From assembly GCA_021794835.1 (NCBI GenBank), contig JAJYQA010000028.1, positions 1 through 64,000 of the forward strand: 64,000 nucleotides of DNA. Direction: 5' to 3'. Origin of the DNA: Actinomycetes bacterium (lineage in GTDB: Bacteria > Actinomycetota > Aquicultoria > Aquicultorales > Aquicultoraceae). A program made the position numbers and the translations under genes. Positions 1 to 64,000 of the stretch are shown one piece after another. The notes under the pieces are model-generated. The model ran no database searches and had not been told where the DNA came from. It was given only the letters and a program-made list of their open reading frames with translations. Position 1 is the first letter of the stretch, and the number at the start of each line of letters is the position of its first letter.

Positions 1-14
1 TTTTCTTGAGCCAT
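1..14 (-). CDS. 5' end of an unidentified gene (partial)
   Basis: Only the first codons (Met-Ala-Gln-Glu) lie in the window; the gene runs off the left edge on the minus strand. The start is supported by a strong AGGAGG ribosome-binding site at 22-27, seven bases upstream of the ATG at 12-14. Nothing can be said about the product. Confidence 0.45.
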
Positions 15-108
15 CGTTATTCCTCCTATAATAGTAGTGTCGTAACTTCTATTCTTGAGGAACGGTGGCTCATTTTCAACCCATCTTTAAATGAACCTTT
101 TTACAGAA

Positions 109-567
109 TTATATGGGCGCGATCTTCGCAAGATAGTCCTGTAGGCTTCGCAGGGCTCTTTCTATAGCTTTCAAATGGTAAACAATGAAATAGGTAGCAT
201 CATCCCCATCCTGTTCGGCATACAGAAATGCTTTCTCATATTGCGCTCTAGATTTCTTGAGGTGATACGATATTGGCAAGTATTCAAATAGCCAATAATC
301 GTTAGCAAGCATGTACCAGTAGAATAGAGCCCGCGCCGTTCTCCCGTTACCATCGGCAAATGGATGGATATAGGCAAGCCAAAAATGTAATAAAATTCCC
401 TTAACTACTGGATGTATGAACCTTGGATCATGTTTTTGCGAGTTCGCGAACTCGCAAAACAATTCAATCCTATCTGGCAGTTCATGGGCTTTAGGTGGAT
501 CATGCAAAATCTCATAGCTGGCTGAGTCCACGACAGAAATATCGTCGCTTATTCTTAAATGGCCTAT
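109..567 (-). pseudogene. Truncated Fic-domain protein remnant
   Basis: The reading frame holds a complete Fic core motif, HPFADGNGRTAR, the AMP-transfer loop of Fic/DOC enzymes that modify target proteins with nucleotides. Upstream of it is the typical proline-rich approach with a conserved HPVVKG segment. The frame is open from 567 but lacks an ATG, and GTG at 531 is the first possible start. Usual Fic proteins have about 200-400 residues with an N-terminal domain and often a C-terminal winged helix. Here the N-terminal part is cut by a TAA at 568-570 and the C-terminus ends 60-70 residues after the motif. I read this as a decayed gene, though a short active Fic protein cannot be excluded. 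Confidence 0.6.
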
Positions 568-654
568 TTATTATAAATTTTATCTATATTAACAATACAT
601 TTACAATAGCCATTTCTGGAAAATGTCGATTTTTGAGCGATAATTAAGCTTCTA

Positions 655-1485
655 TTATCTAATGCTTATATTTAGCTGACCGTTTTTACTATGCCTGCGC
701 ATGATGGTTCTAAACATCGCCGCGATGCCAGTGCCAAGTGAGTATATAGCTTCAGTGCTCAGGCTAGAATTGATTGATTCGTCAAAAAATAGCTTGAGAT
801 CGGATTCAAAATCATCTTCAGGCTTCCAGTAGCGTATGAGAAAGGGGACTTTGGGAAGTGGATATAAAATTACTGACCAATCTGCAGAAGACCTCTCATC
901 AAGTTTCTTTCCTCCAAAGATTTGGGCGATATCGAAGAAAAGTTGCTCGCCGGCATCAGCAACTCGCTTTAGCTCACGCTCGCACATTTTCAGGAAGAAG
1001 CTGTTCCGTGCCATCCCTTCTTTTAGTTCGGAAAAGCGAATCCAGTTTCCTCTCGGGTTATCGCCTTTACCCGATATTATATAGTGGAGCAGTATTATTT
1101 CAAACCAGTCTTTAACGTGGCACGATGAATCCACGTTACCTTCGTTATCAATGAAAAAGTCCTTTCCAAGACACTTAATTGATAGCTTATCGCCAACGAG
1201 CTGAGCTCCCAGTTTCGTTGCCACGGACGAGAAGCCAAGGGAGACAATATCTTTTTTCAGCTGCCGTAGTAGCGCTTCCCCGTTTTTATCAAGAGAATTG
1301 CCTAGAGGCGCTTTTTCTCTGGACTGACCAGCTAATTCTTGATCAACATGGGGACAGCTCTCAAGAGATTTCTCGCCTCTGAACACGAGATAGGCAAACG
1401 CCATACATGTTGACAATTGACACTGACGGCAATTTGATTTGTTTAGGATTTTATATATGTCGAGAGGGCTTTTAAAATCAGACAT
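655..1485 (-). CDS. Fe-S cluster motif / DUF3786 domain protein
   Basis: The 276-residue protein starts with a compact cysteine motif, NCRQCQLSTCMAFA followed by a further Cys, which resembles the four-Cys 4Fe-4S domain found in corrinoid iron-sulfur proteins and related redox proteins. The remaining ~200 residues resemble DUF3786, including the late segment with PFLIRYW and an acidic LFFDESI stretch. No signal peptide or membrane segment is visible, so it is probably cytoplasmic. Proteins of this build occur in anaerobes near corrinoid or C1 metabolism, but their reaction is unknown to me. It stands alone here, with no operon partner. Confidence 0.7.
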   Translation of the reverse strand: MSDFKSPLDIYKILNKSNCRQCQLSTCMAFAYLVFRGEKSLESCPHVDQELAGQSREKAPLGNSLDKNGEALLRQLKKDIVSLGFSSVATKLGAQLVGDKLSIKCLGKDFFIDNEGNVDSSCHVKDWFEIILLHYIISGKGDNPRGNWIRFSELKEGMARNSFFLKMCERELKRVADAGEQLFFDIAQIFGGKKLDERSSADWSVILYPLPKVPFLIRYWKPEDDFESDLKLFFDESINSSLSTEAIYSLGTGIAAMFRTIMRRHSKNGQLNISIR

Positions 1486-2377
1486 CTATTCTCCAGGTTT
1501 TTAAATATACGAGGAATAACCCCAAAAACTATACTAAAACTATACTATTTGATGATAATACAATTCCTCGCCGCTATTAAGCTTTCTTGAGGAACCAATA
1601 ATAACACTAGGATAACTTATTGGTATATCTTCGGCAATTTAAGCTTTTTTAGCTCACTCTTAATAGTAAAGGGAACGGCTATTAATACTCTGGCTCTTTA
1701 TATAAAACAACCGATAACTCTTCCAGAAGTTTTAAATATTGTCCAATCGATAATCGTTCTTATTTACCTTCCATTATGGAAAGCCCTTCCGTTGCCCAAC
1801 CACTTGCCCATGACAAATATTGACTACGTCGGTTATAATTAACAATATTAATGAGTGACCGATATGCCATTATTGTTTGCTAAAAAATACTTCTCGGAAA
1901 AACCAAAAGACGGCTTAAAGGCTGTCAAGCCTCGTTCCAAGGTTAAGCAGTATAACTCTTGGGGCGAGGGAACCGGCCTAGATATAAACGGAAAGTTTTG
2001 GCTAACCGTTAAGAAAGTCGAAGATTCCCTCCATTGAGGCTTGTCTAAAAGCTTTAATCCAGTCTCGGCGGGCCTCTTTTGTCTTTTCTTCCGAGGTGTT
2101 GCCGTATGGAAGCAGTTTTACGAGGGTGAAATAGCCTTATGCCCTACATCGGCGTTAAGCCACCGACCCTTCTTTAAATTCTGGCTTAAATATTAGCTGA
2201 TCCAATATTAAGTAAATCCTTTCTATAGCGACAACGAGGCGGTTCTTCACTGCAAATTCCAGGTATTGACAATTATTCAAAAGGGAGTTAGTCTAGTGTG
2301 CGGCAGCGTAAACCTACAGCAAGGGTCTTAATTTACTTGGATTAGGTAGTTGTCAAAGTGCAAAAGAAAAGCATTTA
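1486..2377. other. Gene-poor stretch with possible decayed coding
   Basis: No confident gene lies in this ~900-base AT-rich stretch. On the plus strand a 60-codon frame (1855-2037) lacks a ribosome-binding site. On the minus strand two short frames (2118-2186 and 2002-2136) read as one protein-like sequence interrupted by a frameshift; the second part contains KLLPYGNTSEEKTKEARRDW. That looks like the tail of a broken gene, but I do not recognise the family. The rest shows nothing. Confidence 0.3.
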
Positions 2378-2415
2378 CGCTTTTCTAGACGGTAGGCATG
2401 CCGTCCAGAAAAGCG
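2378..2415 (+). promoter_or_regulatory. 15-bp inverted repeat upstream of the hydrolase operon
   Basis: The arms CGCTTTTCTAGACGG (2378-2392) and CCGTCCAGAAAAGCG (2401-2415) match with one mismatch around an 8-base loop. The repeat lies 31 bases before the start of the small leader frame at 2447. No T-run follows, so an attenuator hairpin or a protein operator is more likely than a simple terminator. Confidence 0.5.
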
Positions 2416-2446
2416 AGATTACTATGCAAGAAAGGAGAATTTTAAA

Positions 2447-2575
2447 ATGAAATGCTTGGCATTAATGCAAGGCGAATACACACTTACAGGCAACTACAAG
2501 CTGCTTTATAAACTTTTCAAGACGTTTCTAATAGAAACCGAAGCAAAGAACGAGGTGATTCTGGATTTTGTTTAA
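2447..2575 (+). CDS. 42-residue leader-like small protein
   Basis: A short frame (begins MKCLALMQGEYTLTG) has a good AAGGAG site at 2432-2437 and an ATG start. Its end overlaps the TTG start of the amidase gene at 2568 by eight bases, so the two are probably translationally coupled. It sits directly behind the inverted repeat at 2378-2415. No family is recognised; it may be a real micro-protein or only a leader peptide that brings ribosomes to the amidase start. Confidence 0.45.
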   Translation: MKCLALMQGEYTLTGNYKLLYKLFKTFLIETEAKNEVILDFV

Positions 2576-3344
2576 GAAACAACTAAGCATATTATTCGTA
2601 ATTACCCTTTGGTTTGCCCTGACCATTGGGCTAGGAACAAAGGCTTTCGCGGCAGGTTACCCAATTACCGAAGAGCTTATTCACAACAATAGGTCAGGAG
2701 AGAGCCTATCCCCACAGGGCTTTGTAATCCACTCGACTGATGATCCAGGAGCTAATGCGCAAGCCATTCACGATTACTGGGACAGCCAATACGCTGGATC
2801 TTCTGCACATTATGTAGTAGATGACCACTCAATAATTAGGACTATTCCTGAAAATGAGGTGGCTTGGCATGTTGGGCCAACTGGAAATCACAAGTTTTTG
2901 GGTGTAGAGATGACTATGCCTGCCACCCATAACCAAGCATATTTTAATGAGACTTATAACCGTACAGTCTGGCTAGTAGCTGATGCCATGAAACGCTATG
3001 GTTGGAATATTAACGACATCTACTCGCACCATATGATTTCTAATATGTGGCCTGCTGAAACCGACGGCCATACTGACCCAGATGAGTATTTGGCTGAATA
3101 CGGCAAGACTTTTGACCAGATGAGAGCGGATATTCAAGCTACTTTAAACCAGCTTAACGCGCCACCTGCGCCGCCCGCACCACAGCCAGTTGTGCAGAAG
3201 AGTGCGCCAAAAACTCAACCAGTGGTTAATCCAGAGAAGGCCAAAAAAGTAGAGAAGGCCAAAAAAGCAGAAGAGGTTCAAAATAACGGCTATATAGAGA
3301 TCTTCGGGCGTTGGGTTTGGCAAGCGATAGCAAAGGTGGGGTAG
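2568..3344 (+). CDS. Secreted N-acetylmuramoyl-L-alanine amidase (Amidase_2/PGRP type)
   Basis: This hydrolase should cut the amide bond between N-acetylmuramic acid and L-Ala in peptidoglycan. A signal peptide covers about residues 1-29 (ends KAFAAG). The zinc-amidase fold follows: FVIHST with the first His ligand, SAHYVVDD, AWHVGP and the late SHH/DGHTDPDEYL segment. The C-terminal ~60 residues are a Pro/Ala- and Lys-rich linker with a repeated EKAKK motif, likely a wall-spanning or wall-binding tail. The start is a TTG with GAGGTG ahead of it, coupled to the small frame upstream. The next gene, another wall hydrolase, begins nine bases after its end. Confidence 0.85.
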   Translation: MFKKQLSILFVITLWFALTIGLGTKAFAAGYPITEELIHNNRSGESLSPQGFVIHSTDDPGANAQAIHDYWDSQYAGSSAHYVVDDHSIIRTIPENEVAWHVGPTGNHKFLGVEMTMPATHNQAYFNETYNRTVWLVADAMKRYGWNINDIYSHHMISNMWPAETDGHTDPDEYLAEYGKTFDQMRADIQATLNQLNAPPAPPAPQPVVQKSAPKTQPVVNPEKAKKVEKAKKAEEVQNNGYIEIFGRWVWQAIAKVG

Positions 3345-3352
3345 ATATAGGG

Positions 3353-4057
3353 ATGAGTAGGATAAAATGGGAAAACTTGTTTAGCTTTGGTATAGGGGCA
3401 ATTTTTCTAGCCAACCTGTTTTTTGTGGTAGGTTCCCAACCAGCTAACGTCCAAGCTACAACCTCAGTTACCAAAACCCTAAGTTCTCAAGCTACGGATT
3501 TAATTACCCAAGCACCAGAAAAGCAAATCCCGATAATGGGGAAGGCCCACGCCACCAAAAAACAAATGGTTGCTTATTATCAGCGAAATAACTCAAGCTA
3601 TCCTTATGCGGGTACCAATGTACCCACAATTCAAGACTTTGTGCAGACCACAATTGATGAGGCTAATTATGAGGGAGTTAGGGCTGACGTTGCCTTTGCC
3701 TTGATGATGCACGAGACAGGCCTTTTAAAATTTGGCAGAGACGTGTCCCCAAGCCAATATAATTTTGGTGGCATTGGCGCTACGGGCGGTGGTGTTCCTG
3801 GAAATAGTTTTCCTAACCCGCAAATTGGTATACGGGCGGTAGTTCAGCACTTAAAAGCTTATGCTACAACTGCACCCTTAAACCGAGCGGCTAATAACTC
3901 AAAGTGGGAGACTCCTTACGCTGACCCCCGTTATAATCTGGTTGATAAAGGCTCGGTGCCTCTTGTGAACGGCTTAGGCTCTGGTAAGTGGGCTGTTGAT
4001 CAAACCTACGGAGCCTCTCTTTTAAATCAAATAAATTACATGGTAAGTCTCAAATAA
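3353..4057 (+). CDS. Secreted glucosaminidase-domain cell-wall hydrolase
   Basis: After a single N-terminal hydrophobic segment (about residues 8-30) and a short linker comes a glucosaminidase-type (GH73-like) domain: TTIDEANYEGVRADVAFALM with the catalytic-type Glu in MMHETG, then YNFGGIGATGG and a conserved C-terminal WAVDQTYG. Such enzymes cleave the glycan strand of peptidoglycan. The ATG at 3353 is preferred over an in-frame GTG-type start at 3311, because it follows a GGTGGGG site and begins directly with the signal anchor. It pairs with the amidase upstream in one transcription unit, so the two probably act together on the cell wall. Confidence 0.8.
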   Translation: MSRIKWENLFSFGIGAIFLANLFFVVGSQPANVQATTSVTKTLSSQATDLITQAPEKQIPIMGKAHATKKQMVAYYQRNNSSYPYAGTNVPTIQDFVQTTIDEANYEGVRADVAFALMMHETGLLKFGRDVSPSQYNFGGIGATGGGVPGNSFPNPQIGIRAVVQHLKAYATTAPLNRAANNSKWETPYADPRYNLVDKGSVPLVNGLGSGKWAVDQTYGASLLNQINYMVSLK

Positions 4058-4063
4058 ATATGA

Positions 4064-6352
4064 CTACATAGGCCATTTTACCTGAACAGACGCCAGGTTA
4101 GGCTCAGTGTTTCCACTACTGTCGGTTGCCCGGGCCCTTATTTCATACTCCTTGTTCCTATCCTTGGGCAGTACCCACAGATAAGACCAAATAGCTTCTT
4201 TCTTTCCTTGGCCTCGGGTAATATTGGCTTTGTTCCAGGCCTCTGAGTTTTGCCAGCCATGTCCGTTCCAGTAGGAATTATCGGATTTATTTACGATTGC
4301 AACTTCGACGCTGGAGACTCCTTTATCATCCGAGGAGATACCGTAAATCGTCACCGCGTCTCCGGAGATGTTGGATGCTCCGGTTGGGGAGAGGATGGCG
4401 GTGGTCGGTGGCTTGATATCGCTTAGGCTTATCACTGTTACTACCGAGAAATTTGTAATTTGTGCCGTTATCTGATTGCTGACTAAATCAATGCTCTCGT
4501 TCCCGATCTGCTCCCACTTCTTCTGCCCCTCGTCGTAGAAAACCAGCCTAAGACTAGTTGGGTTGGGCGACTCGTCACGTTTATACTTAATTGTTAAGGT
4601 TGCCGGTGTGCTAAGCGTTAATTGTTTAGGTGAGAATTGGTAAACCCCGCTGTACCTGGTCGCCCCATTTGTGCCCGGCACCTGCTTACCCCTTAATTCG
4701 TCTATTTTTATTTCCGTATCTTTTGGTAGCGCGCCCTTCGGAATCTCAAGGGCGATGGTTTGGTTATTATCTTCAATTTTGCCGCCGCTTGAGCCGATTA
4801 TGCTTTTAGTTGACGACTTATATGTGCCGGTTGTTACAAAGCTCCAGGAGTAGTTGGCGGCAAGCGGGTTTCCCGCAAGGTCTTTGATGCCCGTCGTTAA
4901 ATAAACCGTATAGCTGGTCCCGTTATCGAGTTTTTCCCGGGGAAGAAGCTTGGCGGTCTTTGATTTATCATCGTAGGTTACATTGGCTGCAATCCAGCGC
5001 GAGCCCTGCTTGATATAAAATGTCGAGCCCGGCTCGGAGCCGTCGTTTTTAAGACTTGAAGGATCTACACCCTTATAGAAAATAACGCTCACAACTGATC
5101 CGGGCAAGACTTTGGCATCGTTGGGGGCTGGAAAGACCTGCTTGGCCACCGGCGGTTTGGTATCCAAGTTGATACTGGACGAGACCCGGTAGGTATTGCC
5201 GGAGTCGTCCTTAAACCGTGCGCTTACTACTTTTGCCCCATCGCCTTTTGGAAGGGTAAGGGTCTTTGTTGTCTCAAAACTTTCCCAGTTAGTCCAGGTA
5301 ATCCCGTTATCTGGGCTAAAGCACATCTGATTTGCGCCGCTTACAGCAATGTTAATATGGACCTTTTTTTTATTTGTGTAGCTTGCCCCATCGTCTAAGT
5401 AGATATTACCAACCGGGCCGACGTTATCCACTGTAACAAAGTCTTCAACCGGGAAGACCTCCCGGTTTCCCATGGTATCGGTTGCCCGGGCCAGAATTTC
5501 AAAAGATCCGCTGTCACTTGTTGGAAGCGGCCAGGGATAACTCCAGGTTACCGAGCAACCATTAATACCGGATATTATTGTAGCCGGGTTCCAGGATTTC
5601 TGTTTAACCCAACTGTTGCCGTTCCACCAGGTGTTGTCGTAGAGCCTTACTATGGCCACCGCAACGTTATTAACACCCGTATCGTCGGTTGCAATCCCGT
5701 TAATTGCACAGTTGCGTCCGGTTATTTTACTGGTGCCGGTTGGGTTTAGGATGGACGTTTTGGGTTTGGTACCTACGTTTGATATATTTAGTTCTATGTC
5801 GTCGAACCAGGCGTACGTTGCGGCGTCTCGCGAATTTCCGTTTTCAAAGGCGGCACCGAAGCTTACCGCATATAATCCACTTTGATCCAGATATCCCGTG
5901 ATATCGACCGATTGGGTTATCCAAATATTGTCGTCCGACGGGTTTTTCTCCTCCCATATGGTAACTGTTGTTTTATCGGGCTTTATAAGGTTTACGTAGA
6001 GTCTTTGCGATACCGGTGCGATGGCTCTCCAGTTTTTCTTAAAGGCAAAACTGATGCTGCCGCTCACTTTTGCCGGAATCGGGATATTGACCTGTTGGGT
6101 GGCGATGGCCTTGCCCCTATCCCTGCGCCCAGGGATGTAAAAGCGTAGGCTGCCGCTATTCGTGCAGCCTACGCTGTCCCAGCTGGTTTTGATCCCTTTG
6201 TTTATATCCTTTAGAACCCATCCGCTAAGATTATTATCAAAGCTTCCGTTAAGAATAAGCTGATTGGCCGATGCGGTCTGGGGAGCTAATGCGATTGCCA
6301 AAGCGAAAATAACGGTTAGGGCAATGGCATTAAGCAGGCTTTTTATTCCCAT
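4064..6352 (-). CDS. Large secreted protein with Ig-like, Big_5 and ZU5-like domains
   Basis: The 762-residue protein has a signal peptide (about 1-29, ends ASA-NQ). A jelly-roll-like N-terminal region (NGSFDNNLSGWVL) resembles carbohydrate-binding modules. Next come a bacterial Ig-type repeat (GTSKITGRNCAINGIATDDTG), a Big_5-like domain (about 385-500, ends LAANYSWSFVTTG), a ZU5-like domain (SSGGKIEDNNQTIALEIPKG) and a final copy of the first Ig repeat. There is no catalytic motif. It is probably a surface or extracellular structural protein. It ends five bases before the start region of nothing else on this strand and is the second gene after the TPR protein, whose stop is four bases from this start. 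Confidence 0.7.
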   Translation of the reverse strand: MGIKSLLNAIALTVIFALAIALAPQTASANQLILNGSFDNNLSGWVLKDINKGIKTSWDSVGCTNSGSLRFYIPGRRDRGKAIATQQVNIPIPAKVSGSISFAFKKNWRAIAPVSQRLYVNLIKPDKTTVTIWEEKNPSDDNIWITQSVDITGYLDQSGLYAVSFGAAFENGNSRDAATYAWFDDIELNISNVGTKPKTSILNPTGTSKITGRNCAINGIATDDTGVNNVAVAIVRLYDNTWWNGNSWVKQKSWNPATIISGINGCSVTWSYPWPLPTSDSGSFEILARATDTMGNREVFPVEDFVTVDNVGPVGNIYLDDGASYTNKKKVHINIAVSGANQMCFSPDNGITWTNWESFETTKTLTLPKGDGAKVVSARFKDDSGNTYRVSSSINLDTKPPVAKQVFPAPNDAKVLPGSVVSVIFYKGVDPSSLKNDGSEPGSTFYIKQGSRWIAANVTYDDKSKTAKLLPREKLDNGTSYTVYLTTGIKDLAGNPLAANYSWSFVTTGTYKSSTKSIIGSSGGKIEDNNQTIALEIPKGALPKDTEIKIDELRGKQVPGTNGATRYSGVYQFSPKQLTLSTPATLTIKYKRDESPNPTSLRLVFYDEGQKKWEQIGNESIDLVSNQITAQITNFSVVTVISLSDIKPPTTAILSPTGASNISGDAVTIYGISSDDKGVSSVEVAIVNKSDNSYWNGHGWQNSEAWNKANITRGQGKKEAIWSYLWVLPKDRNKEYEIRARATDSSGNTEPNLASVQVKWPM

Positions 6353-6356
6353 CTGA

Positions 6357-7298
6357 TCACCTCTGCCCGGAGGCAGGCTGTATTTGCGCCCCGATCTTCG
6401 CCTCGAGATCTTGGAGGGTTTGGTTATTCGGATTTACCGCCAAGCCGGTTGCGATAATTCCCTTGGCCTGCGTGTAGTTGTTTTGCGTGATGTAGATGTT
6501 GGCTATCTCCGCAAGAACATCCGCCCTTGCTTTATCGTCTGCGGGCAGGAGGTTTAAGACGCTTTTCCACTCATCAACTGCATTAGCGTAATATTTACCC
6601 TTGGCGCTTGCACGGGCAAGCTCTATACGGAAAAGAAGCGTGTTCGGCGAGGCATGCACGGCCCGGCTTAGGTATTCAATGCTTTCCTTCTCCCTTCCCA
6701 TATGCTCAAGAACGACGCCGATTTTGTAAAGGGTATCAGGGTCCTCGTTCTTGGCCTTTAATATATCCTGGTACTCATTAAGTGCTTTCTGGCTATCCCC
6801 GGTTAGGAAATAAGATGATGCCAGAAGCTCGCGCATCTTTAGATCGTTTTTGTTTGCCCTGACGTACTTTTCTAAGCCTGGGATAACTCCCTTATAGTTG
6901 CCTTTATTGTAGGCATCGGTGATCTGGCTTGGGTTTGTTATCTCCACGGTTGCGACTTGTTTTTGAGGCGTGTTTCCGTGATGAACTTTTGGCCACAGGA
7001 TCACCGCGGGAACGGTGACCAAAGCGGCGGCGAATATGGCAAGCAAGACCAAAAGTACCCTTTTGGTTGTAGCATTCATGTTGCGAAAAGTGTTTAGCAG
7101 GTTATCAACGAAGGTGTCTTGTTTTAGGAAAAAATCACGAAACCCTAGGGTGTCATTGATTTTTGTGTCATTGGTCGTTGTGTCGTTGGTCTTTGCATCA
7201 CCGGGCTTTATATCGTTAGCTTTTGCAGAACTATTTTTAGAGCCATTTTTCTTCTTTTTCTTATTTGTACTGCCTTGCTTTTTTGAGGATTTACCCAA
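6357..7298 (-). CDS. Membrane-anchored TPR protein
   Basis: The N-terminus is a Lys-rich tract followed by a low-complexity repeat of TNDT/INDT-like units (about residues 28-52). One membrane segment spans about residues 80-101. The outer part (about 120-300) holds several tetratricopeptide repeats, e.g. ALNEYQDILKAKNEDPDTLY. TPR domains act as scaffolds for protein complexes. The start is a TTG preceded by GGAGA. It forms an operon with the large Ig-like secreted protein four bases downstream and may help place it at the surface. No exact homolog is recognised. Confidence 0.7.
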   Translation of the reverse strand: MGKSSKKQGSTNKKKKKNGSKNSSAKANDIKPGDAKTNDTTTNDTKINDTLGFRDFFLKQDTFVDNLLNTFRNMNATTKRVLLVLLAIFAAALVTVPAVILWPKVHHGNTPQKQVATVEITNPSQITDAYNKGNYKGVIPGLEKYVRANKNDLKMRELLASSYFLTGDSQKALNEYQDILKAKNEDPDTLYKIGVVLEHMGREKESIEYLSRAVHASPNTLLFRIELARASAKGKYYANAVDEWKSVLNLLPADDKARADVLAEIANIYITQNNYTQAKGIIATGLAVNPNNQTLQDLEAKIGAQIQPASGQR

Positions 7299-7341
7299 CT
7301 CAATTTCTCCAAGACATCCTATTTTGTTTCATAGCGCATAT

Positions 7342-7350
7342 ATTATAACA
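7342..7350 (-). promoter_or_regulatory. Extended -10 promoter for the TPR/Ig-like operon
   Basis: Read on the minus strand the sequence is TGTTATAAT, a TGn-extended -10 element, about 45 bases upstream of the TTG start at 7298. No good -35 is present, as is common with extended -10 promoters. Confidence 0.5.
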
Positions 7351-7567
7351 GAACGTTTGCATAATTATTATATAGGATAGCTTTTAAATGTAGCAATCTA
7401 GCATTATGTAGCACATTAAATTATACTATTATCGTGTTACGTAATAGTTGCTAACCACTGCTAGATATTTAATGCTGGAATATGGAAGCAGCAGTTGGGT
7501 AAAATCTTCTGGCTTCTTGGTTCTGACCTCTGACTCCTTAAGGATAATATTGGTGGTATTTTAAAAG

Positions 7568-8647
7568 GTGATTATCCCCAAGTTTTTTACGGCATTGCTG
7601 GCAAGAGTAAGCAGTATGTATGTGGTCATCACGGCCCTTTGTTTTTCTATAGTATTTTTTCTAGTCCTAGTTTTTCTCTTACGAAATCTACTTAATAAGC
7701 TGGAAATCAAGAAAATTTACCGGTTGCCAATCCCGCTCTTTGCAACCATGGTCTTTGCGGTTTTTCTAATATTTGCGGGCGTGACCTCGCACCCGCTAGT
7801 CTGCCAAACCTGCCATCCCATGCGGGTTGCGGCGAGAGAGTTGAGTCAGTCCGGCCACAGTAAGGTAACCTGCATAGCCTGTCATAAGGAATCCTCGGTC
7901 ATGGCCATGCCGATCCAAAAGCTTGAGCAGGCAAGGATGATTTATGATTACCTGACCGGCAACTATCGTCAGCCCATTATCGCCGATGTAGGTAACAATG
8001 CGTGTCTAACCTGCCACAGTGATATCGCCCATGGAGTTAAAACTCGGCATAAGGTTATGATGAGCCATCGCGAGGTATTAAACGTAGGTATTCGTTGTAC
8101 CGATTGCCATGATGAGGTTGCGCATGGCAACAAAAAGGGCCTAAAAGGCATCTCAATGATGGAAAAATGCAGCGGCTGCCATAATGACCGCGAAGCCTCT
8201 TCGAGATGCCAAACCTGCCATTTAGAAAAAGTATGGCTTGGAATGAAGCCTTATACCGGCTGGGGAGTTGCCCACGGCCCGAACTGGATGAAAATCCACG
8301 GGGCAAGGGATCTTTTTATCTGCAAAGATTGCCACCACGAGAAGGACTGCAACCAGTGCCATTCAACCGTACCCCATCCGGAGGGTTGGGAATATATCCA
8401 CGGGCAGGATGCAAAGCAAAATCCAAGCGACTGCGCGATCTGCCATAAAGAAGAGAAGTTTTGCCGCCAGTGCCATCTCGTATCCATGCCCCACCCGCCA
8501 GCTTTCTTGTCAACGCATAAATGGGAGGCAGATATTTACGGCAAGAAGACGTGCCTTACTTGCCATTATGAAAAGGACTGTGACAAGTGCCACGAAAAAC
8601 ACAAGCACAAAGGCGTTCTAATAACCGGGGGTAACCAGAGGCCATGA
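7568..8647 (+). CDS. Membrane-anchored 12-haem cytochrome c
   Basis: The protein (359 residues) has two N-terminal membrane segments (about 17-39 and 55-73) and then twelve CXXCH haem sites, the first at Cys79. The first site reads CQTCHPM, like the NapC/NirT/CymA quinol-oxidising family, where Met can serve as a haem ligand. The remaining sites extend well beyond the usual four haems. It most likely carries electrons from the quinone pool across the outer face of the membrane. The GTG start at 7568 has GGTGG upstream; an ATG at 7616 is possible but would shorten the first membrane segment. Its ATGA stop overlaps the start of a second 12-haem gene. Confidence 0.85.
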   Translation: MIIPKFFTALLARVSSMYVVITALCFSIVFFLVLVFLLRNLLNKLEIKKIYRLPIPLFATMVFAVFLIFAGVTSHPLVCQTCHPMRVAARELSQSGHSKVTCIACHKESSVMAMPIQKLEQARMIYDYLTGNYRQPIIADVGNNACLTCHSDIAHGVKTRHKVMMSHREVLNVGIRCTDCHDEVAHGNKKGLKGISMMEKCSGCHNDREASSRCQTCHLEKVWLGMKPYTGWGVAHGPNWMKIHGARDLFICKDCHHEKDCNQCHSTVPHPEGWEYIHGQDAKQNPSDCAICHKEEKFCRQCHLVSMPHPPAFLSTHKWEADIYGKKTCLTCHYEKDCDKCHEKHKHKGVLITGGNQRP

Positions 8648-9792
8648 CAGGTTTTAGTTTCAAGAACTTTATCAACCATATGCAGGCCATAATAAGGCAA
8701 CCCGAGCTCCACATGAAAGAAATCCCGATCCTTATCGGTTTGATCATCTTGCTGGTGTTTATTATCCTGACTTTTATCGCCATCTTTTTTATGAAACCAA
8801 GCACAAAAAAAGCTGAGCCTATTGAAAGAGAAAAGCTTGTCCCCAAGCTTAAGAAACTATATATCGCAATTGGAGTATTTAGCATACTTACCATTGTCTC
8901 AATCGGGTTCGTCTTGTCTTACACCGCCCGACCGGGTTTTTGCCTTAGTTGCCACGAGATGAAAGAGGCCTACAATAAATCCCCCGATGTGGTTCACAAG
9001 GGAGTAGGGTGCCTATCCTGCCACCAGGGCCCGGGGATTGCCAACATGTTTATTGAAAGACTGGAGCTTGCAGAGATGGTTATCACAAAATCGGGTGTTG
9101 CAGGCAATGTCATCTCGCCCCAGGTTTCAAATGAGGCGTGCCTGACTTGCCATGCTGATATAGTAAAGGCAGTTGTTGTTCACGGAACTATTAAGGTAAA
9201 ACACAAAGAACCACTTGAAGCAGGCTATCGATGTACCGAATGCCATTTCTCAAAAGGTCTTTTTCACGTCGAGAAAAGACAGCTCGATAATTTTGGGATG
9301 AGTCGCTGTGTCGACTGCCACAATCAGACGAAAGCCAAGGCTGATTGTAAAGTCTGCCATACCAACCAAGGTGGGTATGTACAGATCCTTAACCGTAATG
9401 ATTATCCTAAAGTAAATCTGTCAAATAAAATAGCCTGCAATAAGTGCCATCTACCAAGCAGTTGCCTAAGCTGCCACCAGATACAGGTGCCGCACCCTGA
9501 AAGCTGGCAAGCGGGCGGGCACGCCTTGCGCGGTTTTGTTGAGAAGAAGGTCTGCCTTGAATGTCATGACGGCCCGTTCTGCGAGAAGTGTCACACAAGC
9601 GACTCCCCGCATGGAGATAATTGGGTAAAAGAGCACGGGCAAGCTGCAAAAGTATCTCTAGCATGGTGCATAAGTTGCCATAACACGGCAAATTTCTGCC
9701 TTAACTGCCATACGGATGTAACCAGCTACCAAATCAAGGAAGGGATAGACAAACCTCTAATATCTGAAGACACCCAAACACCCCACCTCTAG
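8644..9792 (+). CDS. Membrane-anchored 12-haem cytochrome c (paralog)
   Basis: This 382-residue protein overlaps the preceding gene by four bases (ATGA), so the two are translated together and probably form one complex. Membrane segments lie at about 28-50 and 71-93. Twelve CXXCH motifs follow, starting with GFCLSCHEM at Cys100, the NapC/NirT-type first haem. The spacing of sites (two near the membrane, one after ~50 residues, then closely paired sites toward the end) matches the genes at 7568 and 23608, pointing to duplication. The likely role is transfer of electrons away from membrane quinol. A perfect hairpin overlaps the stop codon region. Confidence 0.85.
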   Translation: MTGFSFKNFINHMQAIIRQPELHMKEIPILIGLIILLVFIILTFIAIFFMKPSTKKAEPIEREKLVPKLKKLYIAIGVFSILTIVSIGFVLSYTARPGFCLSCHEMKEAYNKSPDVVHKGVGCLSCHQGPGIANMFIERLELAEMVITKSGVAGNVISPQVSNEACLTCHADIVKAVVVHGTIKVKHKEPLEAGYRCTECHFSKGLFHVEKRQLDNFGMSRCVDCHNQTKAKADCKVCHTNQGGYVQILNRNDYPKVNLSNKIACNKCHLPSSCLSCHQIQVPHPESWQAGGHALRGFVEKKVCLECHDGPFCEKCHTSDSPHGDNWVKEHGQAAKVSLAWCISCHNTANFCLNCHTDVTSYQIKEGIDKPLISEDTQTPHL

Positions 9793-9823
9793 TACAGCGT
9801 CACAAAGTGACGCTGTACTAGAG
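9787..9823. repeat. Perfect 17-bp inverted repeat with AAA loop
   Basis: CTCTAGTACAGCGTCAC (9787-9803) is followed by AAA and its exact complement (9807-9823). It overlaps the stop codon of the 12-haem cytochrome gene and could serve as its transcription terminator, although no T-run follows. The right arm is also the left end of the dispersed repeat at 9821, and a version of the same arm flanks the copy near 26550. Confidence 0.75.
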
Positions 9824-9979
9824 ATTAGAAATTAGAAAGTAGTAAGTAGATTGAATTATTGAGGGATAGATTAGATTAATGAGGGTTATTTTGACTCAAA
9901 GAGCAATTTCTAATCGGTCTAATCTCTACTTTCTTCTTTAACTATTTAAGGATTCTTATGGTTAGTTGATGTGGGATGG
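9821..9979 (+). repeat. Dispersed inverted-repeat element, copy A
   Basis: This segment begins GAGATTAGAAATTAGAAAG and carries the inverted match TCTAATCGGTCTAATCTCT near 9909-9927, so it is a small element with imperfect terminal repeats. Closely similar copies lie at 38165-38280 (same orientation) and 26421-26565 (reversed). Copies A and B also share an 18-base tail, GTTAGTTGATGTGGGATG. No coding capacity is seen. Confidence 0.75.
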
Positions 9980-9993
9980 GAGTAGCAGAACAA

Positions 9994-10029
9994 AAGAACC
10001 CGTAGGCTGTTGATAGCCTACGGGTTCTT
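9994..10029 (-). terminator. Rho-independent terminator of the hexahaem cytochrome gene
   Basis: Arms AAGAACCCGTAGGCT (9994-10008) and AGCCTACGGGTTCTT (10015-10029) pair perfectly around a six-base loop. On the minus strand the stem is followed by TTTTG, giving a usable terminator 12 bases after the stop codon of the gene ending at 10042. Confidence 0.8.
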
Positions 10030-10041
10030 AATCAAGTCAGT

Positions 10042-10935
10042 TTACGGTAGTGACGCTGTATTATGACAGCTTATACATACCGCATCCAGGTTTGACTTCG
10101 TGCTGTTGACGGTACTCATAAGCAAATCTGGTGCTGTGCTCTCATGCGGGAACGTGCTGCCGCCATCTGCCTGGTGACATTGCTTACAGTTTGGGCCTTG
10201 GTTTCCGTTATCTGGATTAACATTAAGTGCGTAGCCGGTAGTTGTATCAAGAGTTGCCGAATCCTCAGCTACGTCGTGACCGTAGACGTTTATGGTCTCG
10301 GTACCATTATAGTATTGCTTGGGAGTTTTGTGGTAACCGAAATTTGCGTTATGGCAGGCCGAGCACCATGCAGCAAGCTTTTGCGGCGACTGACGAGTTG
10401 TTGTATCGATCAGACTTGGATTGTAATAGAAATAAGCCTTGCCTGGATTTGGATCGGCCTTAAGTAATTTGGTTGATGGCTCGTCGGCAAGCTTTACGGT
10501 CTGACTGTTATGCACGGAGTGACAATCAACACACCCCCAATTGGCTTTTGGTATGGTATATGGGGTTGGTGTGGTATCGTCCGGCGCAACAATGGGGTCG
10601 GGGGTATTTGTATCTACGCCGTGGCCGTTCGTATTCAAGCTAACCCTTTTTGTTGCCAGCCCAGAGGTTTCCGAGTGACAGAAGTCGCACACCTGGTTTG
10701 CGCTATCCGCCCTGGTTAAGAGGTACGTACCCGTTGCCAGGTGTACGGCATGGCAATCTTTACATTTATTTGTGGATGTCGTATAACCCCCATGGGGACC
10801 TTGCGGGTAGAGCGCGTCATTATTATATTGTAGCGGATTATTATACCCACTGGCTAAGGCGATGGTCGCAGTCACCGCAAAGAACACGCTTAAAATTAAT
10901 GAAAGAACTAGCCCCTTTTTTATCAACCCTTCCAC
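10042..10935 (-). CDS. Secreted hexahaem cytochrome c (paired-CXXCH type)
   Basis: The 297-residue product has a cleavable signal peptide (about 1-28, ends TIALA-SG) and no other membrane segment. It carries six CXXCH motifs: CKDCH, CDFCH, CVDCH, CSACH, CKQCH and CISCH. Two of them continue as CHAVH or CHSVH, the extra His typical of doubled-CXXCH proteins and able to ligate a neighbouring haem. The gene has its own near-consensus promoter and strong terminator, so it is monocistronic and probably highly expressed. A small, freely secreted, His-rich hexahaem protein is a plausible extracellular electron carrier; six haems also occur in the filament-forming OmcS of Geobacter, but similarity to it is not shown here. 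Confidence 0.85.
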   Translation of the reverse strand: MEGLIKKGLVLSLILSVFFAVTATIALASGYNNPLQYNNDALYPQGPHGGYTTSTNKCKDCHAVHLATGTYLLTRADSANQVCDFCHSETSGLATKRVSLNTNGHGVDTNTPDPIVAPDDTTPTPYTIPKANWGCVDCHSVHNSQTVKLADEPSTKLLKADPNPGKAYFYYNPSLIDTTTRQSPQKLAAWCSACHNANFGYHKTPKQYYNGTETINVYGHDVAEDSATLDTTTGYALNVNPDNGNQGPNCKQCHQADGGSTFPHESTAPDLLMSTVNSTKSNLDAVCISCHNTASLP

Positions 10936-10993
10936 CTTGCTTCCGATACTTTGAAGCGTGTTGCAGGCGATTAATAATTACCATATATTAACA

Positions 10994-11022
10994 ATGATAA
11001 CATGAGCTTATCGTCTGGTCAA
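10994..11022 (-). promoter_or_regulatory. Sigma-70-type promoter of the hexahaem cytochrome gene
   Basis: On the minus strand TTGACC (11022-11017) and TATCAT (10999-10994) are separated by exactly 17 bases, 59 bases upstream of the start codon at 10935. Confidence 0.7.
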
Positions 11023-11295
11023 GCATTATACTATGGTTATTACCTGCTAAAAACGGTTATTTGCACAACTAATGTAATAATAGCAACTACGGGAAATAAG
11101 CTCTTATTTGCAAAGCCACACCAAACTACGCTTAAGTAAAGTTAATTTATCAATTAATCGTTCGTGGAGTAATTTGCGGCTAATTAAATCGTAGCATGGA
11201 GCGATAAGCCGGTCAAGGGCAGGTCTGTTTGGTGTAATTGGCCAATGGTAATGCCAGAGGAGTTTGCTTAATAGCTATTGGAAACTTGCTTAAGG
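11023..11295. other. Intergenic space
   Basis: This AT-rich stretch separates the hexahaem gene's promoter from the end of the radical SAM gene. I see no open frame, hairpin or repeat worth naming. Confidence 0.5.
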
Positions 11296-12759
11296 TTAGG
11301 CAACCCCGGAGCGCAGGATACCGGTAAGAAGCTCGGTTATTTCTGGGGGCATTTCACCAATGCCTTTCATCTGTTCTTTTAGGTAGGAGTGCTCAGTAAG
11401 AAGTTTAGTGACTTTGATCATATAATCCCTCTTAAATGGGCTAAGGGCATCTAACTTCGTGAGTTTATCCATGTAAAACTCACGGAAAGCCTGCATAAGG
11501 GCTTTTGAGAGTTCATCAAGCTCCATTGCAGTTGGCTTCAAGACTGGCTCGACAAGGTTGTAGTTGCGGTAGTCTTTTGTGGCAACGTAAGTCTTGACCT
11601 CGGGATAGAGGTTTGAGTACGGCCAAGGCGCGATTGCCAGAAAAAATGCTAAATCTGGGTTGTAGTGCTTGGCCAGCTCGATGGTCTTGGCGATGGATTC
11701 CGGTGTTTCCTCGGGCATGCCAAGGACAAAGGCGGTCTCAGATATCATATCGGCTCTGTTGATGAGCTCAATCGCCCGGCGGGACTCCTCAACTTTTATA
11801 TTTTTACCCCAGCGGTCCAACTGGTCTTGTGAGCCGGATTCTACACCGACATAGATGTGGGCGATACCGGCCCGGCGGTATTTGTCCATAATGGCCTCGT
11901 CGCGGAGGATATCGTCAACCCGAGTTTCCATAAGGATATCGACGCCCACTTCACGCTCGATCAAAAGGTCAAGGATACGCTCCCAACGCGCACGGTTTAG
12001 CGTCGGCACCTCATCGGTTATCATCGCAACGTTTACACCGAACTTATCGCGCAAGAACTCAAGCTCGGCAATGAAGTTCTCGGGGCTTCGGGCTCGCCAT
12101 TTGCGCTCCCAAAAGAGCTGCTGGGAGCAAAACGTGCAGGCCTGGGTACATCCTCGGGAAGTTTGCGTTACCGCCAAGGTGGAATTGTCCTTGGTGCGGA
12201 AGGTATATAGTGGCCACTCAATCAAATCCCATGCGGTCTCAAGGCTGTTAAGGTCACGGATGAAGGGACGTGAGGGCGTTACAATCGTGCTGCCATCCTC
12301 AACGTAGGCGATGCCGTTTACTCTTGCGAAATTGCCTTTAGCAAATACGGCATCAAGAAGCTCGGGCAGAGTCTCCTCGCCTTCGCCGCGCACGACAAAG
12401 TCTACCGCATCCCCATTATGTTCAAGTATTTCATCCCAGCAGAAGGTGGGGTGGATACCGCCAAGAATGGTTACGGCTTTGGGATTGATATCTTTGGCAA
12501 GTTTTAACACCTGGATAGCATCTACAACTGTTGCGGTGTAGGCGGTTGAGCACACCACATCCGGTTTTTCGGCCTCAATACATTGCTGGATTGCATTGTA
12601 GTCATCAAAGCGGCTCATCGCGTCGTAGATAACAGGCTTGTACCCAGCCTTCCTTAGCGATCCTGCCAGGTAGACAAAGGGGAGTGGCAGCCAGACTCCG
12701 GCCGATTCTAACACCCCACAATGGTAGGGCGGGGTTATTAACAAAACCTTCTTTTCCAT
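11296..12759 (-). CDS. B12-binding-domain radical SAM protein
   Basis: The N-terminal ~150 residues have the Rossmann-like cobalamin-binding fold (VLLITPPYHCGV, ILGGIHPTF, DFVVRGEGEETLPELL). The radical SAM motif RGCTQACTFC (CX3CX2C, about residues 205-214) binds the 4Fe-4S cluster that cleaves S-adenosylmethionine, and the C-terminal helical region is long. The family includes BchE-like and methyl-transferring enzymes, so the substrate cannot be named. It is the last gene of the cytochrome operon, 56 bases after CcsA, so a role in modifying haem, a lipid or a cytochrome-associated cofactor is possible but only inferred. Confidence 0.8.
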   Translation of the reverse strand: MEKKVLLITPPYHCGVLESAGVWLPLPFVYLAGSLRKAGYKPVIYDAMSRFDDYNAIQQCIEAEKPDVVCSTAYTATVVDAIQVLKLAKDINPKAVTILGGIHPTFCWDEILEHNGDAVDFVVRGEGEETLPELLDAVFAKGNFARVNGIAYVEDGSTIVTPSRPFIRDLNSLETAWDLIEWPLYTFRTKDNSTLAVTQTSRGCTQACTFCSQQLFWERKWRARSPENFIAELEFLRDKFGVNVAMITDEVPTLNRARWERILDLLIEREVGVDILMETRVDDILRDEAIMDKYRRAGIAHIYVGVESGSQDQLDRWGKNIKVEESRRAIELINRADMISETAFVLGMPEETPESIAKTIELAKHYNPDLAFFLAIAPWPYSNLYPEVKTYVATKDYRNYNLVEPVLKPTAMELDELSKALMQAFREFYMDKLTKLDALSPFKRDYMIKVTKLLTEHSYLKEQMKGIGEMPPEITELLTGILRSGVA

Positions 12760-12815
12760 ACCTGTACTATAGCACTCTTCAATCTATAACTCAATGTTTG
12801 ACCTGCTCAAATCGC

Positions 12816-13652
12816 TTACTTACCTCTAAAGTAAGTCATGTGGGTGTTTTCCAGCGGTATGTAGGGAAGAACAAAAAAGGTGATGATCACAAAAACCATA
12901 CCGAAGATTAAAAACCACGCGCTTTTCTGATTATGCCATTTGTAGGTAATGCGGGCATGCAAGTAGACTGCATAAACAAGCCACGTAACCAGCGACCAGG
13001 TCTCGGTCATATCCCATCCCCAGTACCTGCCCCAGGCCTGGTTGGCCCAGATGGAGCCCGCAATGATCATGACTGCAAGAAATAGAAACCCCAGGGCCGA
13101 AAACCGGTAGGATAGTTCATCGAGCCTGCCCGTATGCGGCAATTTGTCCAACAAGTTATTTGCGCTACCCCACCGGCTCATTTTAAGCAAAAGCAAGACG
13201 GCAAATGCAATTCCGATAAGGAAACAATCATAGGCCAATTTAGCAAAGAATATATGAATGAATAGCCAGTATCCCCGAAGTGAGGGGGGTAGATAGTTGA
13301 TCTTAGGCGAAAGGTAGAACCCAACCCCTAAAGCGATAACAGAAAGGGGAAGTATTACCGCGCCGATTAATCTTACTTTTGGCATTTTAAATTGGACGGC
13401 AAGGAAAAGGGCAACCGCAAGCCAGGTATTTGATGAGAGCACTTCGTAGGAACTTGCATAAGGTCCATGGCCCACCGTATACCAGCGCAACAATATCGCT
13501 GCTGCGTGGGGCAGCAGTGCGACCGCTGTTATAATCGCGGCAGGCAAAAGCCACCTCTCTTTTTTAAAAACAAGAGCCGAAAGATAGATGACTGCCGCGA
13601 TGGCATATAGGGTTACCGCAGCCCAATAAAAAATGGCCTCAGACTGTAACAT
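12816..13652 (-). CDS. ccsA: Cytochrome c biogenesis protein CcsA/ResC
   Basis: This polytopic membrane protein (278 residues) carries the tryptophan-rich WWD segment, WGRYWGWDMTETW, which binds haem at the outer membrane face in the System II synthetase. With ResB it moves haem outward and attaches it to reduced CXXCH motifs. The start at 13652 overlaps the end of the ResB gene by 14 bases, as is usual for coupled ccsB-ccsA pairs. Its place in an operon with a 15-haem cytochrome fits a dedicated maturation role for the many cytochromes around it. Confidence 0.92.
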   Translation of the reverse strand: MLQSEAIFYWAAVTLYAIAAVIYLSALVFKKERWLLPAAIITAVALLPHAAAILLRWYTVGHGPYASSYEVLSSNTWLAVALFLAVQFKMPKVRLIGAVILPLSVIALGVGFYLSPKINYLPPSLRGYWLFIHIFFAKLAYDCFLIGIAFAVLLLLKMSRWGSANNLLDKLPHTGRLDELSYRFSALGFLFLAVMIIAGSIWANQAWGRYWGWDMTETWSLVTWLVYAVYLHARITYKWHNQKSAWFLIFGMVFVIITFFVLPYIPLENTHMTYFRGK

Positions 13653-15102
13653 GCTCTATCACTTCTTCCTGATTGGATAGGGCGTCTGCTATTTCTTCTC
13701 GCAGCTCATTCAAGCGTTCAGCAAATGATATACGGTATTTGCTGGCGGTACCGGTAAGATAGAGAACTGTTCCGTCCTCTGCCTCGTCTACCAGCACCCA
13801 TATTTGCTTAGGAATTATAAAGTATAACATAGCGATACCGGCGAGTGCCATCCAAAAACCAAGGAAAACAATCCAGGCTCCCGAGTCTTTTGTCACCCCG
13901 AGCGCGGTCCAATGGCGGGCTGTTACAAATGTAAGCGTTTCGTCGCCTAAGCGCACTGATTGGCCAGGCCTCATAATTCCTTCATAGACGCCGTTGGTGC
14001 TTGTATCTAGTATTTTAAGCGTTAGGACCGGGTCCTTTAGTTTGTACAGGTTCCAAGATTTTTGCGTTCCCCGGTCTTTGTAATCCGGGTAGAATTTTGC
14101 ATCTGCCTGATAGTTGGTTCCGCGCACGACGAATTTGTTTTCGATAGGCGCGTTGGCTGTTTTTGGCGTCTCAAAATTGATCCAGCCAAATTTGCTCGGC
14201 CCTCCGGCCTTGTCCAGTCTGAGGATTGCTGAGCAACCGAAAAGGCTAAGCTGGTAAATATTCCGGCCCTTGTAGCTGGCCGGGTAATTTGGGCTTATTG
14301 TTTTTGTGCAAATATACTGGCCATTATTATATATGTTTATGGTGCTTGCGTATTCTTTATTGGTGCCGTCTCTCCAGAATTTATCCGTAAAATTCTTAAG
14401 TATTATTTCAAAGCCAGCATAGTTTTCGTTAAAAAAGGGCCCTTTCTCGCTGTGTAGGTAATTGCCGGGCTCATCAAAGAATCTCTGTCCCTCAACAAGA
14501 TTGACCTGCCCGCTCATGAAGGTGGCGCGCCCAATGAGGATACCAAGCGCAATAACCAAAAAACTGGTGTGCAAGATGATTGTACTCCAGTTACTCCACC
14601 AGTTCTTCTTGGCGGCGATAAAACCACTCTTATTGATTACCCGGTACCGCTTAGCGCTGAGGATGGTTTTAGTGATATCAAGTGCTTTGTCAGGGGAAGT
14701 CTTGAGAAAAATCGGAGTGGTTGCACAGAGCCTTGATTTTTGCGATTTTGAAGGGGTATCTGACCATTTTCTATTTTTATTGAGCGTGTATTTTACTCTA
14801 TTTATTGTGCAAACGAGCGTGTTTAAAAAAAAGAGCGCAAGGAGTGTATAAAACCACCAGGAGTTATAGATATCTACCAGGCCGGTTACCTTAAGAAACG
14901 AGAAGAGCTCCGGCTGCCGCGATCTTAGAGACCCTATTTCTGGAGTGGCAAATTGGGAGGTTTGCGGGATTAAGCTAGCAGCTAGGATTGCTGTTGCCAA
15001 CGCGATTATCAAGAAAAAGGCCAATTTTCTGGATCTTAAGATTCCGTATAAGACTGCGGCGAAGCTTTTCTTTATTTGCTTTTCCGCAGGTTCTTGCCCC
15101 AA
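13639..15102 (-). CDS. resB: Cytochrome c biogenesis protein ResB/CcsB
   Basis: The 487-residue protein shows the ResB pattern: three membrane helices in the first ~200 residues, with FFLIIALATAILAASLIPQ and the turn WWFYTLLALFFLNTLVC. A large external domain follows, containing RGTNYQADAKFYPDYKD, and then a final helix near residues 405-430. ResB partners CcsA to form the System II haem lyase. It lies 60 bases after the 15-haem cytochrome gene and overlaps ccsA. The thiol-reducing arm of the same pathway is probably the CcdA protein encoded at 28654. Confidence 0.9.
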   Translation of the reverse strand: MGQEPAEKQIKKSFAAVLYGILRSRKLAFFLIIALATAILAASLIPQTSQFATPEIGSLRSRQPELFSFLKVTGLVDIYNSWWFYTLLALFFLNTLVCTINRVKYTLNKNRKWSDTPSKSQKSRLCATTPIFLKTSPDKALDITKTILSAKRYRVINKSGFIAAKKNWWSNWSTIILHTSFLVIALGILIGRATFMSGQVNLVEGQRFFDEPGNYLHSEKGPFFNENYAGFEIILKNFTDKFWRDGTNKEYASTINIYNNGQYICTKTISPNYPASYKGRNIYQLSLFGCSAILRLDKAGGPSKFGWINFETPKTANAPIENKFVVRGTNYQADAKFYPDYKDRGTQKSWNLYKLKDPVLTLKILDTSTNGVYEGIMRPGQSVRLGDETLTFVTARHWTALGVTKDSGAWIVFLGFWMALAGIAMLYFIIPKQIWVLVDEAEDGTVLYLTGTASKYRISFAERLNELREEIADALSNQEEVIEHVTV

Positions 15103-15162
15103 TTTAGAGATTCATCCTTCCTGGGCGGTTTCCTTTATAATACTGCGGCGTGTTTTAGATGT

Positions 15163-18162
15163 CTAAGTGCAACCCCAGCCCCCGCCCTGGGCACTGTGGT
15201 CGCAGTAGCTTTCCTGCCAGTTGCCGCTGCTACCGACAAAATTACCGTTACTATCCAGCACCGGGACGAGAACGCCCCCGTTATTATAGGGTGGCGGGTC
15301 TGCCACACCTGTGAGGCCGCCGCTGCTGTTCATAATGTTGTTATCAATCAACATCTTGGGTCTTTTCCAGCCGTGCGGGATGAAGCTGTGGCATTTGATA
15401 CAGGGCTTATTCCTATGTGGCCACCAGTTGTGGAGGTTACTGTGCTGGGAACTGCTAAATCCGCTGTACCCGGTGGTCCCACCATAACCGCCGCTAGCGG
15501 TATTGCCACCGTAGACCGCCCGGTTATGGCACTGGAAGCAAAGATCATTGTCTGTCCCGGACGAGCCGGTATTTGTGCTCCAGGGAGCGCGCAGTATGTA
15601 CTGGATGTTTGAGCCGTGCGGCCCCGCCGGGTCCGTGCTGGTCTCGCTTCGGTGGCAATCAGAGCAGTAAAGCTGGCTTGTGGCTGTCCAACCGTTAACG
15701 AAGTTATCCGAGCCTAAGTAGCTAGAATTTGTTTTGCTTGCACCGATGACCGCGTGGTAACTAGGGTTGTTCGGGTTAAACTCTAGCGCCATATTGGTCT
15801 GCTGGTTTGCGGCGATGCCGGCATCAGAATTTGCTGGCCACGGGTACTTTGTCGCGTCAATTGGCTGGGTTGTGTAGTTTGAGTGGCACTTCAGGCATAA
15901 CTGCCACTCGTAGCCGATACTTGCAACGAGCTGCCAAACAGTTGGTTTTTTGTCGTTAGCCCAGTTGCCGCTTGTACCATTTGGCCAGGATGTTGGCTGT
16001 ACACCGACCGCGCCGGTAAGCGCGCCGGATACTGTATTGGTGCCCTGGGCATGCGTGCCCGGCTTGGCCGAATGCTCGTCGTGGCAGTCCTCGCATTCGG
16101 CATGGCGGTTGTTAAGCGAGGGCGTAGAGTTATATGCGAAATCGGCACCGGTCTCATTTATCGGCATCTTAAGGTGTTTTCCGCTTACTGTGTAGGTTGG
16201 GTGCGTGTAGGTCTTGCTGGTGAATACATTATCGATATTGAGGGCACCTGCCGTCATGGATACAGCGTTATAGAAGTCTCTACCGATACCACCATTTGGG
16301 TTCTTGGATGTGTTAGTTGCATGGCATTTATAACAGATGCCCTCCTCGGCATATCCGTTTGTCGAATTTACTCCGGCAAACAACAGGTCTCTGTACGTTG
16401 ATCCGTGCGGCCCGTATTTAGACTGGGACAGCGACTGGTCGGAGTCCCGATGGCACTTCAGGCAATTTATTTTTAAGCGGAGTTTATCCCAGCTATGGGT
16501 GAATAGGTTTGCTTGGTACTGGTGCGCTGAGTTATTGAAATTGGTCGCATTGATGGCGACCGTTGTAACCGCCGCGCCGGCAGAGTTGCCGGACTGCGAA
16601 CTGGTATGGCAGGACAGGCAAAGCCCGTACGGTGCAGTTGACGTCTCGTCCGTGTAGGTTGGGCCGGCCTGAGCGAGATGATTTATCGCATCGGACCAAA
16701 TGTTGTTTGTTGTCGGTGTATGGATGTGGTTGGTGTGGCACATACCGGTGCAACTACCTGCGGTATAGGTCAGGTTGCCTGCAGTTGAAGTTATCATATG
16801 CGATGAATTAAGGTCGGCCCCCGCTGGGCTGGTCATCCTATTGTAGATCTCGGAGTGGCATGACGAGCAGGAGTCGGGCGCGAGGTCAAGATCATGCACG
16901 CTGCTACCGGACGTGTTTTTATGGCAGCCCATGCAGTTGGATGTCGGGTTATGCGTCGTTGGCATTTTCATATTTATTCCCATGATTACGCCGGTTCTGG
17001 ATGACTGGGTGGTTGAATTTACCGCTGGCTCGTGGCAGACCAGGCACTCCTCGTCGCCCTGGTCTATCTTGCCGTTCCCATTGGGGTCAGTCCAGCCGCC
17101 CCCGGTTGAGGAGGTCTCGTAGTTGTAAAGCCCATCGGAAAGCATCGCGTAGTTGCCTTTAGACGAACCGTGAACGCTATGGCAGATAGTACAAGGTATT
17201 TTTACACCTGCGTTGTATTGCTTACCCGAAGGAGGCGGATTCCATCCAGTGGTAATTGTCCCGGCATGCTTGGTGAAATGGCCGGGAATTTTGCCGCTCC
17301 CGTCATAGTCGGCCTTAATATTCGTACTAGCCCCAGTGCCGTCGTGGCACGCCTCGCAGAGAAGGTTGTAGGTTTGGTGCGAGTAGTTGTTTACTACATC
17401 CGGGTCTTTGCGGTAGGCTTTATTTAGTATCCGATAAGTTGCATTTGAGCTGCCTGCAGTGATTGTAGTCTCGGTTGAAAAATCCGGCGCCAGGTGTGTT
17501 AGGTGGCAGGCTTCACAGATACTGGTGGTGCTCGAATAGCCGCCGTGCGGTGACGAAACAATTGTTAAAAGGTTTGATTTCAAATTGGTAAACGGCTTGA
17601 TTGCGCCGGTGCTGATACTAATTGCACTCTGGTCGGGGATGTTTGTCCCGACGGTTTGGCCAAGCTGGGCTGAGCTTTTTATTGAATAGACAATATAGAA
17701 AATTGTTGGCGATGTGCCGATCGTCTGGTTTATCGACGTAAATGTTGCCGTCTCAACGTTGGATGGAAATGTTGCCGTCTGGATTAAAGTATCCTGGCTT
17801 CCCCCAACAGATTCGGGGCTTTGAAAGCCAGCTTTTACTCCTGATTCCCTATAAAGCGAAACACTTGCCACGTTTGAGCTGGCGGTACCGCTGCCATAAT
17901 CGTTTATGGTAATTGATTGCACCGTTATGCTGCCGGAATCGGCCTGCATGGAAAGCGTTTGCATGAGCACGTAGTTTTGACCGGACGATGAGGTTGACGT
18001 AACAGAACCCCTGGCATTAGCTTGTGAAGTAACGGTAAGTTGCGCTGCCGATACCACACCTGGCAGGAAAGAGCAAAAGCCGATAATTGCGGCTACTATT
18101 ATAAACAGTTTTAATTTGGAAAAGCTTAACTGATAGGAAAGCAACCGTTTAAAAAATTGCAT
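15163..18162 (-). CDS. Secreted ~15-haem cytochrome c
   Basis: The 999-residue protein has a signal peptide (about 1-40, ends VVSAAQ). A beta-rich, Ser/Thr-rich N-terminal domain of ~160 residues has no haem sites. Fourteen CXXCH motifs follow, starting with ICEACHLTH, plus one expanded motif, CTGMCH (CX3CH). Several sites are of the doubled type with CHLTH, CHSVH or CHDEH. It shares the PHGGY motif before the first haem with the secreted hexahaem protein. The C-terminus is Cys-containing (ESYCDHSAQ, WGCT). It is probably extracellular or wall-associated and could pass electrons between membrane cytochromes and outside acceptors. It lies between NHL genes and resB in one operon. Confidence 0.85.
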   Translation of the reverse strand: MQFFKRLLSYQLSFSKLKLFIIVAAIIGFCSFLPGVVSAAQLTVTSQANARGSVTSTSSSGQNYVLMQTLSMQADSGSITVQSITINDYGSGTASSNVASVSLYRESGVKAGFQSPESVGGSQDTLIQTATFPSNVETATFTSINQTIGTSPTIFYIVYSIKSSAQLGQTVGTNIPDQSAISISTGAIKPFTNLKSNLLTIVSSPHGGYSSTTSICEACHLTHLAPDFSTETTITAGSSNATYRILNKAYRKDPDVVNNYSHQTYNLLCEACHDGTGASTNIKADYDGSGKIPGHFTKHAGTITTGWNPPPSGKQYNAGVKIPCTICHSVHGSSKGNYAMLSDGLYNYETSSTGGGWTDPNGNGKIDQGDEECLVCHEPAVNSTTQSSRTGVIMGINMKMPTTHNPTSNCMGCHKNTSGSSVHDLDLAPDSCSSCHSEIYNRMTSPAGADLNSSHMITSTAGNLTYTAGSCTGMCHTNHIHTPTTNNIWSDAINHLAQAGPTYTDETSTAPYGLCLSCHTSSQSGNSAGAAVTTVAINATNFNNSAHQYQANLFTHSWDKLRLKINCLKCHRDSDQSLSQSKYGPHGSTYRDLLFAGVNSTNGYAEEGICYKCHATNTSKNPNGGIGRDFYNAVSMTAGALNIDNVFTSKTYTHPTYTVSGKHLKMPINETGADFAYNSTPSLNNRHAECEDCHDEHSAKPGTHAQGTNTVSGALTGAVGVQPTSWPNGTSGNWANDKKPTVWQLVASIGYEWQLCLKCHSNYTTQPIDATKYPWPANSDAGIAANQQTNMALEFNPNNPSYHAVIGASKTNSSYLGSDNFVNGWTATSQLYCSDCHRSETSTDPAGPHGSNIQYILRAPWSTNTGSSGTDNDLCFQCHNRAVYGGNTASGGYGGTTGYSGFSSSQHSNLHNWWPHRNKPCIKCHSFIPHGWKRPKMLIDNNIMNSSGGLTGVADPPPYNNGGVLVPVLDSNGNFVGSSGNWQESYCDHSAQGGGWGCT

Positions 18163-18270
18163 AATATTGCCTATCGCCTATAGAATAATCAACGTCCTAA
18201 TAATACCTTAATTATACAACTATTAACTATTCTGGACAAATAGTAAGCGTAGGATGGCCACCGTAAGGAA

Positions 18271-19293
18271 TTATTCACTAAAAACAGCGATTCGGTTGTT
18301 TTGGCAGTCTGCAATATAAATAAGGCCCGCATTTTTATCAATTGCTATCCCATTTGGATAAAATAGGGCCTGGCCATGGCCGCCGGTCCCGTAGCTTAAA
18401 AGGTACTTACCTTGCTTAGTAAATACAAATACTTTCTGCCTGGCAAGATCAACGACGTGTACCCGTCCCAGGCTATCTATGGCGATACCCCTTGGAATTA
18501 TAAATGGTTCCTTTGGTTCTGGCGTGAAAAAGTACTTGAACTTACCTTTTTTGTCAAAAACCTGGACCCGGCTGTTGTTTGAGTCGGCCACATAGATATT
18601 ACCGTCTTTATCTACAACAATGCCGTGGGGATATAAAAACTCGCCGGCTTTAGTTCCGGGGCGGCCAAACCTTTCTAATAGCTTGCCGTCCGTAGAGAAA
18701 ACCTTGACATCGTGGTCTCCGGCATCGGTTACGTAGATCTTGCCGTCCCGGTAGTAGAGGCCTGTCGGGTGGTTTAAAATGGGCTGGTTGGCGCCGTTTG
18801 TAATATCGGGTTCCGGAAACAGGTACTGGAACTTGCCGCTGGCATCAACCACCATGATGTGGTAGAGCCCCCGGACTTCCATGCTGATATAAATCTTGCC
18901 CTGGTCATCTATCGTTATACCAATTGGATAGGGGTTGCCGTCTTTAAGTAGCTTTGCCGAAGTTACGAGCGCCCCTTGCTTGGTAAATACGCTTAGTTTT
19001 CCATCTCCGGAATCAGCAACATAAACATACTTGCCGGAGACCGCAACCGAGAGCGGCTTGGTAAGCTTTGCGTCACCTGTACCACCGATCGAGTGAAGAT
19101 ACTTGGGACGGCCCATCATGGTTGTTGAGCGGTTTGTTGCATACTCATCGCCGAGGAGGGAGTAAGTGTAGATGGCCAATCCAGCGAAACCCAGCAGGAT
19201 TATACCCAGGGCGACAAAAGCAAACTGGCGTTTGCTAATTTTTATTGATTTATCGAGTTTAATTAGCCGCTGTACGGCCTCTTTTATATCCAT
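18271..19293 (-). CDS. Membrane-anchored NHL-repeat beta-propeller protein
   Basis: One membrane segment (about residues 22-45) is followed by five or six NHL repeats, each with a pattern such as GIVVDKDGNIYVADSNNSRVQVFD. These form an extracytoplasmic beta-propeller, normally a binding platform and not an enzyme. A closely related paralog lies 19 bases upstream, so the pair came from duplication. NHL proteins recur near extracellular cytochromes in other metal-reducing bacteria; here the operon with the 15-haem cytochrome suggests a role in its assembly or binding, which is inference. Confidence 0.8.
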   Translation of the reverse strand: MDIKEAVQRLIKLDKSIKISKRQFAFVALGIILLGFAGLAIYTYSLLGDEYATNRSTTMMGRPKYLHSIGGTGDAKLTKPLSVAVSGKYVYVADSGDGKLSVFTKQGALVTSAKLLKDGNPYPIGITIDDQGKIYISMEVRGLYHIMVVDASGKFQYLFPEPDITNGANQPILNHPTGLYYRDGKIYVTDAGDHDVKVFSTDGKLLERFGRPGTKAGEFLYPHGIVVDKDGNIYVADSNNSRVQVFDKKGKFKYFFTPEPKEPFIIPRGIAIDSLGRVHVVDLARQKVFVFTKQGKYLLSYGTGGHGQALFYPNGIAIDKNAGLIYIADCQNNRIAVFSE

Positions 19294-19312
19294 AGATCCA
19301 TAGGCACCTTAA

Positions 19313-20281
19313 CTATTTGACCGTGATTTTTACGATCTGCACACGGTTGTTGTATTTATCGGCAATCGCAAAGACCCCGTTTTGGTCGTAGGCAATTCCC
19401 ATTGGCATATCAAATTCACCTTCCCTAGAACCTTTTTTACTAAGCTCTGCAAGCTGCTTGCCGTTTGTATCTAAAACCCTAATTGAGTCATCAAAAGCAT
19501 CCACCAGGTAAAGCAGTTTTTTCTTGTCCATAACAAGGCCGCAGGGAAGGCCAAACGCCCTATCCCGTGCCATAACATCTTCGGCAGGCTTTCCTTTTAC
19601 CCACAGTACTTCTCCGTCTTTTGCGAAGGCCTGCAGCCTTAAATTAAAAGTATCGGCCACATAGATCTTACCATCCGGGGCTACGGCAATTCCAACGGGG
19701 GAGTCAAGGTCGCCTTTTTGGCGGCCTTTGTGCGCCCACTGGGTTAGTTGTTGCCCATTAAGATCATATATTATTACATGACCATAGGTCGTAAGGTAGA
19801 GCTTGTCGTTTGCCACGTAAGGCTTAAACGGCATCATGACCTTAAACTCGCCCTCGAACTTACCGTCTCTATTATATATGACAACCTTGTTTAAGGCATG
19901 GTCGGCTATATATACCCGGTCATCTTTTGAAACGGTAACACCAAGGGGCTCCATAAGCTCGCCTTTGCCCGAACCCTTCTTGCCCAAAGTTCTTATATAT
20001 TGGCCGTTGGAACGGAATAAGAGCACTCTTGCATGCCCGGTATCAGCAATATAGATGTTGCCATCGCCATCAAAGGCGACATCTGATGGGTGATCGAGCA
20101 TCTCCTCGTTTTTAGTCCCGTAACCGTAGATACTAAAAAGATTTTTTATTTGGCTGGTTTGGTACGCTGGCACATTGGGGGGACGGGAGATGATATAGTA
20201 CAGGTAAAGAAGGGCAAGTGTCATCACTATTAGTATGCCTAATAATGCTATTAGAAAGCTCCTCAAGCTTATTCGCTGCAT
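19313..20281 (-). CDS. Membrane-anchored NHL-repeat beta-propeller protein (paralog)
   Basis: The 322-residue product resembles the next gene: one N-terminal membrane helix (about 10-32), then NHL repeats such as DVAFDGDGNIYIADTGHARV and GIAVAPDGKIYVADTFNLRL. No catalytic residues are evident. The gene is 24 bases downstream of the TPR gene and 19 bases upstream of its paralog, so all are co-transcribed. The two propellers may form a pair on the outer face of the membrane. Confidence 0.8.
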   Translation of the reverse strand: MQRISLRSFLIALLGILIVMTLALLYLYYIISRPPNVPAYQTSQIKNLFSIYGYGTKNEEMLDHPSDVAFDGDGNIYIADTGHARVLLFRSNGQYIRTLGKKGSGKGELMEPLGVTVSKDDRVYIADHALNKVVIYNRDGKFEGEFKVMMPFKPYVANDKLYLTTYGHVIIYDLNGQQLTQWAHKGRQKGDLDSPVGIAVAPDGKIYVADTFNLRLQAFAKDGEVLWVKGKPAEDVMARDRAFGLPCGLVMDKKKLLYLVDAFDDSIRVLDTNGKQLAELSKKGSREGEFDMPMGIAYDQNGVFAIADKYNNRVQIVKITVK

Positions 20282-20305
20282 AGCTCGCTACCCTTTCTAA
20301 AAAGT

Positions 20306-21016
20306 TTATTCTAGCCTTTTTAAGGCTTCTTTCGCGTCCACGTAATCCGGTACGTATTTTAGCGTCTCATGGTACTCGCTTTTTGCAAGCTCGATTTCGT
20401 TAGTCTTTTCGTAGCAGTACCCTAAGTAATAGTGAGCGTCGGCCAACGTCGGGTTTATTTTTAAAGCTCTCTGGTATGCTTGAATGGCTTGGCCATAGCT
20501 TTTCTGTTTTTGATAAAGCCTTCCAAGTTGGTAGAACGCAAGCTCATTGTAAGGATCGGTCATTGTGGCCTGCGTGAACTGATCAATGGCTTTGCTGGTT
20601 TTATTTTGAGCATCGTAAGCCCTGCCCATCTCAAAGTGTGCATTCCAGGATTTAGGATTTAGCTTGACGGCTTTGTCGAGCATGTTTATTGCGCTTTGCG
20701 GGTCCTGCATCTCCAGGTAGACATCAGCTAGGCCAATATAGGCATCAGCGTCGTTCGGGTCTTTGTTGATTGCTTCTTTAAACTTAAGCATATCTCTTTC
20801 GATGGCAGTGCGGGCAACCTGCGGCTGAAAATATACCCGGTGGACGATTAGGCCGGTGACAACAAAAATCAGGATAAGAAATAGCACGACCATCCCGACT
20901 AACCAGATACTGATCTCTTCAGCCGATCGGGCGACTCCTTCATGGGTAGCCTCTCCTGAATCCTGCCCAACAGGTTCGGTAATATCCGAATCTTTATCTA
21001 TTGTCATATTAAGCAC
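20306..21016 (-). CDS. Membrane-anchored TPR protein
   Basis: The 236-residue protein has an acidic cytoplasmic N-terminus, one membrane helix (about 33-57) and four to five tetratricopeptide repeats, for example AINMLDKAVKLNPKSWNAHF and AIQAYQRALKINPTLADAHY. The repeats face outside. It sits between the O-antigen-ligase-like gene (33 bases upstream) and the NHL genes and probably scaffolds the same surface complex. Confidence 0.8.
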   Translation of the reverse strand: MLNMTIDKDSDITEPVGQDSGEATHEGVARSAEEISIWLVGMVVLFLILIFVVTGLIVHRVYFQPQVARTAIERDMLKFKEAINKDPNDADAYIGLADVYLEMQDPQSAINMLDKAVKLNPKSWNAHFEMGRAYDAQNKTSKAIDQFTQATMTDPYNELAFYQLGRLYQKQKSYGQAIQAYQRALKINPTLADAHYYLGYCYEKTNEIELAKSEYHETLKYVPDYVDAKEALKRLE

Positions 21017-21049
21017 CTTACTAAAAAAGATATAGTAAAGTGAAGGAAT

Positions 21050-23074
21050 TTACAAGCGGTCAAAAGCTGCCTTCGCCTTATTTAACCTTGGATTGAGCTG
21101 GTAAGCTTTCAGATAATTCCTTTTAGCAAGATTCAGCTGCCCCCTTTGTTCATAAACCCATCCAAGATTAAAGTAGGCGCGGTCGTTTTTCGGATCAATC
21201 TTAAGTGTGTTTAGCCAAGCGTCAATCGCGTCACTGTAGTCGCCAAGATATGCGTAGGCTACTCCATTATCAAGATATGCGTCGGCCATAACCGGATTTA
21301 ATATAAGGCCCTGATTATTCCAACTAATCGACTTTCTTATCAGGGAGGCGTCACCATCTCTACCTGCGTTTAAAAACGCATCTCCTCCCTTAAAGTAAAC
21401 TTGTTCGTCAACCGGGTTCATGTCTTTGGCTCTATTAAAATCCGCTACGGCAAGATTTATATATTGGGTATTTTTAGTGTGCCGCCAAAGCTGCATAAGC
21501 GCATCTGCAAGCGCAAGCACATACGTAGTCTCGAACCTGTTAAGGGATACCGCGCGCTCGTATTCTTGGATGGCTTCGGGGTATTTATTTAAAGCCTGAA
21601 GATTTTGCCCCTTATAAAAGTATATATCAGCGGCAAGGGGCAACATGCTTAGTGCTGCAATTGCCATGGAAACGATGGCTATACCAAAGAGTAAAACAGT
21701 TTTTTTAGACTGCGATATCTTGAGGTAAAAAACCTTAGCTGGTTTGGGTGTAAGAAGAAGGCCGCTTCCGGCACCTAAAAGCAGCCAGAAAAGGGGAGAG
21801 GTTGTAAAATGGCTGAAATTAAATTGCAACTCTATCATATAAGCCAAAGCAGCGCCAAGTATGCCGATCGCGAACCAGCTTTCCTGCCGATTTGCAAATG
21901 CACGAACTCTTTTAACTCCCAACCAGATAAACATTATAAATACCCAGAGGTAAGCAGTCAGGCCCAAAAGCCCGTGCGTTACCGCAATCTGCAGACTGTC
22001 GCTATGCGCTTTATCAAGCATGGGATTGTAGATATGCTCAACCCACCCCTCGGGTTTGTATTTGCCAAACACGTACTTAAAAGTATCCGGACCGGAGCCA
22101 AGAAGCGGCCTCTCCGGTATCAGCGGCAGAAGCGCTACCCACATTTGAACTCTGGTTAGTGCGCTACCCTGTAGCTTAAAGATAGAAATAATCCTATTTT
22201 CTACTGTATAGCTATGCCCAACGGCTTGCACAAACCCGAAGGCAACCAGAAAAATAAAGGCGATCACGAGAACGTGGGTTTGAAATTTTTTAATATGCTC
22301 CCAGCTAAGCCAACTGATTAGCAATACCCCAGCAACGGTCCCGATCAAGGCAGCCCTGCCAAATGTTAACAGAAGCGCAACAGATGTCATAAGAAGCGCA
22401 AGGTAAAGCAGCCAGATTGGGGATAAAGACCGCCTTTGATAAAGCAGACCAGAAAATACTATCGGGATGACCAGCGCGAGATAAGCTGCAAGAAACACCG
22501 GGTTTCCAAAAGTGGCCATGCTGCGCCCGGTTTCAAACGAGCTGGATTGGCCGAAGCCCGCCGCGCAGTATGCCTTGGCAAGTAAAAGAAACGGGTTGGT
22601 CCAGAAAAACTCAACGATGGCGATTGCCGAGACCAACAGGGAAGAGGCAAGCAGGGCTAAGAAAAACATCCTTGTAAAATCAGCCGAGCCTTTTATTGCC
22701 CAGATGTTATGCGCAGCTAGATAAAGTATAAGATAGCAGGCAATTGATAAAAGCCCTTCCCACCGCCCGTATTGACCAAAGAGAGACGTCGGGACATGGA
22801 CTGATTGCAGTGCCGATAGTACTGCAAGGATAAAAAATACACCCAATGCCAGCCCAAGCCAAGACCGGCTTAGGCTAAACACCCCTTTCTGTATTGCGAG
22901 GGCGCACCATGAGGCAACTAAGGCCAGCGAGACCAAAACCAGAAAGGTTAGTTTTGGAAGCCCAAAAACCGGTGCAAGAAATGGATTGATAAGTAAAGGA
23001 TAGATAGCTACAAAGCCGATAAGTAAAAGCTCAGAAATACTTAATTTCCGCCGCTTAACTAGAGCCAGGTTGAT
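21050..23074 (-). CDS. O-antigen-ligase-like (Wzy_C) membrane protein with TPR tail
   Basis: About ten membrane helices and the Wzy_C-type external loop (PLLGSGPDTFKYVF...HSDSLQIAVTHG) mark the O-antigen ligase/polymerase superfamily; TPR repeats fill the last ~150 residues. In Gram-positive-type cells such proteins may polymerise a surface glycan or transfer it to a protein. The first canonical start is TTG at 22936, but the frame is open to 23080 and encodes a convincing first helix (KLSISELLLIGFVAIYPLL). A good GAGGT site lies seven bases before an ATC at 23074-23072, so initiation at that rare codon, or a sequence error in the start, is likely. It heads the operon behind a lipoprotein remnant. 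Confidence 0.7.
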   Translation of the reverse strand: MNLALVKRRKLSISELLLIGFVAIYPLLINPFLAPVFGLPKLTFLVLVSLALVASWCALAIQKGVFSLSRSWLGLALGVFFILAVLSALQSVHVPTSLFGQYGRWEGLLSIACYLILYLAAHNIWAIKGSADFTRMFFLALLASSLLVSAIAIVEFFWTNPFLLLAKAYCAAGFGQSSSFETGRSMATFGNPVFLAAYLALVIPIVFSGLLYQRRSLSPIWLLYLALLMTSVALLLTFGRAALIGTVAGVLLISWLSWEHIKKFQTHVLVIAFIFLVAFGFVQAVGHSYTVENRIISIFKLQGSALTRVQMWVALLPLIPERPLLGSGPDTFKYVFGKYKPEGWVEHIYNPMLDKAHSDSLQIAVTHGLLGLTAYLWVFIMFIWLGVKRVRAFANRQESWFAIGILGAALAYMIELQFNFSHFTTSPLFWLLLGAGSGLLLTPKPAKVFYLKISQSKKTVLLFGIAIVSMAIAALSMLPLAADIYFYKGQNLQALNKYPEAIQEYERAVSLNRFETTYVLALADALMQLWRHTKNTQYINLAVADFNRAKDMNPVDEQVYFKGGDAFLNAGRDGDASLIRKSISWNNQGLILNPVMADAYLDNGVAYAYLGDYSDAIDAWLNTLKIDPKNDRAYFNLGWVYEQRGQLNLAKRNYLKAYQLNPRLNKAKAAFDRL

Positions 23075-23183
23075 GGACTTTACCTCTTTTCAAAAATAAC
23101 TAGCTGGCGCTGTTATTTAGCAGCACCAACCAGGTCTGTATTGTATTCTCCGGCTGTGGAGGCATTCGCGCTGTTGGATGGAT

Positions 23184-23431
23184 TTAAGTCCTGCTTGCTG
23201 CCCTTACAACCTCGCCGTAGACCCGCGAGAGCCCGTAGTTGTCGGGATAGTGACCTTGGATTTTTGCGCTTAGCTGCCCTTTTATATTGTTGAGCTCTTT
23301 TTTATTTAAGGGAGTGCCTGGGATTCTGACTCAATAGATTTTGCAACGGATTTGGTGCTGCAACCCACCGCAAAGGGGATAATTAGCAGCAGGCTTAGGC
23401 CGATCAGTAGCATAATTAAGCCTTTTTTCAT
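23184..23431 (-). pseudogene. Small lipoprotein gene with a frameshift
   Basis: From ATG at 23431, with a GGGAGGA site upstream, the frame encodes a lipoprotein signal ending in AVGC (lipobox Cys at residue 24) but stops after 41 residues at 23306. One frame over, the sequence continues as good coding (GTPLNKKELNNIKGQLSAKI and PDNYGLSRVYGEVVRAASRT) to a TAA at 23184. A one-base shift around 23320 would give one lipoprotein of about 82 residues. It could be a true pseudogene or a sequencing error. It is the first gene upstream of the O-antigen-ligase-like gene. Confidence 0.55.
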
Positions 23432-23607
23432 CTTAAAGCTTCCTCCCGTATTTTAATATTAACATACAGTTAGGTAATTTGCGCATGAAGAAATATAAAA
23501 ACATAATCATTATTGTCTAGCTAACGAAATCTAATAGGGCATTTTGCCTATCCACTTTAAGGATTCAGAAAGTAAGAATGATAGGTGTGAGCGCACAGGT
23601 TATTCTA

Positions 23608-24702
23608 TTATTCTTGCGTTGGTTTACTAGTCCGAGGTGGTTCTTCGCCCCTTACGTGACAGTAGGCGCAAAAAGTCGGACTGTGGCAGTTAAAACAGCT
23701 GGCTGGCCCAACCTTGGCGACGGCAAACCTATGCGTTGGTACCCATCCACCGGGTGGACCGTTATAGTTATACGCTTTATGGTGGCATGCATTGCAGAAA
23801 TCCTGCTGTTGGTGGCACTTCTGACAAATCTCCGGGTGCTTGCTTCCTATGCCGCCGTGCTCTTTTTTTATAAATTTCTCAGAATGGGGAACCTCTACGC
23901 CGTGACAGCCGGAACAGAATGTTTTTTGGTGACACATTCGGCAGGGGGTAATGTCTTTTTCCGCGTTCTTGCCATGGTTGCCGTGAAGCCAGGTTCCTGC
24001 TTCGTGGCTTAACGCCCCGCTTACCGGAATTAGGCCAAAGCTTTTCGGATGACAGGCGCTGCATCTTCCTGGTGCAATTGCTGTCTTTGAGAGACCATGG
24101 CAGCGGAAACATCCCTCCATACTGATAAATGTCTGGTATCCTTTTTCCGTCGGATGTCCCACGCGATTATGGCAGGTTGTGCAGTTGATACCTTTTTTAA
24201 TGTGAATGTTATGGTTCATAACTAGTGTTCGCCTTGGCGTAACGACCCTTTTTGGAGTATGGCAGGTTAGGCAGGTATCGCTATGGATTTCTTTACTTAA
24301 GCTGCTACTTTTGTTAATAGGTACCGCATAGGATTTGGTGATGTGTTTGAAGACATCTGAAGCCAAAGCAGCTTTTTGCTTAAAGAAACCGAAGAATCCC
24401 TGGTAGTGGCAATCGGCACAGCCCACGTCGGCGTGCACCGATACCTTCCAGGCGTTGTAGGCAGGCTGCATCTCGTGGCATTTAGCGCAAAAACCTGGCT
24501 GTGACGTGTATGAGGAAACAAAACCTAGCGCGGCTATGATAACAAGCGCGACAACACCGCCCACAATCAAAAGCGTTCTTGGGCCTTTGTTTTGTATGTC
24601 AGGTAGCCTAAGATGTGGGATTCTTAGCCTAAGGTGAGAAAGCTTAATTTTTGATTTTAGTCTTTGGAAATTCAAACTAAACATTTTGCTAAATTTTAGC
24701 AT
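23608..24702 (-). CDS. Membrane-anchored 12-haem cytochrome c
   Basis: A basic N-terminus is followed by one membrane helix (about 43-63) and the NapC/NirT-type first haem GFCAKCHEM at Cys72. Eleven further CXXCH motifs give twelve haems in 364 residues. The order of sites and short flanking words (e.g. TCLTCHTP, NIHIKKGINCTTCHNR) match the other 12-haem proteins of the window. It should accept electrons from quinol at the outer membrane face. The gene lies 48 bases downstream of the Rex-like regulator gene and transcribes in the same direction, so the two may be co-transcribed. Confidence 0.85.
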   Translation of the reverse strand: MLKFSKMFSLNFQRLKSKIKLSHLRLRIPHLRLPDIQNKGPRTLLIVGGVVALVIIAALGFVSSYTSQPGFCAKCHEMQPAYNAWKVSVHADVGCADCHYQGFFGFFKQKAALASDVFKHITKSYAVPINKSSSLSKEIHSDTCLTCHTPKRVVTPRRTLVMNHNIHIKKGINCTTCHNRVGHPTEKGYQTFISMEGCFRCHGLSKTAIAPGRCSACHPKSFGLIPVSGALSHEAGTWLHGNHGKNAEKDITPCRMCHQKTFCSGCHGVEVPHSEKFIKKEHGGIGSKHPEICQKCHQQQDFCNACHHKAYNYNGPPGGWVPTHRFAVAKVGPASCFNCHSPTFCAYCHVRGEEPPRTSKPTQE

Positions 24703-24750
24703 TAGATACCTCTGTTAACAAGCTAAGATAGGGATATACGTATTTAATAT

Positions 24751-25476
24751 TTAAAGGGGTTTATCCGCAATAACTTTTACAACAGAGGGCTGGTTGTTGT
24801 GCTCAAGCTGGCTGGCATAGTAAAAGAGCGACTTAAGCTCGCAGGTTATCCCAAGCTGCATAATGCAGATGCCCTCCGGAGCTTTTGTTATCTCGGCCTG
24901 GGTGAGCACCAGAATGCTTTTAATTCCAGCCTGAGCGAGAAGACCGATACTATGCATAAGCCAGGTTGGGTGGGTTGCAACCATTGCAACCCTTATGCCC
25001 GTTGCAGTAATTGCCGGTGAAATAGCCTCGATTGGCTGCACCTCGCACCCATTTATCCATACGCCTTGGTCCCGAGGATCCTCAGAAAAAAATGCGGCAG
25101 GCGTGAAACCGAATTTTTCAATTGGGAAAAATTCAAAAATTGATCTTGCAACGGTAGTTGAGCCAACAATAGCAATAGGCGCAAACGATGGCAGGGACAG
25201 AAAATCTCCAATCATGTGTCTTAGCATACCGATATTGTAGCCGGTGCCTCGTTTGCCGTATGTCCCACCTATAAACATTAAATCGCGCCTTATGGTGGCC
25301 CCATTTAATCCTAAGGCTTTGGCAAGCTCTTCGGATGTAATTACATCCTTATGCCTAGCCAATAGCATATCGGTTAGCTTGCAGTGGTAAAGCGCTAACC
25401 TGTGAAGCGATTCGGTGGGGATTGAACTGGACCCACTTGATTCTTGCATAGATGGGTTACCCCCGATTGTAGCCAA
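24751..25476 (-). CDS. Rex-like redox-sensing repressor with degenerate NAD motif
   Basis: The N-terminal part (about residues 18-95) is the Rex winged helix: RLALYHCKL, ITSEELAKALGLNGATIRRD and KRGTGYN, the last close to the KRGVGYN of true Rex. The C-terminal part keeps the Rossmann fold outline, but the dinucleotide loop reads IVGSTTVARSIF; it lacks the GxGxxG glycines seen in Rex (VGxGNLGRAL). True Rex releases DNA when the NADH/NAD+ ratio rises. This protein probably binds DNA, but NADH sensing is uncertain. Its position between multiheme cytochrome genes makes it the likely regulator of that cluster. Confidence 0.75.
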   Translation of the reverse strand: MATIGGNPSMQESSGSSSIPTESLHRLALYHCKLTDMLLARHKDVITSEELAKALGLNGATIRRDLMFIGGTYGKRGTGYNIGMLRHMIGDFLSLPSFAPIAIVGSTTVARSIFEFFPIEKFGFTPAAFFSEDPRDQGVWINGCEVQPIEAISPAITATGIRVAMVATHPTWLMHSIGLLAQAGIKSILVLTQAEITKAPEGICIMQLGITCELKSLFYYASQLEHNNQPSVVKVIADKPL

Positions 25477-25564
25477 GCTGACGTTTACAAGCTAATTGTA
25501 GCGTAAAAGCTTACCGAAAAGAACCCTAGCCTGCCAATTTGTATAGTATGTATGCTAGTATATA

Positions 25565-26179
25565 TTAGTGAGTATAATTGGCTGATGAGTCGGCAAACCG
25601 CTTATTATGGCAAAAGGAACACTTGTTTCTCATGGTCGAATGGCACTGGAAGCATAATTTCTGCTTTGGGATGATACCGCCGATTTTACCTACATTGGGG
25701 TGTGCTGCCCCGGGGTGGCATCTCGTGCAAGGGATGTCGGCTTTTCTCACGTGAAGCCGGTGGTTTATCTTAATATCTCCAGAGCCCGATTCGTCCCGGT
25801 TTAAGCTGTGGCAGTCTTCTCTCTGACAGGAATCTACCCCAGGGAGGGTTGCACCAATTGGCTTTAAGTTAGCGCCCACCATGCTGGCGTAAATTTCTCG
25901 GTAAAAGCTAATTCTGTATATCCATAAGTTTAATGTTCCTTGCTTTACGTGGCAGTAAAAACAATTGCTTGCAGCAACGGAGTGAGGGGACTTTTTCCAG
26001 GAGTTATAGTATTTCTGCATCTCGTGGCAGCGGGTGCAGCTTTTGGGATTGGATGTGTATATATAGGGAATGGCAAGAAATACAACCAGCACACTGAAAA
26101 GGACTAAGAACAGGTAATTCCTAGTTTTTTTCTTTGGTGTAGCTGGCTCTGCTTGAGGCTGTTCAACTACGTCGGACAT
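25565..26179 (-). CDS. Small NapC/NirT-like cytochrome c with a CX4CH motif
   Basis: The 204-residue protein has one membrane helix (about 21-41), a NapC-like first haem (SCTRCHEM) and five CXXCH sites in total. A sixth site has two extra residues, CQREDCH (CX4CH). This resembles the NrfH/NapC quinol dehydrogenase family, normally four haems, with extra sites at the C-terminus (CFQCH, CSFCH). It should take electrons from menaquinol and pass them to the larger cytochromes. It is followed at 88 bases by the Rex-like gene and is separated from the 10-haem genes upstream by a repeat-rich spacer. Confidence 0.8.
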   Translation of the reverse strand: MSDVVEQPQAEPATPKKKTRNYLFLVLFSVLVVFLAIPYIYTSNPKSCTRCHEMQKYYNSWKKSPHSVAASNCFYCHVKQGTLNLWIYRISFYREIYASMVGANLKPIGATLPGVDSCQREDCHSLNRDESGSGDIKINHRLHVRKADIPCTRCHPGAAHPNVGKIGGIIPKQKLCFQCHSTMRNKCSFCHNKRFADSSANYTH

Positions 26180-26300
26180 GATGACTCCCGGTTGCTTCTA
26201 GTTACAAAAGTAATTACGATTTACTTAACTGGCACTGCAGCACCTTGGCACTTAAAAACTGTGAGCTAAACTAGTACTCCATCAAGCATGAGTTGATTGG

Positions 26301-26387
26301 TGTCATTGCGAGGAACGAAGTGACGTGGCAATCTCGCATGTTGGCTGCAACTTCGGAGATTGCTTCGCCTTACGGCTCGCAATGACA
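26301..26387. repeat. GTCATTGCGAG-type palindromic intergenic repeat
   Basis: TGTCATTGCGAG at 26301-26312 is matched by CTCGCAATGACA at 26376-26387, with inner words GGCAATCTC and GAGATTGC also in inverted order. The whole 87 bases can fold into a long hairpin. Elements of this wording are widespread in unrelated bacterial genomes as REP/MITE-like repeats. A half copy lies at 52362-52397. Confidence 0.75.
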
Positions 26388-26420
26388 AATCGTAGTGTGC
26401 TAGACGATGTATTAGTACTT

Positions 26421-26565
26421 CATCCCACATCAACTAACTATAAATTAGAGATTAGATCGATTAGAAATTGCACGAGCAATAAGACCCTCATTAATCTATT
26501 CTATCCCATAATTATTCAATCTATTTTCTACTATCTAATTTCTAATCTCTAGTACAGCATCACTT
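26421..26565 (-). repeat. Dispersed inverted-repeat element, copy B (reversed)
   Basis: Read on the minus strand this segment matches copies A (9821) and C (38165) almost throughout, beginning CTAGAGATTAGAAATTAG. It also shares with copy A the left arm GCTGTACTAGAG and the tail GTTAGTTGATGTGGGATG. The arm CTAGTACAGCATCAC at its plus-strand right end is matched in inverted form by ATGCTGTACTA near 26633. Confidence 0.75.
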
Positions 26566-26640
26566 TACTTTGATTGATAAGCAATATTATTGCTGATAGG
26601 TGGTCAGTAAAATAGACCTTTAATTTATCGTAATGCTGTA

Positions 26641-27462
26641 CTATGGTTGTATGCCGTGACACCTCATACAGAACGCTTCATTGTGGCACGCGTTACAGCT
26701 CGCGCGGTCGGCCTTAGCGCGGGCACCGTGTCTTGTTCTCCATAGTGTCATATGTGACTGTGGTTTGTTCTTGTGGCACTGCATACACCAGTCAGGCCTC
26801 CAGTTATGGCACTTACCGCAGTTGATGGTCTGAGACATCTTTCCATGTATCTGGAGCCAATTAGCCTGCTTGTGGGACTCAGGAATAGCCTTCTTGGTGT
26901 GGCAGGTTGGGCAGCTGTTGGGTGCCTTCTTGCCATTGTGGCACGTCAAGCAGACTTCCATCTTCGGCTTTCGCTGTCCAGGTACGCCATGAACTACTCT
27001 TGAGTGGCAGGTTGGGCAGGTAAGCCCTTTCTTGATATGAAGGGCATGGGGCATTCTTAAATCCCCCGAGAATGAGTATTTCCGATTTAGCGTGTGACAC
27101 TGCAGGCACGCGTCATCGATCGGCTCCATCTCGCTGGCGACGATCTTGGGGGGATTTGGTTTATTAAATACTGTGAAGTGCAGGTAGAGCTCCTTCATTG
27201 CCTCAACCTTATGTAGCATCTGGGCAACTAAGCTTGGTTTAACGTGGCATTGGACACAGGCAACCTCCGCGTGAACCGAGCTTTGCCAGGTATTATGCGC
27301 AGCGTTCATTTCATGGCAGCTGTTGCAGAAGCCAGGCGTTGACGTGAAAACTAAGCCGCCGTAGCTGACTGCGCCAAGCGCGATTACCGCTAAGATTCCT
27401 AGCTTTATTGCTCTTGTATGGCCCTGATAAAATTCTTTTAGTTTATCCAGCAAGCTGTTCAC
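26641..27462 (-). CDS. Membrane-anchored 10-haem cytochrome c
   Basis: The 273-residue product has one membrane helix (about 18-40), then GFCNSCHEM and nine further CXXCH motifs. Ten haems in ~230 residues is very dense. The order of sites (VACVQCH, ACLQCH, LTCPTCH, EVCLTCH, NSCPTCH, INCGKCH, WCMQCH, ASCNACH, FCMRCH) closely follows the neighbouring gene upstream, from which it is separated by 16 bases, so both arose by duplication. The likely role is quinol-to-outside electron transfer as part of a complex with that partner. Confidence 0.85.
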   Translation of the reverse strand: MNSLLDKLKEFYQGHTRAIKLGILAVIALGAVSYGGLVFTSTPGFCNSCHEMNAAHNTWQSSVHAEVACVQCHVKPSLVAQMLHKVEAMKELYLHFTVFNKPNPPKIVASEMEPIDDACLQCHTLNRKYSFSGDLRMPHALHIKKGLTCPTCHSRVVHGVPGQRKPKMEVCLTCHNGKKAPNSCPTCHTKKAIPESHKQANWLQIHGKMSQTINCGKCHNWRPDWCMQCHKNKPQSHMTLWRTRHGARAKADRASCNACHNEAFCMRCHGIQP

Positions 27463-27478
27463 GAACTATTTATCCTTC

Positions 27479-28483
27479 CTATTGCTTCTTAGCGAAAGTA
27501 CCCTCATCATGACACCTGAAACAGAAAGTTTTTTTGTCATGGCATACTAAACAACCACTATAGTCAATACGGGCACGGATAGCATGTAGCGTACGCCACT
27601 GATCGCCGCCGATATGGGTTGATGGGCGGTGACTCTGGTGGCAATTAGTACAGAAGAACGGTGTCCAACCATGGCATTTTTGGCACAGGTGATCTGGATT
27701 AGTCGGATCTTTAGCCACCTGGCTGTGAATCTCAAGCCATTTGGGATTCTTGTGGCTGCTTGGCATGGCCTTTTCGGTATGGCAGTTCTTACAGGTTAAT
27801 ACCGGTGCGTTGAAGGTCTCGCTTACATTTTTTATGCCCCCGCCATGGCAGCTTAAGCAAAGCTCCATAGGCGGTCTTCTAGTGAATTTACCTTCTACGT
27901 TCGCACCGTGAACAACATCAAAGTGGCATCTTACACAGGGAATTCCTTTGGCAAGGTGCTTCTGGTGGGGCATTATTAGGTCACCACCGGGGGTAACAAC
28001 TCGCCAAGGAACATGGCATTGCTGGCAAACACGTGATTCTATGTGCTCTTTTGCTGTAATCGGCATGGTGTAATTACCGGATATATGAGTTACAACATCG
28101 GTTAGTTTATGGGGAAGACCTAATAAAAATCCAGAAAAGCCTCGATTTGGGTTATGGCAATTAGGGCAGGCGATTTTCTCGTGAGATGAAGCCTGCCATG
28201 TTTTTACTGCGTCGTCCATCTCGTGGCAGCTTAGACAGGTTTGATAGCGCGACCCCATGGAATAACCAATAGCCAGGCCTGCTATAATAAGAACAGCTAG
28301 TGCACCGACCTGGTACAACAGAAGCTTTTTTCTCCTTGGGTCCATCTCTTTCAAGTTAGGTAATCGCATTAAGTAACCGTCCTGACATTGAATCCGCCTG
28401 GTATAGGTCTTGTAAAAGTCATCGGCCAATGTAACAGTAACTTTAGGGTATTTAAGGTATTTAAAAATCCTAGTTATACCCAA
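27479..28483 (-). CDS. Membrane-anchored 10-haem cytochrome c (paralog)
   Basis: After an N-terminal cytoplasmic stretch, a membrane helix (about residues 56-76) leads to TCLSCHEM and nine more CXXCH motifs. The TTG start at 28483 gives 334 residues. An ATG at 28366 with AGGACGG upstream would give 295 residues and an N-terminus more like the paralog, so the start is uncertain. Sites such as PCVRCHFDVVHG and HLCQKCHGW recur in the next gene. It is the first gene of a unit that contains at least the other 10-haem cytochrome. Confidence 0.82.
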   Translation of the reverse strand: MGITRIFKYLKYPKVTVTLADDFYKTYTRRIQCQDGYLMRLPNLKEMDPRRKKLLLYQVGALAVLIIAGLAIGYSMGSRYQTCLSCHEMDDAVKTWQASSHEKIACPNCHNPNRGFSGFLLGLPHKLTDVVTHISGNYTMPITAKEHIESRVCQQCHVPWRVVTPGGDLIMPHQKHLAKGIPCVRCHFDVVHGANVEGKFTRRPPMELCLSCHGGGIKNVSETFNAPVLTCKNCHTEKAMPSSHKNPKWLEIHSQVAKDPTNPDHLCQKCHGWTPFFCTNCHQSHRPSTHIGGDQWRTLHAIRARIDYSGCLVCHDKKTFCFRCHDEGTFAKKQ

Positions 28484-28537
28484 TAACTTCCAGCTGTATT
28501 ATGAACCATATAAGGACAATGTAACAAAATCACTAAT

Positions 28538-28579
28538 ATTATAGTTTAAAGGTACCGGCAATTGTCAAGTAATTGTCAA
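28538..28579 (-). promoter_or_regulatory. Promoter with doubled TTGACA upstream of the 10-haem cytochromes
   Basis: On the minus strand two TTGACA boxes (28579-28574 and 28568-28563) lie in an 11-base direct repeat, CTTGACAATTA/CTTGACAATTG. TATAAT follows at 28543-28538, with a 19-base spacer from the nearer box. The repeat may also be an operator. Confidence 0.5.
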
Positions 28580-28653
28580 GTAAATTTTTCCAATGTAGGG
28601 TAATTAAGCGGTATTTTTATAGGTGTCTAGCGGACTTTTACTGTCGGCTGTTG

Positions 28654-29373
28654 TTAGCCGCCGAATCTTTGTAATAGGCTGTTAAGTACATTGAGCTGGC
28701 CGGTTAGAATCAAAATGCCCATAATAAGCAGGAGAACGCCGCTTATTATGTTGATTGTGCGGAAGTTTTTCTTGATCCATTGAAAAGCACCCAGGGCGGC
28801 GTTAAAGAAAAGTGCCGTTGCTATGAAAGGTAAGGCAAGCCCCAGAGCATAAATACTTAAAAGCAGGGTGCCCTGGTTTACAGTCTGGCTTGTGGCGGCC
28901 ATTGAGAGGATGGGTGCCAAATACGCTCCAACACAAGGTGTCCAGGCAAACCCAAACGCCATCCCAAGGGGAATTGCCCCCCATAGCCCAAAGTTGAGGT
29001 TGCTTACATTAAATCTCTTAGTAGCATTTAGCTGAGGAATTTTTATTATATCCATAATAAAAAGCGCAAACACGATAACGATAATACCAGCAATTTTGGT
29101 GAGAATTGCTCGGTAGGACATGAGCCAGGAGCCGATAAATCCTGCGGATGCCCCGAGGGCGACAAAGATTATTGCAAACCCGAGAACAAAGAGGATGGTT
29201 GCGGTAAATACCCTAAGTCTGGTCTGCGTAGATGATTTGCTAAGCTCGTCAAACGATACACCGGATATAAAAGAAAGGTAGCTTGGAATGAGAGGCAAAA
29301 CACACGGTGACGCAAATGAGGCGATCCCACCCCAAAATGCCATATAGATACTGATATCGGTACCGCCGTTCAT
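28654..29373 (-). CDS. ccdA: Thiol-disulfide electron carrier CcdA (DsbD family)
   Basis: Six membrane helices and the conserved Cys-Pro signatures (FASPCVLPLIPSYLSF near residue 18 and AFGFAWTPCVGAYLAPIL near residue 140) identify CcdA. It moves reducing power from cytoplasmic thioredoxin to the outside, keeping the CXXCH cysteines of apocytochromes reduced for System II haem attachment. It thus completes the ResB/CcsA pathway encoded at 12.8-15.1 kb. Its start region overlaps a sequence resembling a CsoR operator, suggesting control by copper as well. Confidence 0.9.
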   Translation of the reverse strand: MNGGTDISIYMAFWGGIASFASPCVLPLIPSYLSFISGVSFDELSKSSTQTRLRVFTATILFVLGFAIIFVALGASAGFIGSWLMSYRAILTKIAGIIVIVFALFIMDIIKIPQLNATKRFNVSNLNFGLWGAIPLGMAFGFAWTPCVGAYLAPILSMAATSQTVNQGTLLLSIYALGLALPFIATALFFNAALGAFQWIKKNFRTINIISGVLLLIMGILILTGQLNVLNSLLQRFGG

Positions 29374-29375
29374 AT

Positions 29376-29392
29376 ATACCCCCTACCGGTAT
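29376..29392 (-). promoter_or_regulatory. CsoR-like operator at the ccdA start
   Basis: On the minus strand the sequence is ATACCGGTAGGGGGTAT. Its pseudo-palindromic layout and G-run match the copZA-type CsoR operators known from Bacillus subtilis. It also contains the AGGGGG ribosome-binding site of ccdA, so part of the similarity could come from that. Confidence 0.45.
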
Positions 29393-29597
29393 GCATAGAT
29401 TTATCTATTTTAACATAAACTAGTGCCCTGTCACACTCGTGCTTTAATTGTTTAATTTTTGGCATACTTGCCAAAGTTCCAAGAAAAGGTTATACTACAG
29501 AGCATAGTAATTAGTTTATTGCTATATAGGAGATAGCTTTGGAGAGATTTGTAATAAATAATTCTGGCTCCTGAATTCTGTTCCTTAGGGGTTGAAT

Positions 29598-30017
29598 GTG
29601 AAAAGGTTTAAGGTAATCAATTTTAGGCCAAGCGAACTAGGAATAAGAAAAGTACTCGGTGATCTAGAGGCCGATATCATGGAGCTTGTCTGGCAGAAGG
29701 GAATAGCCAGCGTGCGCGAGATTCACGAGATACTTGAGGGGAATCGCGCTATTGCGTACACAACTGTAATGACCGTTATGAGCCGCCTTTCCGACAAAGG
29801 TATCCTAGAAAAGGAGCTTGATGGTAAGCACTATTTGTATAAGCCTGCAGTAAGCAAGGAAGAGCTCAGCCAGACGATGTTCACCTCCGTTATCAATGGG
29901 CTTAAATCAGACCTAGGGTCGCAGGCGCTGGCCTTTTTTGTGAATAGCCTAAGCGAGGACGACTCTACACTTGACGAGCTTGAGAGACTGATCCAGGAAA
30001 AAAGGAAACGTTCCTAG
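29598..30017 (+). CDS. BlaI/MecI/CopY-family transcriptional repressor
   Basis: The 139-residue protein has the family's winged helix: LGDLEADIMELVWQKGIASV, VREIHEILEGNR, YTTVMTVMSRLSDKGILEKE and the wing GKHYLYKPAVSKEEL. A C-terminal dimerisation helix follows. Members repress beta-lactamase or copper-export genes. Its place in a copper island beside CsoR and CopA suggests a CopY-like role, but it lacks a C-terminal CxC copper motif. The GTG at 29598 is preferred over TTG at 29592 because AGGGG lies seven bases ahead. Confidence 0.8.
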   Translation: MKRFKVINFRPSELGIRKVLGDLEADIMELVWQKGIASVREIHEILEGNRAIAYTTVMTVMSRLSDKGILEKELDGKHYLYKPAVSKEELSQTMFTSVINGLKSDLGSQALAFFVNSLSEDDSTLDELERLIQEKRKRS

Positions 30018-30070
30018 TGGCTAGTCTTCCGTCGAGAAATCCCAGGCTTTCCGATAGCTAGGTCATCCCG

Positions 30071-30355
30071 ATGTTGGCATATATAAAGCCATCAGGTAAA
30101 CTCTTTACAAGGGTAAGTTTATGTCCACCATGTCAGTCCAAGAAGCAGTATCTTGAGCCAGACGGCACGCTTACCCGCAGTTCATGTGGTACGAAGCGTA
30201 ATCCCGAGACACAGGTTGGTGCTTCTGGGGCGTGTAGGCTTTATCCGCTTGATGAGATGCCGCATAAGCTGGTGGGAGACAAGATCGAAATAGCCGAAGC
30301 TTCTTTAGCCAAGTGGGTACCGCAACCACTGGATAGGCCGGTAGGCGGGCAGTAG
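30071..30355 (+). CDS. Hypothetical Cys-containing small protein
   Basis: A 94-residue frame starts at ATG 30071 without a clear ribosome-binding site. It contains a CPPC motif (VSLCPPCQSKK) and two more cysteines (SSCGTK, SGACRL), which might bind a metal. No membrane segment is evident. It lies between the BlaI-type regulator and the membrane protein at 30391 in the same direction. I do not recognise a family and the frame could be spurious. Confidence 0.35.
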   Translation: MLAYIKPSGKLFTRVSLCPPCQSKKQYLEPDGTLTRSSCGTKRNPETQVGASGACRLYPLDEMPHKLVGDKIEIAEASLAKWVPQPLDRPVGGQ

Positions 30356-30390
30356 TTTTCAAAGGTTTCTTACGACTAAGGAGGGAGTTG

Positions 30391-30894
30391 ATGAGAGAGA
30401 ATAGGGCTGATGAGTTTGTAGGTGAGGCTTCTGAGAGTACGGTTGCAGTCAATGTAAAACACCAGGTTGTAAAGTACGTAGCGATGTGGTTCGCGCTTGT
30501 CGCCGCCTTCTTTATCCTTAATGTGGCTGTAGAGTCGGTAGTGGCGTCAAGAAGCGCGGATGTTTTCCAAGGTGGCTACTACGCCTGTAGCCAGCTGGCA
30601 TTAGACCGCCCCGACATGCAAAACGGCGTCTATACCCGTGGCGTTTTTGGCAACTGCTACGCAAACGGCGGACCAGTAGGTGCGGGCGGTGGTTACTGTT
30701 GCGGCGGTGCGGCTCCGGCTGTGGGCGGCAGTGTTGGTTATAAACAGTTGGAACGGGCTGCAATTAATTGGTATGTCCAAAACTACGGGGATGCTGACGT
30801 AATGGCCGAAATCAAGGACTTTGGCTGCCACCAGCAGATAAATATCTTAAAAGACGGCAAAGTTGTAGTTGATATAAAGGCGAAGGTCGAATAA
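30391..30894 (+). CDS. Membrane-anchored protein of unknown function in the copper island
   Basis: The 167-residue product starts at ATG 30391 after a GGAGGGAGTT site. One membrane helix (about residues 29-50) is followed by an outer part rich in Gly, Cys and aromatic residues (GGGYCCGGAAPAVGG). A C-terminal alpha/beta stretch reads YGDADVMAEIKDFGCHQQIN. The cysteine pairs and CH motif could bind copper or another soft metal, but this is not established. Position between the BlaI-type regulator and csoR/copA suggests a part in metal handling. Confidence 0.6.
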   Translation: MRENRADEFVGEASESTVAVNVKHQVVKYVAMWFALVAAFFILNVAVESVVASRSADVFQGGYYACSQLALDRPDMQNGVYTRGVFGNCYANGGPVGAGGGYCCGGAAPAVGGSVGYKQLERAAINWYVQNYGDADVMAEIKDFGCHQQINILKDGKVVVDIKAKVE

Positions 30895-30904
30895 AGTGCT
30901 GCTC

Positions 30905-31180
30905 TTAGGTTCTAACAAAGCGCTCGATTACGTCCATTAGCTCCCGGATGGTGGCATCCTCGCCCCCATTTTTGAGGGCATTTTTTACACAGCCTTTGAT
31001 ATGGTCGTCGAGGATGATGAAACCTACCCTTTGCGTTGCACCCAAGACAGAGGATACCTGTACCAGGATATCTACACAGTACTTATCCTCCTTAACCATG
31101 CGCTGGATACCCCGGAGCTGGCCTTCAATACGCTTTAGCCTTGATAAAATTTTATCTTTGTCTTCTGAGTATGACGCCAT
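30905..31180 (-). CDS. csoR: Copper-sensing repressor CsoR
   Basis: The 91-residue protein is a typical all-helical CsoR. RLKRIEGQLRGIQRMV forms the first helices, and the copper site residues are present as Cys in KYCVDIL and His-x3-Cys in DDHIKGC. It binds operator DNA without copper and releases it when Cu(I) is bound. The ATG at 31180 (MASYSEDK) with GAGGTAAC upstream is preferred over a start 19 codons earlier, which would overlap the operator. It is divergent from copA, with operator-like sequences in the shared promoter region. Confidence 0.9.
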   Translation of the reverse strand: MASYSEDKDKILSRLKRIEGQLRGIQRMVKEDKYCVDILVQVSSVLGATQRVGFIILDDHIKGCVKNALKNGGEDATIRELMDVIERFVRT

Positions 31181-31192
31181 ATAGTTACCTCG

Positions 31193-31237
31193 GTATACAT
31201 ATACCCCCATTATTATGGAAAGAGGCGTTGGCGTCAA
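31193..31237 (-). promoter_or_regulatory. csoR promoter with CsoR-like operator
   Basis: On the minus strand TTGACG (31237-31232), a 16-base spacer and TAATAA (31215-31210) form a promoter. Immediately downstream the sequence ATGGGGGTATATGTATACC includes the inverted pair GGTAT/ATACC and the GGGGGTATAT word shared with the ccdA box. This arrangement fits autoregulation. Confidence 0.5.
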
Positions 31238-31290
31238 CCTTCACAGAAAGTTGTAAACTATTAGGTAAAGTGATTTTATGGGATGGATAA

Positions 31291-31326
31291 TGATATAATA
31301 ATGCCTATAGGGGGGATGGGTATATC
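31291..31326 (+). promoter_or_regulatory. copA promoter with CsoR-like operator
   Basis: TGATATAAT (31291-31299) is an extended -10 element. Directly behind it GCCTATAGGGGGGATGGG and TATAT repeat the G-run and TATA-flanks of the other two boxes. A repressor bound here would block copA transcription until copper appears. Confidence 0.5.
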
Positions 31327-31411
31327 CTAGTAAAGTTATAGAATAAAAACCGTAATCTAAGTTTTTTTACATGCCTGTTTTTAAGATAGATGTAGGGGGT
31401 AAGGAAAAGCG

Positions 31412-33865
31412 GTGGCGGAAAAATATACTCTGCCGATCACGGGCATGACTTGAGCTTCATGTGTGCGCCGCGTGGAAACGGCGCTCGGGACAGCTCAGGG
31501 CATAAAAAGCGCAAACGTAAGTTTGGCAAGCCAGAAAGCAATCATTGAGGTTGAGGAAGGCAGTAACGTAAGTATTTCTGACCTGGTAAAGGCGGTTGAG
31601 GATTCGGGTTACCATGTCCCGGTTGAGGAGATTGCCATACCAATCGGTGGGATGACGTGCGCGTCCTGTGTAAGAAGGGTTGAACAGGCCCTGCTTAAAG
31701 TAAACGGCGTCGTCTTAGCTAACGTAAATTTGGCAACTGAAAAGGGAACCGTAAAATATATATCCGAGATGGCCAGCCCGAGGGACTTAAAACAGGCGAT
31801 AATAAAGGCAGGCTACAAGGTAAGGGAGCCCGAAGGTGGGAGTACAGGCGCTCAGGTTAAAAGCGATAAGTCGCGAGACGAAGTCGGCCAACTGAAAAAA
31901 CGCCTTATTGTAGCTGCAGCATTAACGGTTATTGTAATGGTTGGAAGCATGCACGAGCTTATCCCCGCGCTTATGCTCATCCCGGATAAGATCCGCTATA
32001 TTATACTGCTTGCGCTTACCACCCCGGTTCAGTTCTGGGCGGGTTGGCGGTTTTACCGCGGGGCGTATCTTACTGCAAAACACGGCGGCACCGACATGAA
32101 TACACTGGTTGCTGTAGGTACATCGGTTGCATATGTATATAGTATCGCAGTCACCTTCTTCCCCGAGTTCTTCAAGGCTCAGGGGATTACGCCGGCCGTT
32201 TATTACGATACGGCAGCAACCATTATCACCTTGATTCTCTTTGGGAGGTACCTTGAGGCCAAAGCTAAGGGGCATGCCTCAGATGCAATAAAGAAACTTT
32301 TGGGCCTGCAGCCTAAGACGGGCCGCATTGTAAAAGATGGTGAGGAGTTGGATATCCCAATTGAGGATATCCAGGTCGGAGACATTGTGTTGGTTCGACC
32401 CGGTAAAAAAGTTCCGGTCGATGGCGTTGTGACTGAGGGATACTCCTCGGTTGACGAATCGGTGATTACCGGCGAGAGCATTCCGGCTGAAAAACGTGAG
32501 GGTGACGAGGTAATCGGTGCAACCATCAATAAAACTGGCTCGTTTAAGTTTAGGGCGACCAAGGTGGGCAGCGAGACCGCGCTTGCGCAGATTGTGAGGC
32601 TTGTTGAGGAAGCACAGGGATCTAAAGCCCCGATCCAGAGACTTGCCGACGTCGTGGCAAGCTACTTTGTCCCGACAGTTATATCAATTGCAGTTTTAAC
32701 TTTTATTATTTGGATGATATTTGGGCCGAAGCCGGCCTTCACGGTTGCGCTCCTAAACTTTATCGCGGTCTTGATTATTGCTTGCCCGTGCTCACTGGGT
32801 CTGGCAACGCCGACTGCTATTATGGTTGGGACAGGCCAGGGCGCGCAAAACGGTATCCTAATAAGGGATGCCCAAGCCTTGGAGAACGCGCATAAGATAA
32901 ACACAATTATTTTGGATAAGACGGGCACACTCACGCAGGGTAAGCCAGCGGTGACCGATATTGTCGGAAGCAACGGCTTTACCGAGGCTGATGTGTTGAG
33001 GTTTGCCGCATCTGCCGAGAGGGGATCTGAACATCCCCTGGGCGAGGCTATTGTGACAAGGGCCAAGGAAATGAGTCTTGCGCTTACTGAGCCAAGTAAC
33101 TTTGAGTCCTTCACCGGGCGCGGTATCGGCGCAGACGTCGACGGTCATTCTATTGTTATGGGTAACTCGCGTTTGATGGAAGATCGCGGTATTGTGCTTG
33201 ACGGCGCGCTTGAGCGTGTGCTTTCCCTATCTGGTGAAGGAAAGACCCCGATGCTTGTTGCGGTTGATTCAAGAATTGCCGGGATTATTGCAGTTGCCGA
33301 TATCCTTAAGCCAAACTCGGCTACGGCGGTTAAAAGGCTTCACGAGATGGGTCTTGAAGTCGTCATGCTGACCGGAGATAACGAAAGAACTGCTGCGGCG
33401 ATTGCAAGGCAGGCCGGTGTAGATCGCGTGCTGGCCGAGGTTCTTCCGGCAGATAAGGCAATTGAGGTAAAACGCCTGCAAGAAGAGGGCAAGATAGTTG
33501 CAATGGTAGGCGATGGTATAAACGATGCGCCGGCCCTGGCGCAGGCCGATATCGGCATTTCGATTGGCACCGGAACCGACGTTGCAATTGAGGCATCAGA
33601 CATCACGCTAGTGGGCGGAGATTTACAGGGTCTAGTAACGGCGATTGCCTTAAGCCGTAAGACGCTAAAGACGATTTACCAGAATTTATTCTGGGCGTTT
33701 GTCTATAACGCTGTCTTGATACCGGTGGCCGCGGGCGCGCTTTACCCGATATGGCATATTAAACTAAATCCAATGCTTGCCGCGCTTGCGATGGCATTTA
33801 GCTCGGTCTCGGTTGTTTCTAACTCGCTTAGGCTAAAACGGTTTAAGGCACCAAGGGCCGGTTAA
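31412..33865 (+). CDS. copA: Cu(I)-exporting P1B-type ATPase CopA, putative selenoprotein (Sec14)
   Basis: The ATPase exports Cu(I). From GTG 31412 (AAGGA at 31401-31405) the frame encodes two HMA metal-binding domains. HMA2 has the normal GMTCASC (about residue 86). In HMA1 the same motif reads GMT-TGA-ASC: an in-frame TGA at 31451-31453 replaces the first copper-binding Cys. The core is intact: eight helices, CPC in [20 protein letters not shown] phosphorylation site, SEHPLGEA and [17 protein letters not shown] hairpin with a G in its loop starts 11 bases after the TGA and its loop 17 bases after, as required for selenocysteine insertion. If TGA were a stop, translation would have to restart at GTG 31463, which has no ribosome-binding site. 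Alternative: a nonsense mutation or sequence error. Confidence 0.75.
31451..31484 (+). promoter_or_regulatory. Candidate bacterial SECIS element in copA
   Basis: After TGA (31451-31453) the bases GCGCCG (31465-31470) and CGGCGC (31479-31484) form a perfect six-pair GC stem around the loop CGTGGAAA (31471-31478). The loop begins 17 bases after the TGA, has eight bases and a G in its second position. These values fall within the ranges used to define bacterial SECIS elements. The equivalent bases in the second HMA domain (Cys codon TGC) form no such hairpin. Confidence 0.6.
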
Positions 33866-33940
33866 TCCTAGAATGATCTAGCGGTATCTGGATTGCATAA
33901 AGTAATCAAGAATAGGAAAATATATATAGGGATGTAGTAT

Positions 33941-33964
33941 AAGGCCCAACTTCTGTTGGGCCTT
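33941..33964 (+). terminator. Hairpin after copA
   Basis: AAGGCCCAAC (33941-33950) and GTTGGGCCTT (33955-33964) pair perfectly around TTCT. There is no long T-run, so termination may be partial. It lies 76 bases after the copA stop and just ahead of the phosphoesterase gene. Confidence 0.6.
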
Positions 33965-33998
33965 GGCTATACATTGATTTATGAGGTAGGTTGATTGC

Positions 33999-34781
33999 AT
34001 GGCTATAGAATCGTATAAAATCGCACATATGTCCGATATCCACTGCGGAGACCCCCGGTTTAGCGATGAGCTTTTTGCAAGCGCAATTCGCGAGGTAAAC
34101 GAGGCGGAACCCAATGTTGTGATAATCTGTGGCGATTTAACTGTTGCCGGGTATGAAGATCAGTTTGTACAGGCCAAAGAATATATAGACATGATCGAGT
34201 GCCCCATTAAGATTGTGGTACCGGGTAATCACGACAGCCGGAACCTTGGCTACCTGTATTTTGAGGGTATTTTTGGTTCCCGGTATAGAACACTTGATCT
34301 ACAATTTGGGATGCGGTCTAAAGAGAATTTCGAGGAGCGGATAAAATTTGTGGCGGTAGACTCAACCAAGCCGGACCTAAACGATGGCGAGGTTGGTCGT
34401 GAGCACTACGGCTGGCTAAGAGAAGAGTTTACCGAGCCGCACACTTTCAAAGTGTTCGTTTTACACCATCACCTGGTGAGCGTCCCGGGAACCGGCCGCG
34501 AGCGAAACATTGTACTGGATGCCGGAGATGTACTCGCGCTTCTTCGCGGGGCGGGCGTGAATCTTGTCCTTTGTGGGCACAAGCACGTCCCTTATGTTTG
34601 GATGCTCTCCAACACGCTTATTATAAATAGCGGTACGGTTTCCACTCTGCGCACGCGTGGCTATACCCCACCATCCTACAACCTCATCAACATTATGCCG
34701 GAAGAAGTGGTCGTATTCACCAAAACCCCCGGCGAGAATTTTATCGAGGAGTTTTCTTTCCCAAGGTACCCTGTGTATTGA
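33999..34781 (+). CDS. Calcineurin-like metallophosphoesterase
   Basis: The 260-residue protein has all family blocks: HMSDIHCGD (metal ligands Asp and His), ICGDLTVAG, VVPGNHDSRN, the LHHHLV histidine and the LCGHKHVPY block. It coordinates two metals and hydrolyses a phosphoester, perhaps a cyclic nucleotide or nucleic acid; the substrate is unknown. No signal peptide is present, so it is cytoplasmic. The ATG start has TAGGTTG upstream, a weak site. It is a single-gene unit between the copA hairpin and the Lon-like protease gene. Confidence 0.85.
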   Translation: MAIESYKIAHMSDIHCGDPRFSDELFASAIREVNEAEPNVVIICGDLTVAGYEDQFVQAKEYIDMIECPIKIVVPGNHDSRNLGYLYFEGIFGSRYRTLDLQFGMRSKENFEERIKFVAVDSTKPDLNDGEVGREHYGWLREEFTEPHTFKVFVLHHHLVSVPGTGRERNIVLDAGDVLALLRGAGVNLVLCGHKHVPYVWMLSNTLIINSGTVSTLRTRGYTPPSYNLINIMPEEVVVFTKTPGENFIEEFSFPRYPVY

Positions 34782-34912
34782 AAAGTGGGTCTAGAGTGAG
34801 GGTTAATTCGAAGTTTCCTAGGTCTGCTCACCATTTAACCGGTTATATTGTTTTTAATTCGCCAAAAGAGGGTAAATCTCAGACTAACGAGTTTTGAGTA
34901 AGGGGGAAATTG

Positions 34913-37393
34913 ATGGGCGGACTAATAAACCTTAAAAGAATTACAACTAAATTTAATGAGGTCAGCGTCGAAGAATTACGACGTGAGTGTGACCCCTCGA
35001 CGTTTAAATTTACCTCGACTCAGGAGGTGGAGCCACTTCAGGGCACAATCGGTCAGGAAAGGGCAGTTGAGTCCATAGAGTTTGGTCTTGGTATCAAGAC
35101 CAAGGGGTTTAATATCTATGCCGCAGGTCCTTCCGGGACAGGTAAAACATCGACGGTTAAAGATTATATCGAAATGATGGCAAAACGAGAGCCGGTGCCA
35201 AACGATTGGTGTTACGTAAACAATTTCAACGACCCGGATCGCCCACTTACTATATCTCTTCCGGCCGGGCAAGGTAGGGATTTAGCAAAGGACATGGACG
35301 ATCTTATAGCACATGCACGGGATGAGATTCCAAAGGCATTTGAGAGCAAGGAGTATGAGGAGAGAAAGACCCGCATAGCAAATGAACTAGAGTCTGAGCG
35401 TGAAAAAGCTTTCTCCGAGATCGAGAAGAAGGCTGAGCAGCGAGGATTCGCTGTTGACATAACAACCGCTGGTATAATTACCATACCACTGGTTAAAGGA
35501 AGGCCCCTAAGAAGGGAGGAATTTAACCTACTACCGGATGACCAAAGAAAGGAAATACAAGGCAAGGGCGAAGAGCTACAATCAGAGATAAATGAGGTGC
35601 TCACTAACATAAGAAAGCTCGAGAAGGAAACCAAAGACAAAGTTCAGGGGCTCGATAAAGAGATAGCTCTTTTTGCAATCGGGCATCTGTTGCAAGACTT
35701 ACGCGGCAAATATAGTGCCTACGCCAAGGTCTTGAATTATCTCAACCAGGTTGAAAAAGACATTATTGAAAATCTGGATGATTTCCGCATAACCGAGAAA
35801 CCCGCAGTTCCGATTCCCGGCCTTGAGGCCCTGCAAAGGCCAGCCAGTTTTGATAGGTATAAAGTCAACGTAGTTATAAACAACGGGGACTTAAAAGGCG
35901 CGCCGGTTGTGATTGAGCTTAATCCGTCGTATTACAATCTGATTGGTAAAACCGAGTATCGAGCTCAGTTCGGTGCGATGAGCACCGACTTTACGATGAT
36001 AAAGTCCGGCGCGCTTCACCGGGCAAACGGCGGCTACTTAATAGCCCATGCGCTGGATGTCCTTACAAGCCCGTTGGCTTGGGACGCGCTAAAGAGGGCC
36101 ATAAGAAGCGAGGAGATAAGAATTGAGCTCATGGGCGAGCAGTACCGGGTAATACCGGCAACGACGATTAAACCTGAGCCAATACCCTTAAACATCAAGA
36201 TAGTACTTATAGGAAGCCCGTATATCTATACACTTCTTTACAATCTGGATGAGGACTTCCGCGAGCTTTTTAAAGTCAAGGCGGACTTTAACATTGAGAT
36301 GGACCGAAACGATGAACATGTCCAAAAGTATGCCAACTTTGTCAGCGAGCAAGTCCAGGAGGCTAAGTTAAAACCCTTTGACCCATCGGGAGTTGCGCGA
36401 ATTGTTGAGTACGGCTCCTGGTTAGCCGGTGACCAAAAGAAGCTCTCTACCCGGTTTATGGATGTCGGGGACTTGGTGAGTGAGGCAAGTTATTGGGCAA
36501 GTACCGATAGCACTGATTTAGTCTCGGCAAAGCATGTCGACCAGGCGGAGCACCATAAAAAGTTCCGCTCCAACATGATTGAATCGAAAATTCAGGAAAT
36601 GATTGAGCGCAACATGATCTTAATCCAGACCGAAGGGGAGATTGTCGGCCAAATAAACGCACTCTCCATCATAAGCCTTGGCGACTACTACTTCGGGCAG
36701 CCGTCTAGGATAACGGCTAAGGTTCACCTGGGGAAAAAAGGCGTAATCAATATCGAGCGGGAGATTCACCAAAGTGGGCCATCGCATAGTAAAGGCGTAC
36801 TCATACTTACAAACTATCTCGCGGGGATGTACGCAACCGACAAGCCGCTGTCAGTTTCGGCAAGTATTACATTTGAACAGAACTACTCGGGCGTCGACGG
36901 AGATAGTGCCTCAAGCACTGAGCTTTACGTGCTTCTCTCGGCCCTGTCCGGAGTCCCCATAAAACAGAACTTTGCAGTGACCGGCTCGGTTAACCAGCGA
37001 GGCGAAATTCAGCCGATCGGCGGAGTTAATCGCAAAATAGAAGGATTTTTCGATATTTGCAAGGCAAGGGGGCTAACCGGAGACCAGGGAGTGCTGATCC
37101 CGCACCAAAATGTTGTAAACCTTATGCTTAAGCAAGAAGTAATTGATGCTGTAAAAGAGGGCAAATTCCATATCTACCCAGTTAAGTCGATCGATGAGGG
37201 AATTGAGACACTAACCGGCGTTGAAGCAGGTGGGCGAACCGAAGAAGGAGTCTTTTCAGAGGGCACGATACATTACCTGGTTGACCAGAAACTAAAGCGG
37301 ATGGCCGAGCTCTTAAGAGAGTATGAGGCACCTGAGATCGAAGAAAAAGAGGAAGAGGAAGGGAAAGGAGAAGCCGCACAGCCACAAAGTTGA
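34913..37393 (+). CDS. Lon-like ATP-dependent protease (AAA_32 / LonC-type)
   Basis: The 826-residue protein has a Walker A motif GPSGTGKTST (about residue 65), a long inserted coiled-coil (residues ~130-260, rich in Glu/Lys) and a C-terminal Lon protease domain. The catalytic Ser lies in GVDGDSASS and the Lys in GGVNRKIEGFF. There is no N-terminal substrate domain of classical Lon. Such proteins resemble the archaeal/thermophile Lon-related group and degrade damaged proteins, though ATPase activity in this subgroup varies. ATG 34913 is chosen (AGGGGGA six bases ahead). The C-terminal tail is Glu-rich. It ends in a strong bidirectional terminator. Confidence 0.88.
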   Translation: MGGLINLKRITTKFNEVSVEELRRECDPSTFKFTSTQEVEPLQGTIGQERAVESIEFGLGIKTKGFNIYAAGPSGTGKTSTVKDYIEMMAKREPVPNDWCYVNNFNDPDRPLTISLPAGQGRDLAKDMDDLIAHARDEIPKAFESKEYEERKTRIANELESEREKAFSEIEKKAEQRGFAVDITTAGIITIPLVKGRPLRREEFNLLPDDQRKEIQGKGEELQSEINEVLTNIRKLEKETKDKVQGLDKEIALFAIGHLLQDLRGKYSAYAKVLNYLNQVEKDIIENLDDFRITEKPAVPIPGLEALQRPASFDRYKVNVVINNGDLKGAPVVIELNPSYYNLIGKTEYRAQFGAMSTDFTMIKSGALHRANGGYLIAHALDVLTSPLAWDALKRAIRSEEIRIELMGEQYRVIPATTIKPEPIPLNIKIVLIGSPYIYTLLYNLDEDFRELFKVKADFNIEMDRNDEHVQKYANFVSEQVQEAKLKPFDPSGVARIVEYGSWLAGDQKKLSTRFMDVGDLVSEASYWASTDSTDLVSAKHVDQAEHHKKFRSNMIESKIQEMIERNMILIQTEGEIVGQINALSIISLGDYYFGQPSRITAKVHLGKKGVINIEREIHQSGPSHSKGVLILTNYLAGMYATDKPLSVSASITFEQNYSGVDGDSASSTELYVLLSALSGVPIKQNFAVTGSVNQRGEIQPIGGVNRKIEGFFDICKARGLTGDQGVLIPHQNVVNLMLKQEVIDAVKEGKFHIYPVKSIDEGIETLTGVEAGGRTEEGVFSEGTIHYLVDQKLKRMAELLREYEAPEIEEKEEEEGKGEAAQPQS

Positions 37394-37410
37394 CAGCTTT
37401 ACTTGAGCTA

Positions 37411-37442
37411 AAAAAGCGGCCGCGGTTCAAGCGGCCGCTTTT
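37411..37442. terminator. Bidirectional Rho-independent terminator
   Basis: AAAAA precedes GCGGCCGC (37416-37423), the loop GGTTCAA and a second GCGGCCGC (37431-37438), followed by TTTT. It works for the protease gene on the plus strand and for the BON gene on the minus strand. On the minus strand the last codons and stop of the BON gene (37427) lie inside the stem. Confidence 0.85.
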
Positions 37443-38086
37443 ACTATTAACTCGTTTATTACATCCCTGACTCCAGGTGTCCACCAGGCGATATCAGAGG
37501 CGATCCACTTTTGCGTGTAGTCGCTTACCGTTCCTCTTAGATAAACAATTGCATCGGTGACACCGATATTGATGTTTCTCATGTCAATTCTGGTATCTCT
37601 TGCAAGGCTTGCGACCACATCTTCCTGGATATCCTGATCCATCCTTTCAACCGCCGGCGTGACGACAATGTTGTTTATCACGTCGGTAACCCCGGGGGTC
37701 AGCCAGGCATCGCTCTCCGCGGCGTTTTTCTCCGCCATAGTAGGGACCGAACCGCTTAAGACAACAATCCCGTTGGCAACCCGTGCCATAATATTTATCT
37801 CATCTACAAGCACGTCTCGGCGCAGCGCGGCGTATATATCATCCTGTATCTCTTGGTCTGATCTAATGATAGTTGGTCTTACTACAAGATTATTTATTAC
37901 GTCAGCTACTCCCTTTATGCGACTTGCTATTTGAGAAGCATCGAGCTTTTGCGTGTAAGTATCAACCGTACCGCTTAGAGTCACCACCCCGCCTACAACA
38001 TCAACATCTATACTTGCGGCGTTAACTCTTACATCCCATGTAAGAGCATCCTGTACATCAGATAATATCTCTTGATCACTTGGCAT
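37427..38086 (-). CDS. Triple BON-domain protein
   Basis: Three BON repeats of ~70 residues each start with SDQEILSDVQDAL, SDQEIQDDIYAAL and MDQDIQEDVVASL and end with ADVINNLVV, TDVINNIVV and RDVINELIV. BON domains bind phospholipid or other ligands and are common in osmotic-shock and periplasmic proteins. No signal peptide is seen, so the location is unclear. The ATG at 38086 is chosen because AAGGAG lies directly ahead; an upstream frame extension to 38119 lacks support. Confidence 0.8.
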   Translation of the reverse strand: MPSDQEILSDVQDALTWDVRVNAASIDVDVVGGVVTLSGTVDTYTQKLDASQIASRIKGVADVINNLVVRPTIIRSDQEIQDDIYAALRRDVLVDEINIMARVANGIVVLSGSVPTMAEKNAAESDAWLTPGVTDVINNIVVTPAVERMDQDIQEDVVASLARDTRIDMRNINIGVTDAIVYLRGTVSDYTQKWIASDIAWWTPGVRDVINELIVKAAA

Positions 38087-38164
38087 TTTGGGCTCCTTCC
38101 ACCAAAGACGAAAATACACCTAATTCCTTACTACCCAGAAAAATTGCCTTTAGGCGATTTTTCA

Positions 38165-38280
38165 GAGATTAGAAATTAGTAGTAAGTAGATTGAATTATT
38201 AAGGGATAAGAATAGATTAATGAAGGTTATTTTGACTCATGAGCAGTTTCTAATCGGTCTAATCTCTAATTTCTACTTTC
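38165..38280 (+). repeat. Dispersed inverted-repeat element, copy C
   Basis: This copy begins GAGATTAGAAATTAG and ends near TCTAATCTCTAATTTCT, so its ends are inverted repeats of each other. It is collinear with copy A over ~110 bases with a few changes and one small gap. It lies between the BON and DUF362 genes and lacks the 18-base tail and the TACAGC arm seen in copies A and B. Confidence 0.75.
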
Positions 38281-38406
38281 TTATATCAGGTGAGGGAAAA
38301 GAACTGTGTGGCGGCAGTTTGCAACAAACTGCTATAATGTAGGCTTAAGCTGCAAATAGCTCACGATTATGAGTGTTAATTCATTTGATAATCCCAGAGG
38401 TGCGTT

Positions 38407-39504
38407 ATGTCCAAAGTGTTTTTTAGCGATCTTCGTGGAAAAAAGAGTTGGCTTGATAAAACAGGCAAATTATTTGACAGAGCCAATTTTAAGTCGGTCA
38501 TTGAGCCGGGCGATATAGTTGCGATCAAGGTTCATTTTGGGGAGCCGGGGAATACGGCTTTCCTCTCGCCGCTTTTCGTGCGTCGGGTTGTGGACAAAGT
38601 TAAGTCAGCCGGCGGTAAGCCGTTTTTAACCGATGCCAACACGCTTTACGTTGGCGCCCGCTCAAATGCAGTGGATCACCTAACCGCGGCGATTGAGAAC
38701 GGTTTTAGCTATGCAACAGTTGGCGCGCCGCTTATTATAGCCGATGGCGTAAACGGCAAGGATTATGTGGCTATAAACATCGAGGGCAAGCATATAAAAG
38801 AGGCAAAGATCGGAAGCGCGGTTTACCATGCCGACGCTATGATAGCTCTAACCCACTTTAAGGGGCACGAGCTCACCAGTTTTGGCGGCGTGCTAAAAAA
38901 CATAGGTATGGGACTGGGCAGTCGCAGCGCGAAGCAGGTTATGCATTCCGATGTGCTGCCGCAGATAGATCAGAACATCTGTACGAACTGCGCAAAATGC
39001 GTCAAGTGGTGCCCAGAAGGTGCAATCACGGTAACCAAGACAAGCTCGATGATTGACCACTCGAAATGTATTGGATGCGGTGAGTGTACGGTGACATGTA
39101 CGTTCCAGGCGATAGCAGTTAACTGGAAGACCGAGCCCAGGGTTACACAGGAGAAGATAGTCGAGTATGCTTGGGCAGTTATCAAGGACAAGCCAGGCAA
39201 AGTTGGCTTCTTTAACTTTGTCTTAAACGTAAGCCCTGATTGTGACTGCTGGGGCTGGAACGAATCACCAATAGTCCCCGATATTGGTATTCTTGCCTCA
39301 ACCGACCCAATTTCTATTGATCAGGCAAGCGTCGATTTGGTTAACCAAGCTCAGGGTTTGCTTGGGAGTAGGCTCGCCAGCTTCGATGGCGGAGACGGAG
39401 ATAAATTTAAGGCCATCTCGGGTGTGGATTGGCGACCACAGCTTGCCTATGGCGAGAAGATTGGCCTTGGCACAAGAGACTACAAGTTGGTTGAAGTTAA
39501 ATAA
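38407..39504 (+). CDS. DUF362 protein with two 4Fe-4S ferredoxin motifs
   Basis: The N-terminal ~190 residues match DUF362 (IKVHFGEPGNTAFLSPLFVR, ALTHFKGHELTSFGGVLKNI). Two clusters follow: CTNCAKCVKWCPEGAI and CIGCGECTVTCTFQAI. A C-terminal DUF362 continuation contains CDCWGWNESPIVPDIGILAS. The protein is cytoplasmic and is thought to be a redox protein; the reaction is unknown. ATG 38407 has GAGGTGCG ahead. It stands alone. Confidence 0.85.
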   Translation: MSKVFFSDLRGKKSWLDKTGKLFDRANFKSVIEPGDIVAIKVHFGEPGNTAFLSPLFVRRVVDKVKSAGGKPFLTDANTLYVGARSNAVDHLTAAIENGFSYATVGAPLIIADGVNGKDYVAINIEGKHIKEAKIGSAVYHADAMIALTHFKGHELTSFGGVLKNIGMGLGSRSAKQVMHSDVLPQIDQNICTNCAKCVKWCPEGAITVTKTSSMIDHSKCIGCGECTVTCTFQAIAVNWKTEPRVTQEKIVEYAWAVIKDKPGKVGFFNFVLNVSPDCDCWGWNESPIVPDIGILASTDPISIDQASVDLVNQAQGLLGSRLASFDGGDGDKFKAISGVDWRPQLAYGEKIGLGTRDYKLVEVK

Positions 39505-39640
39505 TTTCGAGGTGCGAATTTTTAAATGTCGAATTAAAGACCGGTTAATAGGTGAATGGTGAATAGGAAAAACTGGCGAATTGGTGAACAGGAAATCCCC
39601 TAAGTTTGCCGAACTATGATCATAATAAACAGGAGTTAAC

Positions 39641-40507
39641 ATGTCCGAGGATTCGGGTAAACTCTATGTCTGCGCAACGCCCATCGGAAATCTCGAGGAT
39701 ATAACCCTACGTGCTTTGCGCATACTCAAAGAAGTTGATCTTATTGCGGCAGAGGACACCCGCGTTACCATAAAGCTTCTTTCCCGCTACGGTATCTCGG
39801 CTCCTTTGACAAGCTACCACGAGCACAACGAGGTCGTCAAAGGTAAAGAGCTAATTAAGGATATGAAAGCCGGTAAAACAATAGCATTGGTGTCCGATGC
39901 TGGCATGCCGGGGGTCTCTGATCCCGGCCACCGTCTCATCAGGGCTTGCATTGATGAAGGAGTACCCGTTGAGCCGGTTCCCGGGCCATCGGCCCTTATC
40001 ATCGCACTTGTTATATCCGGGCTTCCCACAGACAGCTTTGTCTTTCAAGGGTTTCTGCCAAGAAAAAAAGGCGAGAGAATGTCTCTTTTAGCGGAGCTTT
40101 TAGGAATAGGGAGAACGGTTGTGTTATTTGAGTCACCCCGGAGAGTCAAGAAAACGCTAGAGGAGATTGTAGGATTAGACCCGGAGCGGGAGACGGTTTT
40201 AGCCCGCGAGCTTACCAAAAAGTTCGAAGAGGTAATAAGAGATACGGCCTCTGAGATTCTTAACCGGTTGGATAAGACTGAGATCAAAGGCGAGATTGTT
40301 CTTCTTTTTGGCCCAAGTAAAAAAGCCGCCGGCGTCATAAGTATAACGTCGGACAAGCTTAGAGAAGCGGTTGTTGGATTAATTAAAAAAGGTATGCCTA
40401 AAAAACTGGCAATCATAGAGGTTGCCAAAAAGTACGGTGCCAATAAACGCATGGTCTACAAAGCCGTCATCGATATTCACGAGAAAGATATTAAAAGGCA
40501 AATATAA
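39641..40507 (+). CDS. rsmI: 16S rRNA 2'-O-methyltransferase RsmI
   Basis: RsmI methylates the ribose of C1402 in 16S rRNA with S-adenosylmethionine. The signature LYVCATPIGNLEDITLRAL and AEDTR appear at the N-terminus, followed by SYHEHNE, ALVSDAGMPGVSDPG and FESPRRV. The length of 288 residues is normal. ATG 39641 with AGGAG upstream is clear. It begins the conserved block rsmI-abrB-metG-tatD, as in Bacillus subtilis (yabC-abrB-metS-yabD). Confidence 0.95.
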   Translation: MSEDSGKLYVCATPIGNLEDITLRALRILKEVDLIAAEDTRVTIKLLSRYGISAPLTSYHEHNEVVKGKELIKDMKAGKTIALVSDAGMPGVSDPGHRLIRACIDEGVPVEPVPGPSALIIALVISGLPTDSFVFQGFLPRKKGERMSLLAELLGIGRTVVLFESPRRVKKTLEEIVGLDPERETVLARELTKKFEEVIRDTASEILNRLDKTEIKGEIVLLFGPSKKAAGVISITSDKLREAVVGLIKKGMPKKLAIIEVAKKYGANKRMVYKAVIDIHEKDIKRQI

Positions 40508-40595
40508 ATCAGCTTTGTACAATTAAATAAACCATTGATTTAACAGCAGCTTATCTTATATAAGAAATAAGAATCTCTTTGAAATCTTGCTTTTG

Positions 40596-40847
40596 CTATA
40601 CTCTCTTATCCGCCATTAGCTCTTTTTTGCAATCCTGGCAGACGTTTTTACCCTTGAAGCTCTCAATTTGTGTACTGCTTCCACAGAATACACAGACCGA
40701 CTGGTACTTCGAGAGAACGATGGAATTTCCATCTACAAAGATCTCCAGAGGGTCTTTAATTTCGATGCCAAAAGTACGTCTAAGCTCCATAGGTATTACA
40801 ATTCTTCCTAATTCATCTACTCGTCTCACGATACCAGTGGACTTCAT
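40596..40847 (-). CDS. abrB: AbrB-family transition regulator with C-terminal zinc-ribbon-like pair
   Basis: The 83-residue protein starts with the SpoVT/AbrB fold: MKSTGIVRRVDELGRIVIPM, ELRRTFGIEIKDPLEIFVDG. It ends with CVFCGSS and VCQDCKK, which can bind zinc. AbrB dimers bind DNA and repress many genes during growth. Gene and orientation match B. subtilis abrB, which is also placed opposite rsmI and metS. A consensus promoter and an AGGAGG site stand upstream. Confidence 0.92.
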   Translation of the reverse strand: MKSTGIVRRVDELGRIVIPMELRRTFGIEIKDPLEIFVDGNSIVLSKYQSVCVFCGSSTQIESFKGKNVCQDCKKELMADKRV

Positions 40848-40888
40848 GGGGTACCTCCTGCTGCTTTCCTTGACAAGTGGTTGTTTAA

Positions 40889-40917
40889 ATTATAGGGTTG
40901 TGGAAAAATTGTGTCAA
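40889..40917 (-). promoter_or_regulatory. Consensus sigma-A promoter of abrB
   Basis: On the minus strand TTGACA (40917-40912), a 17-base spacer and TATAAT (40894-40889) match the full consensus, 42 bases before the abrB start codon. Confidence 0.9.
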
Positions 40918-40976
40918 CGAGGTCTATACTTTTTGTTGATAAAATTTACCAAATTTTATACGAAGGTGGTTCAGGT

Positions 40977-42509
40977 TTGTCAAAAGAAAGCTTCTACGTA
41001 ACAACTCCCATTTACTATGTAAATGACGTTCCGCACATTGGACATGCTTATTCAACTATAATAGCGGACGCTCTTGCCAGATATAAAAGACTCTCCGGGT
41101 ACGACGTCCTTTTTTTAACGGGAACCGACGAGCATGGCCAAAAAGTTGAAAAAGCTGCCAGAGAATGGGGACGCACCCCCCAGGAGCATTGCGACCTCAT
41201 GGTGGGCCCCTTCAAAGAACTCTGGCGAAAGCTAAATATTTCCTACGATGACTTTATCCGCACCACGCAGGAACGGCATATCATGGTCGTACAGGCTATC
41301 TTCCAAAATCTTTTCAGCCAAGGTGATATCTACAAGGGATTTTATGAAGGATGGTACTGCATCCATGAGGAGACCTTCTACCCCGAGTCCCAGCTAGTAG
41401 AGGGATGCTGCCCCGAATGCGGCCGACCCGTCGAATGGTTGAAAGAGGAGAGCTACTACTTTAGAAGCTCAAAGTACCAAGATCAACTTTTGCAGTATAT
41501 AAAAGACAACCCGGACTTTATAAGGCCTGATTTTAGACGAAATGAGGTTGTAAGCTTTATCAAGAGCGGAGTTCAAGATACCTCGGTGTCTAGAACTACG
41601 TTTAAGTGGGGAATTCCGGTGCCATTTGATCCCGACCACGTAGTCTACGTGTGGTTTGATGCACTTATTAACTACCTTACTGGAGTTGGATATTTGCAGG
41701 ACGAAGAAAAGACAGCCAAGTTCTGGCCGGCCGATATCCATGTCATAGGAAAAGACATAATTCGCTTTCACTGTGTCATATGGCCTATGATGCTTCTTTC
41801 GCTTGGCTTGCCGCTACCTAAGCAGGTTTTGGCGCACGGCTTCTGGATGCTGGGCGGCGCAAAGATGTCAAAATCGACCGGTGTGGTCGTCGATCCCAAC
41901 CGGCTTATCGAGGAATTTGGCACAGACAGTATTAGGTACTTTCTGCTAAGAGAGATAGCCGTCGGCTTAGATGGCGAGTTTACGCAGGATGCTTTAATCA
42001 GACGCCTAAACGGTGACCTTGCAAACGATCTCGGCAACCTTGTTCATAGGACTGTCGCAATGGTAATGAAGTACTTCGACGGGGAGGTCCCGGAAGCCGG
42101 TGAGCTGGGTGCGCTGGAGACAGTTTTAAGAGATGAAACGATTGGTTTGGCACTGGTTGTCGATGAGTTGATGAATAAAACCGATATCCGCGGGGCGCTT
42201 ATGCAAATTTGGGGGGTTATCGCACGGGCTAATAAATATGTAGACGAGGCGGCGCCCTGGGCTTTGGCAAGAGAGGGGCAGACCGAACAACTAAGGACAG
42301 TCATGCATACTCTTCTTGAAACGATAAGGGTGATTGCGATACTTATTAGCCCTGTAATGCCGGAGACCGCCGAAAAGATTTGGGATCAGCTTGGGCAGTC
42401 TAACTTTACATCAGTTACAATAGAGGATGCAAGGAAGTGGGATATGCTTGCTCTCGGGACAGCGGTCAAGAAAGCGGCGCCCCTGTTTCCGAGAGTTGAA
42501 ATAAAGTGA
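40977..42509 (+). CDS. metG: Methionyl-tRNA synthetase
   Basis: This enzyme charges tRNA-Met. It shows the HIGH motif (VPHIGHAYS), GTDEHGQKVEKAA, the zinc-knob Cys (CCPECGRPV) and the KMSKS motif (GGAKMSKSTG). The C-terminal dimerisation extension is missing, giving 510 residues, as in the short form. TTG at 40977 is chosen because AAGGTGG lies eight bases ahead and the coding similarity starts there (KESFYVTTPIYYVND); the frame open to 40911 overlaps the abrB promoter. The next gene is tatD, as in B. subtilis. Confidence 0.93.
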   Translation: MSKESFYVTTPIYYVNDVPHIGHAYSTIIADALARYKRLSGYDVLFLTGTDEHGQKVEKAAREWGRTPQEHCDLMVGPFKELWRKLNISYDDFIRTTQERHIMVVQAIFQNLFSQGDIYKGFYEGWYCIHEETFYPESQLVEGCCPECGRPVEWLKEESYYFRSSKYQDQLLQYIKDNPDFIRPDFRRNEVVSFIKSGVQDTSVSRTTFKWGIPVPFDPDHVVYVWFDALINYLTGVGYLQDEEKTAKFWPADIHVIGKDIIRFHCVIWPMMLLSLGLPLPKQVLAHGFWMLGGAKMSKSTGVVVDPNRLIEEFGTDSIRYFLLREIAVGLDGEFTQDALIRRLNGDLANDLGNLVHRTVAMVMKYFDGEVPEAGELGALETVLRDETIGLALVVDELMNKTDIRGALMQIWGVIARANKYVDEAAPWALAREGQTEQLRTVMHTLLETIRVIAILISPVMPETAEKIWDQLGQSNFTSVTIEDARKWDMLALGTAVKKAAPLFPRVEIK

Positions 42510-42570
42510 ACGGTGAATGAGGTTAGGGTAGATAAGATGCTAAGGATTTGGAATAGGATCGGGGAGGAAT

Positions 42571-43347
42571 ATGGCAAAAAAGAGTAGCTTTACGGATGCC
42601 CACGCCCACTTAGATTTTTTCGGGAGCGACAAGGCAATTGAGGGCGTGGTAGAAAGAGCAAAAGATAACGGTGTTACCAGGATCATAACTGTTGCAGACA
42701 AGCTTGAGTCAAGCTACCGGGCAGTTGAGCTTGCCGAGAAATTCGACAGTGTTTATGCTGCGGTAGGCGTCCATCCTCATGAGGCAAAAGCAGTTAACTC
42801 AAGCACGATAAAGGAGCTAAGAAAACTTGCCGAGCACCCGAAGGTAGTGGCAATCGGCGAGATCGGGCTCGACTACTACAAGGACCACTCGCCGAGGGTA
42901 ACTCAGCAGAAGGTTTTTGGCCAGCAGCTTGATCTTGCTGCCGAGCTTGGTCTTCCGGCAATGATACACGACCGGGATGCAAACGAGGACGTGCTAAAAA
43001 TAATTACTAAACACCGTCCCAAGAGAGGGGTTTTTCACTGTTTCAGTGGTGATGTGTCTTTTGCGCAAACGGTCCTGGCGATGAACTTCTATATATCCAT
43101 TGCAGGACCGGTTACTTTTAAAAACGCCGGAAATCTAATAGACGTGGCTAAGTTTGTACCTTTAACCAAGCTTTTAGTTGAAACTGATTCTCCGTACTTA
43201 ACGCCGCACCCCTATAGGGGTCGCAAGAACGAGCCGGCGAACGTGCGTTTGGTTGCAGAGAAAATAGCCGAAATTAAGGGGGTAGGTATAACCGCTGTCT
43301 CGGCCTCCATACAGGAAAATGTATCCCTACTTTTTTCTCTCCAGTAG
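42571..43347 (+). CDS. TatD-family metal-dependent DNase
   Basis: The 258-residue amidohydrolase-fold protein has the metal motif DAHAHLDFF, VGVHPHEAK, IGEIGLDYYKDH, the HDRDANED block and FHCFSGDV, ending with VETDSPYLTPHPYRGRKNEP. Members are 3'-5' exonucleases on DNA or RNA. ATG with GGGGAGGAA upstream. It lies 61 bases after metG and matches yabD in B. subtilis. Confidence 0.93.
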   Translation: MAKKSSFTDAHAHLDFFGSDKAIEGVVERAKDNGVTRIITVADKLESSYRAVELAEKFDSVYAAVGVHPHEAKAVNSSTIKELRKLAEHPKVVAIGEIGLDYYKDHSPRVTQQKVFGQQLDLAAELGLPAMIHDRDANEDVLKIITKHRPKRGVFHCFSGDVSFAQTVLAMNFYISIAGPVTFKNAGNLIDVAKFVPLTKLLVETDSPYLTPHPYRGRKNEPANVRLVAEKIAEIKGVGITAVSASIQENVSLLFSLQ

Positions 43348-43558
43348 CTAGAATCTAGGAACTAGAGACTTGGGACTAGAAACTAGATTTGGCCTAAAAA
43401 TGCCCTGTTCAGGGGATATGATTAATAATTACTTCTTCCAGCCTTTTTTGGAATATCCCTCAAATTTATTATTGTAATAGCCAAATATTACGAATAAAGT
43501 ACCTCGATATTAATCCATTATCGCTCCTGCCAGAAGGGCATGTATTAAGCTAAGGTTT
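43348..43558. other. Intergenic space with short repeats
   Basis: The first part contains the repeated words GAATCTAGGAACTAGAG and GGGACTAGAAACTAGAT, which look like low-complexity repeats. The rest is AT-rich. I looked for a riboswitch as found upstream of related resuscitation or hydrolase genes, and saw none. Confidence 0.4.
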
Positions 43559-43587
43559 TTGAGTAATGCGTCCGATTATGGTATAAT
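43559..43587 (+). promoter_or_regulatory. Promoter of the YabE-like gene
   Basis: TTGAGT (43559-43564), 17 bases and TATAAT (43582-43587) with a TGG just before the -10 form a good extended sigma-A promoter, 65 bases before the ATG at 43652. Confidence 0.75.
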
Positions 43588-43651
43588 GATGGGCAAGTTA
43601 TTGCGTTTGTGCCTTAACAACTGAATAAGGAATTTTGAAGGGATTGATTTG

Positions 43652-44677
43652 ATGGAGGCACGTTTTCATCAGATAACCCGCGTCTTCAGAGAAAGAAAGT
43701 ACCAAGTAATCCTGCTATCTCTGATTATGGTCTTTGTCCTGCTGGATATGGTCTATGGTAGTACGACCATGAACCTAACTATTGATGGGAAGACGAAAAC
43801 CGTACATACGCGGGCGAGAACAGTAGCTGCTGTTCTGAGGGAAAACGGCGTAACAGTTAAGGCATTTGACAAAGTAGTACCTAAGCTTTCTTACAGAATT
43901 AAACAAGGTATGACAGTAACAGTAAGACATGCAGTACCAGTAACCGTGAAACTTAACAACCAAGAAATTGCAATGATGTCCACGGCCGGCACAGTAGGCG
44001 GTATTTTAAGGGACATGAGGTTACAAACAAAGCCTGCAGATAAGGTTTATCCAAACAAGGATGAAAAAGTCAAGGCAGGCATGAAGGTAGAAGTTACGCT
44101 AGTTACGAGTGAGTACGAGGTCGCCAAGGTGCCGGTGGCATACCAGACGGTAACTAAAGAGTATCCGAATCTGGATTACGGCCAGAAGGTAACGGTGACT
44201 CAGGGTAAGCCCGGCTTACTCCTTAGGGTTACAAAGATTGTTTTACAGGGCGGTCAGCCTGTCAGCAAGCAAGTTAAGCTTGAGAGCATTTTATCGCCGC
44301 CAGTAAATGAGGTAATGGCGATAGGCACAAAACGCAAGATTGCCCGTGTAGTAGAACCGACAATCAATGTATCCCGTGGAGAGGCAAGGAGCCCAGTAGG
44401 CAGAGTGCTAGTAATGCTTGCAACCGCATATGCACCTGTCCCTGCCGAAGGCGGCAGTTTAACTGCAACTGGTATGCGGGCGCAAAGGGGTGTAGTTGCA
44501 GTCGACCCCAGGGTTATCCCGTTGGGGACGAGGCTCTACGTCAATGGCTACGGTGAAGCGATCGCTGCCGACACAGGTGGTGCGATAAAAGGGAATCGCA
44601 TTGACCTATGTTTCAACACGCCTGGCGAGTGTAATAAGTTCGGCGTACGTACGGTCAAGGTTACCATCCTTAACTAG
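43652..44677 (+). CDS. YabE-like cell-wall protein (DUF348, G5, 3D domains)
   Basis: A membrane anchor (about residues 18-36) precedes two DUF348 ubiquitin-like repeats (MNLTIDGKTKTVHTRARTVA and its second copy), a G5 domain (about 150-220) and a 3D domain with the three Asp (ATGMRAQRGVVAVDPRVIPL, AADTGGAIKGNRIDLCF). The 3D domain is related to lytic transglycosylases like MltA. The protein probably remodels peptidoglycan during growth or revival, as related RpfB/YabE proteins do. ATG 43652 is preferred over TTG 43649. Its neighbour is ksgA, as in Bacillus and Actinobacteria. Confidence 0.88.
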   Translation: MEARFHQITRVFRERKYQVILLSLIMVFVLLDMVYGSTTMNLTIDGKTKTVHTRARTVAAVLRENGVTVKAFDKVVPKLSYRIKQGMTVTVRHAVPVTVKLNNQEIAMMSTAGTVGGILRDMRLQTKPADKVYPNKDEKVKAGMKVEVTLVTSEYEVAKVPVAYQTVTKEYPNLDYGQKVTVTQGKPGLLLRVTKIVLQGGQPVSKQVKLESILSPPVNEVMAIGTKRKIARVVEPTINVSRGEARSPVGRVLVMLATAYAPVPAEGGSLTATGMRAQRGVVAVDPRVIPLGTRLYVNGYGEAIAADTGGAIKGNRIDLCFNTPGECNKFGVRTVKVTILN

Positions 44678-44718
44678 TGCCCTGATACAGCTGGGTTTTA
44701 AGGAGGGACGTATAAAAC

Positions 44719-45567
44719 GTGACGCTAGCAACGCCGCGGGCGACGCTTGAAGTAGTAAAAAAGTTTGGCCTCAGGCTCGAAAAGAGCCTGGGGCAACACT
44801 TTTTAATCGACCAAAACATATTAAACAAGGTGGTCGATGCAGCCGTACTTTCCAAAGAAGATATTGTAGTCGAGGTGGGCCCGGGCATCGGCACACTTAC
44901 CCAAGCCCTATCAAAAGAAGCCGGTATGGTTATTGCAATAGAACTCGATCGTAAGCTAAAGCCGGTTTTAGACTACACCCTTCAGGGCTGTGAAAATGTA
45001 AACGTAGTTTTTGCCGACGCACTCTCTATTGATCTAAAAGAACTGCCTTATAAACTCCCTGCGCCAAACAAGCTTGTCTCTAACCTGCCTTATCAGGTTG
45101 CTACACCCATATTGGCTGACTATCTAGATAACTTTCCCGACCTATTACTTTTTGTCGTGATGGTACAAAAAGAGGTTGCCGACCGCATTGTGGCAAAGCC
45201 GGGGACACCTGAATACGGCATCTTTTCGGTTAAGGCTCAATTCTACTGCGAGGTCGATAGGGTGGCGGTCGTTTCAAAGAATGTGTTTTTGCCTCCCCCT
45301 GAGGTAAGCTCGGCCATTGTCAGGATGAGGCGCACGCCCGAGCCAAGGGTCTTCGTAAAGGATAAGGAGCTTTTCTTTAAAGTAGTAAGGGCTGCCTTTG
45401 GGCAGAGGAGGAAGACGATCAAGAACGCGCTTTTAAAAAACCCACAGCTTGAGCTCTCCTCGGATAAATTAGATGGTTTACTAAAGAAAGCAGCTATCGA
45501 CCCCCATCGGCGTGGTGAGACACTTTCTACCAGGGAATTCGCTGAAATTACAAATGGCCTTGAATAA
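44719..45567 (+). CDS. rsmA: 16S rRNA dimethyladenosine transferase
   Basis: KsgA/RsmA adds two methyl groups each to A1518 and A1519 of 16S rRNA. Motifs are KSLGQHFLIDQNIL, VVEVGPGIGTLTQAL (SAM site), VIAIELDRKL and the catalytic NLPYQVATP. The length of 282 residues is normal. The GTG start has AGGAGGGA ahead. The rnmV gene usually found before it in Bacillus is absent. Confidence 0.95.
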   Translation: MTLATPRATLEVVKKFGLRLEKSLGQHFLIDQNILNKVVDAAVLSKEDIVVEVGPGIGTLTQALSKEAGMVIAIELDRKLKPVLDYTLQGCENVNVVFADALSIDLKELPYKLPAPNKLVSNLPYQVATPILADYLDNFPDLLLFVVMVQKEVADRIVAKPGTPEYGIFSVKAQFYCEVDRVAVVSKNVFLPPPEVSSAIVRMRRTPEPRVFVKDKELFFKVVRAAFGQRRKTIKNALLKNPQLELSSDKLDGLLKKAAIDPHRRGETLSTREFAEITNGLE

Positions 45568-45726
45568 AAGGAGCTGCGGCTGGGTAGTAAAGATATTTTA
45601 AGCGTTGCCGTCCAAAAAGTTTACGAATTGGCGAAAAAATCTCTATTGAGAAGCAGGGTTTTGCCGAATAATTGTAAAAGATAATATTTCCACAATACTT
45701 GCATTTAGCTGTGCTAGAGGGTAAAC
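45568..45726. other. Intergenic space before veg
   Basis: I see no gene or stable hairpin in this AT-rich stretch. The spore-coat protease gene yabG, which lies here in B. subtilis, is not present. Confidence 0.5.
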
Positions 45727-45755
45727 TTGAAGTTTTTGCAAATTTCGTATATAAT
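45727..45755 (+). promoter_or_regulatory. Strong promoter of veg
   Basis: TTGAAG (45727-45732), 17 bases with an A/T-rich part, then TATAAT (45750-45755). The veg gene of B. subtilis is likewise known for a strong sigma-A promoter. Confidence 0.8.
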
Positions 45756-45787
45756 ATTTCAGAACACTGAAGGAGAGGATAAATATT

Positions 45788-46075
45788 ATGGCAGTTGGTC
45801 AGTTGCCGCAAGTGGAGATAGTTGGTCGAATTCGGAAGCAGTTGGACGGATTTGTAGGTGAAAAGATGCGTCTCAAAGCGAACATGGGTCGCTGTAAGAT
45901 TATCGAAAGAGAGGGCGTATTGGAGGAAATACACCCTAATTTGTTTGTCGTAAGGGTTGAGGAAAAGCGCAACCGTTGCCGTAGGGTATCCTATAGCTAT
46001 GCAGATGTGCTAACTAAAACGGTCGAGCTTTCGAATCCTGATAACGGCGAAAGCCTAATTCCCTGGTTACTGTAG
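45788..46075 (+). CDS. veg: Veg protein (DUF1021)
   Basis: The 95-residue protein matches Veg: a short N-terminal helix with IRKQLDGFVGEKMRLKANMG and a small beta-barrel with GRCKIIEREGVLEEIHPNLF and RRVSYSYADVLTKTVEL. Veg is reported to influence biofilm formation in B. subtilis; the mechanism is unclear. ATG follows AGGAGAGG. It lies between ksgA and ispE as in Bacillus, without sspF. Confidence 0.92.
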   Translation: MAVGQLPQVEIVGRIRKQLDGFVGEKMRLKANMGRCKIIEREGVLEEIHPNLFVVRVEEKRNRCRRVSYSYADVLTKTVELSNPDNGESLIPWLL

Positions 46076-46136
46076 TTCAAAGGAGTTTAAAATAAAATAA
46101 GAAGCTTTGATTTAAGGATCAAAAGCCAACAATCAG

Positions 46137-47003
46137 ATGCTATCAATTAAAGCCTATGCAAAAATCAACCTTTATCTCGATGTCATCTCGCGGTATCCCA
46201 ACGGTTATCACCAGATCGAGAGCATCATGCAAAGTGTATCCCTGCATGACCTAGTTGAGATATCGCCAGCTCAGGACTTAAGTCTTTCCACAACAAGCAG
46301 AGAATTATCAAACAAGGATAATTTAGCCTTTAAAGCCGCTGAGCTGCTTCACTCTGCCACCAGCCCTAAAGCAGGCGCCCATATCAATATTACCAAGCAA
46401 ATTCCTGTTGCCGCGGGCTTGGCCGGTGGAAGTGCCGATGCTGCTGCTACGCTTGCCGGGCTAAACATACTATGGGAACTTAACCTGCCAGTAGAAGAAC
46501 TGCAGCAAATTGGCGAGAGGCTTGGCGCAGATATCCCTTTCTGCCTGGCAGGGGGGACTATGCTTGCTGAGGGCAGAGGAGAGAAACTAACCAAGCTAAA
46601 CCCAATGCCCAAATTCTGGATAGTTTTAGTAACACCGCCTCTACGAATATCAACCGCTGATGTCTACCGCTTAGTGGATGAAAGAGAAATAGCCCCCCTT
46701 TATACGGGGACGGAATTCCTGGGTGCATTGGAGAGCGGCGACATAACCCAGATTTCGGCGATGCTGAAAAACCTTCTTGAAGAAGTCGTATTTCCCCTTC
46801 ATCCCGATATCGAGGGTGTAAAGAAGCTTGCAATAACATCTGGCGGCAGCGGGGCTTTGATGTCGGGAAGCGGTCCCAGCGTCTATGTAATATGCAGGGA
46901 TGAGGAAGTGGCAAACCGGGTTGCAAATGATTTAAGGTCGCGAGATGAGGCGCTTTTTGTTGATATTGTGAGGCCGGTTGATAAGGGATTTGAAATAACT
47001 TGA
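46137..47003 (+). CDS. ispE: 4-diphosphocytidyl-2-C-methyl-D-erythritol kinase
   Basis: IspE phosphorylates CDP-ME in the non-mevalonate isoprenoid pathway. The GHMP kinase ATP loop is PVAAGLAGGSADAAA; AYAKINLYLDVISRYPNGYH and the C-terminal TSGGSGALMSGSGPSVY are characteristic. It has 288 residues, which is typical. The ATG at 46137 has a weak site (AAGGATC). The gene is in the standard place after veg. Confidence 0.95.
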   Translation: MLSIKAYAKINLYLDVISRYPNGYHQIESIMQSVSLHDLVEISPAQDLSLSTTSRELSNKDNLAFKAAELLHSATSPKAGAHINITKQIPVAAGLAGGSADAAATLAGLNILWELNLPVEELQQIGERLGADIPFCLAGGTMLAEGRGEKLTKLNPMPKFWIVLVTPPLRISTADVYRLVDEREIAPLYTGTEFLGALESGDITQISAMLKNLLEEVVFPLHPDIEGVKKLAITSGGSGALMSGSGPSVYVICRDEEVANRVANDLRSRDEALFVDIVRPVDKGFEIT

Positions 47004-47098
47004 AATAATTTCCTTAAAACTAGAGGAAAATCTAAGAAAAACCAAGAATATGTAACTATTTGATATTAATCGGCAGCAGGCAATGAGGGGTTTTTAGA

Positions 47099-47845
47099 TT
47101 GGTAGACGCGGTTGTATTGGCTGGCGGAAACGCAAAAGGCCTGGCTAATGTGCCGGCAAAGGGATTAGTTCCGGTTAACGGGCGGCCTATGGTCGAGTAC
47201 GTTGTTGATGCCTTGAGTCGGTGTGAGGACATCGGGCGTATCTGTGTCGTTATTCCGGTTGAATATTCTTTTAATGGCTCATCTAAAAAGGTCGGTGTAA
47301 ATGTGGCAAGCGGCAGCCTTCCTGCGGTCGCCAAGGCGGGTCTTGATTTTTTGCAGGCTAAAGAGCCGGTTCTTATGCTCTCAGCTGATATACCTCTTAT
47401 AACTCCAGAAGCAGTAAGTGATTTTTTAAAGAAGTGTTCAACTAAAAAGGCAGAATTTTACTACCCTATTGTAAGATATGGCAAGTCTGAGAAGCTCTTC
47501 CCCGGTGTGAAGCGGACTTATGCTCGTGTAAAAGAAGGTCGTTTTACGGGTGGCAATATAATGTTGGTCAACCCGAAATTTATAAACAGGAATTTTGGCC
47601 TTATCGAGCGTATATATGAATTAAGGAAGCAACCGCTAAAAATAGCACAAATTCTCGGGTTTTCGTTTCTCTTAAAGTTCATACTGGGAATGTTGACAAT
47701 AAGTCAACTTGAGGGAAGAATAGGCCAAATGACAAATGCAGTCTGCGTGGCCATCGAGACACCTTACGTTGAAATAGGGGTAGATGTAGATAAAGAGTCG
47801 GATTTACAGTTGGTTACTGTTACCTTAGCTGGAGGAGAAAAATGA
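47099..47845 (+). CDS. MobA-like nucleotidyltransferase
   Basis: The start VDAVVLAGGNAKGLANVPAK matches the nucleotide-binding loop of MobA/GlmU-type transferases, with GLVPVNGRPMVEYVVDAL and LMLSADIPLITPEAV containing the metal-binding Asp. The substrate is unknown; molybdopterin cofactor, sugar or another group is possible. It replaces purR at this spot of the Bacillus order. The TTG start has GAGGGG ahead. It overlaps the ridA gene by four bases (ATGA). Confidence 0.8.
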   Translation: MVDAVVLAGGNAKGLANVPAKGLVPVNGRPMVEYVVDALSRCEDIGRICVVIPVEYSFNGSSKKVGVNVASGSLPAVAKAGLDFLQAKEPVLMLSADIPLITPEAVSDFLKKCSTKKAEFYYPIVRYGKSEKLFPGVKRTYARVKEGRFTGGNIMLVNPKFINRNFGLIERIYELRKQPLKIAQILGFSFLLKFILGMLTISQLEGRIGQMTNAVCVAIETPYVEIGVDVDKESDLQLVTVTLAGGEK

Positions 47846-48228
47846 GTAGAATCACCATCATAACCGAAGGTGCCCCGGAGCCGGTTGGACCTTACTCGCA
47901 GGGAGTAAGGGCGGAAAATCTTGTATTTGTCTCCGGACAAATACCTGTCGATCCTAATACAGGCGAGCTTGTCGAAGACGATGTTAGGGTGCAAGCCAAG
48001 ATGGCGCTCAAAAATGTGGAATCGGTGCTGGTCGCCGGTAATAGTTCTCTTGATATGGCGGTCAAGATGACCGTTTATTTAAGTGATATAGCTGATTTTC
48101 CAGCGGTTAACGATGTATTTAGTGAATATTTTTCAAAGCAACTGCCAGCCAGGGAGGCCATTCAAGCAGCAGGTCTACCAAGGGGCGCAAAGATAGAAAT
48201 CTCGGCCATAGGATTGGCAAGAACATAG
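47842..48228 (+). CDS. ridA: RidA-family enamine/imine deaminase
   Basis: The 128-residue protein shows the family pattern [44 protein letters not shown] and [20 protein letters not shown], including the catalytic Arg of this signature. RidA hydrolyses reactive enamines such as 2-aminoacrylate. It matches yabJ, which is next to spoVG in B. subtilis, and is translationally coupled to the nucleotidyltransferase upstream. Confidence 0.93.
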
Positions 48229-48242
48229 AAAAGGAGCGCAAA

Positions 48243-48518
48243 ATGGAAATTACAAAGGTGAGCATAAGACCTGTAGAAATGAACAAGGTTAAGGCAATAG
48301 CCAGCATCACCATCGATGACCAGTTTGTTGTTCACGATTTGCGTGTAGTCGAAGGGGAAAAGGGGCTCTTTGTGGCAATGCCCAGCCGTAAACTTCCAAG
48401 CGGCGATTTTAGAGACATAGCGCATCCGATCAACAGCGAGACGAGAGAGCGTATCCAGGCGGCTGTTATTGCTGAATACAAGCAGCAGCTTGGCAGCACA
48501 TCAGAGGCTAGCAGCTAG
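48243..48518 (+). CDS. spoVG: SpoVG-family RNA/DNA-binding regulator
   Basis: The 91-residue protein carries the SpoVG signature: [40 protein letters not shown] and [19 protein letters not shown]. SpoVG binds nucleic acids and regulates capsule, division and other functions; it occurs in many non-sporulating bacteria. AAGGAGCG precedes the ATG. It lies 14 bases after ridA. Confidence 0.95.
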
Positions 48519-48594
48519 AAATTTGAAACCGACTTAAAGTTCTAGGTTGCAGGTAACTTGATAAAATAAATAATTGGTTCTTTAAAGTTTTTCT

Positions 48595-48643
48595 CTGGTT
48601 TCTGAAGGGCTTTAAAGCCCGTTCTGATTTCCGGTCTCTGATT
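48595..48643. repeat. 49-bp intergenic repeat, copy 1
   Basis: The segment CTGGTTTCTGAAGGGC-TTTAAA-GCCC..., ending in GGTCTCTGATT, matches 52401-52449 over its full length with changes mostly in the hairpin centre. Inside, GGGCTTTAAAGCCC is a perfect palindrome, so base changes preserve the hairpin. It lies in the convergent space between spoVG and the dehydrogenase gene and may act as a terminator. Confidence 0.65.
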
Positions 48644-49662
48644 TAGGCTGCCCTAAGGCTGACAGTGTTTTGCGGTTGACCTTCCAGGTAGGAGATTATA
48701 TTCGTTATTGTAGTATCTAAAATCCTCTGTACTGCTTCTAGGCTATTGAACGCATTATGAGGCGTTATAATCACGTCGTCCCTGAAGAGAAGCAGGTGTG
48801 TCTCAAGTGCTATTCTTAACCTTTCATGTGAGTATTCATGCGACAGTAACTGTCGCTCTTCTTTTATTAACCCCTCTTCTTCTAAAACATCTAGGCCGGC
48901 TCCCATTAAAATGCCACTTTGCAGCCCCTCGACAATGGCTGCAGTCTCGACCAAACCCCCACGCGAGGTATTGATAAGAATTGCACCCCTTTTTACTTTG
49001 TGGATATTTCTGCGGTTGATCATATGGTGGGTATGCGGGTTGTACGGGGCATGGAGGGTTATAACATCCGATTGCCCAAGTAGCTCATTAAGGTCGGCAT
49101 ACCTAAAGCCAAGGTTTTTTGCCAAAAGCTCGTCTTGCCTGACATCGAAGACGACGATTTCCATCTCAAAGCCACGGGCTATTCTTACCACGTGCTGGCC
49201 GATGTGGCCAATTCCAACAATCCCAATAGTTTTTCCCTTAAGGTCAAAGCCGCGCAGACCCTCAAGGTTAAATTTACCGCGTCTGGTTCGCTCGGCTGAC
49301 GGCAGAATTTTCCGAGTAAGTGCTAAAATTAATGCAAAGGTATGCTCGGCAACTGTATTTTCACCGTAAGATGGCACATTGGAAACCGGGACCCCTCTTT
49401 CCTGACACGTGCGCATGTCGATGTGGTCAAATCCGGTAGACCGGGTTGCGATAAGCTCCAGGTTCGGCAGACGGCTAAGAACTTTCTGGTCGATATCTGA
49501 GTAAATAAATGGCGATATGATTTCATATCCCTCAGCAAGCTCGACGTTGTCTATTGTTAAGGGGTCGGAGTGGAACGCAAACTCCAGCCCTTTATCTAGG
49601 TGTCCCTCGATATAGGCCTCTTCCCAGGGCTCCACCTCGAAAAAGGCAACTTTTGCCGGCAT
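48643..49662 (-). CDS. D-lactate dehydrogenase-like 2-hydroxyacid dehydrogenase
   Basis: The NAD-binding loop GIVGIGHIGQHVVRIARGF (about residues 150-165), FDVRQDELLAKNLGF and the active-site ISTSRGGLVET-type segment (INTSRGGLVETAAIVEGLQ) with the catalytic His in ITPHNAF identify a D-isomer 2-hydroxyacid dehydrogenase, nearest to D-lactate dehydrogenase. It would reduce pyruvate or a similar 2-oxoacid with NADH. ATG 49662 (MPAKVAFF) is chosen since GGAGA lies ahead. The gene interrupts the conserved spoVG-glmU order in opposite orientation, so it is an insertion. Confidence 0.85.
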   Translation of the reverse strand: MPAKVAFFEVEPWEEAYIEGHLDKGLEFAFHSDPLTIDNVELAEGYEIISPFIYSDIDQKVLSRLPNLELIATRSTGFDHIDMRTCQERGVPVSNVPSYGENTVAEHTFALILALTRKILPSAERTRRGKFNLEGLRGFDLKGKTIGIVGIGHIGQHVVRIARGFEMEIVVFDVRQDELLAKNLGFRYADLNELLGQSDVITLHAPYNPHTHHMINRRNIHKVKRGAILINTSRGGLVETAAIVEGLQSGILMGAGLDVLEEEGLIKEERQLLSHEYSHERLRIALETHLLLFRDDVIITPHNAFNSLEAVQRILDTTITNIISYLEGQPQNTVSLRAA

Positions 49663-49689
49663 AAAAATCATCTCCGCAAGTACAGGGGT

Positions 49690-49811
49690 CAGGAGCCAGA
49701 ATCCAGGAGAGTAAAGACTTATTTTTGTTTTTAGGATCTAGTGCTCGGCTTCCTTCTTATTCTTTATATTGTTTCCAAATCCGAATGTTTTTCACATTCT
49801 TCTGGCTCCTG
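49690..49811. repeat. Small inverted-repeat-bounded segment between ldh-like gene and glmU
   Basis: CAGGAGCCAGAA (49690-49701) and its exact complement TTCTGGCTCCTG (49800-49811) bound ~120 AT-rich bases. The same word TTCTGGCTCCTGAA occurs at 29562-29575 and a weaker version near 7507. It may be a small mobile-element relic. No other feature is seen between 49672 and 49919. Confidence 0.45.
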
Positions 49812-49919
49812 AAAACTCATTATTTTAAATCAGCTGCCGAATAATGTTATAATTCTACTGATTTATAAATTCTACTGATTTATAATTGCTGGATAAATTA
49901 AGTTAGGAGTCGTCGCTTA

Positions 49920-51314
49920 ATGCGTCTTGCCGTCATAGTTTTAGCAGCGGGAGAGGGCACTCGCATGAAATCCTCCCGCCCCAAGGTCCTCCACACTGTC
50001 TGCGAGGAGCCGATGGTCAACTTTGTTTTAGAAGCGGCCGAGAAGCTTAACCCCGAGAGAACCATTGTAGTTGTTGGGCGTAAGGCCGAGATGGTAAAAG
50101 AGGATCTTTCTTGTTTTGGAGAAAGGGTCGAGTTTGCGCACCAAGATAAACAACTTGGTACAGGCCATGCCGTCTCTATTTGTGAGGAGAGCCTAAAGGA
50201 CTTTGAGGGCATGGTCTTCGTTTTAAGTGGAGACACGCCGCTTCTTAGGGCAGGTACTTTGGGCAAACTGCTTGATGTTCATGAGAAGACTGGAGCGGCC
50301 GCAAGTATCCTCACCGCACGGATGAATAATCCAACCGGCTATGGCAGGATTATTCGCTCATCCGACGGGGCGGTCTTGTCAATTATAGAAGAAAAGGACG
50401 CAACCGATAAGGAGAGGGCGATCACCGAGGTAAACACTGGAACCTATTGCTTTGATAAAAACAAGCTCTTTGAGGTGCTAAAAAAAGTTGATTCCAACAA
50501 CCAGCAGGGGGAATTTTATCTAACCGATGTCATTGGCATTTTAAGGGATCAAGGGGAAAAGGTCATGGCAAATGCAACGGATGATTCGAACGAAGTTATG
50601 GGAATAAATTCGCGGGTTCAACTTGCTAAGGCCGAAAAGGCTCTAAGGCAACAGATAAATGAGAAGCTGATGCTAAGCGGTGTGACGATTGTTGATCCCG
50701 AGACCACCTTTATTGCTGCCCACGTAGAGATAGGCAAAGACACGGTAATTCACCCCATGACATTTATCAGCGGTAAGACTAAAATAGGCGAGGGCTGTAA
50801 TATTGGGCCGATGACCCGCCTGATAGATTGCAAGGTCGGGGACAGCGTCCTGATCGAAAACTCGATTGTGCGTGAGAGCACCATAGAAGATGGTGCAGAG
50901 CTTGGTCCCTTCTGCCACATCAGGCCCGGAACTCTGGTTAAATCGGGAGCCAAAGTGGGGGCGTTTGCCGAAGTTAAGAAAAGTGAGGTCGGTGTGGGGA
51001 GTAAAGTGCCCCATCTAAGCTATATAGGAGATACAAAAATCGGCGATTATGTTAATATAGGTGCAGGTACTATTACGTGCAATTATGATGGTACCGATAA
51101 ATACGAGACCGTTATCGGGGACGGTGCTTTTATAGGAAGCGACACCATGCTGGTTGCGCCGGTGCGTGTAGGCAAGGAAGCGTTTACCGGAGCGGGATCG
51201 GTAATATCCAAAGATGTTCCTGATGGTAGCCTGGCTGTCGAACGCTCGGAGCAAGTCGTCGTCGATAACTGGGCTGAAAAAAAGCGAAAAAGGAAGGACA
51301 TAAAAAAAGGTTAG
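49920..51314 (+). CDS. glmU: Bifunctional UDP-N-acetylglucosamine synthesis enzyme GlmU
   Basis: GlmU makes UDP-GlcNAc in two steps. The N-terminal uridyltransferase shows VLAAGEGTRMKSSRPKVLH and FVLSGDTPLL. The C-terminal left-handed beta-helix acetyltransferase has hexapeptide repeats and the acetyl-transfer block HLSYIGDTKIGDYVNIGAGT, ITCNYDGTDKYETVIGDG. It has 464 residues, which is typical. ATG 49920 has GGAGTCG ahead. It lies 13 bases before prs, as in B. subtilis. Confidence 0.96.
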   Translation: MRLAVIVLAAGEGTRMKSSRPKVLHTVCEEPMVNFVLEAAEKLNPERTIVVVGRKAEMVKEDLSCFGERVEFAHQDKQLGTGHAVSICEESLKDFEGMVFVLSGDTPLLRAGTLGKLLDVHEKTGAAASILTARMNNPTGYGRIIRSSDGAVLSIIEEKDATDKERAITEVNTGTYCFDKNKLFEVLKKVDSNNQQGEFYLTDVIGILRDQGEKVMANATDDSNEVMGINSRVQLAKAEKALRQQINEKLMLSGVTIVDPETTFIAAHVEIGKDTVIHPMTFISGKTKIGEGCNIGPMTRLIDCKVGDSVLIENSIVRESTIEDGAELGPFCHIRPGTLVKSGAKVGAFAEVKKSEVGVGSKVPHLSYIGDTKIGDYVNIGAGTITCNYDGTDKYETVIGDGAFIGSDTMLVAPVRVGKEAFTGAGSVISKDVPDGSLAVERSEQVVVDNWAEKKRKRKDIKKG

Positions 51315-51326
51315 TGTGAGGAGAGA

Positions 51327-52292
51327 ATGGCCAGCGAAATAAGCAAACGATTGATGGTTTTTGGCGGCCGGTCCAATCCGGCCCTAGGGACGGAAATTGC
51401 CGAGCACTTAGGAGTCGAGCTTGGCAGGGTAGACATAGCCACATTTAGTAACGGCGAAATCTACGTTCGCTACCTGGAAAGCGTAAGAGGGGCCGATGCT
51501 TTCATAATCCAGACGCTCGCTGATTCTGTTAACGAGCATCTAATGGAGCTGCTTATTATGATCGACGCGCTGAAGCGCGCTTCAGCGCACAGGATATTTG
51601 CTGTGATCCCCCATTATGGTTATGCACGGCAGGATAAAAAGGCCGCGGCGCGAGAACCGATTACGGCAAAACTTGTTGCAGATCTCTTAATGACGGCAGG
51701 CATAAACCGAATGGTTACTGTTGACCTTCATGCCGGACAGATTCAGGGATTCTTTAACGTGCCAGTAGACCATCTCATGGGGCTGCCGCTCCTTGTAGGA
51801 TATTTTAAAAAGAAGAAAATTAAAGATCTCGTGGTTGTTTCGCCCGATGTGGGTAGAGTAAAAATGGCTAAGAGATATGCAGATACACTGGGGGCGTCTC
51901 TGGCGATCCTTCACAAGACGAGACCGGCGCACAACGTCGCCGAGATAACGCACATTATCGGTGAGGTTAAAGGTAAGCCTTGCCTGATGATTGACGATAT
52001 GGTTGATACTGCGGGGACACTGGTAAGCGGGGCCCAGGCGCTCATAGAGCACGGTGCGACTGAGATACATGCCGGCGCAACCCATCCGGTCCTATCTGGC
52101 CCGGCGGTTGAGAGAATCGACAAATCCGTAATTAAGGAGTTGGTTACCACTAACACGATACCGATTCCCAAGGAAAAGATGATTTCTAAGTTTAAGGTTC
52201 TCTCAATTGCGAAGCTGCTATCCCAGGCGATCCAAAACGTCTATGAGGATAGGTCGGTAAGTGAGCTGTTTGACGGACAGAACCAGTTATAG
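51327..52292 (+). CDS. prs: Ribose-phosphate pyrophosphokinase
   Basis: Prs makes PRPP from ribose 5-phosphate and ATP. Conserved blocks are FSNGEIYVRYLESVRGADAF, HYGYARQDKKAAAREPITAK (flexible loop and ATP site), DLHAGQIQGFFNVPVDHL, SPDVGRVKMAKRYAD and the PRPP loop LMIDDMVDTAGTLVSGA. It has 321 residues, as expected. AGGAGAG precedes the ATG. Confidence 0.97.
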   Translation: MASEISKRLMVFGGRSNPALGTEIAEHLGVELGRVDIATFSNGEIYVRYLESVRGADAFIIQTLADSVNEHLMELLIMIDALKRASAHRIFAVIPHYGYARQDKKAAAREPITAKLVADLLMTAGINRMVTVDLHAGQIQGFFNVPVDHLMGLPLLVGYFKKKKIKDLVVVSPDVGRVKMAKRYADTLGASLAILHKTRPAHNVAEITHIIGEVKGKPCLMIDDMVDTAGTLVSGAQALIEHGATEIHAGATHPVLSGPAVERIDKSVIKELVTTNTIPIPKEKMISKFKVLSIAKLLSQAIQNVYEDRSVSELFDGQNQL

Positions 52293-52463
52293 GAACAAGA
52301 GAACAGAAACAAGAGAACAGAAATCAGGAACAAGATATGAAGGTCTAGAACGTAAGTAAATTGTCATTGGGAGGGGCTTTAGCCCTATGGCAATCTCAAG
52401 CTGGTTTCTGAAGGGCCGATAGGCCCGGTCTTGCTTCTGGTCTCTGATTGAGGAGTGATAAAT
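52293..52463. repeat. Composite repeat-rich space between prs and rplY
   Basis: Three repeat types follow each other: a tandem run of GAACAAGAGAACAGAAA words (about 52291-52338), a half copy of the GTCATTGCGAG-type element with its own hairpin GGGGCTTTAGCCCT (52362-52397), and copy 2 of the 49-bp repeat (52401-52449) with the inner hairpin GGGCCGATAGGCCC. The rplY ribosome-binding site AGGAG (52451-52455) comes next. Confidence 0.6.
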
Positions 52464-53129
52464 ATGGAGGTAGCCGAACTTAAAGCTGAGAAGCGCGAGA
52501 TAGTAGGAAAGGAAATAAGTAAAAAACTTAGACGGCAGGGGAAAATTCCTGCGGTTATGTATAGCGACGGGGATGCAACACCGATCGTGGTGGATGCACG
52601 CGAATTTGCCTCGCTAGCCCACTCCGATACCGGCACGCATGTTATTGTAAAGCTAAAATTCCCGGGAGCCAGGAAATATCCAAATGCGATCGTTAAATCG
52701 GTTCAGAGAAATCCGGTGCGTGACGAGTATTTCAGCATCGACTTTCAAAGAATAGAGCTTAATGAGAAAATCACCGCTATGTTACCTATACATGTGCTTG
52801 GCGATGCACCTGGCGTTAAAGAGGGGGGTGTTCTTGAGCGCCACCTTGGAGAGATTGAAGTCGAGGGATTGCCTACCGAGATGCCGGATCATATCGAGGT
52901 CGATGTGAGCAAGCTTGGAATTGGTGGAGGCATCCATGCAAACGACCTTAAACTTCCCGATGGGGTTGTAATGCTGACCGACCCTGAGGCGGTTATCTTT
53001 GCGATTACTACGCCACGTGCTGCTGTTGCCGCTGCAGAAGAGGCCATCGAAGGAATTGCGCCTGAGGCAGTTGCGGGTGGCGGCGAGGCCGCGGCCAAAG
53101 AGGCTGCCAAAGAAGGCGGCGGGGAATAA
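52464..53129 (+). CDS. rplY: Ribosomal protein bL25 (CTC/TL5 type)
   Basis: The protein binds 5S rRNA in the large subunit. It is the two-domain general-stress form: L25 domain (EVAELKAEKREIVGKEISKK, GKIPAVMYSDG) and a C-terminal beta domain (LPIHVLGDAPGVKEGGVLER, EVDVSKLGIGGGIHANDLKL). The last ~35 residues are Ala/Glu/Gly-rich. ATG 52464 is chosen over GTG 52455, because AGGAG lies eight bases ahead of it. It stands between prs and pth as ctc does in Bacillus. Confidence 0.94.
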   Translation: MEVAELKAEKREIVGKEISKKLRRQGKIPAVMYSDGDATPIVVDAREFASLAHSDTGTHVIVKLKFPGARKYPNAIVKSVQRNPVRDEYFSIDFQRIELNEKITAMLPIHVLGDAPGVKEGGVLERHLGEIEVEGLPTEMPDHIEVDVSKLGIGGGIHANDLKLPDGVVMLTDPEAVIFAITTPRAAVAAAEEAIEGIAPEAVAGGGEAAAKEAAKEGGGE

Positions 53130-53147
53130 AATTGCGAAGCGTGGAAG

Positions 53148-53720
53148 ATGTTTTTAATAGCTGGTTTGGGAAACCCGGGGGTTGAATACAAAAATACGCG
53201 CCACAATGTTGGCTTTATGGTGGTGGACAAACTTGCCCAGGTGCGCGGCATAAAGCTTAGCATGAAAAACCACTCTGCCCGCTGGGGACAAGGGAAAATC
53301 GGGGACGAGAGCATTTTGTTAGCTAAGCCTATGACCTATATGAATGAGAGCGGCGTTGCAGTGAAGAGCTTATTAAAAGATAAAGATGTGTCGCCGGATC
53401 ATCTGATAGTAATCTACGACGATCTGGACCTTGAGCCGGGCCGCATCCGGGTGCGCGCTGATGGCGGAAGCGGCGGGCACAGAGGAATGCGCTCAATAAT
53501 CAGGCATATCGGGACTGAAGATTTTATCCGGGTGCGCATTGGTATCGGCAGGCCGCCTGGCCGCCAGGATCCGGCCGATTATGTTTTAAGCCCATTTACC
53601 AGAGATCAAGAAGAAGAAATAAACTTTGCCATCATAAAAGCTGCCGACGCCGTCGGCTATATCATTGCAAACGGCGCAGAGCGGGCAATGAATGAGTTTA
53701 ACCGTAGGGACGATAACTAA
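53148..53720 (+). CDS. pth: Peptidyl-tRNA hydrolase
   Basis: Pth frees tRNA from stalled peptidyl-tRNA. The start LIAGLGNPGVEYKNTRHNVG contains the catalytic His, followed by KPMTYMNESGVAV and VIYDDLDLEPGRIRVRADGG, GSGGHRGMRSII. The length of 190 residues is standard. It lies 18 bases after rplY and closes the conserved block. Confidence 0.96.
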   Translation: MFLIAGLGNPGVEYKNTRHNVGFMVVDKLAQVRGIKLSMKNHSARWGQGKIGDESILLAKPMTYMNESGVAVKSLLKDKDVSPDHLIVIYDDLDLEPGRIRVRADGGSGGHRGMRSIIRHIGTEDFIRVRIGIGRPPGRQDPADYVLSPFTRDQEEEINFAIIKAADAVGYIIANGAERAMNEFNRRDDN

Positions 53721-53741
53721 ATACCTGAGCGATCAGTCCAC

Positions 53742-54677
53742 TTAGGTCTCGGCTATGAGCTCGCCCATCCGCGAGATGTCGTATCCCCCCATGCCGGCTA
53801 CTTCGCCGTGAAAAGCCTCGGAACGCAGAACCGAGAGAAGGGCCTGGAAATGGGGCTTTTCTAAGTCCTCTTTTCGGATGACTAAATCATAGCGCTCTTT
53901 ATGGAGCGGGATAAACTCTAAGCCTTTTACCTGGGCAGCTACCTTTTCTATGCCCAGACCAACATCAGCTTTACCCCTAGCAACGCAACTTGCCACCGCA
54001 AGGTGGCTCAGTTCTTCGTGACTGTAACCCTCAATTAAGTTACGGTCGATTCCCAATTTATATAACTTCTCATCCAGTAAGACCCGGGCGCCTGCGCCAG
54101 GTTCGCGGTTGACGAAGCGAATGCCCGGCTCTGTCAAATCAGACCAGTCATGGATATCCCTGGGGTTGCCGGGTGCTACATAAAAACCTTCCATCCGATA
54201 AACCAGGTTAAAGATCATGGCTTTGTGACCGGGCATTATCCGCCGCACATACGGCACGTTGTACTTATCGCTGTCGCTATCCCACAGGTGAGCCGTAACA
54301 ACATTGGCGGTGTTGTGGTAGAGCGCGAGCAAGCCGGCCATGCTGCCGACATAATTGCGAAGAAATAGAATATGTGGCATCTGCTGCTCCAGGTGCCTTG
54401 TTAAAACGTCCAGTACCACATCCTGGCCGCAAATTATTAAGCCTTCGTTTGTGGAAAAGAAGGGTTCCGTGCGCTGGCGGGCCGGGTGTATTAAGCTCTG
54501 GCCCAGACCTTTAGCTTCCTGTATATATACCTCCAGGTCGGTAGCCTCAACTCTTACCTTTCGCCCAACCCTGTAAGCCGCCAATTTGCCGCGCTTAATT
54601 AACTCGTATACGGTAAAACGAGAGATCTTAAGAATTTTGGCTACTTCTTCTGGAGTATAGGAAACACTGTCCACCAA
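53742..54677 (-). CDS. HTH regulator with periplasmic-binding-like domain (molybdate/tungstate type)
   Basis: Residues 1-55 form an excisionase-type helix-turn-helix (SYTPEEVAKILKISRFTVYE, LIKRGKLAAYRVGRKVRVEA). Residues ~85-300 resemble the PBP-like domain found in ModA-related and MoeA-associated regulators (GQDVVLDVLTRHLEQQMPHI, REPGAGARVLLDEKL, AVASCVARGKADVGLGIEKV). Such proteins sense an oxyanion or cofactor in the cytoplasm. It is divergent from modABC and is the likely regulator of molybdate uptake, perhaps also of the formate dehydrogenase. The start is TTG 54677 (GAGGTGAT ahead) or GTG 54674. Confidence 0.8.
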   Translation of the reverse strand: MVDSVSYTPEEVAKILKISRFTVYELIKRGKLAAYRVGRKVRVEATDLEVYIQEAKGLGQSLIHPARQRTEPFFSTNEGLIICGQDVVLDVLTRHLEQQMPHILFLRNYVGSMAGLLALYHNTANVVTAHLWDSDSDKYNVPYVRRIMPGHKAMIFNLVYRMEGFYVAPGNPRDIHDWSDLTEPGIRFVNREPGAGARVLLDEKLYKLGIDRNLIEGYSHEELSHLAVASCVARGKADVGLGIEKVAAQVKGLEFIPLHKERYDLVIRKEDLEKPHFQALLSVLRSEAFHGEVAGMGGYDISRMGELIAET

Positions 54678-54737
54678 ATTAATATCACCTCAGTTACTAC
54701 GCTAACTCTCATAATAACATATCGCAATTTGATCTTC

Positions 54738-54764
54738 CCAACAATGTGTATGTTGGTTTATAAT
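54738..54764 (+). promoter_or_regulatory. modABC promoter with candidate operator
   Basis: TATAAT lies at 54759-54764. Just upstream, CCAACA (54738-54743) and TGTTGG (54751-54756) form an inverted repeat with a seven-base centre, where the -35 and spacer should be. The likely ligand is the divergently encoded regulator. Confidence 0.5.
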
Positions 54765-54815
54765 AGCTTATGTTAGTTTTAGTTAGTTATAGTTTGGTTG
54801 GAGGAAAGGACTTAC

Positions 54816-55655
54816 ATGGGAAAGTTGGCAAATTTTAAGTTTTACTTGGTTCCAATGGCATTGTTATTAGGCTTGGCTTTAATAGCCGGATGTTCTAATT
54901 CGACGTCAAACCAAAAAGCGGTCGGAGAAACTATGCAAGCAAAATCAAAAGAAGCGCCGGTTGAGGTAAATGTTTGGGCCGCGGCCAGCTTAAAGGATGT
55001 TTTAACAAAGTTGGCCCCCAATTTTGAAAAAGTCAACAACGCAAAGCTTGTTTTTAACTTTGGGTCATCGGGTGATCTACAGGTACAGATAGAGCAAGGT
55101 GGTCCAGCCGACCTCTTCATCTCGGCGGGCAAAAGTGAGATAGACGCCCTTGGTAAGGAAAAGCTTATCGACTCAGCTAGCCGTACTAATTTACTCAGCA
55201 ACGACCTGGTTATAGCTGTGCCTGCCAACAGTAAACTAACCATAAGCAAGATCGAGGAAATTGCGACAATCAACGGTGTAAATAAAATTGCGATCGGCGA
55301 ACCTAGCCAAGTACCGGCCGGAAAATATGCTCAACAAAGTCTTGAAAAGGCAAATATTTGGAATGCGGTTCAACCGAAGCTTGTCCTAGCTGAGGACGTA
55401 CGTCAAGTCCTCAGCTATGTTGAAACCGGTGAAGTTGCCCTTGGCTTTGTTTATAAATCCGATATGAAGGTTTCTAAGAATGCTAAGATAGCTTATTCAG
55501 TGCCTGATAGCTATCATGACACAATCGTCTATCCGGCAGCTGTGGTTAAAAACGGTAGGCAGCACGTTCTTGCGGCAAAGCTCCTGGACTATTTGAAGAG
55601 TAAGGCAGCGTTGAATGTTTTTAAAGAGTACGGCTTTAAGCAGGTTGCTAAATAA
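54816..55655 (+). CDS. modA: Molybdate ABC transporter substrate-binding lipoprotein
   Basis: ModA catches molybdate outside the cell. A lipoprotein signal ends in LIAGC (Cys near residue 26). The mature part shows VNVWAAASLKDVLTKLAPNF, NFGSSGDLQVQIEQGGPADL and FISAGKSEIDAL, all ModA blocks, then GEVALGFVYKSD. ATG 54816 is chosen with GGAGGAAAGGA ahead. It is followed by modB and modC. Confidence 0.92.
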   Translation: MGKLANFKFYLVPMALLLGLALIAGCSNSTSNQKAVGETMQAKSKEAPVEVNVWAAASLKDVLTKLAPNFEKVNNAKLVFNFGSSGDLQVQIEQGGPADLFISAGKSEIDALGKEKLIDSASRTNLLSNDLVIAVPANSKLTISKIEEIATINGVNKIAIGEPSQVPAGKYAQQSLEKANIWNAVQPKLVLAEDVRQVLSYVETGEVALGFVYKSDMKVSKNAKIAYSVPDSYHDTIVYPAAVVKNGRQHVLAAKLLDYLKSKAALNVFKEYGFKQVAK

Positions 55656-55703
55656 GGTGGATTATCGAAATGCTTTTTAATAAGGGGGTGCTGTAGCAGG
55701 GAA

Positions 55704-56366
55704 ATGGATTTAGCTCCAATCTGGCTATCTATTAGGGTATCAATAATAGCTGTGGGCGTAGTTTTTATAGTTGGCACCGGCCTGGCAGTTGTCCTGCAGC
55801 GCTATTCATTTCGTGGCCGAACTATTATTGAGGCTTTGGTTATGCTGCCGCTAGTTCTCCCACCTACGGTTGCCGGCTTCTTTCTGCTGCTCTTGCTTGG
55901 TAAAAACGGGCCTCTTGGCCGCCTGCTTAATTACTTTGGAATTCAAATTATTTTCTCCTGGTGGGCGGCCACGATCGCCTCTATGGTAGTTGCGCTACCG
56001 CTCATGTATCAGGGCGTGAAATCCTCACTTGAATCGGTCGACTTAAACCTTGAGCAAGTAGCGCGCACGTTGGGGGCCGGGGAGGCAAGGGTTTTGCGCA
56101 CTATTACCCTGCCACTTTCTTGGCCGGGAATTGTCTCAGGCGTTGTCATGGCTTTTACCCGCTCGCTGGGGGAGTTTGGGGCGACCCTTATGGTTGCCGG
56201 CAATATTCCCGGAAAGACGCAGACTATTCCGGTTGCCGTATACTCTTTCGCTTCGTCAGGAGATATGGCAGGCGCAGGCTACATGGTGATGATTCTAGTG
56301 GCGGTAAGCTTTTCGCTTGTGTTTGCCGTAAGTGCTTGGAGAAGGAAATTCATACGCTGGTACTGA
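55704..56366 (+). CDS. modB: Molybdate ABC transporter permease
   Basis: The 220-residue protein has five membrane helices and the permease-ATPase contact loop (EQVARTLGAGEARVLRTITL, PLSWPGIVSGVVMAFTRSLG, EFGATLMVAGNIPGKTQTIP), typical for ModB. It forms the membrane channel of the molybdate importer. It lies 48 bases after modA and four bases before modC. Confidence 0.93.
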   Translation: MDLAPIWLSIRVSIIAVGVVFIVGTGLAVVLQRYSFRGRTIIEALVMLPLVLPPTVAGFFLLLLLGKNGPLGRLLNYFGIQIIFSWWAATIASMVVALPLMYQGVKSSLESVDLNLEQVARTLGAGEARVLRTITLPLSWPGIVSGVVMAFTRSLGEFGATLMVAGNIPGKTQTIPVAVYSFASSGDMAGAGYMVMILVAVSFSLVFAVSAWRRKFIRWY

Positions 56367-56369
56367 TAC

Positions 56370-57062
56370 ATGTTACGAGTGCAATTTGAAACAAGACTAA
56401 CCAACTTTATATTAAAGACCGACATTGTCGCGGAGAATAAAATCCTGGTCTTATTTGGCCCTTCCGGCAGCGGCAAAAGCACGATTCTTAAAATGATTGC
56501 GGGGCTCGCGATGCCGCAAAACGGTCTTATTAAGCTTAATGGCAGGATATTATTTTCTTCTGCCGACCGGATCAAGGTTAAGCCGCAATTTCGCAACATA
56601 GGGTTTGTTCCTCAGGATTACGCGTTGTTCCCGCACCTGACAGTAAAGGACAATGTCGGCTACGGCATTGTTAGGAAAATAAATCCCGGCGACTATGAAT
56701 CCAGAATCCTTCAAATGCTTGAGACTGTGAGAATCGCCCACTTGAAAGACCGGTTCCCCAAACAACTCTCCGGCGGCGAGGCCCAGCGCGTTGCTTTGGC
56801 AAGAGCGCTTATTACCGAGCCCGCGCTCTTGCTTCTTGATGAGCCGTTGTCTGCGCTTGATGCCGACTTAAAATTAGAGCTTCAGGAAGAACTCTATGGC
56901 TTGCAAAAACAGTGGAATATTCCTTTTGTTTTAGTAACCCACGACTACCGGGAAGTCGAGAGGCTAGAAGCCGGTCGGGCAAGGCTTACCATGGCGGACG
57001 AAGTGCATAAATTTACCTTCTCGGAGACCGACAGGCCAAAGGTCAATACTTTAAAGCTTTAA
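56370..57062 (+). CDS. modC: Molybdate ABC transporter ATP-binding protein
   Basis: ATPase of the ModABC importer: Walker A GPSGSGKST, Q-loop FVPQDYALFPHLTV, signature LSGGEAQRVALARAL, Walker B LLLLDEPLSALD and the His switch VTHDYREVERL. It is short (230 residues) and lacks the C-terminal Mop/TOBE molybdate-sensing domain of E. coli ModC. Its TAA overlaps the stop codon of the formate dehydrogenase gene on the other strand. Confidence 0.92.
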   Translation: MLRVQFETRLTNFILKTDIVAENKILVLFGPSGSGKSTILKMIAGLAMPQNGLIKLNGRILFSSADRIKVKPQFRNIGFVPQDYALFPHLTVKDNVGYGIVRKINPGDYESRILQMLETVRIAHLKDRFPKQLSGGEAQRVALARALITEPALLLLDEPLSALDADLKLELQEELYGLQKQWNIPFVLVTHDYREVERLEAGRARLTMADEVHKFTFSETDRPKVNTLKL

Positions 57063-60000
57063 GCTTTCTCAATTTTAACTGCGCACACTTTAAACTCCGG
57101 TGTCTTGGAAACCGGGTCCGCAGCCCGATTGGTAAGCAGGTTTGCCGGCGAGTCGGCATAATGGAAGGGCATTGAAACAAGGCCCTGCAGGATGGTATCT
57201 GTTACAACCGCAGTTGCCGTAATACGCCCGCGCCGGCTCTCCACCGCTACCATATCGCCGTGCACAATGCCAAGTTTTGCCGCGTCATTCGGGTGTATCT
57301 CTACCCAATTGTGCGGGGCAAGCGCGTTTAGCCCTTCCGATTTTCCGGTCATGGTGCGCGTGTGGTAATGCCAGAGATTTCGCCCGGTTGTAAGCATAAG
57401 CGGATACTCGCTATCGGGTTCTTCGGCAGAAGATCGGTGTTCAATCTCATGGAAAAGCCCTCTTCCTCTGGTGAATGTTCCGGTGTGAAGAATCGGCGTT
57501 CCGGGATGGTCCTCTGCGGGACACGGCCACTGGATGCCACCTGACTCCAATCTTGCGTAAGAGATACCCTTAAAACTTGGCGTAAGCTGCCCTACTTCTT
57601 CCATTATCTCTTCGGCCGAGTTATAACGCATAGGATATCCCATCGCAAGCGAAAGTTCAGAGATGATCTGCCAATCAGGCTTGGCGTTGCCTGGCGGTTC
57701 AGTTGCTTTTCGTATCCTTTGTACCCTTCGCTCGGTATTCGTATAGGTGCCGTCCTTTTCTCCGAACGATGCGGCCGGGAGCACAACATCGGCAAGCTGC
57801 GCCGTCTCGGTTAAAAAGATATCCTGGACCACCAGGAAATCCAGGCTCTTGAGCGATTGCTCAACATGGTGGGTATCCGGGTCCGCAAGCATGGGGTTCT
57901 CTCCCATTATATACATAGCTTTTAGTTCACACGATGCAGCCTTTTCCATCATGTCGGTTTCTGTTAAGCCGGGTTTTGAGGGAAGTGTAACACCCCAGGC
58001 CTTTTCAAACTTGGCCCGTGCCGCATTATCATCAACTCTTTGGTAACCAGGGAGAACGTTCGGCAGGCCGCCCATATCGCACGCGCCTTGCACGTTGTTC
58101 TGGCCTCTTAACGGATTTACGCCGGCTCCCCGTTTCCCGATGTTTCCGGTCATCATGGCGAGGTTGGCGATTGCAAGGACATTGTCGGTGCCGGTTACGT
58201 GTTCGGTTATCCCCAACGTATAGCATATGATCGCCCTATCGGCGGCCCCGTACATTCGTGCCGCTTTTCGGATATCCTCGGCCGGCACCCCGGTTATTTT
58301 CTCGACGGCATCAGGGGTGTATTTGGGAAGAATCGCCTTAAGTGCTTCAAAGCCTTCGGTCCTTTGGGCAATAAAGTCGTGGTCGACAAGGTCCTCTCCG
58401 AGGATTACGTTCATTATTCCGTTAAGCAAAGCGATATTCGTCCCTGGTTTTATCTGAAGCCACACGTCGGCAAAATCAACGAGCCTGATCCGCCTGGGGT
58501 CGACTATGATAAGCTTAGCCCCATACTCGCGCACCGCTTTCTTTATCTGAAACCCTATGATGGGGTGCGCCTCGGTTGTGTTTGTGCCGATGGCAAATAT
58601 AACCGAAGCATCGAGCATATCGTCGATTGAATTGGTCATTGCACCGCTTCCAAACGCTTTGGCCAGACCGACCACGGTTGGGGCGTGTCACAACCTGGCG
58701 CAATTATCGACATTGTTCGTGCCGATAACCGCCCGCATAAACTTTTGGAAGACATAATTATCTTCGTTAGTGCATCTACCCGAAGTCCGACCGCCAATGG
58801 CGCCGGGCCCATATAGCTCTTTTATTTTGGAAAACCTCTCCGCAACTAGGCTTAAAGCCTCATCCCAGGATGCTTCAACAAGCCCGCCGCCCTTGCGGAT
58901 GAGGGGGGTTCTCAGGCGGGTCGGATGGTTGATGAAATGATAGCCAAAGCGGCCCTTTCCGCAGAGATTGCCTTTGTTTACGCTTTCTGCTGGCTCAGTT
59001 GTAACTTTAAATACCTTTCCCGTGCGGTCGGTATTTAGCTCAAGCTGGCAGCCGACCCCGCAATAAGTGCAGGTGGTGGGCGTGACTTGGGGCGGCCAGA
59101 AGAATTCCCGCTCGAACTTGCGCTTATTCTCGACCAGGGCTGCCGTTGGGCAGGCCGATATGCACTGGCCGCACGCTTCGCACTTGGTCTCCGATAGCGG
59201 GATGTTGCCAACGGGCACGATATCGTTTTCGGCTTTTCGGTATTCAAGCGCACCTACGCCGACAACCTCGTCGCAAATCTGCACACATTTTTCGCATTGG
59301 ATACATTTATTCTGGTCACGAAGGACAATCGGGTGGCTTTTATCCACCTTGTAGTGGCGCATGGCCTCATAATTTTTGTTCGGCTCGATCTCGTATTCAA
59401 TTGCCAGGTTGCGAAGGTCACAGTCGTTTTGTTTAACACAGCCACACTCAAGGCAGCGCTGGGCCTCTTTTAATGCGTCCTCTTCACTAAATCCAAGTTC
59501 AATCTCGGTGAAGTTGCCCAAAACCTGGCGTTTGAGCAACTTAAGCTCAGGCATGGGTGTGCGGGCCGTTGAAGGCACATCGAGGTCTTCTTTAGTAATC
59601 CCTCTGCGGACTGCGCTGAACGGCTTTGCCAAACCTGAGCTTTCATCATCTGTTAAATATTGATTAATAGTATGGGCTGCTTCCGGGCTGCCGTCAGACC
59701 AAACCTTCCAATTAGGTGGGGATAGTAAATATTGGTTGATGATCTGGGCTGCTCTTCGCCCGCCCGCTACCGCCTTAATAGCTACATCTGGGCTGCTTAC
59801 TGCATCGCCGGCCGCAAACACGCCGGGAACTGTGGTCTGCATCGTCTTTACGTTAATTCCTATCGTTTTGCCGATCAGGGTGATTTCGGCTCCCTCTGCG
59901 GTGACCACCTGCCCAACCGCTGTTATTAAATTATCCACCGCAAGGACAAACTCGCTGCCGGGCTCAGGTCTGATGCTAGGACGCCCTGACGCGTCGGGGT

Positions 60001-61228
60001 CGCCAAGCGCCATTCGGATACACTCTATACCCTCAACCCTGTCGGATCCGATAACCCGAATAGGGCTGGTTAAGAATATAAATTCAACGCCCTCTCGCTC
60101 GGCCTCTTCGATTTCCAGGTCGTTAGCCGGCATCTGATCGCGGGTCCGCCTGTAAATAAGGTAGACTTTTTCCACTCCGAGGCGAAGTGCGGTACGCGCC
60201 GAGTCTATCGCCACATTGCCTCCACCCATTACCGCAACTCTCTTGCCCAGCTCTACCTTTCCCTGTAAACTTACACTCCGCAAGAAGTTGATGCCCCTGA
60301 TAACACCCTTAATGTCATCATTTTCTATATGTGCTCTCTCTCCAGCCTGCGCACCTAATCCCAGAAAAACCGCGTCATAGCTGCTCTGTAGCTCATCTAA
60401 AGTAAGGTCTCTACCCAGGCGGTGATCAGTACGGATATCCACGCCAAGTTCAAAAAGCTGGTTTATCTCGTCGTCAAGAATGTCTTTTGGCAGGCGATAT
60501 GAGGGGATACCGTAGCGGAGCATGCCGCCTGGTTGGGGCATTGCCTCAAAGATAACCGTCTTATGCCCCTCAATAGCAAGGTAATAAGCTGCCGTAAGGC
60601 CCGCGGCCCCGCTGCCCACTATAGCGACTTTCTTGCCGGTTGGTAGTTTTACAGCTGGTTTGAAGTGCGTATCCGACAACCTGTCCATATCGGCGGCAAA
60701 GCGCTTAAGCCAGCATATGCTTACGCTGCCTCCCGCCAGGTTGCGCCGGCAGGCGTCCTCGCAGGGGCGCGTGCAGATGCGCCCAATAATCCCCGGAAAC
60801 GGGTTGGTTTGTTTTATAAGTTCGATTGCGTCCCGGTAGCGTTTCTGGGCAATCAGGCCGATATAGCCCTGGACATCGGTGCCGGCCGGGCAGGCCAGGG
60901 TGCACGGGGCGATGCAATCTGCCCAGTGGTCGGCAAACATTTCCTCAAGGCGCCTCTTCCGTATATCTTTTAACGCTTCTGTGCTGGTGTTGACAACCAT
61001 ACCGTCAGAGATTTTAGTTTTGCAGGCTTTAACCGGACTGCTTACCCCGGCAACCTCAACCACGCACATACCGCACTTTGCCCCGGGCTTTAACCGTGGA
61101 TCGTAGCATAGGTGAGGGATGCTGAGGCCGTTGGCAAGCGCGGCCTCGAGTATGGTCTGGTTCTCTTTGGCCCGGTAATGCTTGCCATCAATTTTAATGT
61201 TTAAACTTATTCTAACTATCGTTTCCAT
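57059..61228 (-). CDS. fdhA: Selenocysteine formate dehydrogenase fused to a GltD-like NAD(P)H module
   Basis: One chain of 1389 residues. The order is: NuoG-like 2Fe-2S domain (CYDPRL...CGMC), GltD-type 4Fe-4S and flavin domain (CTLACPAGTD, VAIVGSGAAGLTAAYYLA), a NAD(P)H-binding site (VAVMGGGNVAIDSARTAL), ferredoxin clusters (CIQCEKCVQIC, CEACGQCISACP), then the molybdopterin oxidoreductase with TCTYCGVGC and LCGKGRFG. The active site reads NCARL-Sec-HAPTV at residue 847, codon TGA at 58690-58688, exactly where known formate dehydrogenases have Sec or Cys. It should oxidise formate, or reduce CO2, with NAD(P). It ends opposite modC, which supplies molybdate. Confidence 0.93.
58660..58690 (-). 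promoter_or_regulatory. SECIS element of fdhA
   Basis: On the minus strand, after TGA (58690-58688), TGGTC (58674-58670) and GGCCA (58664-58660) pair around the loop GGTCT (58669-58665). The loop starts 18 bases after the TGA, as in Escherichia coli fdhF, which has the same GGUCU loop. Confidence 0.85.
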
Positions 61229-62078
61229 TACAAATCATTATTAGAATTATTTGGTTATAATATTATAATCAAATTAGGCATAATTGGTCGATACATAAAT
61301 AAAAGAAGATAGGCTAAATTCTGTTTAAAAATTAGGCTGTACGGGATAGCTTACCTCTTGTTAAATTTTTCTCTTTTACGGGAATCTACGCAAGCTAAAT
61401 GACGTAAACGGTCATCTAAGCACTGTAAGCGTTAAAAAAATAGATTTGAACGGCTTAGGGGTTTATTAAATTCCGACTATTATAGATAGAGTAGTTGGCT
61501 GCATTACGATTACTTATGCGGTATGATATGCGTTTAAAAATTCGGTTAAAATGGCAAGGCAAGTTTAACTAATTTGCCGTGTTTTCTCCGGTAATGTTTT
61601 TTATTTTTTCCGGCAAGCAGTACATTGAGTTTTATTTTCCTTTATGGCAGCCTCATCCATCTCTTGCCCGCAGCAAGAGCATAACCCTTGCTTCTTTCGC
61701 TCTTCCCTTGCAGCATCAGTCCAAGCTTGCCACCGGTGGTAGTCTGAACAATATTAGGTTTTAGTGGCTCCGTCAGATCGTCGGCTAGGGAAGATCGACA
61801 ATGGCTATTTGTATGCAATACTCCAAAATCTACGTCAAGCCCATTGGCTATAATCTTTTGTCTTGTTTTTGTTTGGGTTCAAGGGAAATAACATCTACCA
61901 ACCAGAACAGCAGTTTACGACTGAATCATAAATTAACGTTATATTAACGCTCTCGCTCTAAAGGGAATATAGGAAAAATTTCCATATTAATTATACGTTA
62001 TTTTGCTTGGAGGTTGCAAGCAATTTTATTTTAAGACCCTAATATCAAGCCTGGCACCTAATCCTAAGATGTTGTCAG
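61229..62078. other. Low-GC intergenic space with a gene fragment
   Basis: No confident gene lies here. Upstream of fdhA, near 61256-61272, is the palindrome TTATAATATTATAA, possibly part of its promoter. On the minus strand 61601-61753 is open and encodes a zinc-ribbon-like stretch, LCSCCGQEMDEAA then TQCTACRKK, without a start codon; it looks like the tail of a lost gene. The rest shows no repeat or RNA structure I can name. Confidence 0.45.
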
Positions 62079-62615
62079 CTACCCTTGCTCAAGTTGTAAA
62101 ACCCTTTCTTTGTAAAGTTCATGGATTAGGCTACTGTCGAATTTGCGAAAGGCTTCAAGCATCTGACCGCGTTCGTTTTGGCTGAAGTACTCCATAGATA
62201 GGGGAAAGAAATGCTTATCCTCTTTCTCGATATGCGCAGGATAAAACGTGCTAAGTATGCTCATTGTTCTATTAATGTCTGCCAAAGCCTCGTCACTTCC
62301 CCACTCATATCGCTCCTTGGCCCCAAGAAGTTCTTTGACAACCCCTCGTACGAAGGCGTGTTCCCGTATTAGCTCCTCCATCATAGCCTTGTGTTCGGGT
62401 AAGAGCGGCTTCACCCCTAGTTCACCAAAGAGGATATGCTCTTCCTTGCCATGGTGGCAGAAATCGGTATAGACCCTAAAGAAGTCGACGGCAATCTCGA
62501 TAAACTTTGGTTCTGCCTCCTTAGTTGCCTGTATCCTTGAAAGCTCACGCTGAATCAGCCTTACCATTCGCTCAATAAGCCTATGCTCTGACATCAATTG
62601 CCCGGTTGGCGCCAT
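62079..62615 (-). CDS. Hemerythrin-domain protein
   Basis: The 178-residue four-helix protein has the ligands of a di-iron hemerythrin: His in MSEHRLIE, HHGKEEH, EHAFVRG and HIEKEDKHFFP. Such proteins bind O2 or protect iron-sulfur repair, as in the DcrH/YtfE group. In an anaerobe it probably senses or scavenges oxygen or NO. ATG 62615 (MAPTGQLM) is chosen, since AAGGAG stands directly ahead; a longer start at 62636 overlaps it. No operon partner is seen. Confidence 0.87.
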   Translation of the reverse strand: MAPTGQLMSEHRLIERMVRLIQRELSRIQATKEAEPKFIEIAVDFFRVYTDFCHHGKEEHILFGELGVKPLLPEHKAMMEELIREHAFVRGVVKELLGAKERYEWGSDEALADINRTMSILSTFYPAHIEKEDKHFFPLSMEYFSQNERGQMLEAFRKFDSSLIHELYKERVLQLEQG

Positions 62616-62776
62616 GTGAATATCTCCTTTTGACACGTATTTACCCTTTTGCTGTAAACTATATTAGTGTCTGAAGCGAACACAGACCGTTAGTTTGGAT
62701 TGCCGAGGGATTGTTTTAAAGGTGAGGGTTTTTTTTAACTTAAGCTATTTCCAATTTTTAGATTAGAGATATATGC

Positions 62777-62812
62777 AGGAAAGGGTATTTTCTTAAGAAA
62801 ATACCCTTTCCT
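62777..62812. promoter_or_regulatory. 36-bp perfect palindrome at the yjbQ leader
   Basis: AGGAAAGGGTATTTTCTT (62777-62794) is followed at once by its exact complement (62795-62812). The palindrome ends at the AAGGAGGT ribosome-binding site (62813-62820) of the gene starting at 62825. No T-run follows, so it is not a standard terminator; it may be an operator or a hairpin that affects translation. Confidence 0.7.
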
Positions 62813-62824
62813 AAGGAGGTTGAA

Positions 62825-63220
62825 ATGTCTTTCACCGTCCCAACGTCTTTGCGTGTTGAGGTAAAAGATATCACGAGGGAGGTAGTTGCAGAGGTCGAGA
62901 AAAGTAAGGTAAAAAATGGTATTGTGCTTGTCTATGTTCCGCACTCGACCGCAGCACTTTTCATAAACGAAAATGAGAGTGGTCTAGTGAAGGACCTTAC
63001 CTGGATGGTAAAAGAGATCATCCCGAAAGGTAGATCCTTTGAGCACAACAGAATAGATAACAACGCGTGGTCTCATCTGGCAAGCGCCCTTTTAGGATGT
63101 AGCCTTACGCTTCCGGTGACTGGAGGCCGGATTGAGCGGGGGACCTGGCAGAATATCTTTTTAGTTGAACTTGATGGGCCACGTAACCGCAAGGTTGCCG
63201 TAAAGGTCATTGGCACCTAG
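62825..63220 (+). CDS. YjbQ/UPF0047 family protein
   Basis: The 131-residue protein has the YjbQ signature: VLVYVPHSTAALFINENESG, with the metal-binding His, then the SFEHNRIDNNAWSHLASALL and LPVTGGRIERGTWQNIFLVE blocks with two more ligands. Members are reported to have a weak thiamine-phosphate-synthase activity, so the biological role is uncertain. ATG 62825 has a strong AAGGAGGT site just behind a perfect palindrome. Confidence 0.92.
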   Translation: MSFTVPTSLRVEVKDITREVVAEVEKSKVKNGIVLVYVPHSTAALFINENESGLVKDLTWMVKEIIPKGRSFEHNRIDNNAWSHLASALLGCSLTLPVTGGRIERGTWQNIFLVELDGPRNRKVAVKVIGT

Positions 63221-63280
63221 TTACATATCTAAAACCGTGGGTAAAGAAAAAGTAACCTACAGGGATTGGAGGCAAATATT

Positions 63281-64000
63281 GTGAGTGGCGGTATAAAAAT
63301 TGGTAAGATATTCGGCATAGATGTGAGTCTTGACTATAGCTGGTTTATCATATTTGGGCTTCTAGCATTCGGATTGACTTTCGCTGTCTTCCCGCAGATG
63401 TCGCCAGGATTAGGCTTAGTCGCATATTTCGCTATGGGCCTTATAACTTCACTTCTTTTTTTTGGTTCTGTTCTTTTTCATGAGGCAATGCACTCGCTTG
63501 TAGCGAAAAGAAACGGTTTACAAATCGAAGGTATAAGGCTCATGGTTTTTGGCGGTGTCTCTGAATTGACCGAGGAACCCCGCTCACCTGGGGTTGAGTT
63601 TAGAATGGCGTTTGCAGGTCCGTTAAGTAGTTTGGTCCTTGGCGGAGTTTTTATCGGGATATTTTTTGCAGGCCGTGGGCTTAATCTAGGGCCTTTTATT
63701 AATGCGCCTACTTTTTGGTTGGGCTATATAAATTTATTGCTAGGCGTATTCAACCTGCTGCCCGGATTTCCGCTTGATGGCGGCCGGGTCTTAAGATCTG
63801 TAATTTGGTACTTTACCGGAAATTTAAGAAGAGCAACAAGCGTCGCCTCAGGGTTTGGTAAAGGGCTTGCCTACACGATGATTTTAGCCGGCATCCTGGG
63901 GCCGTTTCTTGGGAATCTTAGCTTGCTATGGTTTGTACTAATTGGATGGTACCTACTTAGGGCAGCTGATTCCGGCTATCGGCAGATTATCATTGAGGAA
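63281..64000 (+). CDS. Site-2 protease family (M50) membrane metalloprotease, partial
   Basis: The reading frame begins at GTG 63281 (GGAGG ahead) and runs off the right edge after 240 codons. It contains FGIDVSLDYSWFIIFGLLAF, the zinc motif HEAMH (residues 67-71), FAGPLSSLVLGG and LLPGFPLDGGRVLRS, whose Asp (residue 166) is the third zinc ligand. Six or so membrane helices are visible. Such proteases cut membrane-bound proteins; a C-terminal CBS pair, frequent in this group, would lie outside the window. Confidence 0.88.
   Translation, partial: MSGGIKIGKIFGIDVSLDYSWFIIFGLLAFGLTFAVFPQMSPGLGLVAYFAMGLITSLLFFGSVLFHEAMHSLVAKRNGLQIEGIRLMVFGGVSELTEEPRSPGVEFRMAFAGPLSSLVLGGVFIGIFFAGRGLNLGPFINAPTFWLGYINLLLGVFNLLPGFPLDGGRVLRSVIWYFTGNLRRATSVASGFGKGLAYTMILAGILGPFLGNLSLLWFVLIGWYLLRAADSGYRQIIIEE

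Follow-up and report, generated by a model that had tools for sequence, protein, structure and literature searches.

The locus raises the question of whether a UGA codon interrupting an otherwise intact copper ATPase gene is a stop signal or specifies selenocysteine (Sec). In the window, by which we mean the whole 64,000-nucleotide stretch of an Actinomycetes bacterium contig that was analyzed, the copA frame runs from a GTG at 31412 to the stop codon at 33863–33865, and its translation of 817 residues contains a single internal stop, a TGA at codon 14. The TGA replaces the codon of the first copper-binding Cys in the N-terminal metal-binding domain HMA1 (GMT-U-ASC), and the second such domain, HMA2, has TGC. 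The initial annotation had described the gene in the same terms, as an intact CopA frame but for one TGA. When the TGA was taken as Cys, profile searches gave the product 637 bits for TIGR01511 and 668 bits for TIGR01525, the latter against a cut-off of 346, and Pfam placed in it two HMA domains, an actuator domain, and a HAD domain. The signatures of Cu(I) pumps, CPC in TM6, N-x6-YN-x4-P in TM7, and MxxSS in TM8, were present in 10/10 orthologues; the window CopA thus combines the profile scores and the three motifs by which P1B-1 Cu(I) ATPases are recognized from sequence. Its nearest solved structures by sequence are bacterial CopA (3j09 and 3rfu) and human ATP7B (7xuk). By its signatures, the protein is predicted to be a Cu(I) exporter, and the neighboring CsoR-family gene, which adjoined copA in all relatives checked, provides the export context. 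As a Shine–Dalgarno-like motif lies 6 nt before the GTG (Table 1), the predicted start of translation is upstream of the UGA.

Table 1. Coordinates of the features discussed, in the window and, in the last four rows, in Bacillota genomes
Feature	Position	Strand	Basis and remarks
CopY/BlaI-like repressor	29592..30017	+	TIGR02698 66.8 bits, below cut-off; PF03965
CsoR/RicR-family metal-sensing repressor, divergent	30905..31237	-	PF02583 101.5 bits; RicR model 91 bits, below cut-off
AAGGA, Shine–Dalgarno-like, 6 nt before GTG 31412	31401..31405	+	Sequence; similar motifs upstream of orthologues
copA, predicted Cu(I)-exporting P1B-1 ATPase	31412..33865	+	817 aa with UGA as Sec (residue 14); TIGR01511, TIGR01525, Pfam
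HMA1, predicted Sec-containing metal-binding domain	31424..31618	+	Two HMA stretches in PF00403
In-frame UGA (Sec14), first ligand position of the HMA1 motif GMT-U-ASC	31451..31453	+	TGA in 10/10 orthologues
Predicted SECIS hairpin GCGCCG[CGUGGAAA]CGGCGC	31465..31484	+	Within published bSECIS criteria; lowest synonymous divergence in gene
HMA2, Cys-type metal-binding domain, GMTCASC	31637..31819	+	PF00403; TGC in 10/10 orthologues
Cys-Pro-Cys of TM6, transmembrane Cu(I) site, ordinary Cys codons	32783..32791	+	Sequence, signature in orthologues
Predicted UGA (Sec) codon of formate dehydrogenase alpha subunit (57059-61228)	58688..58690	-	Sequence, hairpin
G488, predicted Sec in HMA1, GMTUAAC			Hairpin CTGCTC[GGGTC]GAGCAG; cut by contig end
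G481, predicted Sec in HMA1, GMTUAAC			Hairpin weak
G759, predicted Sec in HMA2			Hairpin TAGAAAG[GGTT]CTTTCTA
G798, predicted Sec in HMA2			Hairpin CGAAAG[AGTT]CTTTCG; cut by contig end

In comparison with genome G001 (L209 2696–8588), the interval from the CopY-like to the CsoR gene in the window (29592–30905) is without a peptidase-like gene, two FtsX-type permeases, and an ABC ATPase, and the FtrD-like protein encoded there is without its N-terminal half, with 94 aa vs. 229 aa in G001. The comparison makes a deletion beside copA in the window's genome, relative to G001, probable.

We searched for copA orthologues in 99 genomes, consisting of the window's own and its relatives, and defined as close those with at least 72% identity over the gene, together with that of genome G007, which carries an internal deletion. 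Every close orthologue contained one TGA, and they came from ten genomes belonging to a single family, Candidatus Aquicultoraceae of the phylum Actinomycetota. The family consists of groundwater bacteria, and among the named records with the TGA are L051 (Ca. Aquicultor primus) and L062 (Ca. Aquicultor secundus). Protein identity among the orthologues is 72–90%, and in the codon alignment the TGA is found in 10/10, while codons 13, 15, 16, and 17 around it vary; the hairpin discussed below is kept along with it. Outside the family, the aligned codon was TGC or TGT in all homologues of the first fetched set. Selenoproteins are recognized by an in-frame UGA that stands where homologues have Cys and is kept across species, and this is the pattern found in copA. 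A single base separates TGC from TGA and could in principle have been misread or misassembled, but the same TGA recurs in ten genomes that come from several projects and were assembled separately; such an error is refuted for the family, and its chance of explaining the codon is practically nil. A scan of 396 Actinomycetota genomes for the pattern GMT-TGA-A-x-C returned the ten copA genes and one further match (G361), which has no HMA domain and is a chance hit. The G007 copA (Ca. Aquicultor secundus; L044/L206) has an in-frame internal deletion of ~65 residues, leaving query residues 498–562 unmatched, and retains both the UGA and the hairpin.

The hairpin was located where the initial annotation had placed it, with a 6-bp GC stem formed by GCGCCG (31465–31470) and CGGCGC (31479–31484), an 8-nt loop CGTGGAAA (31471–31478) with G at its second position, and 17 nt between the TGA and the loop. 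Published criteria for bacterial SECIS elements call for a loop of 3–9 nt, a stem of 4–16 bp, a distance of 16–37 nt from the UGA, and a minimum free energy (MFE) of at most −7.5 kcal/mol, with a G within the first two loop positions that is usually followed by G or U (PMC13188914). The copA hairpin lies within all of these limits, its G2 being followed by U and its MFE being −12.5 kcal/mol. It resembles the E. coli fdhF type of element (PMC13188914) in stem length, the G2 followed by U, the 17-nt spacing, and the MFE, whereas its loop, CGUGGAAA, is lineage-specific and unlike both the fdhF type and the loop of the formate dehydrogenase element in the same genome (GGUCU). When codons were resampled from the usage of the gene without changing the protein, a perfect 6-bp stem arose in the same register with P = 0.0055, and any SECIS-like hairpin within the allowed range with P = 0.12; about one-third of the Cys-type homologues could also fold into a hairpin with a stem score of at least 5. 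Since such a hairpin is only moderately unlikely by chance, in a single sequence it is weak evidence, and it is the conservation over ten species that makes the predicted element a strong one. Synonymous divergence in the hairpin codons 18–24 was 0.162, the lowest of 361 testable 7-codon windows, in comparison with a mean of 0.51 for the copA gene and 0.654 for the matching HMA2 codons of the same genes, and the loop sequence GTGGAAA was invariant in 10/10 orthologues. We found no compensatory changes in the hairpin across the ten orthologues, as the pairs are nearly invariant and no double changes occur, and G001 has a weaker stem only; the case for the hairpin is consequently one of invariance, not of covariation.

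The initial annotation had held that HMA2 is unable to form the hairpin. This was correct for the HMA2 of the window in the same register, but the HMA2 RNA can form other hairpins, and that of G004 forms a similar 5-bp hairpin beside a Cys codon. Four records of one genus (L022, L023, L025, and L026; genus g5) have LMTCASC in place of GMTCASC as the HMA2 motif. The codons of this motif, GTGCGCCGCGTGGA or close to it, look like the hairpin sequence of HMA1, as though the two domains had undergone gene conversion. A scan of the window with Rfam at gathering thresholds gave no match and missed the formate dehydrogenase SECIS as well, and is hence uninformative.

If the UGA were a real stop, either regulatory or a nonsense mutation, translation would end after 13 codons and could reinitiate at the GTG of codon 18 or 21, giving a CopA of 797–800 aa without a working HMA1. 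An ORF of 800 aa does start at GTG 31463, and the GTG at codon 21 is invariant in the ten species; on the other hand, two species have GTA or GTC at codon 18, and the invariance extends to CGC, GAA, ACG, and GCG codons, which initiation of translation would not require. Shine–Dalgarno-like sites, moreover, precede the upstream start. In the sequence past the UGA, pN/pS in HMA1 is 0.37, similar to 0.31 in HMA2 and lower than 0.62 in the linker, the core having 0.18. As HMA1 is under purifying selection like that on HMA2, it is predicted to be a working and translated domain, no relic behind a stop. Given also that the family has the Sec machinery, we consider a true stop followed by reinitiation very unlikely. 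The genetic code of the organism appears standard, since TGA terminates 11 of the 46 large ORFs in the window and is thus a normal stop elsewhere. A TGA found between 55704–56366 and 56370–57062 was considered as a Sec codon and rejected, being the real stop between a ModB-like and a ModC-like gene.

The search for the machinery itself gave a divided result, with selA, selB, selC, and selD found in the relatives but not in the window's own bin. This bin has 44 contigs and is 97.8% complete; its candidates for selB, selD, and tRNA-Sec turned out to be EF-Tu and other GTPases, a weak SelD-related protein, and tRNA-Ser/Cys and others. Among the ten other Ca. Aquicultoraceae members, nine had a SelB above the curated cut-off (352–415 bits), split over two contigs in G009, and nine had a tRNA-Sec of 73–77 bits that ARAGORN called as SeC(UCA); the one relative without either is G010, which is 77% complete. 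Both genes are present in 8/9 of the other genomes carrying the TGA-containing copA, and they are also present in G005, which has no close Sec-CopA orthologue. The cluster has the order selD-selA-selB-selC in the relatives with enough sequence, and in G001, where it was checked with profiles (SelA 640, SelB 415, and SelD 349 bits), it is adjoined by HypB, HypA, and TatC.

A genome without selB and selC had been named in advance as grounds for rejecting the Sec reading, and taken literally the window's own bin is such a genome. The species might have lost the sel genes, in which case its copA, and its formate dehydrogenase gene with it, would be fresh pseudogenes while the relatives still make the Sec-containing protein, and the failure to find four genes in a bin of that completeness speaks for such a loss. 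However, HypB and TatC are missing from the bin as well, and the 10.5-kb G001 contig with the sel genes, used as a DNA query against the bin, gave a 64-base match only, as expected of a lost contig. In several relatives the sel cassette is located on small contigs, and the copA frame of the window is otherwise intact and its hairpin perfect. Because hypB and tatC, neighbors of the cassette in G001, are absent together with the sel genes, the evidence points to a block missing from the assembly, a lost contig rather than a loss of selenocysteine, and we regard the loss of the machinery as highly improbable. The formate dehydrogenase of the same window, which the initial annotation had correctly recognized as a Sec enzyme, has a hairpin TGGTC[GGTCT]GGCCA 18 nt from its UGA; as a predicted selenoprotein needing the same machinery, it is an independent sign of Sec use by the organism. 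Its alpha subunit (57059–61228, minus strand) carries an N-terminal fusion to an NAD(P)-binding module like the glutamate synthase small subunit, and genes for a ModB/ModC-like molybdate transporter (55704–57062) adjoin it.

Beside the ordinary tRNA-Cys, the family has kept another tRNA-Cys(GCA), the body of which is tRNA-Sec-like (G000:C18:3673–3762, corresponding to L010; also L157, L158, L159, L160, and L162). This second tRNA has an 8-bp acceptor stem, a long variable arm, and U73, and some copies pair 8/5, not 8/4, in the acceptor and T arms. This extra tRNA resembles selC*-tRNA-Cys, a class listed for other phyla, and selC*-type tRNA-Cys with a UCA anticodon is known in other anaerobes (PMC7609411). 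A suppressor tRNA of this kind could decode the copA UGA as Cys or another ordinary residue, but in every copy seen the anticodon is GCA, which reads UGC and UGU, and UCA was not seen on the tRNA-Sec-like tRNA-Cys in any copy found, so we rejected L010 as a UGA suppressor. The relatives have a true tRNA-Sec(UCA) together with SelA, SelB, and SelD, UGA is otherwise a stop, and suppression by an ordinary tRNA is in our judgment extremely unlikely. The product of copA is very probably a selenocysteine-containing CopA, with Sec inserted at UGA codon 14 via SelB and the hairpin. The TGA kept in 10/10 orthologues, the SECIS-like element kept with it, the sel genes of the relatives, the purifying selection on HMA1, and the P1B-1 signatures all argue for this reading, which agrees with that of the initial annotation.

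The same substitution was found in a second phylum. A scan for the pattern GMT-TGA-A-x-C in 398 genomes of the phylum of a Bacillota record (L118) gave five matches, of which four were P1B ATPases; the other (L199) has no HMA domain and is a chance match. In these four Bacillota genomes, a Cu-type ATPase has its TGA at the same HMA-domain Cys, and 3/4 have clear hairpins of their own (Table 1). Next to the CopA fragment of G798, we found a ZntA-like ATPase with GVD-TGA-PEC and a hairpin GAGC[AGTT]GCTC, its loop AGTT being that of its neighbor. This Zn/Cd ATPase gene (L204 1–4000; G798:C193) directly adjoins the CopA with the HMA2 TGA and is located behind an ArsR-like regulator. The Bacillota are thereby predicted to have five further Sec metal-ATPase genes, with Sec in HMA1, in HMA2, or in a ZntA-type pump. 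When 106 ATPases were placed on a tree, the ten genes from Aquicultoraceae formed one fully supported clade. Its nearest neighbor was a same-class gene with Cys, and the two Bacillota Sec genes of full length were placed far from the clade, although the tree was a quick one and both Bacillota rows are on long branches. Given this placement, at least two changes are needed, and the occurrence of the predicted Sec in HMA1 in some genes and in HMA2 in others points the same way, to separate gains.

A selenoprotein named "cation-transporting ATPase E1-E2, UxxC," with ABB15669.1 as its representative, goes back to Zhang and Gladyshev (2007) as cited in PMC9312934 and PMC13188914, and according to these citing accounts, it was predicted in 2007–2008 from very few sequences. 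The GOS survey contained a single sequence of it and 882 Cys homologues (PMC2398784), and a 2026 review calls for more work on what Sec does in metal-resistance proteins of this type (PMC13188914). Like the window CopA, the published protein is a heavy-metal P1B ATPase with Sec for Cys in UxxC, known as a prediction only; the window CopA fits the class by its TIGR01525 domain and the motif U-A-S-C. In contrast to those very few sequences, it is fixed in a whole Actinomycetota family, with the exact site, the conservation of the hairpin, and the machinery documented. Ordinary CopA proteins (3j09, 3rfu, and 7r0g) share with it the HMA-HMA-TM-A-P/N order and the CPC, YN, and MxxSS motifs but have Cys in HMA1. 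The UxxU metal-binding (seleno)protein NF041115, Sec-containing MerP/MerT-like proteins, and SO_0444 Cu/Zn efflux proteins similarly have Sec in metal handling (PMC13188914, PMC2398784), yet they are small HMA proteins or other transporters and none is a P-type ATPase; the NF041115 model matches the window HMA domains with 76.8 bits, the cut-off being 95. The initial annotation knew of no characterized CopA of this kind. Our search of the open-access literature turned up neither a paper about a Sec CopA from Actinomycetota nor one describing its Sec site, but a UxxC ATPase of the P1B type had already been predicted. What is new at the level of sequence is the lineage-wide fixation, the exact predicted Sec site, and five more predicted Sec metal-ATPase genes in another phylum, and we regard the Sec-containing CopA as a well-supported, lineage-fixed candidate selenoprotein within a predicted family for which documentation is thin.

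The N-terminal HMA domains of CopA and ATP7 proteins receive cytosolic Cu(I) and regulate turnover. In the mechanism that we propose for the Aquicultoraceae pump, ribosomes would start at GTG 31412 and meet the UGA at codon 14, where SelB on the hairpin 17 nt downstream would deliver Sec-tRNA(Sec) and translation would run on to 817 residues. The resulting pump would pair Sec with Cys in HMA1 (GMT-Sec-ASC) and Cys with Cys in HMA2, and its membrane site would be CPC. The Sec would most likely serve as a Cu(I) ligand, forming a Cu-selenolate/thiolate site in the N-terminal domain that takes cytosolic copper and regulates the pump. As a selenolate is a softer and more acidic ligand than a thiolate, the selenol in HMA1 may bind Cu(I) tightly, and any kinetic or regulatory benefit may lie in improved binding or transfer of Cu(I) or in better recovery of an oxidized site. 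When selenium is lacking, translation should end after 13 residues, which would couple copper export to selenium supply, and copper defense in Ca. Aquicultoraceae probably depends on selenium. More broadly, Sec could be a recurrent ligand for Cu(I) and other soft metals in P1B ATPases, fixed a single time in HMA1 of the Ca. Aquicultoraceae CopA and separately gained in the CopA HMA1 or HMA2 and the ZntA-type pump of Bacillota, with a metal-selenolate site tuning export and the supply of selenium gating it; we hold the chances for and against this generalization to be evenly balanced.

Because standard gene calling reads UGA as a stop, it will truncate or split these copA genes. To our knowledge, in nearly all selenoproteins that are understood, the role of Sec is in redox catalysis. 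A family-wide Sec in the copper-receiving domain of an export pump would be a strong case of selection for Sec as a metal ligand, the sister domain HMA2, which keeps its Cys in the same protein, serving as a built-in control, and it would tie the copper defense of these bacteria to their selenium status.
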